Shown here piece by piece: positions 1 through 64,000 of a stretch of 64,000 nt of DNA. Numbering within the stretch: position 1 is the stretch's first letter; every line of letters begins with the position of its first letter. Source of the stretch: Fasciola hepatica. Taxonomy: Eukaryota > Platyhelminthes > Trematoda > Plagiorchiida > Fasciolidae. The stretch lies in NCBI GenBank assembly GCA_948099385.1, contig CANUEZ040000156.1, forward strand, positions 5,849,501-5,913,500. Direction: 5' to 3'. The translations under genes were made by a program, and so were the position numbers. The notes under the pieces are model-generated. The model did not search any database. It was not told the DNA's origin and saw only the letters and a program-made list of their open reading frames with translations.

Positions 1-128
1 ACAGCTAATTGATTCCTATTCTAAACAGCGAAGGCTGGAAAGCTGGTTCTTTTTCTACCAACAGTGACTAGCACCCAAGAAAGAATAAACTGTTTTTAAA
101 TTTATTTCCGGAACGTTATTAAAATTTT

Positions 129-137
129 GGGGGGGGG
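129..137. repeat. poly-G run (9 nt)
   Basis: A run of nine G residues is seen directly. It is a simple mononucleotide tract with no further motif around it. Similar runs occur at 3,448-3,457 and 27,967-27,976. Confidence 0.9.
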
Positions 138-410
138 ACTGTAAAATTCCGAGTAAACCGTCAAATTCAACAGAAAATTGAATTCACTGTCTGCTATACC
201 AGACTTTTGGGAAAAAGCTGTGGATATCATTGGTTCACTGCCACGTACACTTTTTTGACCTTTTTACGAAAAGCATTCAAGCTGGGTGCGCTGATCTCTG
301 TTGATCTTGGTTTGATGAGGCATGATGATTTTGTTGCTACTTACTTATTATTTTACAAAATTTCGTCGAACACGGTCAAAAAATCTGTGCCACAATGCGT
401 TAATCCATTC

Positions 411-680
411 TGAAACTATATAATGGAGAACCCACTTGTATTTTTCACATCGAAAAATTCAACACTACGAGTCGGTGATAAACCGCTTACTGAGTAGATG
501 CTCTACAAGCTGAGCTGTCGCAGAAAGTTCGTTCGGCTGTGAGTAACGCAGGTGAGTATCCAGTGATTCACGAGCCAACATTTCACAATAGACAGCAACT
601 GTTTGGGTTTGAATCAATGAACCAGCCTCGTCGAAAACTTCCCAGGGGAACGAACACAGCGCACCTGAACGTGATCCAAC
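411..680 (-). repeat. dispersed repeat family S1, copy a (tRNA-like 3' half)
   Basis: Read on the minus strand, this stretch contains a tRNA-like A-box segment (CAGCTCAGCTTGTAGAGC, ~506-523). It is followed by a tail with TTTTTCGATGTGAAAAAT and ACAAGTGGGTTCTCCATTAT. Its upstream part aligns by eye with the unit at 49,800-50,040: both have a CGACGAGGCT start, a GTGAATCACTGGAT / GCGCAACACTGATA block, and a GTAGAGCATCT block. The B box is poorly preserved in this copy. I read it as a SINE-like or short non-autonomous retroelement whose 3' half derives from a tRNA. A 73-codon open frame across it (465-686) is not a recognisable protein. Exact ends and target-site duplications could not be defined. 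Confidence 0.6.
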
Positions 681-721
681 GGACATTTGAATATATTCAT
701 AAGATATAATATTGGCACGGG

Positions 722-792
722 GAGCCGGGATCTCACATGATAAAAATCCACTTGCATTTTCACGTCTAAAAGTTCAACACCAAAGGCTGCAG
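722..792 (-). repeat. S1 family 3' tail fragment
   Basis: On the minus strand the segment reads TTTTAGACGTGAAAATGCAA then GTGGATTTTTATCATG. This matches the tail of S1 copies at 411-480 and 49,505-49,560 (GATGTGAGAAATGCAAGTGG in the last one). The upstream tRNA-like part is not clearly present, so this looks like a 5'-truncated copy. Confidence 0.45.
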
Positions 793-1099
793 TAGCTTTT
801 CGTAGCTACGGGGTGCATCGAACACACTAGTAGACATAAGTGCTTGCAATCAACAGCATCGTAAACAAACTGCATCCTTTCCTCTAGTCTTTCATCATTT
901 TTGTTGATTTTCTTATCACACAACTTCCTATTAGTAATACAGGGTAGGGATTGTGGTTGATTAAAAGCCAGCAAATGGGTACGGTGATTGGCTAAATTCG
1001 AACCCAGGAGAGAACAGACTGAAATCTGCCAAGAGGACCACTTTTATCCCTAAATAAATAATGCTTAGCTTTTTCACGTCAGGAAGAATTCAGGAACCA

Positions 1100-3370
1100 T
1101 GAAGTCAAGAAAATGGAACATTCAGTTACTCTAAAAATTGAGATCCTTATTTTGTTCTTTTTATTAATTTCCTCCGTTTGCTGCTGGAGGAGTATCAAAG
1201 GAAACACAAAGTATGAAAATCCACTTGGTGAAGAATCTCTGTTTTCGGCTATCGGTATTATCAACAATAATGCAAATGGGTGACCGATAAACACATTTTG
1301 TGCTCGTACGCAACAACTTCAATGCAGAACCATGTAATTTTATTTGTCTCCAAACCAGCAGGTAGTGCTGACTTTTTATGACAACTATCCTTGTGGTTTG
1401 CTCGTATGCGAGGAGTAGTGATGTTAAAAATTCAGGCAAAACCACATGCTTGCTACTACCAGTGGTTCACAACCATGGCGGACCATAAGTTTCAGAAGGA
1501 AAACGGATCAACTATATTTACTATTAGATGAACCTAAGGGTTGGTTAGAATATAATGTCCATTCACGGTACTAAACAGATTTGGTGTGCCTGAATTCTTT
1601 AGGATTTCCACAGTCCCATTGACTCAGAGTCCATCTTGTAGATGATGAATTAGTTCTTTATCTTATGCACCATTGCGTGTTGCACTTTTGATTCCAATGG
1701 CCAGTATAGTCCTTTGAGTGATCTTTTCAGAATGGATGAAAGTTTACAACTATGCTTAGATGTGCGCTGCTAGTGGGTAACTGCATGAACTGGACCTTAA
1801 AGTTGCGCATGCAGCACAGGTCTCACGATGAATAATGAACAGACAAACCGTCTTGCATGGAATAATTCACGAATCTCTCGTGGAACAAAGCATGGAGCAT
1901 TGTCCTGGAAAACTAATATCTACCCGAGCGATTTATTTTCATTGAATTCTGAGACTTTCTCAGTCAAAAGGATGAAGATTTCCCCAGCATTCGAGGAGTC
2001 TCAAACTGAAGTCCACCAACAAAGCTAAACGTGTTTTATTCAATGATGACGGTAAGTGTAATATATCGGCTCTGAGCGGGATAAATTTGCGGGGATATTC
2101 CTATACTTAATTACATGTTTTTTAGCATTCTACAGTTCATTCAGTACCAAACACGTATGCGATAAACAAACTCATTGCCAAATCACAGGCCTCGTGATTT
2201 GAAGTACGTTGATGAAGCCATTACGTACTTCGTCCTGTTGGGCTTGCAATGCGGCCTTCACATCTGGTGATACTAGCCTGGCTCATTGAAAACAGTCACT
2301 ACCTTATGTCCAACGTGTCGTGAAAGTGCCTGGGAATATGCTCGTGCTAGATTAGGTGGGAAGATTGCTGAAGCTAATTTTTTGATAGCAGTGCCAGTAA
2401 GATGGTCCCAATAATTCAACCTGCTAGCTGTTCGACTTCTGTATTGTATACCTGGAATGGTTCTTCTTTCAAATATCTCGGTAAATGACGGTCACATTGG
2501 CGGCTAAACACGGAGCAAGATACGGCCCAAATTGTCAGTAACTGCAAGCCTCTGCAATTCAACTTTGATCCTCTTCGGGGGTAGTGCTGGGACAGTTCAC
2601 TTTTGGTGATTCTGCTCATCACCATCGCGATGGCAATATAAGCGAGTGATGAAGTGGGTTCAAGTTACTTTGTAGACAACACTCATAGTTATGCGAACTA
2701 GAATTTTCTCCTCTCTCAGCAAGTTTGGCAGTCATTATTGAAATAGAGTATTTGACAATATAGATATCGTGACTTAGGCAGATGATGAAATAATCTCTCC
2801 TAACCATATCATATAAGTACAATCATGAAAGATATAATAACCAAAAAAAGAGGGATTCCACCAAATTATCCGGGAAGTATCGCTATCTAAATATAACAAG
2901 GGTTAAGTAAAAAAGGTTCTGCTAATCAGAATGATTATAGTTCCATATCTTGCCAGTAGTGAGCTTACTTTGATCAGAGCTCTTTACCCTGGCAACCAAG
3001 GTCAAACTAATTCAGCCACCAAATCGCTGGAAAGAACCAAAGTAAATTAGAGAAAATTTTGCATAAATTATATTATGTCCTGATATACCTGAATGGTCCT
3101 ACCAATTCAGGTGTTCTCCACACGATGAGCATATGCCCATATTTAAACATGTTTCGCTTCTTTTGTTTCATTTTAGTATATAATTTACTTGCCAGTGGAG
3201 TTTTTGTGTGATGACACTTTGCTTGGCTGACTGTCCTTAAACTTGGTGGGATGCATTTGCTCGAAGAAAACGGAACATTTACCATGTCTCCCTTTGAAGC
3301 TGTCAGATATTGCTATCTGTCATGAAAGATGACGTGAACGGAATAAACTCGGATTATTAGATCCACCCGG
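1100..3370. other. unassigned non-coding stretch
   Basis: AT-rich sequence with only short open frames (up to 93 codons on the minus strand, 1,164-1,445). None shows a recognisable domain. I see no repeat, RNA gene or element terminus here. It is probably intergenic, intronic or too decayed to read. Confidence 0.5.
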
Positions 3371-3374
3371 ACCG

Positions 3375-3570
3375 AAGTGTGGTGGCGCAGTGATACCACA
3401 CCCGCTTCTGAAGTAAAAGCACGCGGGTGTGAATCCTGGATATGGCAGGGGGGGGGGAACCAAGGATGAGTTCCAACAAGAGCGAAATGCCAGTCCGGTA
3501 CTTCCGAGGGCAGGGTTTTGCGGATAACTTGGGAATCGTGAAGTCCAAAGGACTGTCAGTCAGGAAAAAT
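3375..3570 (+). repeat. tRNA-derived SINE-like unit (family S4)
   Basis: A pol III-type promoter layout is visible. An A-box-like TGGCGCAGTGAT lies at 3,383-3,394 and a B-box-like GGGTGTGAATCC at 3,425-3,436, about 40 nt apart, as in a tRNA gene. The region between them does not keep a convincing cloverleaf and the 3' half runs into a poly-G tract, so this is a tRNA-derived repeat and not a tRNA gene. The downstream border at about 3,570 is a guess. An 84-codon open frame (3,442-3,696) overlaps it and is not recognised. Confidence 0.5.
3448..3457. repeat. poly-G run (10 nt)
   Basis: Ten consecutive G residues lie directly after the B-box region of the S4 SINE-like unit. Confidence 0.9.
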
Positions 3571-3699
3571 ATCATCAATTCCGCACACCATTGGCAAGTG
3601 TTTGCGAGATATATAGGACATGGTCATTACGCATTAATAGGTGACCTTTTACACCGAAATGAATGTCAGGCACACCGCTCGTCACCGTTTCATTAACAT

Positions 3700-4810
3700 T
3701 ATATGTACGAACGCAATACTGTTCCAATACCACCAATAAGGGACATTTGTTGTAAAACTACAAACAGATGATTAGTGCTCTATGTCCTATAAGTGATAAT
3801 TTATCAGCTATCTGTTCTTCCGATATCACTCGTCTGCTTCTGACAAGAACTGCAAAAACTTTTTCTGCGAACATTTCAATAATTAATATAAAATGCCTAC
3901 AGCTTATGTCACAGTTCACGAGGCGAAATTATTTCTCCGCAACTATTTCCTCTTTCCTGAGCTTTTCGTAATACATTACAACACAAGTCTGAATCATAAA
4001 AATCTACAGTACTCGATGTCAGTCACCTTAGTTTTCCCGTGGTCATCTGACGATTGAAATTGTGCTATTTTGGTCATCCTCATAAATTAGTCGGAAAAGC
4101 TGAATCCAAAGATTACTTAAAATGGTGAGTATGACTTATTGTTCAACAGATGAAGGTAAGGATAACCATGGATGATTCTTGTCATTGAGAAATGAATGTT
4201 CATCGTTCGGAAAACGCTGCTGAATTTGCTGGTACGATTCTGCTTATATAAACAATTATAAACGAAGCAAATACTCGGAGAATAATTTTATTTGGGGATT
4301 TCAGCAGTCAACTCACGGTGCACAGTTGCGACAGCTGAGAAAAACCTTTGGTTTATTTTCAATGCGATCCACGGATTTCAGGAAACCCTCATATCGTTCT
4401 ACTGCCTTGTAGATTAGGCGTTCTGGTTAAAGGCTCGCGGTGGGTCCACTTATTCAACCCTTTACTTTGGTCTGGGTGACCAAGTAGTATCCACGTCACA
4501 TACTAACATGAAACCTCTAATTATATGATTACTTTTTATCGCCCTTGATTCAGTTCATTCACTCTAGCTACACAAGCTTTGAACGGGGTGATGGTGGTCG
4601 GACAAAACCAACCACCTATTACCACACCACCCATTTTCATCCAATTTTTCACACACCACAATAATATCACCAATCCATGTGTTTCTCAAGTTGCCATCTA
4701 TAAAGATGCGGGCCATGCAAATGAGATTCCTCCTTCAGTTGTTTGCAGCTCACCAAAACCACTACTGAGACCTGTTGTGTTACTGAGCGTGTAGCCCTCA
4801 TTGTTCGCTC
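3700..4810. other. unassigned non-coding stretch
   Basis: AT-rich, with short open frames only and no recognisable domain or repeat. It ends where the non-LTR endonuclease similarity begins. Confidence 0.5.
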
Positions 4811-4814
4811 TCTG

Positions 4815-5890
4815 ATGTAAATAGGCCAACAAACAGCTTTAGCGCGCACATTCAAGACACTGGCCATTGACGTCCGCTGCCTATCCGGAAACCGGATCCA
4901 GGACCTCACCGACGTATTTCGTCCAAATTCACCCTCAGGACAAGCTTCTACTCAGCGCTTACCTCGGGAGGCCGAAGCTTTTGCATCTGGTCATGCAGAT
5001 GTATGAATCGCATTGAGTGATAAAGCCTAGTCTGCGCGAGGCCACTGAATCCCAGTCAACAGCAGATTATGTGCGATTCGCTTAAAGGGTTCGTTTAAAT
5101 CTAACGAAGACCGCGACGGCAATCGTTGTCTGTATGGTGGATCTGCAGCGCCCCTATCGACTGCACTCCGTATATAGTCAAAGAAGTATTCTACCAGCAG
5201 CTTCACGAACTTCTTGAAGAGGCATCTTTTAGAGATATAGTGGTACTGGCTGGAGATCTGAAGGCTCAGATTGGCCATCCAGGTCCAGACAAGCGAATGT
5301 TTGAGGGCTAAAGCGGAGTCAATCATCAAAGCACCAATAACGGCAATCGACCACTCTATCTTCACGCAGACCATCACCTATTCTTGTCGAGTACGAAATT
5401 CCGGCGCAGCTTTCTTAACACAGTCATATGGCGACCGCGACCTGCTAATCAGTCTTCGATATAGACAGGCCAAATAGCCGTAAGCTACCACTGGCGTGGC
5501 TCAGTCAAATCTTGTACGTCATACTGGAGCACTCATCTAGATTCGTATCACGCACTAAAGTGCGCCGAGTTCATAGTTCGGTTTCCACCAAGTCAAACGT
5601 CCGCTGTCAACGGGTAGATGTATACCGACTTTGCCGAAAGTCGATCCAGGAGAAATATCAGAATGAGCTTGCAGCCCAGCTGCGTAGACACGCATACAAA
5701 TTCGTGTCAGACGGCTGGCAACACATCCAAGACGCCATAAAAGCAGCGAGTACCGCATCACGTAGAATAGTCACGCGGCATACAGTCTGGATCTCATCAG
5801 GCTCTCTGGAATTGCTAGACTGCCCCTGTATATCCCGGATGGAAGCGAAGACCACGATGCCCGCACCCAACTACGGCGAAATTTAATTAG
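4815..5890 (+). pseudogene. non-LTR retrotransposon endonuclease (APE-type), degenerate
   Basis: Reading all three + frames gives a broken apurinic-like endonuclease of a trematode-type LINE (RTE/CR1-like; exact clade not resolved). Recognisable blocks in order are: IQDTGH near 4,850; APIDC (family APTDC) at ~5,151; VFYQQLHELLEEASFRDIVV ~5,185-5,244; LAGDLKAQIG at ~5,248; DHHLFLSSTKF at ~5,370; and a WRGSV block with LDSYHALKCAE at ~5,500-5,565. Past the endonuclease comes the linker before RT (YQNELAAQLRRH, then RRIVTRHTVWISSGSLELL, to ~5,815). In this family the catalytic site normally reads GDMNAQ and SDH. Here it reads GDLKAQ (Asn to Lys) and SYH (Asp to Tyr), so both catalytic motifs are damaged. 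Several frameshifts and stops occur. The family is fairly secure and the gene is certainly dead. Antisense open frames at 5,027-5,377 and 5,555-5,870 are shadows. Confidence 0.75.
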
Positions 5891-5929
5891 AATCATGCGC
5901 AGCGATTGGGAGAATAGGTGATCAGAAAA

Positions 5930-6265
5930 CCTAGCCAAAATGAACCTAGACTGGATTGAAGGCTACGTGGAAAACCGAATGGCGAAAGCTCAAGCACGGT
6001 TCTGCAATTTGCGTCACCTGTGGAGACGTCGTGACATCTCTCTCCGACTGACAGTCACGGTGTACGTCACTTCTGTGCGTAATGTGCTCCCAAACGCTTA
6101 TGAGACCTGGCCTGTTGTCCGTGTTCCATCATCGATGCCTGATAAGTATCTCCCGGGTTTGGTGGCAACAGCACATGAGCGATTCCACAGTTCGACTACG
6201 CATCGTAATGGGTCACTCTCACTGTTTCAACCTGTGTGGGTGGCGATCGCTCATTGTTAGTGCAT
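5930..6265 (+). pseudogene. C-terminal part of the same LINE, post-RT region
   Basis: A 106-codon frame from 5,940 contains FCNLRHLWRRRDI (family FANLRHLWRRRDI), then LPNAYETWPVVRV (family VLLYGSETWPLRV). In another frame it continues as FHHRCL...ISRVWW (family FDHRCLRNIARICW). This is the region that follows the fingers/palm/thumb of the reverse transcriptase in this type of LINE. Only about 50 bp separate it from the pre-RT linker upstream. The whole RT catalytic core, normally several hundred residues with a YADD box, is therefore missing. The product of an intact element would copy its own RNA at a nicked target. This copy cannot. Confidence 0.75.
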
Positions 6266-6299
6266 CAGAGTGTCTCTTCCAAAGGTCATGCCGTGCGTG

Positions 6300-9200
6300 A
6301 TGGTGTACGCCTTGCACAGACTGACACAATGCATAGTCTCTCACAGGTGTCGCGTAGTAGAAAACAGTTTTGTGCATCGAGTGGATGACATTACCGATTT
6401 TATCCGTTAGACCACTGTTCAGTGTAGCTCAGTGCGAATGTGTTGATTTGTTTGGTTACGCAATTTCCCCCTATTCTGTCAATATAGATGAGTTTTCAAT
6501 CACACTCGGTAAATTCATTTAAATTCCATTCACAAATGCAACTGTTCTTTTACAAGTGGTGTTTTATCCAATCTTCTCAACATATTGCGTAAGAATGATG
6601 ATGCAATGGTGGTGGCCCCTACAGAGGCTGATAATACCACGATGGCCACCAGTGTTGTGTCTCTTATCCTTTTGGTTCAATTCCCAACAAAGCCTGTATA
6701 AAAAGCAGATGAATGCAACAAATTACAGAAGACCTTTATCTAAATTTAGGTAAAAGCAATGTGGTTTATCTCTGTTTTTTTCTGTGTGTGATATCACCTG
6801 CAAAATTATGCACCTCTACATTACTTCGCATTATCTGTATGAGGGAATCAACGACTCGGTCTAGTTAACTCGCGCAAGCATCCATCAACTTATTGCCACG
6901 ACTATTTGGTTATGATAAAACCAACGAAGTTTCATGTTCTCCATTTGGGTAATGTGATTAGATAGCGGCTTCAATGGCCTCCATTGCATAAGGTTTATTA
7001 GGACGATATTATTATCTCCACTGAGAAACATTTTGGGATTTTACATTTTAGAAAGGAATGAGGGGTTTGAAACTCGGTGTCCCGAATCATAAAATGCCCC
7101 ATGAACCCCTATGGCTATTCTCTCTGCAGATCTTCCTGATTACCCGCTACATGTTTTGACTAACGAAATTTGCTCAACCCAGCGTACTTCAACGCCATAT
7201 TTCCTTCTCTATCCGCTCTTATGATTTCAAGAGTTCGTTTTTGTTTGTGTTGGTGAACCATATCCTTGGGAGAGAAGACTCCCGAAATGCTGTCTTCCTG
7301 AATCCACTGGTGATTTGCTTTCGTGTACATAATGGGGTTTGTAAGTTGGCAAACTTCTGGCTTCGTACTTGTTTCGAATGACTCAAATGCAAACAAAAAT
7401 GAATACCAATATGGAATTGATGCGAGAAAAAGAACTCGTTTTCATCTGCCTGAATATTTGTGCACCTTGCATGTAGAGAGACTAAGCGTTACTTTGCTGT
7501 ACATAGCTATCGGTATTTGCAATCAAAGTACCAGTCATTTTATGACAGAATAAAAAAGCAGAAAATCTATCCATTCTCTTGGAAATGTGAATGAATGTTC
7601 CAGCAAACACATTTTTCTATGTAATTCCTTCTGTATCAACCGGAAAATCAATGCGCTAATGAAAGCATTTCTTTTATTTTGCACATTTTGTTTCCGAGAA
7701 GCGAAAACGTGTCCACAAGCAAATTAACATGTATGACAGAATACAAAAATGAACGCCCCTTGATTTGTATTCATCACTTTGGTACCAGAAATAGCAAGTG
7801 TGAGGAAAATCAATTTGTTCAAAATTAGCATTCGTGATTCTGGACTCCCCGGGTTATTTCAAATTCTGACAAGTTACATCTGAAGACTCAATAACAATGT
7901 CAAAGTCACCCACTTAACAAAGTTCAGAAGAATTCACTATTATATAAGGGCAAACCATTTCTTGAAATTGGCGTGAGCTGATGCTTCCAAATTTGCGATA
8001 CAAACCTAAGACTAATAAACATTGTTTTTCAAAACATACTAACATATAACTGGAAAAACCCACTAGTTTCTTGTTACCGAATAAACTATTCATCTCATTT
8101 TAAACTGTGGGTGGTGATGGAAACTTGGTTATGAAATATCTCGCCGTCAGTTAAATTGCAGGGATATATAAAACAGGAACTCGTTGAATATGTATCAAAT
8201 TCGTTGTATTCGAGCACCGAAAACAGTTGCCCGCTTCAACCTACACTCTATTTCGAATTTTCTAAATGGACTCCGCTATTTTATCATAGTATGCTGATCA
8301 CAGTTATTAAAATAGAAAGTCACATATTTATGTTAACGAGAAATGAATAAATGGGTCCACAAGGAGAATAACTTTAAAACGAAATCATCAGATGTGGATG
8401 TTTGTTATGTCGATTGTAGATACTTAACTAGTTTCTGTCTTGAAGCTTTGGAACCACACGAAATCTGTTGAATTCCTTTGTGGAATTTTTTTTGCAGCCA
8501 CCGAATTGGATTCAGTTTGTCTAATTGTGACTCTATGAAAGCGAACACAGTTGGATCCAGAATAGCAAAACTGACCTTTTCGCAGACTGAGATTATTCAA
8601 AATTGAAAAAAATAGTGGACGCGTGGATAATCGAACGCCATGCTTCAACCCAAAATTTGGGATATATATTTTAGGGCTCTCGATTTGAACTGAGGGTAAT
8701 CATTGAAATATGTCGATAAATAAGCGGAAAATACTAGCTAATATTTTACTTACCATACAATTCAGCGTTAACTTTCTTAATGGTCATTCACCTTCGATGC
8801 ACGTTGTGTTCTCGGCCTCTCTCATTGCTGAACACCTATTTATATTGAAGCAGGGCACAAATCAACCCTCCATGGAAATAAAGAGACAAATCTCCGGTCA
8901 TGAACCATAACAACCCTGCCACTAGTGTGGCTACTTTTATTTTGTGCTCTATTATATTTGTTGATTTTGGGCTATCGATGTTACTTTTGAAAGTTGAATG
9001 AATTTACCTTCCCAGTGAAACCAGTTGAGATCCAGCTTCGTACGTTGATGAGACAGTGTTTCAGTCTTGCATTATTACCTTGGCAATTATCGGTGTAAAA
9101 TGCTGGTTAAGAATCTTTTTAGGGAGCCCTTTAAGAAGAGTGAAACCTCAAAATCGTCGGTTGCCGTACATGGTAGATTAGCCCGCTGAAATCAGTTGAC

Positions 9201-11250
9201 CACTGGGATTTATTCAGCGATTAATTCCAGGTGTCTTGGTCATGATCCTTGTTTCTTTCTTTTTTTGTAACCAATCGTCTTAGTTTTAAGGTGAAGCCCA
9301 TATATATGCCTCTTTGCTTAGATACAGTGCAAGCAAGTAGGGGTTCTCTCAGTCCTGTGGCAGAAGTGCGTCCTATGGGTAAACCAATACCACATGATTG
9401 TTGTCAGTTTCTTTTTTGTTTCTATATGCGGAGGCAAGAATGTTGGACAGTAAATTTGAGCAGTTGGCGATTATTTTTAATCACTGAACCTTATATGTTC
9501 GGCCTAGAGAGCAGTCACACCTAATGACTGTTGGAGCAAATGTTCTGGACAACTTCGGGTAGAATTAAGATCATTTACATCTTTATCCACCAACAATAAC
9601 ACCAACAACGTTAGCTTCTCCACTGTATCCATCTTCCATTGGAAAATCTATGAACAATAACTTCGAAATTCGTGGTCTTTGCCTCTCCATTCGAAGCTGA
9701 ATAATAAACGAGAAGTTGGAACCCTGATGCTAAGTGTTCAAGAACAGACTGACTGGCTTACTGCCCACGAATCTATCCCATTAGTATATAGGTTGGAGGG
9801 TTAGCCTGGGATGGAGAGATCAACTCCGATTATTGAGCTGGGCTATTAGGACTCTTCTACAATGAACTACGGTGGTAGTGCATTTGATGTTGTTAGTGGT
9901 TCAGACAAAGTAGTTTCAAAGTGACAATATTTGGAGGTCCGCAGGCAGTTCTGTGCCAGCAAATGCAATTATCCAGTGACGACCTGGACATTTCAGTAAG
10001 GAAGCTTGCGTGACAACTCTATGAAGTTACGCTGACATCATCAACAAAATAATTCCTAAAATACCTAGGAGTTGACTGTTATGGCGAAACTCATTAACAG
10101 GTTTTTTATTTACCCAAAGGAGTGTGGCGATGATTTTTATTCCATAATCGTCAACATTTCTCTCATGAAATTAGAGAACGTTGTTGGGAATTCATATCCA
10201 GTGAGTCACATACGCCCATTGTTGGAACGCAGATATATGCAAATCAGGTTACTCGTTTTTATACGGCTTCATGATTCATTTCCCAAGCTCCTTTACATCA
10301 CGTTTACTCTTTGCATACAATCGAGTTCAGCAGTCAACTGGCATTCACATTTTGCTGACAACGCAGTTAAGCAAATTTTCAAATAATATCATGAGTGTAT
10401 TGATGATAAATAACTGTAATGAATGTTAGTATAAGGCAATATTCCGTATATGGATATAACGATAAGCCGCTAATTTTGTCATGTGAAGGAAATAATTGTT
10501 ACTCAAATGGGAATGTTATTGATCATAGTAAACTTCGTCAACACTGGCTCATTATGGTTGCACAGGGGATCAAAAGCCAATCACTCTCAACTTAACAAGA
10601 TATATCACACAAACATAAACTGTACGACATCGATTGATTTCCCATTTATTCCTGGAAGTCACAATTGTACGTCTGTCCTGACACATTTCAGTCACAGTAA
10701 CCGAAGCATTCAATAGTGATAATTTTTCGAGGAATATGCCGAATTATTGACATTAAATTTGTTCCGATAAATAACATTATCGCTGACCATAGTGAGTCTG
10801 ATTTCCGTAATTTCATGGCTGCAAAACTTAGAATCAGCAGTGAAAATATCTACACACTGCCGTTCGATCTTCACTAGTAAGTTTAAAGGGATTTAGAAAC
10901 GCTGATGGAACGAACTGACGTTTCTGATATTCATGCTATGCGAAATTCTAGTCAAATATTTGTTAGTTTTTTGAAATGATCAAACATCAGACACAGACTA
11001 TGGGCATAAAATCCGAATGAATCACTATATTAAAATGAGATAAGTAACTGAAATTAGTTTTGCATCGAGGGAAGTTGTTGATCGAAACATATGGCGAGAT
11101 CACTCGAAGTTAGCCTAATAATTCATGTTCTAAACTCTAGAGGATAACCATCCCAGGTCCACAAAAGTAAAGAAGTACAATAGGAGGCCCTAAGTTTGCC
11201 ATGAACGGCTTGCTATATTTAAAAAGCCTGTTGTTATACTCAGAAAACTG
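6300..11250. other. unassigned non-coding stretch
   Basis: About 5 kb with open frames of at most 104 codons (10,072-10,386) and no recognised domain. A minus-strand GTTCGATTATCC near 8,630 resembles a pol III B box, but no A box could be matched to it. No element ends were identified. Confidence 0.45.
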
Positions 11251-11254
11251 TAAG

Positions 11255-11420
11255 GAGTCCGCCCGGATAGCTTGGTCATCCGACATTTGGCTGATTATCG
11301 TCCAATCCGGGTGCCAATCTCTGTGGGGTCCCCATGGAGGCGCACTACTGGCAAATGCCGAATCGGTCAGGTGAAAAGGCCATACATTACCCCCATGGTT
11401 TCCAGTGGTGAGTTGGGCTT
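11255..11420 (+). repeat. tRNA-derived SINE-like unit (family S3), copy a
   Basis: The head reads CCCGGATAGCTTGGTCATCC, with an A-box-like TAGCTTGGTCAT at 11,268-11,279. A weak B-box-like GGTGCCAATCT follows about 40 nt later. The body (CACTACTGGCAAATGCCG, then AATCGGTCAGGTGAAAAGGC) matches by eye the stretch at 40,790-40,860 (TCGGTCTGAAAAGGCC). I read it as a tRNA-derived SINE family. It lies about 260 nt upstream of the hammerhead at 11,681, and I see no proof that the two belong to one element. Confidence 0.5.
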
Positions 11421-11584
11421 GGATGCTCTATGATGAATCATTTGATTGCAGTTGATATATTTGATGATTTTGTTCTTCATTCCATGCCACATATTAAAAA
11501 TCCGAACATCGGACTGTGTGACCTCGTTCGGGAAGTGAGTTTAACTGATCGACAATGGAGTGTTTTACAGATAACCTCGTGTTG

Positions 11585-11680
11585 GACTCTTCACACTTAC
11601 ACACTCATAAAGATTCAAGCGCGATTTCAGTGGGAAAATGAACTATGGAGTGTACAAGCATAGGAATGATTGGCCTCAGT
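11585..11680 (+). repeat. 5' flank of hammerhead repeat, diverged copy
   Basis: AGATTCAAG...GATTTCAGTGG at 11,611-11,633 aligns with AGATTCAAG...GATTCCAGTGG at 20,473-20,494. The upstream CTCTTCA word at 11,587 matches CTCTTCA at 20,439 in the same order. Both lie 60-80 nt upstream of stem I of their hammerhead. The unit that carries the ribozyme at 20 kb therefore seems present here too, more diverged. The alignment is short and was made by eye. Confidence 0.45.
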
Positions 11681-11745
11681 GTACCGGGTATGCATACATG
11701 ATAAACAGCAATAACTGTGAAACTGGTCACGTGCTTCCGGGGATG
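11681..11745 (+). ncRNA. hammerhead ribozyme-like motif, type I, copy A (core mutated)
   Basis: Predicted fold, read directly from the sequence. Distal stem I is CCGG (11,684-11,687) with CCGG (11,737-11,740). Proximal stem I is GCATAC (11,692-11,697) opposite ACGTGC (11,729-11,734), with two mismatches next to the core. The catalytic box ATGATAA (11,698-11,704) differs from the invariant CUGAUGA at two positions. Stem II is ACAG/CTGT closed by loop CAATAA (11,705-11,718). GAAA (11,719-11,722) is intact. Minimal stem III is C-TG-G. The expected cleavage triplet GTC ends at 11,728. The arrangement (GAAAC, two-base loop, GUC) is that of minimal type I hammerheads known from Penelope-like elements and salamander satellite RNA. 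The first C and the G of the catalytic box are lost, so this copy is probably inactive. Confidence 0.7.
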
Positions 11746-11759
11746 TTTTTTTGAAGTCG

Positions 11760-14700
11760 CCTACAAACCATACCATACTACTTTTACTGTCCATTTACTA
11801 AGAGGTTTGTAGACAGAAACTAAACAAGGGTTCCGCCCCTAGAATTCTATTCTGATTTTCCTTTGAAAGTATCGCACTTCCGACCTATCGCCCGCAAATG
11901 TGGTCGCGTAAGCCTTCTAACGCAGATAAAAAGAAAGAAAATTGAACAGAAATCGGCTGAGATAAACCGTTGGCCGTTGCAACTCACGAACACTTCAGTA
12001 AAACTGTAACGAGTCAGTATTCAGTTCAGTTTGCCGATCGCAGATCCGATTCTTGTGAGCTCAGTAAGAAAAACTCCTAGTTACCTGTTAGAGAAGTTTG
12101 GCCTTGAATTGGTCACGTATACTCGGTGTGGACTCTTGACCATGATTCCTCTATGGATGGACCATGATACAAGGCTTGTCTCTGCCGATATCTCCGAAGC
12201 TAGCAAGCATTTCGTGTGGCAAAAAACAAATTTTTTCCTGCTTTCATGCTTATTGGGCCAGGGCCTTCAAACGACGAATTACTCCGTGACAATTTGGGGG
12301 ACCGTTCGAAGATTCTTTGCTGAATCTGGCGTGGGGCAGTTGAATTTCGATGGAGCTGTATATAACTGTTGACTGTAGACGGGGATTGGTTGTCCTTAAT
12401 AAACTGCTGAATCTCTGAAATCTTTACAATTCACTTGGTTTGGTGTTATTCGATAGTATGTTTCTGTATTGGATCTCGTTTTAACGATCTGCAAACTTAC
12501 ATGTCAAAAAAGCAAGGTTGCTCATTGGTAATATCGATTAGCAGACTTCGTGTGTATGTCTTTCTTTACCCTGGATATTGATAATAGTGGCTTTTATTTC
12601 GTGGATAGAGTGAAGTGATGATCAAAGAGACATGTGAAGTCGCCAAGAAAGTCTCACAACCAGAAGCACATGAACAATTAACGAGGTGAAGCTCAAAACT
12701 TGTTTTACATTCTCAAAAGCCTGTTGGTGTTGATAAGCCCGGTTTCAATTGAAATCCCCCCAGTAGCTTGTTCTTTGTTTATTAGGGGCAATGCAGATTC
12801 GATAGGAACGGAATATAGGGCTCACTATGCCTATTAATGACCTGTGTGCACTGACAAATGCTCTGCAAACACTAATAGCAAGCATCGAACAATGATGATT
12901 CTTAGTAGAACCAACCAAAGAGTTTTCTCATCACATCTTCCAACGAGTATTCACAACAACTCTTCCGTAGAATCATTTTGGTTGTTCCTTCTTCAGCTGA
13001 CTCATTGTCGCTGCGAAAGCGGCATTTCTAAGCGTCAATAGTCTTGGCAAACTCAAATTTGAACTCGCCTCTCCATCGGTTAAATGAGAAATCAAAAATA
13101 AAGCCCGCATCCGGATCCTGCAAGACCTCAATAATGCTATCAGCAGCTATTTATTTTGAAGTGGATTGCTTTTTCTTTGACGCTGTTAGATGATTCAATG
13201 CTTTTCCTTTGTGGGAAAAAATATTGTGGCTTCTAAAAGGTATGCTTCCGCACTTGTAAGCCCCGTCGGCAGCAATTGGTGGTATTCCCCGAGTTCTATT
13301 CTGGGGTTTTTATGAAAACCTGTGACCTTGGTTTTTGCTTGAATCTCCTATTGCACCATCCCACTGGTGTAAAAATCCAATGGGGACAGCGCAGTGAATA
13401 AATGGAAGATCTTTCTTCCTTATACATGTTTAACACGATATCGAAAGCAAAAATGGAACAGTGCTGAACTTTGGCGTTCAGCTTTTATTCTCTGCTTTTC
13501 AGGGCCGATTCAGTTTACAAAACACTGGTTGGCTTTATTAACCATACATTAACGCTACTCTTGTCAGTTCATACGGTGTGTTGGTTCATTGATTATTGGC
13601 TGGTCGATCCGGCTTGGTAAGTTCAAACCAATGAATAAATTTGGTTCCAATATATTTTTTCCGCTTCCTGACAAGAAGTCAGTTATCAAAGTGCAACAAG
13701 CCTGTAGGCAGGTGATTTATTTCTGCTTCGAACTGAGTTGCTTTCGAAAAATAACTTATAACACTCATTCCTTACAGATGCTTGTGGATTTGAATAGAGT
13801 TTCACCGAAAAAACTGTTATGACTGGTCACCAATCCAGAGTGGAAGGACGCACGAATGACGTCTCTCACTAGAACGAGTTGTTGGGAAATGGAGTTGATT
13901 CAAAGCCCCATGGGAATGGAAAACACTTTTTGCACGAGAAAGAATTTGGTGGCGGTTTTGTCAAGCGGGATCGCAGTTATTGATGCCAATGCAAGGCTCA
14001 GCAGAGAATCTGTTGTCGAATACCACCGTTTACTATACTCAGGAGTAAAATAATTTCCAGCTACCTATGACAGTGAGACAGATCAACAACTATCATTGTC
14101 GGGATTATAAAAGAGTTATATAAATAAAATTCAACGGAATGTAGTATTGCCCATAGAAAAGCATTTATTTGTCAGTCCCCGAGGCAGGAATAAAAATTAA
14201 AACCAGTTCGTTTTTGTCAGGATGAATATTGGGGTCGGAAAACCCACTGATATTTAGCAGCAAACAGACTGTTCGATTCACTGGAAAAAACATATTTGTT
14301 GGACTAAGAGAACATAAGAAGCATACTAAAAGTCTTTCACCTTGAAATGTGGCTGAAAACTGTTAACGGTTATACCATGAAAAGAAGCACGCCTCTACAA
14401 TAGGGCTTTCGTGAGTAATTCATCACAGTGTAGCTCGGGCTAATAAGTTCGTGATATTGACAGAGGAACACAGATTATTTGCTGTACAGTAAAATAGTAA
14501 TATTCAGCAATATCCCTCCACAATCCAGCAAAACAAATCTTAGAAACGACTATTTCACACATTCAAGTCAGAGGAGCGATTTTCACACGCATCGAAATGT
14601 GCCACAACCGCATAGACCAAATAACCGCTGAAAGGTTTGGAAGGTAGTTGCAAATATATCATCTTGGTCCGAAAATTCCTAGCCGTACGTACTCTCCGAT

Positions 14701-17700
14701 TCCACGTTTTGTGTGTCAGTCATAACTGCTGAAGTTCAGATTGTTCCAGCTGGCTCTAAACGCATACACTGGCCAATGGATGGTTCCGAACGAAAGCAAT
14801 TGTTCATTCGTATGAAGATGGGATACAATATTGGCCATGTTCTTGGTGAAGGTCCAACCGATGGCCAATCATCAGAGCTTTATGATTTGATCGGAAAAGC
14901 GATGCTTCGCACCAAACTGTTATCTCATTTGTGGGGTGGCTCCCTGCCGTTAACTTTAGAGAGCTTTTGATATGCGTTCGGAAAGATTAGGAGTGGACGC
15001 GCAGCAATATCTGCTGAGGTTGAACAACTGAAAACGTTTCTGAATAAGATGTTTGACAACAGATATTTCCGGTCACAACCATCATTCCAACGTCAACAAA
15101 ATAATCCTATATGTACGAATAATGCCACTTATTTTGCTATGTTTGTTTGGCACTAGTAATAAATGAAGCAGTTAGATCCTGTAACTATTCGGGAAAACAA
15201 GACAGAAGACAAATTCTGCGAGCCTAGGAGAGGAATTCCTCTAGCAGCATGTGTCGTCTGCCATAGTTGATCAGCCTGAAAAATATATATTCTCTTATTT
15301 GAATAGAAGCTGCATCATTGACAAAATAAGTTGCTATGATAACTTGAGTATACTGAGTTGACGGTTGATGGACATGATACGTCCAACTGTGATTTTAGAA
15401 TTATCTACAATGATGTCTTTCAGATTAATTTAAGAAAAGGGTTCAAACAGAGGTTAGAGCATAATACTTGTGATGTTGGTTGTAAAGTAACTTGGCGAAC
15501 AACATTATTGATTCACGTTTATGAATGACAATTATGAGGGACTAAGCTGAGTTCCACATCTAACTCCGGAGATATACCTCGACGACAATATTCATTTAGT
15601 TTGATAGAGTCATGGCTTCCTATTTTCAGGAACCTCTGTCATGGTCGGAATGTTGGTACTGCGTCAAGAATCTTTGTGCAAATATTTGTACCTTCTCTCG
15701 AAGTCTTGTCACGCCTTATTTCCACTCTTCAATGACGATAAGGATTTAAAATACTTACCACTTCACTGAGGTTAAATCGATAATAAATTTAATTGAGAGG
15801 TTTCAGCTTTGCACTTCTCTGTTTGCTTGTTTGGAGGATCCATCAAATCGCCACCGATTAATCTTTCAGATGCTGTGTACCTATTTCTTCTGGAGTGTTA
15901 CGACACATCAGCAGTACTCACAATGCTCACATAACCAAACTACCGCAAACTTAACGCAATTACGGCTGCTGACTACAAAGACTGATAATTATCCAGTGTG
16001 AGAAGCTGAAAGATAACAGGAACTCGCATTGCATTGCTTTTTAATGAAGTCAGCCTCCTTGCCTGCACTATAATACCAATTCGAGCTTAGTTTGGATATG
16101 GTAAATGGCTGTACACTATACTCATATGTTAAAAAGGTAAAGCACTCAAGTGCTTGCCCAGAGGCCTGTCTGATTTATTTTACTACTATATTGTCGTTAT
16201 TATTTTTGTCTTGACTCATTAACATCATCGTCTATTAGCAAAAGACGCTCGATGTAGTAATAACTTGAGGAATCCGCCGAATTTTTACCCAGTTCATTCA
16301 CTGATATTAGGTGGCAGACCTAAAACTTCAAGCTCTTTTATCACACGGATTGAGTTTCCAAGTCACATTCAAATTCTGTTTCCTTTCTTAACCCTAGAAA
16401 TACGTCAGGAAAATTTCCGTTGTTCGAAATATACAATAATACCGTGGAAACAAACCTCGGTACGACTTTTATACAACTCCCAATAATCAGCACGTTCTCT
16501 GATGTCGACAGTTTCAGAAACACCATTACATGGTTTTCCTCCCTTAAATGTTAGGATTTTACATCTTCCATATTCCAGAATTTTCTGCTTCATTTTTGGT
16601 GAACACTAAGAGGTTGCACGTTATCTTTCACAACTGTACATTGGTTGCTTACCCACACTTTCAGAATGTCTGTGAGGACAGTATGCACATGGGAGGACCA
16701 ATACCAATATTGAGTAAGTCTAAGATCCATTATCTGATGTTTCTGCGGTTCTTTCGTCTAAAAATCTTCAAAACTATTTACGATTATTCAGTTGGTATTC
16801 GTTTTTTGCTGCGAAAATATCTCCTGCACTTCATTGTTTCATAAACTCTAAACTTGTTTACGAAAACTTCAAAGTTTTTTTGGCAGACTCGATATGACTT
16901 TATTCAGGGAGATATTATGATTCAAATTATCTTGCCTTATCACATGACAGCATGTTTTGGACTGCAATCAAAAACACTAGAGCACACTTAGTTTCCAATC
17001 CCGCTTCGTGCAATTGGCAGGCATCTTTAACAAATTACATTATGACTTCCGCATGCGTTCGGTATCAAGATGTTGTGCCTGCACAAGTCAATCTTGTTAT
17101 GGCTGTCGACTATTTATGATGCATAGCAATAACTTCGAAAGTATTTTTCAAAACTCTCGATGACACATAAGAAAAACCATGGGTCACCCAAGTGCTTTTT
17201 TGTACTGCTTGTCGAATTCACTAACCGGAGTGGACAAGCAGGTGTGGTCATTCCTGGAGAGTTCTATCTGTACAAACAACACGGTGATGTACACGTGAAC
17301 ATGGCACGGACAAAAATTAACTTGCTTCATGGTCCTAGAATTAGAAGAACACTATCATCAGATACAAGGATGGGGACGACGTTCCTGTTTAATTTTTCAC
17401 AAGGTAAGGGAAAGCATCTGTTCACATTTGCATAAGATGGCTATGATAAACAAAAATTTAAACCTAAAACATCTGCAATACTCACCAGATCAAGATCTAT
17501 GTTTCTGAATAAGAAACGTATATCATAAACACTTGTGTTGGCAGAAATGAAGAAAAGCAGCTTTCTATTTTACTTTTCTGTTACCCACAGAAGCAGTTAA
17601 ACGCCTAAACCAAATGTGGAACTGCGAACAGTTCAGGACACCAAATTCTTTCGTGGACTAACAGCTCATCGAATCAAAATAAAGTCCACTACATAATTCA

Positions 17701-17985
17701 CTGGGCCCCCTCAGATCGTGGCCAATTCCGAGTCTATTGGAAGGCACTGAACATTACAGACAGGTTTTGTCGAACGCGATATCGGTGACATTAGTGCACA
17801 AACGTGAATTCCAGCTTCTCTGACAAGAGGACTGAACGAGACCTGACAGTTGACCAAACGGGCCGTCAAATTCAACCTCCATATCAAAGTGTTAAGACTT
17901 ATTGTTTGGACATTCAAACTTTGACCTAGGGAGCAACACGTCATGCAATGTCCTATCCTGACTTATGCAAATAGACCATTATCAA
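11760..17985. other. unassigned non-coding stretch
   Basis: About 6 kb, with open frames up to 113 codons (12,031-12,372), 85 codons (14,713-14,970), 98 codons (16,548-16,844) and 91 codons (17,160-17,435). I do not recognise any of these translations and their lengths are compatible with chance. No repeat or RNA gene was identified. Confidence 0.45.
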
Positions 17986-17989
17986 GTGG

Positions 17990-19320
17990 ATTAAAATGTC
18001 GGAGTACATGAATCATCTGAAAGAATTGCATGCTAATAGAGAAATAATGTTGTCAAGACCAGATAAAGGCGCGGGTATCGTAATTGTCAATAAGTCGAAT
18101 CACATGGAGGAGATGAGGGTGATAATGAATGACGCCAGTAAGTTCACGAAGATCCCATCTGAGAAAGATGGGAAGTCTCAGACGTAAAAGTCAGTTCCAA
18201 TGAGAATAACATGCTTGAAAAAGAAAGGAATAATCAACGCCATGACGTTCGAAAGAACATTATCAATCGAGACCATGTTTCCTAGTTTGTAAAGCCCATC
18301 AAAGTTACATAAAGAAGGCGGAGACCGTTATTAGACATGCGTACTACTCCGTATCACGCAGCAGCAGAGTAGGTGACTAGCTCATTGGAGCTAATAAGAT
18401 TAGCAATGTCCAGACACAGTCCAGAAGACATCCCATCCAGTGAAAATGGTGGGAACCTTTATCTAGAATTAGGGCAAATGATTTCACTTGATGTTACCTC
18501 ACAGTTTACGAATGTTCCGACCAGTGAAACAACTAACTGTCTGTGCAAACACATCCAGGGTAATGAAATCGATTTAGTATTCCGTTGGGTGAACTGAAAC
18601 AGTTACTGTATTTCAAAACTTAGTATCACAGTCCAGTTGAATGGGGAAATTTATCGCCAGAAGTGCGGAGTATCAATGGGATCTCCTTTGGGACCCCTAT
18701 CTGCGGATATTTCCATGGCAATTAATCAACTCGTGTCCATAATCTGAGATTTTACAATGTACTAACGTCAGGCAAACGATTTCCTATGGGTGATAGACAC
18801 CAGTGTAAATAAAGACCAACTCCTTAACAAATGTAACGCTTCCCATCCAGATGCCAAATTTACCTTGGAAGAATAAAGGGTCAATGGTCCATCGTATTCA
18901 GACGTATTCATAAGTCGCCGGGAAGACTGTTCCGTCCGGTTATCAGTGCACAGAACAGCTACGAGAAACGGACAATACATCCATGACGAGGAATCTCATT
19001 CAGTGCTTGGTTAACACAGCAAGAATCATCTGCTTCGAAGACACAATAAAAAGTGACTTTCTTTTTCTGCGGAATGTTTTCTGACAAAAAAGCTTCCCTG
19101 AACTATTTATTGACAGGAAGATGCAAGGAAATGAAGAAAGATCAAAGGAGATGGGAGCCGAAAAGAAGCCTTCAGATGTGCGCTCGGCATTAATAAGCGA
19201 TACGGAAACTAAAATTATTCCACGAGGAATATCAGGAGTACTCGGAAGAACACTCTACGCTGGGAAGTTACAAATTATGTTCGCTTCTAAACCGAGTGTG
19301 TTATCGATTAGACGGTAAAG
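17990..19320 (+). pseudogene. Penelope-like element reverse transcriptase, degenerate
   Basis: Blocks typical of Penelope RT appear in order across the three + frames. They are: SRPDKGAGIVIVNKS (~18,055-18,099) and KFTKI (~18,150); RPLLDMRTTPYH (~18,325-18,355); a run with SLDVTSQFTNVPTSETTN (~18,486-18,538), the family SLDVTSLFTNVP motif; NGEIYRQKCGVSMGSPLGPL (~18,642-18,701); and KFTLEE with ISRREDCSVRLSVHRTATRN (~18,857-18,970). The catalytic YVDD box is replaced by WVID at 18,787-18,798, which loses the first Asp. Stops and frame changes occur throughout. The protein normally copies element RNA at target sites and is followed by a GIY-YIG nuclease, present here at 19,346. Family call is strong; the copy is dead and its 5' end is undefined. 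Confidence 0.85.
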
Positions 19321-19329
19321 TGCCGAATT

Positions 19330-19680
19330 CCGCAACCTCTTTTGTGTGCATTCATTGACCTATTCCTGTGGAACTAAGCATACCGGTTGCTCTACTAGGT
19401 GCTTATCCGAACGCTCCCGTGAACACCTGCCATCTTGGATGAACACGGTAGCGATGAGGATGATTAAGAGTGCGGTTTGCTCACACCTTGTTGAGTCAAG
19501 CTACCTAGTTGAGTTGTTGAGAATCTTTTCGCACCCTTTACAAACTCCGGTGCCAGCAATCAGGACTTGTCAAGTGCTGTATCTTAGCCACAGCAGAAGT
19601 CGCGGCTATTCGTTCTTTCAATCCTCATCTGTGCGCTCAGGGACAATTTGTGCAACCACCCCAACTGCCTGGGCCCACTT
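19330..19680 (+). pseudogene. Penelope-like element GIY-YIG endonuclease and C-terminus
   Basis: A 121-codon frame starting at 19,346 encodes a GIY-YIG-type domain in the Penelope arrangement. It has SLTYSCGTKHTGCSTRCLSE (family FTCSCG.MYIGRTTR.LSE), then REHLPSWMN and SAVCSHLVESSYLVE. The next part shifts frame and matches the C-terminal tail seen again at 29,985-30,150, including an ATAEAV block and QFVQPPQLPG at the end. The nuclease makes the target nick used for insertion. In this copy the GIY-YIG signature itself is altered (YIG to HTG). It continues the RT pseudogene immediately upstream. Confidence 0.8.
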
Positions 19681-19689
19681 CTTGTTCTC

Positions 19690-20077
19690 AAACACGTGTG
19701 TAACCACTTGAGCGCTATACATGGTGATCATCTTCACAAGCACCTACGAACGTGCAGAGACAGATTTGGATCACCGTTCTCCTTTCTCATTCAAAGAGTC
19801 ACATGATGTTATGTATTGGAGTGAGTACGAAAGAGTGAAAAGGAGCTTGATGTTCACGTTGTTTGTTCTGGAAGTGTTCAGTTGTATTTTTCAGACTTAT
19901 AAAACTGTACAATGCTTTCATGATATTCAGTGATTGGCTGAGCAGCGATACCGCCGAGATATTATGGGACTAGCGAAGTATTTTGCACACAGTGAGTAAC
20001 GTGTGATGAAGCTATTCAAATCACAAGTTTTATGACACGGTTCTCTAAAGCAAAAGATATAACGTCAGTAACACAGC

Positions 20078-20078
<1 letters not shown>
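19690..20078. other. spacer between Penelope-like pseudogene and fold-back
   Basis: About 390 bp with one short open frame (19,721-19,933) of no recognised similarity. If the hammerhead repeat downstream is a terminal repeat of the Penelope element, this would be its 3' untranslated part. The sequence does not settle that. Confidence 0.4.

Positions 20079-20130
<52 letters not shown>
20079..20130. repeat. (TA)n microsatellite
   Basis: About 26 uninterrupted TA units are seen directly. It abuts the ATATG end of the left hammerhead-repeat copy. Confidence 0.97.
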
Positions 20131-20134
<4 letters not shown>

Positions 20135-20329
20135 CACTAGAATCTAATTTGAATCTTCTGGGCTGTGAATGGATAATCTTCATTGAAGAGCCCGCAAATG
20201 AATCACAACTGTGATTTCTCATAGTTATTCGTGTCTGGGTCACTGCTAATCCAACGAACAACGAGGCTGCATGTGCAAGCGCTCATATTGATAGTGAGTG
20301 GTATGTGAACGTGTGGACAAAATCCTCTA
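20131..20329 (-). repeat. hammerhead-repeat monomer, left copy (no ribozyme core)
   Basis: Read on the minus strand from 20,328 down, this begins with AGAGGATTTTGTCCACACGT. That is the sequence found about 12 nt after the predicted cleavage site in the right copy. It then runs directly into ACTATCAATATGAGCGC, which is the 5' part of the right copy. So the unit's 3' end is joined to its 5' end, as in a tandem or circular monomer. The rest is about 90% identical by eye to the right arm (e.g. GTGAATGGATAATCTTCATT in both). It stops at the (TA)n tract before reaching the ribozyme. Together with the right copy it forms a long inverted repeat with arms of about 165 bp. Confidence 0.8.
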
Positions 20330-20599
20330 CTTATCAATAATATGAGCGCTTGCACATACAGCCTCGTTGTTCGTTGGGTTAGCAGTGACCCAGACATGAA
20401 TACCTATGATAAATCACAGTTGTGATTCATTTTGTGGGCTCTTCAATGAAGATTATCCATTCACAGTCCAGAAGATTCAAGTAAGATTCCAGTGGACATA
20501 TAAGATCAGAGTGGGAAGAGGAGTACCGGGTACGCATATCTGATGAGCAGCAACAACCGCGGAACCGGTCGTGTGCTTCCGAGGAGATTCTGTCCACAC

Positions 20600-20605
<6 letters not shown>
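20330..20605 (+). repeat. hammerhead-repeat monomer, right copy
   Basis: The 5' part (20,330-20,500) is the inverted partner of 20,131-20,297. It is followed by a ribozyme-bearing segment and by GATTCTGTCCACACGTTTAC, then (TA)n. Using the left copy to supply the 3'-to-5' junction, the distance from one cleavage site to the next would be about 280 nt. That is within the range of hammerhead satellites and retrozyme-like monomers. A 138-codon minus-strand open frame that crosses this copy is partly translated (TA)n and is not a protein of its own. Confidence 0.8.
20521..20582 (+). ncRNA. hammerhead ribozyme, type I, copy B (near-complete core)
   Basis: Seen directly. Stem I is GCATAT (20,534-20,539) with GTGTGC (20,571-20,576), six pairs including two U-G wobbles. 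The intact catalytic box CTGATGA is at 20,540-20,546. Stem II is GCAG/CCGC around loop CAACAA (20,547-20,560). GGAA stands where GAAA is expected (20,561-20,564). Minimal stem III is C-CG-G, and the GTC cleavage triplet ends at 20,570. A distal CCGG/CCG pairing extends stem I beyond an internal loop, as in natural hammerheads where loop-loop contacts matter. The only core defect is A-to-G at the second base of GAAA; the third stem II pair is also an A-C mismatch. RNA from the + strand would be expected to cleave after 20,570 if active. The mutated core base makes that doubtful. Confidence 0.8.
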
Positions 20606-20647
<42 letters not shown>

Positions 20648-20669
20648 CGTATATATATATATATATATT
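20606..20669. repeat. (TA)n microsatellite, interrupted
   Basis: (TA)n runs from 20,606 to 20,646, is interrupted by ACGT, and resumes from 20,651 to 20,669. It separates the hammerhead repeat from the truncated Helitron gene. Confidence 0.97.
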
Positions 20670-20689
20670 AGGCGAAACAGCACACTTGT

Positions 20690-21430
20690 CTAACGTGTAT
20701 AGTTTCGCAACGGCTGTGGGAAAGCAATATTTTTTGTTGTTCACCGATATCTGTGTTCTAGATTGCAAGACCAGCTCGTGATTCTTATAATTATTCTCAA
20801 TAGCCACACGTATTTCCTCAACCAATTCTTCGTTTGACGTCACTAAGTTGCAGAAGTTATGAGTTCATCAACCTCGTCCTGACTTCAGGTCGATCGGCAC
20901 CTTTCCGTCCTCAATTTCTAGAAACTGGTGTGAGAATATCTCAGGTAATCGATCGTTTTGCAGCTGCACAAGCAAATTTGTAGTTAATTTTAACGTTTTC
21001 ACGTGTCGGCACGGAGTAGAGTATTTCAGGCAAACATTTATTTCATCTGCTGGTGTCGACCGAGAAATTACAGGTAGTGTTGGCTTGAAATCTCCTGCAA
21101 GCAAAATCAGCGCTTTCCCCAAATGGTCTGATATTTCCACACAAACCTTGCAATAATCAATCAAGAGCCTCCAGTAAATGCTATGAGCCATTGTGCATGC
21201 ATCCGAAAACAATGATCTTGCATTTCTGTTATACTTTTCTCATCCCGGATACCTTGTAAATATAGAACGTAAGAGTTCCGATTACCCGGATATTCAGGGG
21301 CGATTTCAAAGCAGAATGAGCCAACCCTTCAGCTGGTAGCAATGTTGCAGCTGTCCGGGAGGACACAAGAGCTAAGGCTATGTCGCTAAGGGATCGAGTT
21401 GCTGCTAGAATCAATCTGATTAGGAACTTT
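20690..21430 (-). pseudogene. Helitron helicase domain (Pif1-like), degenerate and 3'-truncated
   Basis: Minus-strand frames read in order: IALALVSSRTAATLLP (~21,340-21,390) then AHSALKSPLNI; DACTMAH (~21,175-21,200, family DECTMAH); ILLAGDFKPTLPVISRSTPA (~21,050-21,105); LQNDRLPEIFSHQFLEIEDG; TSNEELVEEI with IENNYKNHE (~20,775-20,840). These are the Pif1-type helicase motifs of a Helitron Rep/Hel protein, which unwinds DNA during rolling-circle transposition. Glu in the DE box is changed to Ala, and the Walker A segment expected just upstream is destroyed. The final helicase motifs (the KSQGQT-type block) are missing, because similarity ends at about 20,690 beside the (TA)n tract. Confidence 0.85.
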
Positions 21431-22330
21431 TCGCAAGTTCGTTTTTACGCCTTCAAATAGCTTTCTCTAATCTCGTAATTGACAGTTGGCAATACTTGAT
21501 TGTAAATGACAATTTGTTGAGGCTTTGTCTGCACATGCGACAAAAGATCATCCATGTTAGTATTTTGTTCACGAGGCAATTCCACATCAAACGAAGCCAC
21601 AGCAGGTTGGTTTAGTGACAGCTCTATCAATTGAATGAGATCTCTATTCGCTGTTTGTAAGCATAAATCTTCAGTCTCAATAAACGCTCCGTTGTAGATT
21701 TCTCCTGTGAAACCCGTGTTCTTATTTGAATTTTTCATACGTATTCGGCGGAATACGTCTTCAGCCATGTGAGATATAAATTCTTCCCATAAATCTATTT
21801 GAGATACACGAGAGCTGGCTGTCAATATGATTGCCATCAATGCAAGAATTTGGTTGGGATATGGCGGACTTCATGCGTCTGTGATGGATACATCCCAGTG
21901 TCCGCCGTTCTCTAATAAATTCAGAGCTTGACATGCACCGCCAAAAGTTGCATATGCACCGCCGGTGACAATTCTCAGTTGATGGAAATATATTGGACCG
22001 GGCACATTGACCAACAGCGTGTGAAGAAAGAAAGACTCATGTTGCCTCGGGTGCAAAGCATGCGGTTTTTCTATCGTAGTTCCCTCAAGTGCGCCAGGTT
22101 GTTCGTCGACCAGTTCTCCCCATCTGGGTCAGTCAAATGATTTTCCACTGACATTCCATGTGTAATAAGTAGGCACTTCCGAATACAAGAATGATTTTGC
22201 CACTTCTTCATTTTGTCACAACGTGAAGAAAGCAGTTAGCGCTGTAGCCAGTGAATTCAGGTCTAATTTTTGCACTTTTGTAACTGTGTAGTGAATGTGT
22301 TGTCCATTTTACAGGTGTACTGCTGAGTAA
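21431..22330 (-). pseudogene. Helitron linker and helicase N-terminal region, degenerate
   Basis: A 131-codon minus frame (21,445-21,840) has NGAFIETEDLCLQTANRDLI and FDVELPREQNTNMDDLLSHV, then a VNYEIRES block. These correspond to the segment before Walker A in Helitron helicases. A second frame (21,871-22,056) has HTLLVNVPGPIYFHQLRIV and ACQALNLLENGGHWDVSITD (family LLVNVPGP..F..LRTV, ACQ.L.LLE.D.HWD). Where family members read DAPGGTGKTFLI, this copy has a stop and KRTCEKFLI (~21,425-21,455), so the ATP-binding loop is gone. The order of blocks is that of an intact element. Confidence 0.85.
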
Positions 22331-23860
22331 ACTACCGCTGGGCTTTATTCATGTACGGGAAATGAAAGAATTTGCCACACAGCTTCATTGCTGCTTGTGT
22401 ATCTCTCAGCCTGATACTGTGCGGTTTCGTCGATACGTATTACAGCAGTCCGATCACTTCTTCCTGGTTGTACGCCAAAGCCGCCATATTGCTGCATTCA
22501 TTCACATCTTCACAGACGTATTTATCGACTCACCGGAATTAGAGTATCACACGCTTATGTGCGCTTTGTATGCTATTTATAACAGGAGCGAATATGGGAC
22601 AACCCACCGGATATCTTCTTCGATGTCGCCGTTGCGCATTTTTATGGTTGCTAATTTACCATCACATTTGACTGACGCTTTTCTCTATGAAGGATACCCA
22701 TCGTTTCCTGTGATTGTGTTGAATACTGTTGCTCGAGTATATCGCTAAGAGCATTTTCCGTCCGTCATGCATAGTCAATTTGCATCCAGTATACTGCAAG
22801 GTCCGTGTATCAAATTTTTGTCACAACTTCATGCAAATCCTTATCGACTTTTGCTTCGGGTATTTTGGCGCATAATACTTCGTCCATTTATCTTGATATG
22901 AATTTGTTGTAGAGCCAGGTTAGTATATGTGCGTGCGGCAACCCACTTTTTTGCCATACCACTGATTACATTCAGTAGCGCACAGACTGAAACACGTCAG
23001 GTTTTACCATGAACTCCATCGGCATTCCCAGTTGCTATGGAGTCATGCCCATCCACCGACGATTGTCCAGGGAGCAAGAGTTGTTGCATATCGTTTTAAG
23101 CCAGATTGCATGTGAATGTATTGAATAAGTCTGGACGTCCGTAGTGACAAACATACACAATTACATTTTGAATCTACTCATACCCATGCCGTGGACTGCC
23201 TGTACATGAAGATGGCAAGATCGTTATTCATCCAACGGTAGTTTTATTACAGTCATTGATAACTGCATCTCACAAATGAAAGAATTCTACAGAGCGAAGC
23301 TTGATCAGATTAAAATGGATGGATATCAAACGTTCTGTTTTCATTGTTACGATGCAGCGGTGAAACAATTGACGGCATTTCTACTTGTGATTGTCTTCAT
23401 TCTCTTTAATCTATTATCGGCATGAATAATAGTTCTTTCACCTGCATTCCATATTTGTTTCTTTGCCACTGAGTGGAATTACTATCTTACCGTGAGAGTG
23501 ATAATCATCGACACCTTCCAAAATTTAATTGCAAATTGTAGACCATCATAGCATCGACGAGTTTCCGCAATTTTGTTTCAACTGGTCGTTTCTCCGACGA
23601 GCAACAATATCTTCAGGTTAGAAGTAATCTCTGACTGTAGCAATTCTCACTTCGCCTATAGTTGGAGCATTGAATCTTCGCACACGTCCGCCTGCAGGCT
23701 TTGTGGCATCATGGATAATAATCCTGTGTGTCGTTTGGTATGATGTCAATCGCGGTTTTAGAGAAACTTACCAAAATGGTGAGGTGGGAAATGTTTTGAT
23801 TCGGCGGTGAATCCGGCAAACAAAGTTTGTAATGACTATCGTGGTTCTCCAGGTGTAAGC
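22331..23860 (-). pseudogene. Helitron Rep (HUH nuclease) domain, degenerate
   Basis: Minus-strand frames give the replication initiator part of the same element. RRFNAPTIGEV is near 23,665-23,700, then RPVETKLRKL. A block at ~23,050-23,090 corresponds to the family LLLPGQ...GHD segment. VWQKSGLPHAHILTWL (~22,926-22,973) holds the HUH metal motif as H-A-H. DKYV (~22,510-22,525) holds a candidate catalytic Tyr, and KFFHFPYMNKAQR (~22,335-22,375) matches the family RIFSFPIHER. Many stops and frameshifts interrupt it. A 128-codon frame on the opposite strand (22,362-22,748) is an antisense shadow. Confidence 0.8.
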
Positions 23861-24275
23861 AATTTACATTTTCCGGCTGAGCAACACGTTACTTTCGTTT
23901 GTGCAATAAATTTCAGAGTCTTGCAGTAAGGATTTACTTCGGTCATAATACCGATGAGGACATGTTGGATCAAACTGTAACCATCAGCTGGGTTGTCCCA
24001 GAGTGCTAAGCGGTTATAATCACGTGATTTCTGATCATGGAGTTTTATTTGACGCTGATCTGTAGTTTCTCGTTGATGTCTTACATCCACTCTCAACATT
24101 CAGCGTTCATTCTGTTGAGAACGAGGTAGATGTGGAGCTGCAAAACGCGCATGCCGTGCTCGCAGCAGTGTATCTTTAAGCCTGGCTGCATGTCCTTCTG
24201 CTGTCTCCTCGGCACACATCTGAGTCATTTTTGTTCTCTTTTGCTCGTTCACCGATGTCTGTTCCTCCTCATTTT
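23836..24275 (-). pseudogene. Helitron N-terminal region (zinc-finger-like)
   Basis: A continuous minus frame, 87 codons from 24,099, has CKTLKFIAQTKVTCCSAGKC followed by KLLTPGEPR. That is the Cys-rich N-terminal block that opens Helitron Rep/Hel proteins. Just upstream (24,100-24,275) the same strand reads EETAEGHAARLKD and LRARHARFAAPHLPRSQQ, the basic repetitive lead-in typical of these proteins. The frame carries a stop before MLRVDV. The 5' terminus of the element (a TC dinucleotide start) could not be placed. Confidence 0.8.
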
Positions 24276-24699
24276 TAATTCCAGTTACTCATTGGACTAT
24301 TTACGCTCAGCTGGTGTGACGACCTAAGCTCGATTTTCTGCAAGGCATCATTTGAATGAACTGAGGCAGATCGATTGGACCGACGGCACTGAAAAAATAT
24401 GAAGAAAGATGAAAAACCGGATGAACACTGGTAAACGACACGGCTCATTTCCAACGCTATGTTATTCGAAATAAATAAATCAGAATGAAAATTCGGTTTA
24501 AAAGTGCTATCGGAAATATCGAAATGGAATCTTAAAATGAATGTTTTACCTGTCACAGGTGTGACATCCATACAATGGTTGACACACGGTCAGTAGCCTT
24601 GTAATTCGAAATACAGTACTGTAAAAGATAAGCTTTATTGAATACAAAGAAGGCCCCACAACCGAGTGCTTTCGAGTCCCTGAGTAAATTGCAGGTCAA

Positions 24700-25150
24700 A
24701 ACGTGTGAGTTGGGCAGTTTACCATGTGGTAGCGCGAATTGTGAATGTGTGATGATGTAACGGGATGCGCGAAACTGATTGGTTGGTACCCTTACAGTTC
24801 AAGGTCTATGGATCTGCATGTCTGTGCTTGGGACTATGAATGCGTAATCGTTGGACAGATGTCAGTTAAACTAGTGGTGGGTTCGTGTTCAGAGAACAAA
24901 CTCTGTGAGCCTGCTTGTGTGCGTAGGTCAGGGCCCAGGAGAATCTGTCAGTGGGATGAACCAAGAAGTGTTTATGCATGTGAGCGTGTGTGAGTCAATA
25001 ATCACGGGACAAAAATCGATGATCTTGCGAGTGCGCCTCACAGCGAGTGAGGTCATACCGTCATGGGAGTAGTGTCACGTGTGAATGTGTGGGTGTGGGA
25101 AAAGGTGCGGACGTGATGTAGCCGTGCTCGAGGCGCTGGTGAGGAAGATG
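24700..25150. other. G/T-rich low-complexity block
   Basis: Compared with its surroundings this block is rich in G and T, with recurring GTGTG and GTGAATGTGTG words (e.g. near 24,740 and 25,080-25,095). An 82-codon + frame (24,745-24,993) passes through it and is not recognised. It could be a degraded minisatellite or part of an unknown repeat. Confidence 0.4.
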
Positions 25151-27785
25151 GATCCAGGGAAACTGTTATGGGATCATTGATGATAATCGACAACTGCAAA
25201 ACATAAAATAGGCCTATGAAAACATTCACTTATTCGAATGCAATGTTGTATCGAAATTTCAAGGAAATTGGAGACGAATTTTTGCAGATTTTAAATAAGG
25301 GACGAAAGAACATACGACATGGTACCCCGCCCATCACTGTTTATCAACGGTAGTAGCCGAATGCCTGTAAAGTAATTGGCTCCTGTAATGGATGACTTAT
25401 CTTTCGTGGCTTGAGTACGAAGGCATTTCAATAAAAAAGACCTAGGAAATTCGGTTACTATCGAAACATGAGTAGTAGGAGTAATTTCTGGTCATTCTCG
25501 CTGCTCCGGGTGCTTCGAACTGGTGGAGTTTGAACGTTTTCTGAATAAGAGTGCGATAAACTCCATGTGCTTCCGATTATAAGTATCTTTTATAAAGATC
25601 GGATATATGACTTGAATTGTGATATATATTCAAGGGGTCGGATGTCCTTTAGGAAACGGTGATCACATTTTTTGCAGCGAGTACATAGTTTGAGGATTCA
25701 CGGTACCGTAAAATGAACTGTCTTCCTTCCAAAAAGAGAATGTTCATGGTGAAATTGAATAACAGAAACTCTGTTTCATAACTATCCAATGCCTTCATCC
25801 CATGGATGGGGACAAGGGCATTCCAATCGGAGTGTTGAAGGAGCTTTCGTGCCTTCGGTGTCGTATGTCTCTGCGATGTAAAAAAGGGCAGAAAGAGGTC
25901 AAGCTTGAAAACACAGGGCTTTTTGCACAGAATGTTGGAAACACTATGAATACTCGTAGCTGTTTAGTTGTTTGGATAGACTACGTTGTTCACAGCGCAG
26001 TATGCGACACACGGAGGTCATTTATCGTTATGTTGGGGGAATTTGTTGACGGTGTAAAACTTGGGAGTACTTAAGGAATGGGCCATCTCCGCATTCTGCA
26101 TTTGTTCCATACCCATCATTGCAGCAGAAGGATTTTCAGGCAGTGCTTTTGGTTGTGTCCGTGGTAACGTTATCATTATCTTGAAATACTGTGGGAAAAG
26201 ACACTGTGACAGGGTGATTATCATGCACATTTTTCAACAGATACTCTAAGGTTTCAAAGAAGAATCGGTGTCCAATAATAAGCAATGCATAACAGTTACC
26301 ATAAGACTAACGGATGAGGGAAAATCAACGATAAGAATAGGCTAATCACAATCAACAGCAGAACCTTCGTCTTATACGAAATTCATTAAGTACTGGTTAG
26401 GTGGACTGGACTTGTTTGGCTTTGGTCATACAAGGTCGTGAGCAAACAAATGTGAACTAGACATTGCACGTGACATAATGACCCCGGGTTCATTGTGGTT
26501 GTCCATAATAAGCACTTCCTGAATTCCATTCTACGAATAACGGAATAACGGTTTCTAAATAAAAGCTGCTATTACGGCATGGAAGAGAACCTAAAGGCAA
26601 TAATATTTCATTCGAGAAAGTCGAACTGAGATTCCTGAACATCTATTCATATTGATGCACTTGTTGGCTTATTGTGACATCTCCCGTTCAAAATAATATT
26701 TAATGTCCGGACAGCCTGTAATGAAAACCATAACGTAGTTGGTATCCTAATGGAATGGACATAACTCCCAGGTTCTTGTATACGCAATGATGCACTTCAT
26801 ATAGGCACAACCGGGGTTCAGACCATACAAACAGCAATGGGGTCAAGTAAGGCGGGAATAGCATACATTTGATTCATTTGAGTGCACCGATCATGGTCAC
26901 CTGTTTTGAATGCTGAGCGGTGTGATCACGTGCTGAAGTAAACTGCGAGCTGCAAGTCGAAGGCGTGCAAGCATTGCGCTAGCGTCATGAGTCAGATGAA
27001 CGTAACAAAATTTCCTGCTCTTGGGTAAGCTTGCGCATCAGTTTGGATATGAATCAAACGATTATCGCAGAAAGAAAATCTGCCTTCTAAATTTGATCGG
27101 AAATCAAAATCATATTCTTCTGAACATTCGCCATATAATCCCAGATAATAAACCGTTCCATCTCCGTACGACCACAAGCAGCAGTTTTGGGAATCAATAC
27201 CTTTTGCAAAACAAAACAATTCTCACTGGTTCCTTAAAACTGTCAATGGACCGACTGCCAGGAATTTATCACATGAAGAACCGTACACTTTGAAGACAAA
27301 TATAGCGGTTTCTTTGCTAATACCAAAGCAATAAAATCATGTTTCGAGCCTAGAACTTGGGCTATGCCTTCCCTTTTATAGGTATTTGTAGTCAAGTCTG
27401 GTATCATAAGGAAAAACCGCTCCTTAGGAGATCATTCATAGACATCATTAGGTTTTCAGTTGACAGTCACAGGGATTGGCGTAATGTCATATAAACGATA
27501 TAAGGTATCCAGTTGCAAGCAAGGCAGATTGTTTCGCCACGGATGACAGACGACTTACATCAGTCACCCCTCATTGCGCACGGCATTGGTCAGCTGAAGG
27601 CCGATCAACTGTCGGTGACAGCCTAAGAAGTCAGTCTCCGTTGTAGCAGTCGACTGATTATCTGAAGTCTGCTTATTTAATTTCCCCTGGTGCTGGCCGA
27701 CTATAGCTCGTCATCATTTCCTCCCAAGAAAATCTGTAATTTTAGAGCATATTTGCTTGCGGGCTCCAATTTCCGTCTAGCTTAG
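25151..27785. other. unassigned non-coding stretch
   Basis: About 2.6 kb with open frames of no more than 90 codons on either strand and no recognised domain, repeat or RNA gene. Confidence 0.45.
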
Positions 27786-27792
27786 TCCTCCT

Positions 27793-27813
27793 CCCCACCC
27801 CTCCCCCTAACCC
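27793..27813 (-). other. G-quadruplex motif on minus strand
   Basis: The + strand has C4-A-C4-T-C5-TAA-C3. The minus strand therefore has four G-runs of at least three, separated by loops of 3, 1 and 1 nt, which meets the standard G3+N1-7 quadruplex pattern with very short loops. It sits in a C-rich patch (27,780-27,815) in otherwise AT-rich DNA. Confidence 0.75.
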
Positions 27814-27966
27814 TACTTTGTGTTAGTACCATGGGACTGTCAGTATATTTAAAAAACCCTAAAAGCACACGGTACTAAATTATCCAACTGTCTGACAGGC
27901 ATCTTACCCGTAGAAATCGGTCGCAGAAATGAAGCAATACGAGAGAATTTATTTCTTTGGGATGTT

Positions 27967-27976
27967 GGGGGGGGGG
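27967..27976. repeat. poly-G run (10 nt)
   Basis: Ten consecutive G residues lie on the + strand, about 150 bp from the C-rich quadruplex motif. Confidence 0.9.
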
Positions 27977-27979
27977 TAG

Positions 27980-29980
27980 TAATGCGTCGTAAGCTCTTCC
28001 CTTTTATATTCTATACTCTCAAGTCTAGCTCATTCAACGCATAAAAACTGGCGTCAAGGTTCGTTGCATTTTTGTTTATTTTATTAGGCTTCGTGGTTCA
28101 TCATCTCGTAGTGGGAGTGACGTAAGTCGGACGCTCATATTGTTCTCGGAAATTGAATCCGATGAACAGTGGACTCCAGAAACATCATACGACTTCTAAT
28201 CGCGGAGAATGTCGCCGCTGTAAATTCTGTTTTACTTCCAAATCTATAAGGTATTTCTCCACGCGCTCTTCCTGTGACTCTTCAAGCTTCTTTATTATTT
28301 ACTTTATTGATTCGACATTCCGCATTACCGTTATGTTAACGAACCAAGGAGCAAAAAACTCCATTATCTAGAGCTCATTTCAATCAATCTCGGAGCAGAT
28401 CACGGGAAGTAGAGGGGAATAGGGTGAGAAGGGCTGACGTTGGGGGCAGCCTGAACCTTCCTCTTAAGTGCTCTGCCCAGCGTACACGACAGATGCAGAC
28501 CGTGGATAGGCAAACCGTCGGATACGTAGATCGTTTCGATCACAACCGATATATTCCGATCGGTGACTCGGACAAGATGAAACAGCTTCCGGGAACTTCG
28601 CATGGTGGAATCATGTACCACCTCTGATAATTGTGGCGATCACCAGATTTCGTGATTTCTACGCAGATTTACGTTCATTTCATGTTTAGTTGTGAGCCGT
28701 GCCTTATTATGCTCACTACCAGTTACCGTAGATTGGCATGTATGAAAAAGCAGAAGGACTTGCCTGGAATCTAGGGTGTCACGACACGACAAGTCAGACC
28801 ACAACTCACTTTGCCAGCAGTATACAATGTATTCCTAATAAGCGACTGGTGCTGAATAATGTTATTTGGTGTTGTTCATCCTATTTTTTCGATTACACCA
28901 TTTTAAAATGCGGAGGCAAGACGGACCACACAGCATATCGTAGTCCAGCCGCTGCTGCATTCCACGCTTCACGCACCCACCGAAGCTAATGGAAGGCTCA
29001 GCGCAGACCACCGCGTGGTCGGTGTCAAGGGAAGTGCACCAGTAGGGCTGATATTCCTGTATACAACTTAGCCATTTGTAGCTAGTAGTGACGTGGTCTA
29101 CCTGAGTTTATTGCTGACTCGAAGAGGATGGTCGCCAAATGGCAAAATCTGAGGCAACAAACGAATTGCTTCTGTTAGGACGACGTTTGCTTACTTTGAA
29201 CGAACTTCGAAGTCTCACTGCCCAAAAGTGATTTCTATTCGGGATCCAAGCAAGTGACGAAATCCAAGTTCCCTCATCAGAAGCCAAGCCTAAGCCAATA
29301 GGATCAGAAAAGCCGGACTCAGGGCCCACAGACAAACGTAAGTGAAAGGCTGCGGAACAATTAGATTGGGGCGTCAACCAAATCATAAGCTGGAGTCGTT
29401 GGCGTGATTTTCCGTAATAATTTAAACGTTGGTGGCAGGGATTTCTAGCGTACAGGCGCTTGTTTTCCTCTATATTGAAATTTTCCACATCAACCTTGGC
29501 CAAGCTAAAGGGATTCCGTGGCCAACGAAAATCATCACGAAGCAGAAGTGGATTCGAATGGACTTAGAAATTAGACAAAGGTGGACGCGACGGAATGGGA
29601 ACGAGACTTCCCTTAGAGACCCTACAGCAAGTATTACCGACTTCAGTTGCCGGAGAATATTCAAATGTGTGGAAAATGTGGTACGGGTTTCAACAAACCA
29701 AAGTGGATGGAAGGTGTGTGAGCATAGAGCAGGCATGTCTTTCAAGTGCGTAAAGACTATTTAACAGTAATATCGATCGTCATGAAAACATAGATTGGTG
29801 AACAAGCTGGTTTTCAGTGATTCATACTCATGCTATTACATCACGAAATATTGCGAAACCTAAAGGAATTTGAACAATTACACAAATAGGAAGTGACAGA
29901 GATCATTGATGACATGAAACAGGTCTAATCAAGACAAAATTTGGATTGTTCCTCTCATAATATATGAGTTTTCATCTGGT
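27980..29980. other. unassigned non-coding stretch
   Basis: Open frames of 131 codons (minus, 29,108-29,503), 111 codons (+, 29,429-29,764) and 91 codons (minus, 29,470-29,745) overlap each other. None has a recognisable domain. The rest is unremarkable. Confidence 0.45.
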
Positions 29981-29984
29981 CTGT

Positions 29985-30620
29985 GGTCTGTAGAGTGGAG
30001 GGATTGCCGCGGCAGCTTGATAGCACACACAAAATTTGTTTTTGGGCACACAGGTGGGGGAGGGTGTTGTGTAGGGCGGAGGTCGACAGCTTCAGCAGTG
30101 GCCATGATGCGACATTTTGTTTGTCTTGATTGTCGACCCCGGATCTTATACAGGGCACGAAAAGCCTCGGACACGTTTACTAAGATTGGATTCAGGTTGG
30201 TGTGAACAGACTGTGCTAGTAAGCGATCTTATTGTTCCAGTGTTCAACCATGCAGGATGGTGTTCGCGGATACATTCAGACAAAAACCTGGTCGTGCGGC
30301 CGATGTACATTGTCCCACAGGAACAAGTGAATAAGTACACACAGAATGAAACTGCACAACCGGCTATTTTTTTGTTTCAACCGCAAAATCATTGCCGGTC
30401 TGGACGAGAACAACATCAGCAGATTAGTTGGCTTACGTGTTTTTCTGGTGATGCCTGACGATCTTCTCTGGGACATCTCTGCCAACGTGTCGCCTTCGAA
30501 TGGCAAAGATATGCCTCCTTTCTACCGCAGACTCTTGGAGTTTTCCACTCTATCTGCATAATCCTAACAACTAAGCGGTCTGGGTGGCCATTTCGAGCGG
30601 AAATCCTTAGCACCCTTCAA
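29985..30620 (-). pseudogene. Penelope-like element C-terminal fragment (GIY-YIG), minus strand
   Basis: Read from 30,620 down, frames give RVCGRKEAYL; LPFEGDTLAEMSQRR (family LPFKGDSLAE) and LMLFSSRPAMILRLK; YLFTCSCGTMYIGRTTRFLS with ECIREHHPAWLN (30,230-30,340); TVCSHQPESNLSKRVR; then a tail with KCRIMATAEAV and KTNFVCAIKLPRQS (down to ~29,990). The GIY-YIG signature YIGRTTR is intact, better kept than in the 19.3-kb copy. The coding sequence is nonetheless split over three frames, and no RT domain is attached upstream. It is a 5'-truncated copy, the usual outcome of target-primed insertion. Confidence 0.85.
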
Positions 30621-30689
30621 AGTTCTGCCTCAATTGTGTCCTCTTAACTTATTCGTCTTGCTCTGTTTACGAGGCACCTACTTGCAACC

Positions 30690-30785
30690 TCATTGTGTAT
30701 GTACGTATTCACTTGTTCCTGTGGGACAATGTACATCAGCCGCACGACCAGGCTTTTGTCTGAACGTTACCTGGTAAACGCTTCG
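30690..30785 (+). pseudogene. Penelope-like GIY-YIG fragment, plus strand
   Basis: The + strand reads YVFTCSCGTMYISRTTRLLS then ERYLVNAS. This is the same GIY-YIG block as at 30,276-30,345, in opposite orientation, with YIG changed to YIS. Similarity fades after ERYL and before the Tyr. It may be a separate truncated insertion or an inverted duplication. Confidence 0.75.
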
Positions 30786-30889
30786 TAACTCGTTATCCAC
30801 AGCTGAAGTACGTGTAACCAAAAAAACGGACCCATTGTCATAATGAGATTGGTCCAACAATTCTATGGTACCAGGTTGATACAATACAA

Positions 30890-33800
30890 GCATGTTAGTA
30901 CATACAAATCCCGATTGAGCTGCCCAAAACATGGTGCAAACGAGAAGGAAGTCTGACAAGCAACAAGTCCCAATACCAGTGTCATGATGAAATCGACATT
31001 CGAGTAAAATACATCGGAATTCGAAACAGCAGCTCCAAGCAAACACTGTCAGATACACACCATAATGTGTGATGTAAGGTGAAGATGCCAGACTTTCAAT
31101 AGCTTTATTGGAAGAAGAAAAACATGGTACCTTTTGGAAGGTTTTTCAACCAGCTTTATATAAACACCCCTAGCAATATGAACCGTTGCTCCCGGTTTAG
31201 CTATTATTGGTATTGTATAACAAAAAAGTGCGATGCACCTGGTACCCTTTATCATTCATCTCCGAAAACATGCAGTCGGCTCATTCAAGTTAAAATACTT
31301 TCGATGGGGCACTTTTTGTAGTTTACTGGTCTATCCATTATTTTTCGCACTTGCCGAAATACAGACCATCCACCCTGTTTGCCGACCACGAAGCACTCAG
31401 CTTCGCTGCGTAGTCAGTCACAGACCAGAGCTCACCCACTGGATTCCCTCCCCCAATGTCATGTCACTCAGATCAATCAGGTTATACGACTAATCATGGG
31501 TGAACTTAGCTCTGCCGCATATACACTTTCTTGCATCCATCTCATCACACCCAACCAGTGACACTGACTTGGTAGCTATTGCTGCAAAGTAAACAAAACC
31601 TAGAAGACGAGAAACATCATCACTTTGGCTCTTTCCAACTCGGGCCATTACAACTCACTTGATCAAACCGAGTAAAGTCGGTACATTTCTCGGTATTCCC
31701 CGAAACACTTGAATAATACAAGATGAGTTGGACAACGGCAAGGTCTACATACATCGGAATGGCGTTGTTCACGCAGAGAACACAATTCACGATCAACCGA
31801 GAATGGTCAAAATTCAGCTAAAGGCAGCAGGATATGCGGCAGTGAAATTATCTAAAAATCAATGAATATTGGAATTGTGACCGGAAGAAGCTGATGGTTT
31901 CCCGTGATAAAAGTTCGATGCAAGGAAAAACGTCAAGTAACCTGAAATGAGGTGCATGTGGGAGTTGGGCCGATGAATACCAGAAGTACCTCGGTTGAAA
32001 ACTTAAATGCCAAGTTTGAAAATGTTCTCAAGGATAGAAACAGGCAAAACACTGTTATTACAGAAAAAACCTACAAATGAGCTGATGGCTTATGATAAAG
32101 TGTTGTAGTTCCAGACAAGGAACCTATCAGAATGGTTGAAAATGAATAATGACGAAATAAGTTAGCGGCAGCTGACCAGGTCTTTTTGCTTCTGTGACGG
32201 CTGAAGGGTCAGTTATTAGGTTGAGTAGTGAGCACCTTTGATAGAATAATGGGAGCTGGCAATAGGCCCAATATCAGTCCGGGTGAAAGAATAAGCGATC
32301 GGTATACGGATGGAAGGGTTATATGGTCGTGAAAGACAGTGTGGTCCTCGAGCGGAATATCCATGAATGCTACCAATTTCCTAACCTTCGGTTAGAATTG
32401 TATTACTTAACGACAGTTGTGGATTAAAGGGACAGGAAGTGACGCTATCGTTGCATTTACAAGTGGTGATCATCATACAGGAGTTACGTGGTCTGTAGAC
32501 CACGTTTTCAAGCTCTTGTCAGCGGCACGTATTTCAGTTGGCTAGTCGTATAGATGCAAGTTAGGCTAGAACCTGAGTTGGAGAGAGAAGGAGGAAGAAC
32601 AACAGTCTGGAACACATTCCAGCTGTGATCTCTGCGGCACCATGTGAAATATACCCCAAAATGATGAAGGCGAACACTAACCGGGTGGAGATTTTTCGTG
32701 TTGTATTTTAATTTACGAACTGGATTTCAAGTAAAGACGCATGCTGGAAAAGAATTGAGGATAATTGCTCCGACAAACCCTACTCAGATCCAGGTTGAAA
32801 TGTTCAGGTTTTGCAAAAAGAAGGAGCAAATTTACAAAAATTGTTTCAAACAGAAGCTGAGATATCATACTGGGATTATTGTTTATCCCAATTGCCTTAG
32901 TTAAACGTTATAAGGCGCCCAGTGGGTATTAGGATATCGAAGGCCGGTTTGATTTTCTTGCAGATTTCTTTGAATGGGTGCAAGTGCCCTCACATAACTG
33001 CATGCCGTTGGTTATGAAGCCTAACTCTAAACTTATGTCTACACTAGTTGCAAACCTGTGAGCTGGTTGGGAATATGTTTCTGGAGAAGGTGTTTGATAA
33101 TGTGGGGGCTGTAAATTATCCAGTAGTCTACTGTGCCGAGATACTTGTAGCCCTGGGACCCATTTACCTGTTATCGGCGCAAGGTTTCCCCCGGTTAGAG
33201 GAAACGAAATGAATTCGTAGGAGACTTTGTCATTTATATATTGGTGAGTGCACTGGTGCAAAAATAATTATGTAGTTTGGAAGGAGCACAGTAGGTGATC
33301 TAGTTATTGTCACCTTTGCGAGAACAAAAATAGTTGCTGGTAGGATCCGCAGTCAGAATTTGGCGTCAGTGTACGGGATGTAGTGAGGAAGAACAGAATC
33401 AGGGCTCGGTCGATAAGTATAGACGGATTGCTCATTCAGTCTGCAGCAAGAACGAGCTTTACCAAAAGAAACAATGACTTGTCAGGTGAGCTAACGGTGA
33501 ACGGTATTTTAGAGTTACCCGTCTGCAAGCTCAGATCTGGACGGATGAGAAACAAACTCATTTACAAAGATGGTCAATCTTATTCTGGGCACCAATTTTG
33601 TATTCGTTATGGTATGCACCGAGAAAACACAGATATTTTTCATTTTTACTGTTCCACGTTCTCTCTACTCTAGTAGCGGTTGAGTTCTTATGGGATTTTT
33701 CCCTAGCTTCTCCGATCAGCTATCATATTATGCGCTGTATATCTTGCTTTTGTCACTGCAAGAAGTGGACTAATCTCCCCGCGTTCGGATAATCCTCAAG

Positions 33801-36800
33801 TCCGCAACGGTCATCTACACTTGTGGGAAGAAATATTGCTGAAAATTTGACCATGGAGCTGACTGCAGGATGCCTATAAATAACCATATGAATGTCGTTT
33901 GAAACAGAGATGATTTAACTGTATTCACTTGGGTTACATTATCCACAGGTAGATTGAAATCGTAATTCGAATTCAAGAGCCCTGGCTTCACTTGAGTGGA
34001 AGGTAATAAAATGCATGTGATTTTGCGCAATAATGTACTTGATTGGGTTGTGGTACCTTGTATATTCCATATATCTCACAATTTCCTTCTCACTATATGG
34101 TACACGGCCTATTGTATTATCAAATTATTAAGATCATATTTTCAACAGACCCTGCATTTGGTCACCGCCGACTGTTCTCAGTGTTGTTTGTGAGCTTTAT
34201 GTGACCTGTCGCAATGAGGACCAAACTCTTTTATTCCCCAACGCATTTTTAGTGTGTCTTTCCCAACTCCGCAGCCAACTTCGGAATAAAAGGATACATT
34301 CAGAAGGCGTTACACCACCTGACCGACAGTTTCGGCGAACTAATTTTGAGGAGCATAATTGTGTGGCCCCTTTGATACTACTTTGCTGAGCATTGCGGAG
34401 ACACTGTGAGTCACCTCCTATTTCTGTTCTATCTGATTTATCTACACTGGCAATTTGTTACCATACTCCACCCTAACTCCGGTCTTTATTGAGCCGCCAG
34501 AAGGCGGTTCTTAAAAGCCACTTTAAACTCACTGACCACAGGTTTTGCAGTATTTTTTCCGAAGGGCAAGGTATTTCGCAAAGCCGAGGTTGGAGACTGG
34601 GTAACGCGTGTACCTCGAATTTTCAGGCTGAGGGGCCAACTTTAGAATCCTACTGTAAAAAAAGTCAACCTTATTCTTCATAGCTAAAGGGGTTCAGTTT
34701 TTAGTAGAATGCTGCGCATACTATGGCTAAAATGAGTCGAGTAGCCAAGTAGTTCTTTTATCAGCAGTCTTCAAACATCATCAATGACCACTCTATCACA
34801 TTGTTGCATGTTTGTTCATATCACCAAACAATGTTCTAACAGAGATCTGACCAGCTTCACGCCGTATCGAACTACATTGAAAACATCAATATTAAACGAA
34901 ATGAGAAAGAGGGCGTTTCTACTAACAGCTAACCTTGCCCGTCAGAGTGAGGTCCGTTCAGTGAATAACTCTTCAGTCAGCCAAAATAATGAACTTCAAA
35001 TGTGCCCCATAGCACTTTGAGACCTAAAAGCTTTGCGTAGCCCAATTCGATGAGGAACACAAACCGAAACAAAATTCCTGCACACATTGCACGGCGCCAT
35101 GCGTAGGTTTAAGTACAAATACATAACGTTCGTAATTTTGAGAGTGAATCTCGGCCACCATCTGCTCAAAAGGTGGTCAATATCAAGACAAAAATCTGTA
35201 CACAATGAACAGTAGACCAGAAAGTATGAATAGAGAGTATCTGTCTTATGGTCCAAATGAAAACAGAAATATATGCACGCCTAATCAGGCCCACCAGACA
35301 GCTTCGGGAGCGTGGCAGGTAAAATCAACATAAACGAAAACGAAGCCGGACTGTAATGAAATGAACTGCCTTGAGTCAGTGCGACTCACTACCGTGCCAG
35401 GTGTCCACAAAATTATCTTGATGAGAAAGCGCAACCACAAGAGAGAAAGATAAATGCATCCAGCATAGAGTAAGTGCCGTTCAAGAGAAATTGTCAAGAG
35501 GAATAAGGTAGGCAAGATAGGTCCATATTTCGTTATAAATATATCAAGGAAACGGACGAAGAACTTTCCAACCATTCTGAATGTTACATAGCTGGCCTTG
35601 AACGCTTCCCCGAGAAGCTCCGGTGATTATGGATTTCAATTTAGACAGTAGCCTTCAGTTGCTCACCGTTTTGCGTCTTTTAGAGGGGTATGGTGGTACC
35701 CAGCCCGGTGGGACATCATCATCGCCAACAATTAACTATTTAATTATACAGGTTCTTCTCAATAAGGGTTATTCATCTGTCATCACTGGTTGGCGAATCA
35801 AGCTTTTTCATGGATTCAGCAGAATAAGGATCCCGGCAACTTACTTGTAATAATCATTTGATTTGTGGCTCAAGTTGACAGTTGCCATTCAGACCCTAGA
35901 TAGATTTCTCAAAAGTACAATATTATCAACCCTACCCTGAAATGAGCTCCAGTTGATACTTTCAGTTTCTTTGTGATGCATTCTGTTGGGCCTCAACGGT
36001 AAAAACAATTTAATTTCGGATATTTGCAGTTCAGGTTTTAAAAACCTGTCGAAACGGCGAAGCTTTGCAGCAAACAGTAGACTTCTCCCCTCACCCATTT
36101 ATCCTTGCATCAACTGCCGTTTTGCTCAAATGACCGGTTTTACGATTTTTCGGCCAAGTACGTCAAACCAGAAAGTACACTTGGTGTAAAAAAATTACAA
36201 AAATCAGTTATTACAAGAGAAGTCTGACAGAATATGATACGAGGCTTTCAATCCTGCTTTCAAAAACGGAGACATGTAATATTCTGCGCCGTGCGAAATT
36301 TCGGGTCTGGCTTCCGTTCTTGTTGATTGGCCTTTAGGAACGCAAACGTGACCGGTCCGCACGTGATAATGACTAGATGTGGATCATAGTTCAGTGAGTC
36401 ACTAAAAAGTAAAATAAACCAACAGAATTTCATCCCTCATAGTCTCCTTTAACGTGTTCGATCTTCTTATGGTCTGAAATTGTGGACCATAGTATGAATG
36501 CCTCAGTCACTAAGTTGAGGAAACAAAAACCAATCAGTGCAAATGCACATCAGGTTCGTAACCGACATTTTTCCTGCAAAAGAAGATTTCATTTGGGAAT
36601 GGGTAGCTTACGTGAGGTAAATACATTATTTTGCGCAGGGCAGATATTCGACCATTTGCACTGTCAATGGCTCCACATTTTAAACCAATCACAATAGACT
36701 GAGGGGCTTCCCAACACTAGCGCGATAGCTTTCTTCAACTAAATGAACTGCCCCAAGGGATTCAACAGTACTGTTCAAGATAAAGGATAATGTAGTTGAT

Positions 36801-39800
36801 AAAAGTACCATTGTGTTCATTTAGGTTCTTCATGAGTTGTACTTTTCCGAATACCAACTCTCCAGTAGTATTGCAATGGATGAAAATGCAGTATTTGTGA
36901 GCCTTGGATGTTAAACAATGTGTCAACAGACAAACGTCTCTTCAATCTACATTTCATTCACAAGTTTCGAAGGTGCTCGTTCCAACTGGGTTTAGACTGT
37001 TTATCAGGAAAGAAGGAATGCTTCACTTCCAACCATCATTAGGAACAAGAAAAACAAGACTGAACGAGTTTTGGGTGTTTATGTTTTTCAACCTAGAAAT
37101 TTTGTTGCACACAACACGATTGAGGAATGTGGATCGATATATGACTGTCTTCTGTTTTGCCAGGTTATCCACAAGATAGACAAATCTGAGATTCAGACAT
37201 CACCCAATGTACTAGGGATATAAAGAACACCCTCTTCGAGTGGAGAATATCTTGAACAACGATTCCATATCGCCATTCTCTTGATATTACATTGAACAAA
37301 CCTCGCATGATTTTTTGAGCATAGAAATTAGCGGCCACATTGAGAGTCAAGTGGAGAGAACACAATAAGGAAACATCGTGAGGCCTTTTCTGGGGAAGTT
37401 CGCAATCTGAGTTAAGAGTTCAAAGGGTAAAATCATTGACAGATGAGACTGGTACCAATGGATCTACTGGAAATTAATTCACAGGAAAACCAGACTCGAA
37501 TTCAAATTTCAAAGCTTCCTACGATATCCCAGACGATGGCCTGACTTACCTTTTATATTCGAAAATAAGACATTCGAAATTACCATCGCATTTATATTCT
37601 CTCATAGTTATCCGTCAATGGCAAGACTAATACGCCCTTCTCTGAGCATTTACCGGGTTCAATTTTGCAGAGTTCAGTAGGCTTGTTCAGTGGTGAGCTA
37701 GAAGCGCTAATCTGCAGTTCTATCCGCTTTCTTGATGAAGATTTTTATGGTTGAGTGATGTGTTTGGGGAAAACCAGGTGATCTGAAATGTGTTCAACTG
37801 TCACGGTAAGTTTACTTTTACCCATTTATTTCATTATTGTATTCATGAATCGTAGTCACCGAAGTCAACTTTTGTAGCTTTACGTCATCTTTCATGCCTG
37901 TTTTTGCGCGTGGACTAACGAAAAGTATAAAAATTATTGGCCAATGAGAATAAAGACAACCTCTGAACATCTTTTTGTGAAAACTGGTTTGAGAATGTAA
38001 ACCGAAACGAATTATCATTCTCAAGTGGACTCCGATTCCACGTGACTATGCGGTGAACTTCCGAGAACACCCTGCTCCTTAACACGGAAAAATGTTTCGT
38101 TCTCGGAAAATAGTCATGGCTTCTGTTATTTTCAGTTTAAAAGGGTCAGCTGAAAGCTCTACTCCTATGGGCTATAGTTTTAGTTTGGAACTGAAACAAA
38201 GTGAGGTTTAACGAATATTTAGAGAAACCCGAACATTTTCACTACTAAAGGTTATCAGATTACTGGCACAATCGTCTAAAATAGCATAAAGCCTCTCCAA
38301 AATACAGGAAAAATTATTCGTATGGGTATGCAATGATGGACACCTTTATCCACATTAAGAAAAATTATTTCTCATCTATTCATTATGTGTTGGCAACGTT
38401 AAGGGGTTATTTGGTATCGCACACTGCTGACCGTGAATTGTCCAAAAGAGGATGAAATGATTGGCAATTTTGCTTGGTGATCACTAAGATGAAATGTTTT
38501 CACCACTCTTCGGAAGTGCGCAACTGAAGCATTGCGTGACTTGTCTTTTGAGACTGAATTAGCAAAGGAAATTGAAAACCACGCAAGCATTCACCAATGA
38601 AGCTTTCCGTGGTGTTTAGCTACGAGGAGTAATGTTGAGGTGCGTGATAGAAAGCTTAGTTCAATCTCTTTTGGAGAAAACGATAAAAAGCAGGACTGCG
38701 TCGATCAAGCAAGCAGCTGTATCTGAGGAAAATAGTTTTTAAACAATGAACATTAGTTGCAGAATGATTTGTCATGTCAGTTCTTTCGAAATTACTGAAT
38801 TGTATTGATTTGACCAACTAAAAATGTGGTAGTGAGTGCGTTCTTTTGAGTGTTTCAGCTGTATCCAACACAGATACGATGATCTCAAATGAGTGAATCA
38901 AAGTATAAGTCTTCACATTCGTTTGATTGGAAAAAATACAAATAAAGAAGTAATTATGAAATTCTCACCCGTTTTTAGACTTGAATAAATATAGTCATGT
39001 TTGTTTGTAGGTCTGAGCGGAAAATATCAGGTATTTAATTTTTGGTAATGATTATCGTTTCCATTATTTGGGTGAAGGCACGAGCTTCTGCATACAGTAA
39101 CCCTCAAGGTTGCGGAAATTCGAATGGGGGGATCTATTTCGAAAATCATAAGTGTCTACGTGTAACTAGACTGGATATGAGAATTTAGCACCCCATGTCA
39201 CATTTATATGCCTGGCTATCGTTGGCCTATGTTACCACTGAATGATGAACCACGGTCATTTCGCAAATTCGTCTCAAGTATCCTTCGCAGAAATCGGTCG
39301 CTATGTCAGTGATTGGTTGTTTCCGTATGGAAATTCTCATGTGAATACGCAACATCATACTGAGCAAAGGATGAGCTTATCATTGAGAGCCAAGTTAGAT
39401 GGTCTCTTGGCAATTTGTGCTTCATTTTGCACTCCGAGTTCAAGAAAAGTAACGGCGTGTGCACTCCCAAAACCCCTAACAACGACGGAATTTTTTCGGT
39501 TAGATGTTTTCCCGTGTCACCATGGACTGACCGCTAAAATTATACAATAAATCACCTGTGGCTTGGTGGGAGCTCGATGAAATTTATAATTTTGACAGAG
39601 AATAAGCAGTCTTAGATGATCACTGACTTCCTGCGTTTACGATGTGGTGCCAGTAGTAAGATGCTAGGCACGTTTGTTTTCATCTTTTCTAGAATTTGTT
39701 TTCAGTTGTCTGTTGCACTTTATGATACGGACCACGGATATATGCAATATCATCAAGGAAAAAAGGCATCTGTAGGTAAAGACCTCGGCTTTTGAGGAGT

Positions 39801-40770
39801 ATCGCAAGATCGTTGATCACGAAATATTCCTATGTCCGTTTTTCTCATTTCTTGTTGGTGCATTTGTGCATATTTTTTCCTACTTACATCAAAATTACGT
39901 AATGCCTTGCAGAAAGCTGTGTACTCCTATTGAGTAACACTCAAAACAAACTGTTTGGTATAGAGGAACCAAATCATCATCGAATCGCTGTCAGCCAAAG
40001 TGACGTTTTAGACATTATAAAACTGTTTACGGCTGTTTGTGTTATATTTTAAATTCGCAAACTGATAATCAAAGGTTATTTAGGACTGTGAGACAATACA
40101 CAAAAGCTATCTCGCCCTTCTCCAGCCAGATTTACGCCCAGTTAATAATACATGATTTATTCCCCGATCGTATTTTCTCACTTCCTAACTGTAAAATGTC
40201 TGTTCACTTCATTCTCAGGAATAAATAGAGAAAACGTTTCCAGAGTGTTTCATACCCATTACCCGTTTTGTATTTCTTGATTCCGCCTGATTCCTCCGCT
40301 CAGAAGAAAATGAGGCTGAGAATGAATTACATTCACCTGGTTCCAGGATTGAACTGGAGCTTTATTTAGGCTACCTGGAATGTTGGTAATCCCACAGAAC
40401 GAAAAAAATCTGCTTTAGATGATTTACCATATAGCTAATCCGGATCAGACAAGTGGGTTCCCGGTTAGCATTCTGTATACACAAAAACCTCAGTCGATAC
40501 CTGACCCTCGGGTGAAATGCAGCTTCCTAGACAACAGAACTTGTCGATTTGGTCTATATTCACCTCAGACACAGAAGGATCTGTACTCTTTCTTGGACAA
40601 TGGTACGACCATCGACCCCCAGAAGCATTTTGGAATCTGTTCCTTGTTCCTTATCTAGCCGAGGAAAATTGTCAACTGCAGGAACTATTCTCGGACACCA
40701 CCTTTCAAAATATGTGGGGACTTCCTAGCTGGTCTTGTAGGCTTCTGTCGGTCAAGGTAGGTTTCTGATG
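30890..40770. other. unassigned non-coding stretch
   Basis: Nearly 10 kb with open frames of up to about 120 codons at its start (minus, 30,690-31,058) and 110 codons (minus, 32,929-33,261). I recognise none. A short palindrome lies at 32,486-32,505. No TE domain, tRNA-like unit or microsatellite was identified in the rest. Confidence 0.4.
32486..32505. repeat. short palindrome / hairpin (9-bp arms)
   Basis: ACGTGGTCT and AGACCACGT are perfect reverse complements separated by GT. A two-base loop is too tight for an RNA hairpin without fraying, so it may matter, if at all, as a DNA palindrome. Confidence 0.6.
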
Positions 40771-40784
40771 GAGGTCTGTTCTCT

Positions 40785-40865
40785 GCAATCAGATCTAGAA
40801 CTATGGTGCTACTTAGCAAATCGGTCTGAAAAGGCCAGGTAAACTGCTTCTGGGAATGCTCCGCC
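40785..40865 (+). repeat. SINE-like family S3, copy b (fragment)
   Basis: GCTACTTAGCAAAT and CGGTCTGAAAAGGCCAGGTA align with CACTACTGGCAAATGCCG and CGGTCAGGTGAAAAGGCCAT in the copy at 11,255-11,420. The tRNA-like head is not evident here, so the fragment covers only the body. Confidence 0.4.
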
Positions 40866-42084
40866 TAGGGAAGTAGAAGAAGCTTCTAAATGAAAGCACC
40901 GAGCAGTTTGCTTCTTTAAAAATTTCAATAAAGCCCGCCTATTATGAACCGGTTTGTCTTATGGGGCCACAACTTTTTTCTTACCTCCTTACTTCGGGAC
41001 TCCGAAGTACAATCACCGATGGGACTGGGATATTTTTTCTGGTCACATTCTACCCATCATATGTTCACCCATGAAGAACATATTAACTTACATCATCACA
41101 CCAGCTGTGCTAATCACCCACGGGACTGAATTTGTTTTTCAAGAGAGATACATAACTCTATTGCATTAATTTCGCGCCACCTCCACATTGAAAGAAAGGT
41201 ATCCGCATCATGACTCACCAGAGTTCAGCGTGTGTTCCATAACACAGCACTGATTCGCACGAAAAAATACCACTACATGCCTGATCCATACTATTACAAA
41301 CTACTATTGCTCAATCCTGAATCAATTAGATCTGGCATTCGGTTCGACTCGATAAGCATTTTTTGCACTTGTGACTACTACACTATTTGCACTCCGAGAG
41401 TTATTGGGGGGATGGCTTCCTCGAAGCTCATTCTACCTGAAAAATATGGCATTAGATAAAGTGAAAATTACATATACTTTATTGCTAGTTCATGCGTGTC
41501 ATAATATCAAGCTTAGCAAAACCAACTTTCGAAAATCACAGAAAAACATGATGATTACTTTACTTTCAGGCACTGGATGCAACCTATTTTGTTGCGATGT
41601 CCTATATGTGTTCTTGTCATTCAAAATGTGGGTCTAACCAACGGGGTTATTTGTCTTCAAAAAATTGAAAACGTTCATAAAAGAATATTAGTGCGCCTCA
41701 AAACATTGACTCCTGTGTTATCGAGCAGTTAGTTATCTGAGCAAGATAGCAGTAATCCCTTGTGGGAATTAGACACATTTTCACTCACATTTCCAGTCAC
41801 CCAAAACAAACAAAAACGAAGATGATAACAAAGTGAGTGAAACAGTGGAGTTGTTTACATCAGAAACCATTGAGTTGTCAAGTTTTTGCACTAGCCAGTG
41901 GTACTGATTGGAAAAACAACAAAACTAAGGTTGTCATTTCGTTTTCTGTACTCATTTTTTGGTTCATGATACATTGCATCTGACTATGTGTAGCTAACCA
42001 TTCGTGTGATTCATGACCCATTGCCAACGTTCATTACGTAGTGTACATGTTCAGCAGACTGTTGAAATCCATTCGAATAGTCTC

Positions 42085-42140
42085 ATTGATTCGTGTCAGG
42101 CTCACCGTCGTTCACCCTCGGTTCGAGTCCAAGTGAGAGC
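42085..42140 (+). repeat. possible tRNA-derived relic (B box)
   Basis: GGTTCGAGTCC at 42,120-42,130 matches the pol III B box exactly (GGTTCGANTCC). An A-box-like CAGGCTCACCG lies only about 20 nt upstream, too close for a normal tRNA. This is probably a degraded SINE head, not a gene. Confidence 0.35.
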
Positions 42141-44412
42141 TCAGTGGATGTTTTCAGCTGAACGTGGCTAACATATTAATTTGGGGCTATACAGTCCTTT
42201 CAAGTTTTGCACTGGTGGATCGGGTATTGATATGGCATGGGGAATAATTTATGGCTGTCCAAATAATCCCACTGGGCACATACAGAACAACGCAAGTTGG
42301 TGAACAAGTTTGTTTTCAGTTGTTCATAACCATGCCATTAAATCACATTTTATATGAACGATGGTAAGTGAACAAAACAAAAATCAAGATAAGGCGATTA
42401 GTCAAATTTAAGTGGAGGAGAGGAGATCGAATTTCACATGCGTGACCTAGATCCGTCTCTGGACCGTGAGTGGGTGTCTTCGGTGTCATTAGTCTGATCA
42501 ACGGATCTGTGGTTTGTTTTGGGGTTAGGGGTAGGCAAAACGAGCCTTAGCACTTGCACCAACTGTTTTGTGGACTCATAACGGTGGATTGTAGAGATGA
42601 GTGCATACAAGAAAGAAATCTTTTGCATGTTGACTCTAGCTGACATTCTCATTTTTCTTTTCTGATCTTAGCCTGAAAATCGATTGAAAACAGGAGAATG
42701 CGTGAGAAAGAGCAACTGAGAAAGCACTATGTAAGGGGAGATGTGATTTCTGAGGTTTCGTTAACCGTGGGAGTATGCGTGTTGAAGCATGCCCAATTAT
42801 TTTCTGCCTGGTATGTGTGCGTATTGCGAAATACGAACCGTGTGCTAAGGTACCGGTGGCTCTCACGCTACGGTTATGTTATTAGGAATTGGTTTGGCAA
42901 TCTGCTACTACAGTTCGGCTGATCAAAAAATGGAAAGCGTACTTGATGGCACGGCACACATGTGCATAGTTTCAAATAGCTGGCGAAGCACACTGTGCGA
43001 TTCTGTGAGTTACGAACTCTTGTGTTGCTTTTCGTTTTATGATTTCCCTCAAACGAATACCAAATTCGTCATAAAATTGCTTCAATGTTACCTTCATAAT
43101 AGTTCCACCTCCCGATTAGTAATACGCATAATAAATCCGTAGTATTTTTGGACTTGAAACGGTGATGTTCAGTTTGGCTCCTGAGCTTAGTCTGAACGGG
43201 TGATACTCGTGATAAATATCGTTCCCACTGAAACAGGTAAAAATATACTACCTCCTAATCCTGTAGGCAGATGGGACGTAGGTGGGGACGACATTGAATT
43301 AGACGTTGGTAAATTGTGCCACCAACTGAAGTATTGTTAAGTGCAATATATTGAGGGGCAAAAATGATAATGAACGATAAACACTGACAGCAATGAACCC
43401 TTCAGCAATCACGTTGTGATACCGCATAGCGGAGAGGAAAAAAAACAAAGGTTTGTGTTGAATACCATCGAGCTACCTAAGTGAGAAGAGGAAAACATCT
43501 ACAATATATCTCTCATTTTAGTCATCCTCATTTGCGGGAGTTCGGGAATGTGCATTGTAACTGACGAACACCGGCGGTCAGATTTAACTGTATACGCTAT
43601 GCTCCATTTCTCAGTCATCAGTAGTCTTGAAGCTGCATCATTTTTCCTCGTGCTGTTGATGTTATGAGAAATGCGCCGTACTTGGTAAACAAATCTTAGC
43701 TCTTTGAAGAGCATCGGATACAACAAATAAATAACTCATTGAGTGCAACTGACTAGCCACAAACGGGAGACAACATAGTTATTTCACAGGTATGTTTAAC
43801 ACGGATTCTCCAAGTCAGCGAACTAACCGACCAGAAAGGCTTCATAAATAAGAGAAATATTATCGACTTGTTGAATACACAACGAGTGCGTTTGACATCA
43901 TGTTGTCAAATTTCATTGAAACTTCGCCAATTCATTTTGTATTCGCGCTGCAGAATGCAGTTTGATATAGACTGTCACTACTGTGGACCAATCAAAAATA
44001 ACCCTAAGTTCATTGGAATGGGAAACATACAATGACAGTCGATCGCAAACAATGAAGACAAACTCAAAGTATTTATCAAAATGATGGCCTCACAACCAGC
44101 TAACGACCAATTACCTTGAATATCTTCAACTTAAAGATCAGTAACTACACTGCTATGGATTTTACATTGAGATTGCTTCAGGAGCGCAGATTTTGTATTT
44201 TCCAGTCGAAAATCTTTTAGGGTTTGACGTCATCAGTAATATTGCCTCTTCAGCACGAAACCTTCCTTCGAAATCACGAGGAGATACTCTGCTTATTCTG
44301 GTAACTATTGAGGGAATATAATTAGTGATTCAATTGTTATCGGTCATTTTTTGGAAAGCTTTACTGAACACCAAACAGGAACCATTTACTTTCATATCTA
44401 AATTTGTCACCA

Positions 44413-44448
44413 GTACGTAAATGAAATCCGTAGTGTTCATTTACGTAC
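44413..44448. repeat. perfect 13-bp inverted repeat / hairpin
   Basis: GTACGTAAATGAA (44,413-44,425) and TTCATTTACGTAC (44,436-44,448) are exact reverse complements around a 10-nt loop. It lies inside an unrecognised 88-codon minus frame. No transposase or terminator context is visible. Confidence 0.8.
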
Positions 44449-47400
44449 CGATCTTTCAGTGCATATACCTTTGCCATGTCTAGATGAACAACCTGTAAGG
44501 GACACAAAATAGAACCATCATTCCCAAGGTCCCTTTTCCATTCTTTGTTTTCAGGTTTCACTGGTACAGTAAGCCAATAAAATATAGGTCGATTAGTGGT
44601 TATTAATCTGAGCATTAGTACTGACATTATAATTCACAATATACGACCCATCATGCAGTTTCATTGTCACCCGAACCATTCAATACAATTTGAGTACTCT
44701 GAAGGTGCCTCAAACACTTCAGCAGTTATCGGCTGTGGTGAAAATCTAGCAGGTCTATATTCGGACTCCGGAGTGGACTGAGTGCTTCTCAGTCAAGCTG
44801 TACTATGTTGTCGGAAACACATTATATAAAGACCCTGCTCGGAAGATCAGCTACGGCATCCACTAATGATGCAACTCGTAAACGATAGTTTCCATTGGAT
44901 ACAGGCAACATTATCCAGACCATAAGTCAAGGGGGAGATGGAGAGTGTCCGGGTGAAAAGCCTATGTATTTAATTCCATGGCTTTCTTATGAAACCTTAC
45001 AGAAACTAGTAAAGCCAATTTCATTCGTCCCCACAATTTATTTTCCCCATCACAGGAAATCCACACTTTCCTTTATACAACCAGAAAACGTGATACAAAA
45101 ACAGCCTGATAACGATGAATTCAAAGTTTGCCAACCTCGGGAGCGTTCTACCCAATTTCACCGACATACACTGCATTGTATACGCATTAACTACAAAATA
45201 TTAATGGAATGAACCACCGCTTGCAGCATTTTGCTAACTTTCCTTGTAATTTGGGAAGGGAAATTAGAAAATTCAGATAAAAAGCACAACGGATTATGTT
45301 TTTACATCGTTTTGAACTGCCAACATCTGCCTACATATTTTTCTTATAATTATTTCAGAATGCAGGATTTGATTGGTTTCCTGATGAAGCTCTCATACAA
45401 CGAACATATTGATTGCAATTCTGTAAGTAGGAAGCCCATGACTTCTGAATATCGGTGAGGTGGCTTTCGAAAGAGGAAACTGGATATTTGAGCGAAGCCA
45501 TTTTCGCATTGATTATTTGGTTGAAATGTTTGTCATAGGAATGTGTTTGAATAAATGACGTAAGACAAAAACGAACACCAGTTCGAGGATATAATAGTAG
45601 TCCATAACTGTCGTCAATTCGTCGAAGTGCAATTAACTAATTTTTATTTGCTTACTGTTTTTTGAATTCCATGCAGTTTGTTGACCGATGTGGAATGTCA
45701 GTGACAACAGTGAAAAATTAATAATAGCATACACACTCCGAAACTTGAATTCTGTACTTAGAAATAGGTACCAGGCAAATGGCAGTAGCTGTTAACCAGT
45801 CGAAAGTTATGATGTGTGATCGGGCGAATAAAGCCAAATCAGAAAATTTCATCGTAGAGGATAAACGGCCGGGGTAGAATGTACATGGTTTTCTGTGACT
45901 CAAATTCAAAATTTTTAACCATCAGAACCACCCATTTTAGGTACTCAGGTTGGTAATTTTCTATGAGCAGGTGATATTCGGTGGTAAAATCAATACAAAT
46001 ATTTGGTGACCTGGTTACTAAACGTCCATACTTACTCCTATCTTGCCTCCCTCAAGAAGCATTTTGTGCATTTATTCATAATATTATCAATTTCCTCAGT
46101 CTATGGTATTATCGCATACGTTATCATACCAATCATCAAATTGTGTACATCATGAACATCCTTATTGGCCAAAAGACAATAATGCTTCTAACACACAGTC
46201 AATGACATGCGCTTCACATATTACAGTATGGTGTTCATTACAAAAGCACGTCGTCACAGGATCATAAAATTTAATATGACATGCGTTATATTTTACCCGG
46301 GCATATGAGTGATGCACACTTTATGATGAGAATTTTTCCGAGGAAATGTTGTCATCCTTGTCCTGCCTGTGAATGAAGCAAACTGCCCACCAAGTCGATA
46401 GATCAGAATGCTTGGGTGTTTTGTTGCTTCCTGGTTGAACTAAACATAGATGCCTAACTGAGGGCAATCCAGACTGATTCTTGTTTGATTTCAGTACGTC
46501 TATAATACATATCCGTCATTGTTTTCACATCTTACCTACTTCTCACTACTGTAAAGATTTACCTAATCTGCACAGAAGTGAAGTTGAAATCAATAATAGC
46601 ATCATGAGGATGATAATTTCTTTAACTGGTGAGCATTCCCTTTGGGTTCAAGTCTCAGCCGAAGAACCATTAGGTACGCCCTAACGATGATTTCTAGCAA
46701 GATTGGAACAGTTCCGCGGGGGGATGGTGCTAGTGAGTCTTGAGAAATCAGTTTTCGTATTTAACGATGAATCATTTATCACTTGGAAGCCGGACCTCAG
46801 CCGTGGTGCCGCCTTTGAACATGATGCACGTAGTAGTGACATTTCCTAGATGCACAATTGTACCACCTATAGGAGTTCGAATATATAATTCAGATTAGGT
46901 TTTTAACAAATCAACTGACTGCGATGTACACTCCACCCAGCTAATTGTAGCCGTTTCGTATCTACGAGTATGCATAAACTCATTCATTATAATCAACATG
47001 CACGGCATTAGATGAGCAGACTACAAATATTTTGACGGAAAATTCATTTGACAATAAATACACCGTGATGGAAAAACAGAAAAGGGGGTACCCGAATAGA
47101 TATATGTCATGCTGTTGGACCATCTGACATAAGCTAATGAAACAAGCAGATATGTTTTCCAATCTTGGTCAACAGAGAAAACAATACACATGGTTCCATC
47201 AGCCCCACCTGGTTCACTTTAGAATAGTCCACGAGTGCAATCCCTTAAAGAAAAATACAATGGAGTATATTATTCAAATCCATTTGTATATTCATGGCAT
47301 ACCTTAAAAGTATCCTTTTGCGATAACTAACTGTGGTGTGAATACAGTCAGTATTTCATTTTAAAAAGGAATCTTCTGGTGCAAATTCGATGAGAAAATA

Positions 47401-49499
47401 ACCGAAAGTGAGACCACGTTGGAGATTATTAAATTGGGTAGCTCAGACAAAATTGTAATATAGCTATCATAGAAGATAAGCTGAAAGTTAATTAGGTTTA
47501 CCACAGATCAATAGAAAGCGTGTTAATTCTACGAATGTTGAAAGCACATGAATGAATAAGGATACATATGCGACCTGAATGCCAAACGCATTTACCAAAA
47601 TCTCACTGGCCAGAGCTGATGAAGTATGAATATTCAAATCTATTAATCAACCGTACTCAGAGAAAGCGGTTTCATCTTGTTCGAAGTTTCATCTACATTT
47701 TGGCAAACATTTATTTCCATAAACCTTGATAGCAAGCCAGTTCCGTTAGCTGATAGCACATCACTGCCTGTCCAGTATCCGGATTATACTTTGAGTCAAC
47801 CGTAACGCAAAAGATGGGACTGCGGATCGATCCGGTGGATCAATACGCCAAGAGAGGACACCCACCAAACGTATTTCGACCGTTAGGCCAAACAGTAGGA
47901 CGCTCAGTTGTCCGATGTTATGTTGGGCCAATTCGTTTGTGATGCAGGTATTGGTGACAGTGACTATTCACTGCATATAACCAATATTTTGAAGGTAAAG
48001 AAATGAAATGGATCGAAGTCGGAAGATTTTCTCACTAGAGATAGTAGAATGAAACAAATCATTCCCCATTGTGATAATATAATGGTCTGAAAGCTACTTT
48101 TTTCTTCCCAGGACAGCGAAGGAAATATTTCCATGCATTTTGAAAACTGGAATCGAACCTTTGTGCAAAAGTTTCATTTCCAACCTTTATTTTCATGGAA
48201 TAGAAAGAGAATCTCCTTGCCTCTGCGATGTTGTCACTCATCACAGCACTTTTCGTAAGACATGATTTACAGCGATGTCACACCAATAAACCAATATTGG
48301 TAAATGTTGAACGAATCTATACTCGGACGTTAATGTTACTGGCACCCATATTGTGAATATTCTGATTGCGTGTGTTGAGGAGTTATATCATGGAGTCTGG
48401 TAGAACTACATCAATCTTGCGGAGATCCAAGATGCTGTTTCTACGTGTACAACTAATATATCTACTGTTATTTTTTCCAGTTGTCAGTTTTCCTCGAATC
48501 AGTCATGTTGTGTCCAGATTAAACAGTAATGTAGATGGCACAGAAAATTAATCAAAATCTCACTCAAGCATTGACTTATATTTGTTGATACATAATCATG
48601 GCCTTTTTGTCGACTGATCGATTCTGTTATGTATCGAATAACCTTACTTGACTTCATGTGAATGTACGAATATACTCACCCCATTGACATAGTTTGCACT
48701 TGTCTTCTGCTTGTTCGCCAGCTAAAGCCTGGTTTTTGTTTACGCCCGTAAAATAAAGGGAGTGTCAGCATTACTTTTGCTGCCAATATTGATTAGGAGC
48801 ACAACAATTAGAGTGCGAGGGAGTTCACAGGTCCACATCAAAGATCTACGTGCTGTTTCACGAATTTCCAGGACAGATTCTTGAGTTACGAATACCAGCT
48901 CCAGTTTTACCTATTTTTGTCGGTTCTAAATCATGGACGTATCATCTGCCAGCTAAACAGAAAACTGCTATCGATTACTCTCCATTTGAGTACAAAAGTG
49001 AATAATTCTACTGGTATGGATAAGGTTAAACTCGACTGCTGTTCTGTGGATGTGATTCCAGACAGCGATGGTCCTTTGTTGGAAATCATCTATGTTCAGT
49101 TACTGGGTGCGTTGTCGTAACTAAGATCCTGAAGTGACGTATACTTTTAAAAAGGCTATTGAGGAAATGTGTTCCATAAAAATTTAGTGTGCAGCTTGCA
49201 ACGCACAGGCATCTGTACAAGCATTAGAGACACCAAATTATTCTCACCGAATAATTTCAAAGTATTTTATTCCCCTTGGATTCAACTGAAAGAAGGATCG
49301 ATCGATACAAGTGCATAATCTGTTTCATGCAACGAAAATTAGCTGTACAGAATGCCTCATCGGTGGCTGTGTTCTAATTACACGTTTTTACAATTTATAT
49401 ACATTTTTTGACAAATTTTAAAATTTATCGGATCCAAATTATTGACAGTGATTTTTTCGGTCTTTCATCATATCAATCAATTATCAGACTGCATTGAAT

Positions 49500-49760
49500 G
49501 GCACCAGGGGCCTGAATGTCATGTAGTGGAAGATCCACTTGCATTTCTCACATCGAATATTCGAAAGTCGAGAGCCGGAATCGAGCCGGCCACACTCCAG
49601 ATACCAGTCAGATGGTCTACCAACTGACATTTCTAGGTCTGGACAGTTGGTTGTGAATAACACAAGTAAAAACTGATGTTGCGTGAACCAATAAATCCAA
49701 TTCAGGCTCCTCGTGCCAAAAATACATTGTGTTGAATATATTTGATGGTCCACCGATTCA
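49500..49760 (-). repeat. dispersed repeat family S1, copy b (tRNA-like)
   Basis: On the minus strand an A-box region (TGTCAGTTGGTAGACC, ~49,613-49,628) is followed about 35 nt on by the B box GGCTCGATTCC (49,577-49,587). That is one mismatch from consensus. A tail AATGCAAGTGGATCTTCC ends the unit. Upstream, GGTTCACGCAACATCAG and GTGTTATTCACAACC match copy c. The layout is that of a SINE with an unrelated 5' segment fused to a tRNA-like part. The 114-codon frame across it (49,484-49,828) is a by-product. Confidence 0.65.
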
Positions 49761-49794
49761 TGTTGATTTATGTGCTGTTCGTCCCGTTGAAAGG

Positions 49795-50040
49795 TGACCG
49801 ACGAGGCTAGCCAAACGGTTAAAACCAAGAGAGTTGTTTTTTATCACCGAAATAGTGGTTCGCGCAACACTGATAGATTTCTCGTGTTATTCACACTTGA
49901 CTGTCCGGACCACGAAATCTCCGTGAGTAGAGCATCTGCCTGGTATGGGGATTGTCGCCGTCTCGATTCCGGCTAGCGGAATTTGACATTTCGATGCTAA
50001 AAATGCAATTAGATTTTCCATTACACAATCATTACAGTGT
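49795..50040 (+). repeat. dispersed repeat family S1, copy c (tRNA-like)
   Basis: The unit starts near GACGAGGCTAGCC and continues with GGTTCGCGCAACACTG, GTGTTATTCACACTTGAC and CCGTGAGTAGAGCATC. It then has the B-box-like GTCTCGATTCC (49,960-49,970) and the tail AAAATGCAATTAGATTTTCC. It is the inverted neighbour of copy b: the two 5' ends face each other with only a few tens of bases between. Agreement with copies a and b is about 70-75% by eye. Confidence 0.65.
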
Positions 50041-50044
50041 TTCA

Positions 50045-53000
50045 ATTCTCATGAGATAATCGACCAAACAGGATGAGTTCAGATTGGAAAGGGACGTCGT
50101 AGGCGGTATTGGACAGTCGGTGTGTAGATGATATTTCTGGAAGCAGTTTTCAGAATTATTACCAAATCATCGGAGTCATAGAGCACCATTTTCAATACGA
50201 CTTATCAAATTAGATTTTGAGGGAAACAACCTTTTTTCATAGCATTTGCCCCAACTGACATAGAAATGGTTTGTTCCGTAGTTTTTATTATGGTAACTGC
50301 GATCGACTTCAACTTTCTTGTTTCACAATATGTAATAATCTTATTCCTGGCGAACGAAGATTAGGAAGTAGGTGAGCAAGTTCGTCCTAGTTTGTGAATG
50401 GTAAAATCGTATTTGACACTGGTTCCCGACCAACCTAGGATAATAAGTGATGATGATAGTTCATAAAAACAGAGAACATGATTTCAAACGTAAATTATCA
50501 TAAAAACATCATTCATTAATCCAGTGCCTTGTAGAATAACCTATAGCCCAAAACAGACTGTTTAAATTGCTTTTGTTCATCCGGTCTACCATTCGGAGCA
50601 GGTTCATATATAACTGGAAGACTCTTGAGTGATTTAGAATTTCCCATTGTGCATTTGACGAATCAGCGCGTCATCACAAAAGATGACGGCGAACAATTTC
50701 CATTGAGGTACTACACGAAAAAAACTGAAGTTAGACACATGATTGCGTGGGAGAACCACAAGTGGCCCAGCGAGTCCTATCGAGTAACTGGCTCGATGAC
50801 TGCGAGTTGTGGTTGCTCATCAATGTGGCTGGTCATGATGTGGTTAGTACCACCAAACCCTGAGGGGATTTGGTCTAGTCACCGGAACATTACCGAGGAA
50901 AAGCGGTGATAAAATGTGCCGAAGAAATTGATGATTCAACTTCACATTGTCTTCGTAGTGTGCTAGTGTATGACGTGGTATGAACTATTTCATTCTTCTG
51001 CGGCTTCATTTATCATCATTTCAGCAAATCGCCCAACCGTACATGTTCTACTTGTGATCATTTCGATCTGCGGAACTAATAAATCTACGAGTGATATATG
51101 CGGATTCAAAATACCAACTTTGCAAGGATATTTGTGAAACTGATTTTGAATATTCCACCACTGCTGATCGGACCAATCAAATTGCACGAATGACCAAACA
51201 AGTTCAGTTTCATCTTCCTTTGAACGTCATTAGGAAATACTGGTACATTAAACCAGATCAAACATGACAAATTCATTTTGCAGTTTGACCATTTTTGTCA
51301 GACCACAAAAAGTGTACATTATTCGCCTAGCCCGCTGAACAAAATAAGCTCTTGTCTTTGAAAAATGAACTGTGATAGGTGGTTGATCAGAAGCTTTTTT
51401 CACGCATGTCCTTGTGAATATATCATTTCATAAGCAGCTGTATCGGAGAGACGCGAACAACAGTGAATTTTAAATTGAACGATTGAACACGTAATGGTTT
51501 TTCCAGCGGGCAAACTAAATTCATCAAAGTGGTATTAAGATGTCAACTGTGCACATTGGTAATTGATTTATGCGAACATGTTTTTTCTCAGTAAACCGAG
51601 ATAAAAAGGGTTCATCATTTGAAGCACTCAAAATATAATTGATGATATTCACGTGTCGAGTTCCAGATGAATGGTGGAGAAAAGATCTTCTCTCGAGATC
51701 ACGTTTGCATGTAATATAAGCGGATACCCACCAACAAACCGCGAACACGAAACCAGTAAATATACAATTGACTCTATAAGTTGAGAGGAAAAAAGGCGGA
51801 CGGATATGTAATGAAGCAATAAGATCCGTTCCTGGTCATTTTTCAACGGATATATTCAAAGACAGAGCATTAAAAACCGAGTCAAGACGTCATTATTTAC
51901 CTCATTGTAATAATCGTGTCTTATTCATATGCAATTTGAGAAAACTGATTTGGACCGACCAGTGCTCATTTGTCAAATCTGCACTGTAAATGGTACCCAA
52001 GCTTTTCCGCACACAAACATCTGCACCAGGCGCATAAGAATCATCTCGGTTTATTCATTGACGCTGACTATTGCACTGCGCATGATCTGCTCCTACACCA
52101 CGTGAAAATATTTGACAAGTTTGGGCCCACTCGCCATATTGATCGTGGACCAATTCTTGTGTGTATATGCATTCCTTTATGTATTTCATGGCTACGTAAA
52201 TGCCAGATTTTATATGCAAAGTTAACAATACATTTAAGTACTAGTTGTTGGGTTTTTCTGATTCCATTTTGATTAATTCCGTCATTATATATACATATAA
52301 GTACGTACATAAACATGTGTGCATATTAGTATGTGAACATTATCTGCTGTTCAATTGTGCCCAACGATCAGGCACATACGCTACTAAAGTTGTCAGTGAA
52401 GTGCATCCAAATATAAGACTTACTCAAGAAAGAGAACAGACTGGTGCAGTTTGGTTCCTCAATGTTTGCATACCACAGGCAGTTTCGTGTCAGATGGAAG
52501 CGGCATGGATTTAGCAGAACACTCAATCTTGAACTGTCATCCCCATCGCAGTGGAAACAAAACTCCTTCTGTTTTCCGACCCTCAGAATTTGCCAACTAT
52601 GCTATCCAGACTGAAATTCGAAATAACTGGTGAATATTGGCAAGCCTCCCACAGAAAAGTGGATACCAGGATAAGTCCCTCATGCAACACTACTGCAAAC
52701 CCTCTACCAATCATTTGAAGAGGATGTGGGTGCAAATACGTTGTCCTGCCGGCTTTTGACAAAACGAACATCAAAGTACTGTGCATTCAAACTGTGAGTC
52801 TCTTTCAACACCAGGGCAGGTCTTACTTGTAGCATAAAGGCAATTTGACTGGTGGTTCAATATCTTCTTTGGTTTTTTCCACCCATGTTCCAGCGAAGTA
52901 AAATACCTTGATATAATGACCAGGTTTGTGTTTGACCGAGTTCAAAAACACTGAAAACATGGTAAGCCAACGGGATGACTAAGGCCGTGACCAGCATGAT

Positions 53001-54150
53001 TCTTCGTTTGCGATTAATAAGGGTCACATACTAACAACGATTAGGCCTTTATTGTCATCTATCCTGTGCTTGCAAACAGCTGTTGGACAGAATATCCTTT
53101 CTCCAGTCTGGATGATGTTACTGAAGTTACACAGACCTATGCTATGGTCACAAAACAGTTTGTCAAGGGAAAACAGATTCTTTGGCAATTGGTCAGGGAG
53201 ATGGTGGTGGAAACACTGATCACGTCAAACTGGTGGTTATTCATTTCAGGCAAACCTATGGAAACATGGTTGGAATTCAGTATTTCGTGCCCGCAGTTGT
53301 AGTGTGCAGCACTCTGAATGTGCACTGTACTGGCTTGAAGAAAATCACCAAAAGGACAAACTTGTCCTTGAAACAATATATCTTCTACGTTCGCTCTTTG
53401 GGAATATTCTACGGACTTACACGAATTGCCTTGTTTCACTTTTCACTGTTTCTTTCCTATATATCAGTATTGCAGAAGGCATGCTGTTGGTTATGACTGC
53501 CTACATGCTGCTGATTTCATAACTGACCACTGATGACTCAAGTAACTGCTCCCTATACGAAAGGGGTAGAAGCCTACTATATTTATCGATGGACCACCGC
53601 TCGTCACAGATCATACGTGATTGAGCCGGATGCACTAAACTGATCGCGTAATAAATAAGGCAAGCTCAGGTTTTTGTACTAATTCATTGATTCGCTTGTT
53701 GTTTCATAATGTCAATTTGCTATGTACTGGTACCAATTCGATTCAACATAATTCCATCGGTAAATGTGAGAAATTTCAGTTACTAGGACATCGCGTTTTC
53801 ACATTGGTGACATCAACAAAACGCTGTGTATTCCACTGCCTTGGATTCTCTTTGTGCATTTAAAATTCGCATACAAATCATGACCAAAACAAAACTCGTC
53901 TACTACAGTTTATCATAGATCGTCTTTAGATATGAGGCATACAATATTGACTAATCAGCCCATTTGCTTGACGACTTATCAGTTTGCTTAAATATCAATG
54001 TAATTTTATGCACATGGACTAGATGTGTAGTATGGCACTGCGAAGAACATGTCATCACATAATCTTGTCAGAGTCTACGGTTCAGAGTTGAACGACAATT
54101 GTTTTGTCGTTTTTATTTGTTATCTGTTGGTTTTTTGTATAGTTTTAGTG
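50045..54150. other. unassigned non-coding stretch
   Basis: About 4 kb with open frames up to 104 codons. One frame around 53,240-53,522 (containing WLEENHQKDKLVLETIYLLR) follows a plausible splice acceptor (TTATTCATTTCAG, ending ~53,250). It could be a real exon, but I recognise nothing in it and no donor is convincing. Confidence 0.35.
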
Positions 54151-54154
54151 AAGT

Positions 54155-54260
54155 ATTTCAGGAAGGGGTTTCGCCGCTAGTCTAAGGCTATCAAGTGGGG
54201 AGTGAGCGGCGTTGGTTCGATAATTTGAACTCACAAGGGAAGAGCTTTGAGTTCACTGTG
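54155..54260 (-). repeat. tRNA-related repeat family S2, copy a
   Basis: The minus strand reads TCGAACC, then CGCCGCTCACTCCCCACTTG, ATAGCCTTAGACTAGCGGCG, and ACCCCTTCCTGAAATACTTC. The same word order occurs at 58,195-58,275. Only a degraded B-box region is left of the tRNA-like head. Confidence 0.6.
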
Positions 54261-54269
54261 GTGACCGAC

Positions 54270-57200
54270 TGACCATCTCGGGTACACTGCAAACCTAATT
54301 AGTACTCTCAAATATTTCCGGGTCCCTGAAAATCCAAGGGACTAGACATATGTTTGGTTCAGAATCAATTTTGGGTAGAAAATGTCATAACTAAAGTAAT
54401 TGGTAAACGTTTCATGAATAAATGTTCCAAATGCTTGTTTGATAATTTCACTGACGAGCATGGAACTGGCGATAACTTAGTCGATTATTTTGAGACCACT
54501 TCAGCTCACTAATCACCTTCATCACCATACCAAGACCTCACAGTAAAGTACCGGAAACACCTATCAGTATGTTAGTGAAACTAGACTAAGTTACATTCCC
54601 GTTGGTCTCTGAATTTCTAGTATTTTTGTCAAATGGAGACGTTGATGAAGAACGTCTCATCATTCACCTGATCACTCAGCACTTAGAGTCTGGTTTCCCA
54701 ATAGCCAAGTGGACTTCAATTAGAATGTGCCAACTAGGTTTCGAGAGGACCACTGAAGACGTTGTCCTGTCAAAGGCATTCACTCAATTTGAAGTATTAT
54801 TGGACAACAACATTGAAGATACTGGTTTACATTCTCAAACCACTTCAAGTGCGACGGAGAGGGAACTGAATATCAATATGAACGGAGAAGGAAATCCAAT
54901 GTAACCAACGCGTAGTTCGTCAAAACAGGCAGTCAATTGAGCCACTAGTGTTCGCTTCGACCACTTCGAGTATAAGTGTACCTATTATTGAGCTAGGTGT
55001 TCTTTTGAGCACAGTAGTTCTACGTTAGGTGACTCATCAGCAAATGGAGGATTTCAATCTTAATAATTCGGTAAACTTGTTTTGGCATCGATCGCATGCT
55101 TCACAGACAATAAGAAGGGGAAAAAGTTATAAGATCTTCCAAAAATGAGAATCTTTCAATTCGTTCTTGATCATAAAGTAGTTGTTGGGAAATACTAGTT
55201 ATTGTGTCTGGTTCAAACAGTCACGTGGCCAATCGATTACATCCGTTTGTACACAGTGTTCACGGTCTAAAATAATGTTCAGTTCATTCAACCATCAACA
55301 TCACACTTTATGCTCTGGTTTTGGTTGTTCTCTCCATCCCCCGGCTTTGTCAAGTCGAGGGATGAATAATTAGAAGGTTCTGAAGAAAGGGAGTAGAAAC
55401 GAAGTAATTCAACTACGGCACTATTGCAATATAAATTCGATCTTTCACAAACAGTCAGAGGTGTCGCCGGCGCAGTATATGACTGGCATCGGCAAAGTAA
55501 AATTGCACCCTCTGTATACGTAATGACACTCATCTGATATCTGGCTGCTCGGTGAGATGTAACTTTCCGGGTAACAAAACTTACCTATTTCAGCTTGGTC
55601 CTTACCTTCCAAGAAGAGGCTTCATATAGATCCAAACCAGTCCTCCAGCAGCGTTCTCCACTGTGAAGGTACAGAGTGGTTCCCAATCTTTCGTACACTG
55701 TCGTTTAGGCTATTTTGGAAGACTTTCAGCTTACTTGGATCTTCATTCGCGTAGAATATGATCGGTATATTTCAGGTTAGACAGTTGATTACCTAAACAA
55801 AGATTGATGCCGCTATTATCACTCGCAAATAGGGCTATTCCTAAAGCCATTTCATTCCGAAACAACACTCCTGGTGATAGACTCTGCTGAAAGATGGCCT
55901 TGAGCAAGAAAATGGCTTTGATTGTTCGCCTACAAGCATCGGAAAACAGAAGCAAATTCCTTTTGTGTGCCTTCTAATGGAAGGTAAAACCTGAAACACT
56001 TTTGATTGACCAAGAACAACCTTTACAAGCGTTGTATAATCAGCGAAGAATAGGCCCGACTTTTAGTTTGGATGCGATACTGACCGAGTTATTTCTATTC
56101 GGTTTTCACAAAAAGACCTGCCATCGCAAATCTACACCATTCCCTGAGAATGTGCTCACCATTCCACATTTCCTGGAAGAATCTTTTCATCTTCAACTAT
56201 AGATCGTTGCCTCTTTCTTTGCAAAATGGACGGAGACCACTCTTTCGATCGAGCAACTTAGTATCTTTTAAAACGGTAAATTCCTTGAAAATCCTCAATT
56301 CTGATGGAAGGTATACTTTTCGGAGTGCGCCATCTTAATTGTTCCAGTAATTATACGCTCAAAGGTCCAGACAACAATCCTAAGAGTAATCTTGTGAACC
56401 ACAGGACCCCTTCAATAAATTGATCCACCTGTTGCATTTTACATGACCTTCCATATTATCTTCACTGTACTTTGTATAAACGTTTGTTGGTGTATATGAT
56501 TAATAAATGTACATCTTTACCTCACCCGCTGGTGGTTGTCACGAACTTGATCCTGGAGGAAATTTTGCACATCTCCATTGATGCAGTAGCACACGCTGAA
56601 GTTACTGGGATCCTTTCGAACACCTTACGATCACCTGTCCGAAAAGTGCCTCAAGTAAAACCTGAGGAGCAACTTGGTGTAGCTCGTCTGATATCAGTTA
56701 AGTAGACGTGGTTGACGAACTATGAGTCACTTTTCTGCTAATTCTGGTGTACCAATTTTTCATGTATTTGTACTTGTAAGCACCCCCAACTCTTGTCCGC
56801 AGTGAATGTGGTCTCCAGATTGATGCATCGATAGGCAACTTATAGAGCAAAATATCCGTCTTTTGTGGAGCCAACTCGACCTGGAGCCCAGTGTGGTTCT
56901 CGGAGTGGCCTTGAAAGCAGATCCAAATATATCTATGTGGGACAGTTGGCTCTGGCACTACCACAAGCTAGAGGTTGGAAGAAAGGAGTACGGATCAAGT
57001 CTTGATTCGAATCCACAGATGGGGACCAAAGAAAATGACCATCTCCCACAGAGTCACACCAGAGGTGAGCATCAAAAATCTGGTCAATCTGAGTCCAATA
57101 TTGTAAAGACACAGTTGTAGGCCATATGAAGTAATTCCTCTTTCTCGTGTTAGAAATTCGTACTTGCCCGAAAAAAGCTTCGGTCAGAACTCAACTGGAT

Positions 57201-58190
57201 GAGCAAACGCCGTTGCCAGCACTACTGGACGGGATAACAAGCGGGATTTCTACGTTTGGAATCTATCAAATGGCCCACTTGAGACGTGAGAGTTCCAGAA
57301 ATGACCACCGCGTTTGTTTATTGAATGCATTGAAGCAACTGAGATACGGCTCGTTAGAATTCATCCCTGGACTCAGAATTATTGCGATCAGAGGGTGCAT
57401 ACGCAAATATGGTGAACAAGCTTCGGTGCTTCTGTCTGACAGGCATCAAACCATTCCACGTAACTGCACCTTAACGACTATTGATTCAACTCCGGTCCAG
57501 CCGCGCAAACTGAGCTCCATTTTTCAAGAAAGACCTCGACGCTCGTCTGGCCATGAGCACTCGGCACTTGATTGCACCGAAAATAAGAAACGGAACATCA
57601 AACTCATTTGAAAACTTCTGTCTGTGTATACGAAGCATACGGAAATGTTGTATCAAGCACCAATGACTCTATGTGCTTTGTGAGCAATACTAGGGAGAGT
57701 AATTTTATACCATGTAAATTTTGTATTAAATTGTCTTCGAGATTACAAAAGTGTGCAAAGTATATTGCTTGCAGTGGAACCTTTAAATACGTGAACAAAG
57801 TCTCGTTTGTGTATGGTAGTTCCGATGGATATTGAAAGACCTTTTGAGCAACTGAGACGGCATAGGTTTTTTCTGATGATAAAAACGTTTCACTTGAACA
57901 TACTCATAAATTAGCAAGAAATAACTTCGAAAACCAACTAACTTCATACATTCATATGCCTAACATTTCAGCATTCAATACAAGTGAGCATCTGTTGGTC
58001 TTATCGTACATAGCATAGACCAAAATGTTTCGCAGGAAAGCTGACTAGTGCCGGTATTTTAGGGTTCCTGGGTTCTTAAAAAATAAAAAATTTCTGTGAA
58101 ATTTAGGAACCGTATCTAGTTATTCGAGGTCATGTGTATCTAAAATTACAGTTGTATTTCTTTGAAATCGTACTTGCTCCCCATATCACA
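54270..58190. other. unassigned stretch with unrecognised open frames
   Basis: Open frames of 100 codons (54,602-54,904), 77 codons (56,472-56,705), 85 codons (56,863-57,120) and 154 codons (57,147-57,611) lie on the + strand. None is recognised. The last is described separately. No repeat family was assigned here. Confidence 0.4.
57147..57611 (+). CDS. orphan open reading frame, 154 codons, function unknown
   Basis: This is the longest uninterrupted frame in the window. I do not recognise the product. The translation is basic, with no obvious signal peptide, membrane segment, zinc-binding pattern or low-complexity repeat. It includes stretches such as LLNALKQLRYGSLEFIPGLR. The frame closes with TGA just after an Asn-Ile-Lys-Leu-Ile end. 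Given about 40% GC, roughly one frame of this size in some such windows is expected by chance (my rough estimate is about 0.4 per 64 kb), so coding status is unproven. The DNA here is a little richer in GC than its surroundings, which is weakly in favour. It could be a piece of an exon, a decayed mobile-element gene or a chance frame. Confidence 0.15.
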   Translation: MLEIRTCPKKASVRTQLDEQTPLPALLDGITSGISTFGIYQMAHLRRESSRNDHRVCLLNALKQLRYGSLEFIPGLRIIAIRGCIRKYGEQASVLLSDRHQTIPRNCTLTTIDSTPVQPRKLSSIFQERPRRSSGHEHSALDCTENKKRNIKLI

Positions 58191-58194
58191 AAAG

Positions 58195-58345
58195 TCAAGT
58201 ACTTCAGGAAGGAAGTCGCGGCCAGTTTAAGGCTACTAACTGGGGGGTGACTGGAGGCGGTGCAAGGAATCGAATCCGCGACATAATGGTCTCAGTTGCA
58301 TGATGTTGAGCTTTCTACCAGCACTGTTCGATGTTGCTAAAAGGT
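58195..58345 (-). repeat. tRNA-related repeat family S2, copy b
   Basis: On the minus strand a tRNA-like head (GCTGGTAGAAAGCTC, ~58,305-58,319) is followed by the B box GATTCGATTCC (58,267-58,277), one mismatch from consensus. Then come CACCGCCTCCAGTCACCCCC, AGTAGCCTTAAACTGGCCGC and TTCCTTCCTGAAGTACTTGA. The body matches copy a at 54,155-54,260, about 4 kb away in the same orientation. I call it a tRNA-derived SINE. Confidence 0.65.
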
Positions 58346-58349
58346 TGAC

Positions 58350-60462
58350 ATCACAAGCCAAGCTGCTTTTAGATTTTCTTAAATACCGATCGTAGACGAA
58401 CTTCCTAGCTGTGTCTACAAATGCCAACATCTATATAAAATGACTGGAGCTTTGCAAGCATAGAGTAAGGAAATATAATGATGATGATAGTGTTTATTGT
58501 TTCTTGAAGCGGATGTACTCAAGATCGCCAAGATGAACTATTGAACTCCAAGTAGAAGCATATTTCCTGACCAAACCCCTTGGGTATTCGTATGTGATAC
58601 ACAATCGGGGACAAGTTCGAAATCATCGGAGTAGAAAACATACTGTCAGAAACAAGGTGAGTGTACATAGAAATTATATGCAAACGAAGTTTGAGATAAT
58701 ACAAAACTCATAGTTTATCGATCAAAACTTCACGTAAAACATCTGCCACTGTTTTACCCAAGATCTTCAGGATTAACTTTTGTGCATATGCATTCAAGAT
58801 TTTGTGGGCAAACGACAGCCGTTACCGATTATTGTGTAAAACGCAGTGAGAATGACCACATACATTCGAATAACAAAGCCAATTGAACATGGGGTGCTAA
58901 GTGGAGGACTCCAATTCAAACTGTTACTTTCGCAGCAGGTGAAAGCACTTGGATGTAAGAAGAAAATATCTCGGAAAATTGCGCTGCATTCATCATGGGG
59001 TCAGAATAGTACATTGCACGAAGTATTTTATTCCGAGATACCAAGACCATAGCACACATTCGCAATTCTTTCATATCCCCATGTAAATGAAAGTGTAAAC
59101 TTTTGGAAAACCAACAAGGAATATCATTTATTGAAGTTCCGTGAATGAATCTGTAATATGAAACGAAGTTGTTCACATGAACAACATAACAACTCATCCA
59201 GATGGATGGAAATTGGCTTCAAAATGATATGCATCCGAAAGTTATAAAATTTGAGTAAAATTTCCAACCTTTGAACACTGTTTCGTGCAAATAAACTTGT
59301 AGCATATGAACTCACGAACAAATACCTTTTCTTCAAATATGATAGAAACAATAGATGAAGCACAGAAGTAACATTTATCCATGGCTTTCGATAATCCATT
59401 TTTCGGCTATACGGATACAAGTTCAACTTGTGCACCTGAATAAAGGTAGATGGGAAACACTCGTTTTCACAATGGAAGCCAGTAAAAACTGGGTCCAAAA
59501 AGCTCTGGGCCCAACATCTTTTAATCCTCAAAACTGCTGTTCGCAAGACAAGGTGGCAATAATGTGACCCAGTAGATTGACTCTCGGTACTACACTTATA
59601 CCTCTGCGGGTAACTAAAGAGAAAGAAAGCTTTTTTCGTCTGTTAAAAGTATGATATTTAACTGTCTAACATCTCGCTCGTCAAATCCGTCGTCTTGGAT
59701 GTGTTTGTGTTAGGCATGTGTGGCTTATTTGACCGGTGGATTACCGATCGAAAAACTATCACGAAAATATGTCAACTTGTGATGTTCAGACTGAAGAGTT
59801 TTGGATGCATGTTAAAAATGGAATTAATTTTTGTCACAAATATCGTACTTGCGTTGAATGGAGGAGTTCCAAAGAGGCTCGCTAAAGATAAACACACGGG
59901 TCCACAGCTCAACTTACAGAAGAAAAATGATTAAGTATCAATAGCAAGTCAACACTTAACGGATGATTCAGCTGCTGATATAGAAGAGTACGCGCAGTTC
60001 TTTCATACAGCAATATACGGTTTTCCTCAATAATGAACCATATTTCTGGCCGACATATCTGAAAACCGGTTTTTCGGAAAACACAGATTGTCTGCAAAAC
60101 GATGTGAGATTCTTTGGGATGGAAACGCACAGGGATCTACAAGGCTCTTGAAATAACTCCAGCGAGAGTCATTCTCGATGGTGTCCCTAGAAACACGGAG
60201 TACCTTGGAACAAAGGAAAACCAAACTGTACGTGAAATAACAGTCCACTACTCGAATCCCCGTATTTAACTAATCACACCATTTGGTATACTAGAGGGTG
60301 CTTTCATAATTGTGCAGCTGTTTGGTGTGCTTAGTTAGGGAAACACTTGAAAACCTTCAGGTTAGAAGGCAGGCGAAATGAAACACGAATGCCATTAGTG
60401 ATCTGGTATTCAATGACCATATTCAACAGTTTTGAGAAGCAAAGTAATTTAGAAACTAATAT

Positions 60463-60465
<3 letters not shown>
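58350..60465. other. unassigned non-coding stretch
   Basis: About 2.1 kb with a 140-codon minus frame (59,124-59,546) and a 93-codon minus frame (58,916-59,197), both unrecognised and within chance expectation. No repeats were identified. Confidence 0.4.

Positions 60466-60509
<44 letters not shown>
60466..60509. repeat. (TA)n microsatellite
   Basis: Twenty-two uninterrupted AT/TA units. The flanks show no similarity to the hammerhead repeat that borders the (TA)n tracts at 20 kb. Confidence 0.97.
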
Positions 60510-60511
<2 letters not shown>

Positions 60512-60514
60512 TCA

Positions 60515-63500
60515 GTCGTCTTCCCTAGGTAAGCACCGATCCAGCTCGTGCGTCATTTTCCATCGTGAAATTACATAGAACCAGATGATCTTACAAGTGA
60601 AACTTTGGTTTCACGAATTTAAAAATGTATTTTTGTCCGATGAACTCTGTACTGTTCGGGTTCTTGTGGATGACACTACCTTAAAAAGACTGATCAAGAT
60701 TTGATGCGCCTTGTAACAGCTGGCAGGCTGAGGCTTGCGTTGCCAATGTCAACAAAGTTATTGTCAAAAAGTTCTGTTTCATTCAGTCTACTGATGATCG
60801 ACCAAATACAGTGGAGTTATAGAAAAAACTATTGTTCATCCAGTTCGGTTTCTTTCTGCGATTAAAACATGGACGAGCTCACGATTCCGACTGTTTGTTA
60901 CCCAAGTGTTGGAACAGCTTATTCAGCTTCTTGTTTCTTCGCAACAGCGTGTAGCAGTTAACTTCAATGTGCCACGATTAATTAAAATCATGACGTTCCG
61001 ACGTCATTTTCAAATTTCATCTAAACAATATCATGATTCATTGTGATGACATCAGAATCAACGCGTCCAATGCAGCATACGCTTGATCATGTATGGATAG
61101 ATTCAGAGTGGCAGCTGGCACTGGAAAGTCTCCTCGAAGTGTCTGCGGAACGTTATCTTGTTGGTAATAACCTCGGTAAACTTGTTCTCCTCTCCAGTAC
61201 ACTCTTTGTCAAATTCGCACAAAAGATGAATTATGAACGAAAGTCTTTCATATGACCTTAATGCTCATATCATGTGCACAAATTAACAGAAATTACTTTC
61301 GATATACCTACGGTTACTTGCAGTTGCACTCGTTGTCTGCTAGAAAAGTATAGTCTTCAACATTCGTATACCATGAATCTGTGCAAGACATGCATATGGT
61401 GGAAGATTTATAAAAGATGACCACTTTGGGCAATTGAGCATCTATTTGGATATTAAAGATATACAACTTACACTGTCCAAAATTAACCCCACAAGGCTTG
61501 TGTATCGATCAGTATCGGTAACACACCGAAAATGATTTTGCGATCCATTCACCTACACAACTAACACTGATGCCACGAAGAGGTCCGTAGTGAATGGTTC
61601 GTCTGACTTGGCCCAACTTGTAGGTATGTTTTGGTTTCCCGCAGATACTGTAGTCCTTATTGTTTTATTCAGAAACGTACCCGCTGAACTATATGGGATA
61701 AAACTTGTTTTTGTTTTGTATCGTTCCTCAAAGAATAAAGGATAAGACGCAACAGGTGCCAATTCTATTTGTGATGTCTTCATGCTTGTTTGAAATATGA
61801 GATTCCCTAGTTTGTTCGGTAAATTTATCGAAGCTGAATGTGATTTTTTCTGAAATTTGTCCTCGAATTATGACTTTATCAAAAACAATTACAGCCCACT
61901 CTTTTGCTTGATTTTGGCACCTCGCAATAATGATTGGAATACTAACTAGATCAGTTAAATCAAATCAGTCGAGGAAAAATTCTCTGTGGTTGAGTAACTG
62001 TCAGGATAAATAACGTGTTCTGATTCGTGCCTGCTACTATTTGTCGTTCAAAGTTGTCAGATTATGTTTGGGAAAGTAATCACAACATCTCCGATGTCAT
62101 TGTTCGAACCCTTCCTTGACCTTGAAATTCATCATTTTTGACACACAAAGTGACAGATGCTATGAGCTTTAATGTAAACTGCCTGACGTCCTGACAACCA
62201 CTATGCCATTTAAGTGACGCATGCTAATGGCGTTAGAACAGATCGTTGAAAACTGGAGAGCATAATATTGCGTCATCAGCCAAATATTACGTCCATCAGT
62301 GTTCCATCAAGCTTACGGGCAGAAACAGACTGGACCGAAACTGTTCCTCAATTCCAGTGAAACGATAATAATGTGGGAACAAACTGGTTCTACTACCCTT
62401 ATTTGAGCTTTTTACTTGTTTACACGGCATTATAAAGATTATCCCATTAGGAGCTGATTTGTGTCCACATTAATCACGTAAAACTTACAAAACTTCTGTT
62501 TCGCCCTTTACTATTTTCACGTATTTTTGTTATAACAACATTGCGGTGAAACCAAACATACAATGTGAAACTGCTTAGACGGATATAATTGGTTGACTTT
62601 GAAATATTTTCCCGGTTGGTTCATTTTTCCAAAAACTCCTGTCTCCATATGTCCTGGAAATGAGAATCGGAACACCAAAAAAACATTTTTGGCTTTATGG
62701 GAAAAATGAATCGGTCTATTAACCGTGTGCTCAATTTACGCCGAAATGCCGTTTAATTTAGCCTAAAAGGTGTGCGAGAGGGTGGTCTAGATTTAAAAGA
62801 ACGAGATTTAATTAGGTGACTGGCATCCCTTGGGATATTGGCAAATACATAATCATACAATTATCGTTTAGTAAAAACTGAATTAGTTGAGTGGAATCCA
62901 ACCGCTTCTGCTAAGCCAATGATCGGTACTTTGGGCACTGTTGTTGTAGATGACTCAACCAGGGGCCAGTTTTGAAACAAAATAACTGGTATAATAACAA
63001 TAGGGACCTACGAGTAAAGTCAGAATGTATGATCAAATTCAATCCGTTCTTCGAGGAATGGATTGGCCCGGAAATTGAACACCTGAAAACTGATTGCACG
63101 TTTTTGCTGGGTTAAATATATTCATCGAAGTATTTTCTTCACATTCAGCCAAAAACTCCTACATGAACCGTCCAGTGTGTTTAGTATCCTCGATGGAGGA
63201 CAGAGAATATCTCTAAAATTTGTGATGTTTCCCAACCTTCGACCAATCATTTGAGGACTCAGTTGGCAAAAATTTAGTGTAAGACCAATTTCACCCCTGG
63301 CATTTGCTTCGAATAAAATGGCATGTTTTCAAAGAGTGATCTTTTATATCAATATTAAATAGAACCCATACCAGTTTTGCAACGAGATGAAATCTCCCTA
63401 AAATTTACCATCAGATTTCGATAATTTGGGCTGGTCAAGGAGCTCAGTCTTATGATGAAATGTGTCTCACAATGGGTTTGAAGTTCATTTTATTGCCGTG

Positions 63501-63725
63501 GATCTAAAGAACAAGGATATGTGTTATCGAAATGCGCAACACAAGTTTGAAGCTTTGTTCAGGATATATAATTATATAACATTGGATTAAAATCACGAAA
63601 ACGAAGTGAGGGGTTCAGTGGAACAATGAAGTTGTGAACAAATTGCAAATCCACAATATGGTACAATTTTAGAAACACGCTTTGAAATACTAAGGCAGAT
63701 GTGTGCGGATGTGTGATCGGAATTT
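60515..63725. other. unassigned non-coding stretch
   Basis: About 3.2 kb with frames of at most 76 codons, none recognised, and no repeat or RNA gene seen. Confidence 0.45.
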
Positions 63726-63730
63726 GCTGA

Positions 63731-63960
63731 TCACTTATGCGGAAATGAGGAAAGCCACTGTTTCAGAACATGTAGCTTGGTGTGTGCACACCTCCAGGGT
63801 TCACAATTTACTGTTATCCCTGGGTACTTGATGGAACGGACTTTAGACACGAAACGGTTATCTATGGTGTAATTGGCTATGAGTGAGCGAATAAGGATAT
63901 ACTCTGTCCGTTTCGGCCGGTTCATTATGCCACTGGATGGGATGGGAAAGACACATTTTC
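63731..63960 (-). pseudogene. possible LINE reverse-transcriptase C-terminal fragment
   Basis: A 64-codon minus frame reads RPKRTEYILI, then NYTIDNRFVSKVRSIKYPGI and TVN. Non-LTR retrotransposon RTs (Jockey/CR1 types) have, after the YADD box, a segment of the form N..KT..I.F, then YTI.....V..VKYLGVT. This matches that pattern moderately well, with PGI for LGV. The frame carries stops just upstream (63,960-64,000), where a YADD box would be expected about 35 residues earlier, and the window ends there. The resemblance is short and could be fortuitous. It is a different LINE type from the one at 4.8-6.3 kb. Confidence 0.4.
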
Positions 63961-64000
63961 TCTAATTTTTTCAGTGAAGGAGAAGAATGGCAGATGTTAC

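What the first reader, a model, noticed from the sequence alone, without database searches (positions are those of the whole stretch)
20521..20582. Near-complete type I hammerhead ribozyme with minimal stem III
Stem I (GCATAT/GTGTGC), intact CTGATGA, a stem II hairpin with loop CAACAA, GGAA in place of GAAA, then C-CG-G and GTC all appear in the exact order and spacing of a type I hammerhead. The GAAAC-NN-GUC arrangement is the minimal stem III form known from Penelope-like elements and amphibian satellite RNA. One core base (A to G) is mutated. It lies in a repeat that is not a tRNA, SINE or protein-coding element, so a self-cleaving RNA family is the best explanation.
Basis: partly seen in the sequence, partly recalled or inferred. 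Interest (0 to 1): 0.9.

Follow-up and report, generated by a model that had tools for sequence, protein, structure and literature searches.

The report
Hammerhead retrozyme inserting into TA repeats
The spot is a worn copy of a self-cutting RNA element that is present tens of thousands of times in this animal genome, and many of whose copies end at the same two short words against runs of TATATA, a strong hint of how such elements insert themselves.

Summary
Window 20525-20584 is a degenerate type I hammerhead: one core change (GAAA to GGAA) and one A.C mismatch in stem II. It belongs to a 301-bp non-coding family of the host genome (1.5 Gb). 46,937 places match the intact ribozyme at up to 3 mismatches; the reversed control gives 0. 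Arrays sampled over 90 kb and more are nearly all core-intact where counted. Stem III is a palindrome (ACCGGU), so cutting is probably dimeric. This is a metazoan non-LTR retrozyme, a known kind. New is how copies end. The unit holds only two ATAT words, and most sampled 3' ends lie there, against (TA)n: 1,768 and 1,096 such junctions genome-wide, 5 for one control place. Five-prime ends scatter. Of 29 junction-sampled insertions, 15 are two copies with 3' ends outward, as if both DNA strands primed. The window copy is such a pair. This fits target-primed reverse transcription at TA microsatellites, started inside a circular or multimeric RNA, probably by a Penelope-like enzyme (inferred; searches for one did not complete).

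The parts
20525..20584 (+). Degenerate type I hammerhead: stem Ib 20526-20529/20579-20582 (one C.A mismatch), stem I 20534-20539/20571-20576, core CTGATGA 20540-20546, stem II 20547-20550/20557-20560 with one A.C mismatch, GGAA in place of GAAA at 20561-20564, palindrome ACCGGT 20564-20569, predicted cut after C20570
   Evidence: own covariance model 84.4 bits (the copy is one of the 22 in the model)
20327..20608 (+). Right arm of the insertion: unit positions 39-301 and 1-38; its 3' end (ACATA) runs into (TA)n
20127..20323 (-). Left, inverted arm: unit positions 17-213; its 3' end (ACATATA) runs outward into (TA)n
20079..20131 (.). Left (TA)n tract at the insertion site
20606..20646 (.). Right (TA)n tract at the insertion site, continued at 20650-20668
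11647..11749 (+). Older, 76%-identical fragment of the same family (unit 219-301 and 1-21); hammerhead at 11683-11742 with a broken core but two both-sided changes in stem II
3448..3509 (+). Relic of a different hammerhead element (not the same family); the stretch before it looks tRNA-like by eye, but ARAGORN finds no tRNA in the window
   Evidence: (21.9 bits, E 0.003)

Best explanation
The locus is a dead insertion of a 301-nt non-autonomous, non-coding retroelement of the metazoan non-LTR retrozyme kind. Tandem copies are transcribed. A type I hammerhead, completed by pairing of the palindrome ACCGGU between two copies, cuts the RNA at GUC^G, and the unit-length RNA is circularised (inferred). 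A reverse transcriptase cuts TA-microsatellite DNA on both strands. The TATA-ended DNA primes on the two ATAT words inside the RNA (unit 52-55 and 209-213), and the enzyme copies around the circle or multimer until it falls off, which leaves ragged 5' ends. Often both DNA ends prime, which leaves two copies with their 3' ends facing outward. The enzyme is most likely a Penelope-like RT with a GIY-YIG endonuclease. Shown: the ribozyme family by sequence, its abundance, the junctions and the inverted pairs. Inferred: transcription, cleavage, circularity, dimeric cutting, the enzyme.
For: Family and ribozyme: 46,937 matches at up to 3 mismatches against 0 in the control; HH9 up to 42.4 bits; arrays in C369, C570 and C129 from about 11,055,430 to contig end at every place read, with 292 core-intact ribozymes for 295 matches over 200 bp in ten of the 13 array stretches. 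Retrozyme traits: 301-bp tandem unit, 45.8% GC, longest frame 126 codons over three units, circular fold z -4.63 with 0 of 100 shuffles as low. Ends: the only ATAT words are at 52 and 209. Junction word + TA: 1,768 matches (reversed control 73) and 1,096 (control 1); one non-ATAT place in the unit gives 5. In 29 loci sampled by one junction the far edge was a second 3' end in 15, 14 of them at 55 or 212/213 and 13 of 15 next to TA; 14 far 5' ends lay at 13-263, 9 of them next to TA. In 21 loci chosen by similarity alone, 17 of 27 3' ends met TA, 15 of these at 51-55 or 213. Of 25 exact 213-junctions on contigs up to C41, 12 had an exact 55-junction within 1 kb, all 12 outward-facing. TA tracts of 10 nt or more lie within 10 nt of 0.34% of window positions. 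Copies longer than one unit cross the cut site (L019, L020, L076). A purified Penelope-like protein cleaves AT-rich DNA, extends both strands and starts internally in its RNA (PMC11167929).
Against: No RNA data, so transcription, cleavage and circles are untested. No Penelope-like gene was found: the family searches of the genome did not complete. In PMC11167929 internal starts were not homologous to the cut DNA and were two adjacent sites; here they are homologous and 158 nt apart. In the similarity-chosen set 10 of 27 3' ends had no TA tract within 6 nt, and 7 of 15 5' ends did meet TA. Tandem units within one insertion are not always alike: L019's two copies differ at three sites, L020's at nine or more, L076's first unit from its other two, so a single circle as template is not proven. 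Pairing and covariation are not above shuffles (92.0% of cells paired, shuffles 92.1%).
Confidence: 0.8

Rival explanations
1. The unit is satellite DNA that spreads at the DNA level: circles excised from arrays recombine into TA repeats through ATAT microhomology, and the ribozyme is a passenger.
For: Long homogeneous arrays; junctions sit at microhomology words; some 5' ends meet TA too (9 of 14, 7 of 15).
Against: Circle insertion by one crossover predicts whole units that begin and end at the same word. Observed copies have scattered 5' ends and outward-facing pairs (12 of 12 located pairs). The core is kept in 43 of 60 dispersed ribozyme regions read.
Confidence: 0.1
2. Retroposition without an element endonuclease: (TA)n breaks are primed by any LINE reverse transcriptase present, so TA marks fragile sites rather than an enzyme's choice.
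For: TA repeats are self-complementary and could prime both ends (inference); a reverse transcriptase frame of LINE look lies in L064, its relatives carry PF00078.
Against: A Penelope-like enzyme is known to cut AT-rich DNA on both strands and to start internally, while R2Bm and human LINE-1 were only shown to nick and extend one strand (PMC11167929).
Confidence: 0.25
3. The unit is the pseudo-LTR or tail of an autonomous Penelope-like element rather than an independent retrozyme.
For: Penelope-like pseudo-LTRs carry minimal type I hammerheads and occur in tandem (PMC7761336).
Against: In the dispersed copies aligned no long interior was seen between units, and arrays are 301-bp units at all places read. 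Flanks were not searched for such a gene, so this is not excluded.
Confidence: 0.08
4. Chance resemblance to a hammerhead.
For: Descriptor hits occur in 2 of 60 random sequences.
Against: Tens of thousands of relatives with the intact or nearly intact form.
Confidence: 0.01

Closest known systems
Metazoan non-LTR retrozymes (Cervera and de la Pena 2020, PMC7229834)
   Same: Type I hammerhead, 150-450 bp tandem units, GC below 50%, no ORF, stable self-paired circle fold, tandem and dispersed copies
   Different: Sequence not compared (no eukaryote database here); many copies end at two fixed ATAT words in TA microsatellites, often as outward-facing pairs. In the parts of that paper seen no such target or priming site is given; it leaves priming open
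Newt and axolotl satellite hammerheads (as described in PMC7229834)
   Same: Repeats of about 330-350 bp, very weak stem III with palindromic loop, efficient as dimers
   Different: Here stem III is the bare palindrome ACCGGU; dimeric cutting only inferred
S. mansoni W-elements W25.2, W26.2, W27.2 (PMC8490949, passages)
   Same: Satellite-like repeats with hammerheads of extremely short stem III, also found on autosomes
   Different: Sequence relation not tested; TA-junction rule not mentioned in the passages seen
SMalpha / Sjalpha SINE-like hammerhead elements of schistosomes (PMC8490949, passages)
   Same: Type I hammerhead in a dispersed repeat; this genome has separate hammerhead elements with tRNA-like boxes, by eye (L020, L064)
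   Different: The 301-bp unit has no GTTCRA B-box word
Penelope-like element PAc of Anolis (PMC11167929)
   Same: AT-rich target, both strands extended, internal start of reverse transcription at two places, hammerhead in the RNA
   Different: Codes for its own protein; starts not homologous to target; two adjacent sites rather than two 158 nt apart

Membership tests
Metazoan non-LTR retrozyme | Type I hammerhead with conserved core in the family | tested here: met
Metazoan non-LTR retrozyme | Short tandem unit, 150-450 bp, GC below 50%, non-coding | tested here: met
   301 bp, 45.8% GC, longest open frame 126 codons across three units
Metazoan non-LTR retrozyme | Stable, highly self-paired circular fold | tested here: met
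   -94.8 kcal/mol, z -4.63, 0 of 100 shuffles as low
Metazoan non-LTR retrozyme | Dispersed copies with marks of reverse transcription | tested here: met
   3' ends mostly at fixed words, scattered 5' ends, multi-unit copies
Metazoan non-LTR retrozyme | No LTR, primer binding site or polypurine tract | not tested
   No search was made for them
Metazoan non-LTR retrozyme | Self-cleavage and abundant circular RNA in tissue | not testable with these tools
   No RNA data
Rfam Hammerhead_1 / Hammerhead_HH9 | Score at or above the gathering threshold | tested here: not met
   No hit at gathering in the window or in 19 loci; in six more loci the family's best HH9 score is 42.4 of 52 bits
Type I hammerhead ribozyme (works like) | CUGANGA, three stems, GAA, A-U at stem III, H before the cut; active when made | tested here: inconclusive
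   Sequence and stems met in the family consensus; covariation no better than shuffles; activity not testable
Penelope-like element | RT plus GIY-YIG reading frame between the repeats | not tested
   Genome searches for PF01541 unanswered
SMalpha-type SINE | tRNA-like head with pol III boxes | tested here: not met
   No GTTCRA word in the unit; a simple word test only

The most novel reading that the evidence does not exclude
A circular ribozyme RNA is reverse-transcribed directly at TA microsatellites: both self-complementary TA ends of a cut prime on either of two internal ATAT words of the circle, so the insertion rule of this retrozyme family can be read from its sequence (where ATAT lies in the unit), and a large share of insertions (15 of 29, 6 of 21) are two-ended. 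The mobilising enzyme would be a Penelope-like RT acting in trans.
Probability: 0.5. Interest if true: 0.82.

Novelty: new variant of a known kind. Interest (0 to 1): 0.72.

Why it matters
[quoted passage not shown] Here thousands of junctions in one genome suggest an answer: a TA-microsatellite target, two start words, both strands used. That makes the target-primed model testable from sequence in any genome with retrozymes, and it links them to the biochemistry of a Penelope-like protein published in 2024 (PMC11167929). It also shows that an abundant ribozyme family can stay below Rfam's gathering scores.

Tried and rejected
Rfam miRNA and pestivirus matches around the site fall on the TA tracts and on the inverted arms, far under gathering scores; set aside as low-complexity or palindrome effects. 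An exact 20-mer match in a Poribacteria MAG lacks the rest of the ribozyme; set aside as chance. The phage collection (window 20127-20605) and the viral contigs (the 20-mer only) gave nothing. Pfam on five open frames of the window gave nothing. A reverse transcriptase frame of L064 searched against the protein database did not name the host; I infer a trematode flatworm only from hammerhead elements with tRNA-like boxes (by eye and recall) like SMalpha/Sjalpha as named in PMC8490949, and it is untested. Covariation test: no signal. PF00115 (host mitochondrial gene), RF00163, PF01541 and a DNA search with the L020 element did not complete in the own genome, so host, total hammerhead census and Penelope-like gene are open. 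A chance figure of 1.1e-19 for 14 of 15 far ends in ATAT windows assumes uniform ends and is only a guide. The control place is one place only, and its TA run is 12 letters against 10 and 9 in the two junction patterns, so slightly stricter; its 5 matches all had 3 mismatches.

Rows dropped: L026 (same edges as L025) and L068 (same place as L067) (both; L026); L015 in the model alignment (indel; present, absent in A2). The array core count left out L034, L035 and L037 and the short probes L044-L051. L037, L049 and L050 hold units 95-98% like the consensus, so the 99% holds for three other stretches. The 30 loci were the first listed exact matches of 1,768, not a random draw; the dispersed loci L013-L033 were all 21 dispersed places that one search listed, and that list was cut. 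In one search one of the 100 places listed (on C42) was left out, to compare contigs C2 to C41 only.

Full report
What is there. At 20525-20584 the sequence has all parts of a type I hammerhead in order, with GGAA for GAAA and an A.C mismatch in stem II. Outside the inner stem I lies a further helix, CCGG with CCGA (CCGG with CCGG in the majority of alignment A2), separated by an internal loop GTAC/TT, as in natural hammerheads with loop contacts (structure: what the sequence shows; the role of loop contacts is established knowledge).

Is it more than chance. A strict descriptor alone is weak evidence: one hit in the window but also in 2 of 60 random sequences, and 0.11 expected for the looser letter pattern. 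Rfam has no gathering-level hit and a sub-threshold Hammerhead_HH9 hit of 25.9 bits. The genome settles it. A DNA search gave 188 matches, many at 301-bp spacing. Array units mostly have GCATAC/GTGTGC, CTGATGA, GCGG-CAACAA-CCGC, GAAAC CG GTC intact; in L010 they score 33.3 to 42.4 bits with HH9, best E 5.1e-8. A 34-nt ribozyme pattern with up to 3 mismatches has 46,937 places in the genome, and the reversed pattern 0. If each stood in a full unit, that would be 14.1 Mb, nearly 1% of the genome; many are in shorter copies, so this is an upper figure.

Arrays. Contig C369 (93,693 bp) is array at both ends and at all places read; C570 (25,360 bp) likewise; C129 is array from about 11,055,430 to its end at 11,184,037 at all places read. 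In ten array stretches (three others, L034, L035 and L037, were not counted) there were 295 matches over 200 bp and 292 ribozymes with intact core; neighbouring stretches overlap by 1 to 100 bases, so the counts can be off by one or two. The 88 units compared are 99.1% alike on average, 95.7% at least.

Ribozyme details. Stem III is only A-U, C-G with a CG loop, too small for a hairpin. The six letters ACCGGU are their own reverse complement, so two ribozymes can share a 6-bp stem III; dimeric cutting of hammerheads with weak stem III is described in PMC7229834 and PMC7761336. Of 60 ribozyme regions found in 47 of 50 loci (the window among them), 43 have an intact core and 49 keep ACCGGT. In 21 distinct copies 92.0% of pair cells are paired, but shuffles reach 92.1% and covariation is not above shuffles; partners slid by 1-3 columns pair at 29-47%. 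The old copy at 11683 has two both-sided changes in stem II (G-C to A-U twice) but a broken core, so it is at best weak support.

The unit as RNA. The consensus folds as a circle at -94.8 kcal/mol; shuffles average -71.0 (z -4.63, 0 of 100 as low); the antisense circle reaches -81.4. It has no B-box word GTTCRA and no open frame beyond 126 codons over three units.

Where copies end. I number the unit from the base after the cut. ATAT occurs only at 52 and 209, TATA only at 117 and 210. In 21 dispersed loci chosen by similarity alone there were 27 three-prime ends; 17 had a TA tract within 6 nt, and these lay at 51-55 (10), 213 (5), 120 (1, the TATA word) and 38 (1, CATA; the window copy). Ten had none (positions 35, 38, 42, 48, 48, 52, 54, 153, 213, 294). 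Fifteen five-prime ends were scattered over 21-255; 7 met TA. Six of the 21 loci were outward-facing inverted pairs. In the window 0.34% of positions lie within 10 nt of a TA tract of 10 nt or more, and three of its four tracts flank this insertion.

Genome-wide junction counts at up to 3 mismatches: position 55 + TA 1,768 (reversed control 73), position 213 + TA 1,096 (control 1), and one place in the unit without ATAT + TA 5, all with 3 mismatches (control 0). In 29 loci taken from the first list (one junction fixed by the search), the other edge was a second, inverted 3' end in 15 (11 at 213, one at 212, two at 55, one at 158; 13 of 15 at TA), and a 5' end in 14 (13 to 263; 9 at TA). On contigs C2-C41, 12 of 25 exact 213-junctions had an exact 55-junction within 1 kb, all 12 outward-facing. 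The window copy is the same kind of thing: left arm to 213, right arm to 38, TA on both sides.

Reading. A preferred 3' word, ragged 5' ends and inverted two-ended insertions are marks of target-primed reverse transcription with priming from both DNA ends. Because the start words are inside the unit and copies run across the cut site for more than one unit (L019, L020, L076), the template was circular or multimeric. L019's two overlapping ribozymes share a T275C seen in no other region listed, but differ at three sites; L076's last two units share two changes that its first lacks; L020's two share only a common variant and differ at nine or more sites. This fits going round one circle in part but does not prove it. 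L020 is a junction between this unit (at 42) and a different hammerhead element with a tRNA-like B box (by eye), whose own 3' side lies close to TA repeats, as if the enzyme jumped between the two RNAs.

Which enzyme. A purified Penelope-like protein of Anolis cleaves AT-rich DNA, extends both strands and starts inside its RNA at two adjacent sites (PMC11167929: abstract, passages and part 1 of 2 of the main text). Retrozyme authors name Penelope-like elements as a strong candidate (PMC7229834). Terminons attach to telomeric overhangs through complementary repeats next to a hammerhead (passage in PMC12477314). I could not look for such a gene here because the genome searches did not complete.

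What is known and what is not. The family is of the retrozyme kind. Schistosome W-elements show satellites with extremely short stem III hammerheads (PMC8490949, passages). In four answered paper searches (the second and fourth listed 15 of 34 and 20 of 33 papers) no title or abstract start shown describes retrozymes ending in TA repeats. I saw only parts of five papers: PMC7229834 (parts 2 and 3 of 6, the discussion, passages), PMC7761336 (parts 1-3 of 6), PMC8490949 (passages), PMC12477314 (passages), PMC11167929 (as above). The library holds only open-licence papers, so this is not proof of absence.

Noticed in passing
window 20667-23200, minus strand: Decayed Helitron: Helitron_like_N and PIF1 matches in broken frames; a GCGAAAC...GTTTCGC hairpin followed by CTAA lies against the TA tract, possibly its 3' end (by eye).
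   Followed up: partly
window 11683-11742: Second, older copy of the same hammerhead family, 49 of 60 positions like the consensus.
   Followed up: yes
window 3448-3509: Relic of a different hammerhead element; the stretch before it looks tRNA-like by eye, though ARAGORN finds no tRNA.
   Followed up: partly
L020:1030-1160: Chimera: the 301-nt unit breaks off at position 42 and goes over into another element with a tRNA-like B box (by eye) and a hammerhead that passes Rfam's gathering score (36.0 against 34).
   Followed up: partly
L064:654-715 (-) and L064:1759-1820 (+): Two further hammerheads of other families, both with tRNA-like boxes before the ribozyme (by eye), about 1.1 kb apart; the first lies next to TA repeats beside a reverse transcriptase frame.
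   Followed up: partly
dispersed copies against arrays: Most dispersed copies listed carry GGGG after the ribozyme's 3' strand where the consensus of three array stretches has GAGG, so these arrays may not be the main source of insertions.
   Followed up: no
window 16483-16548, minus strand: Sub-threshold SNORD18 match, 29.4 bits (gathering 41).
   Followed up: no
window 30272-30349 with 30690-30767, and 49522-49693 with 49853-50025: Two further inverted repeats in the window, 92% and 75% identical.
   Followed up: no
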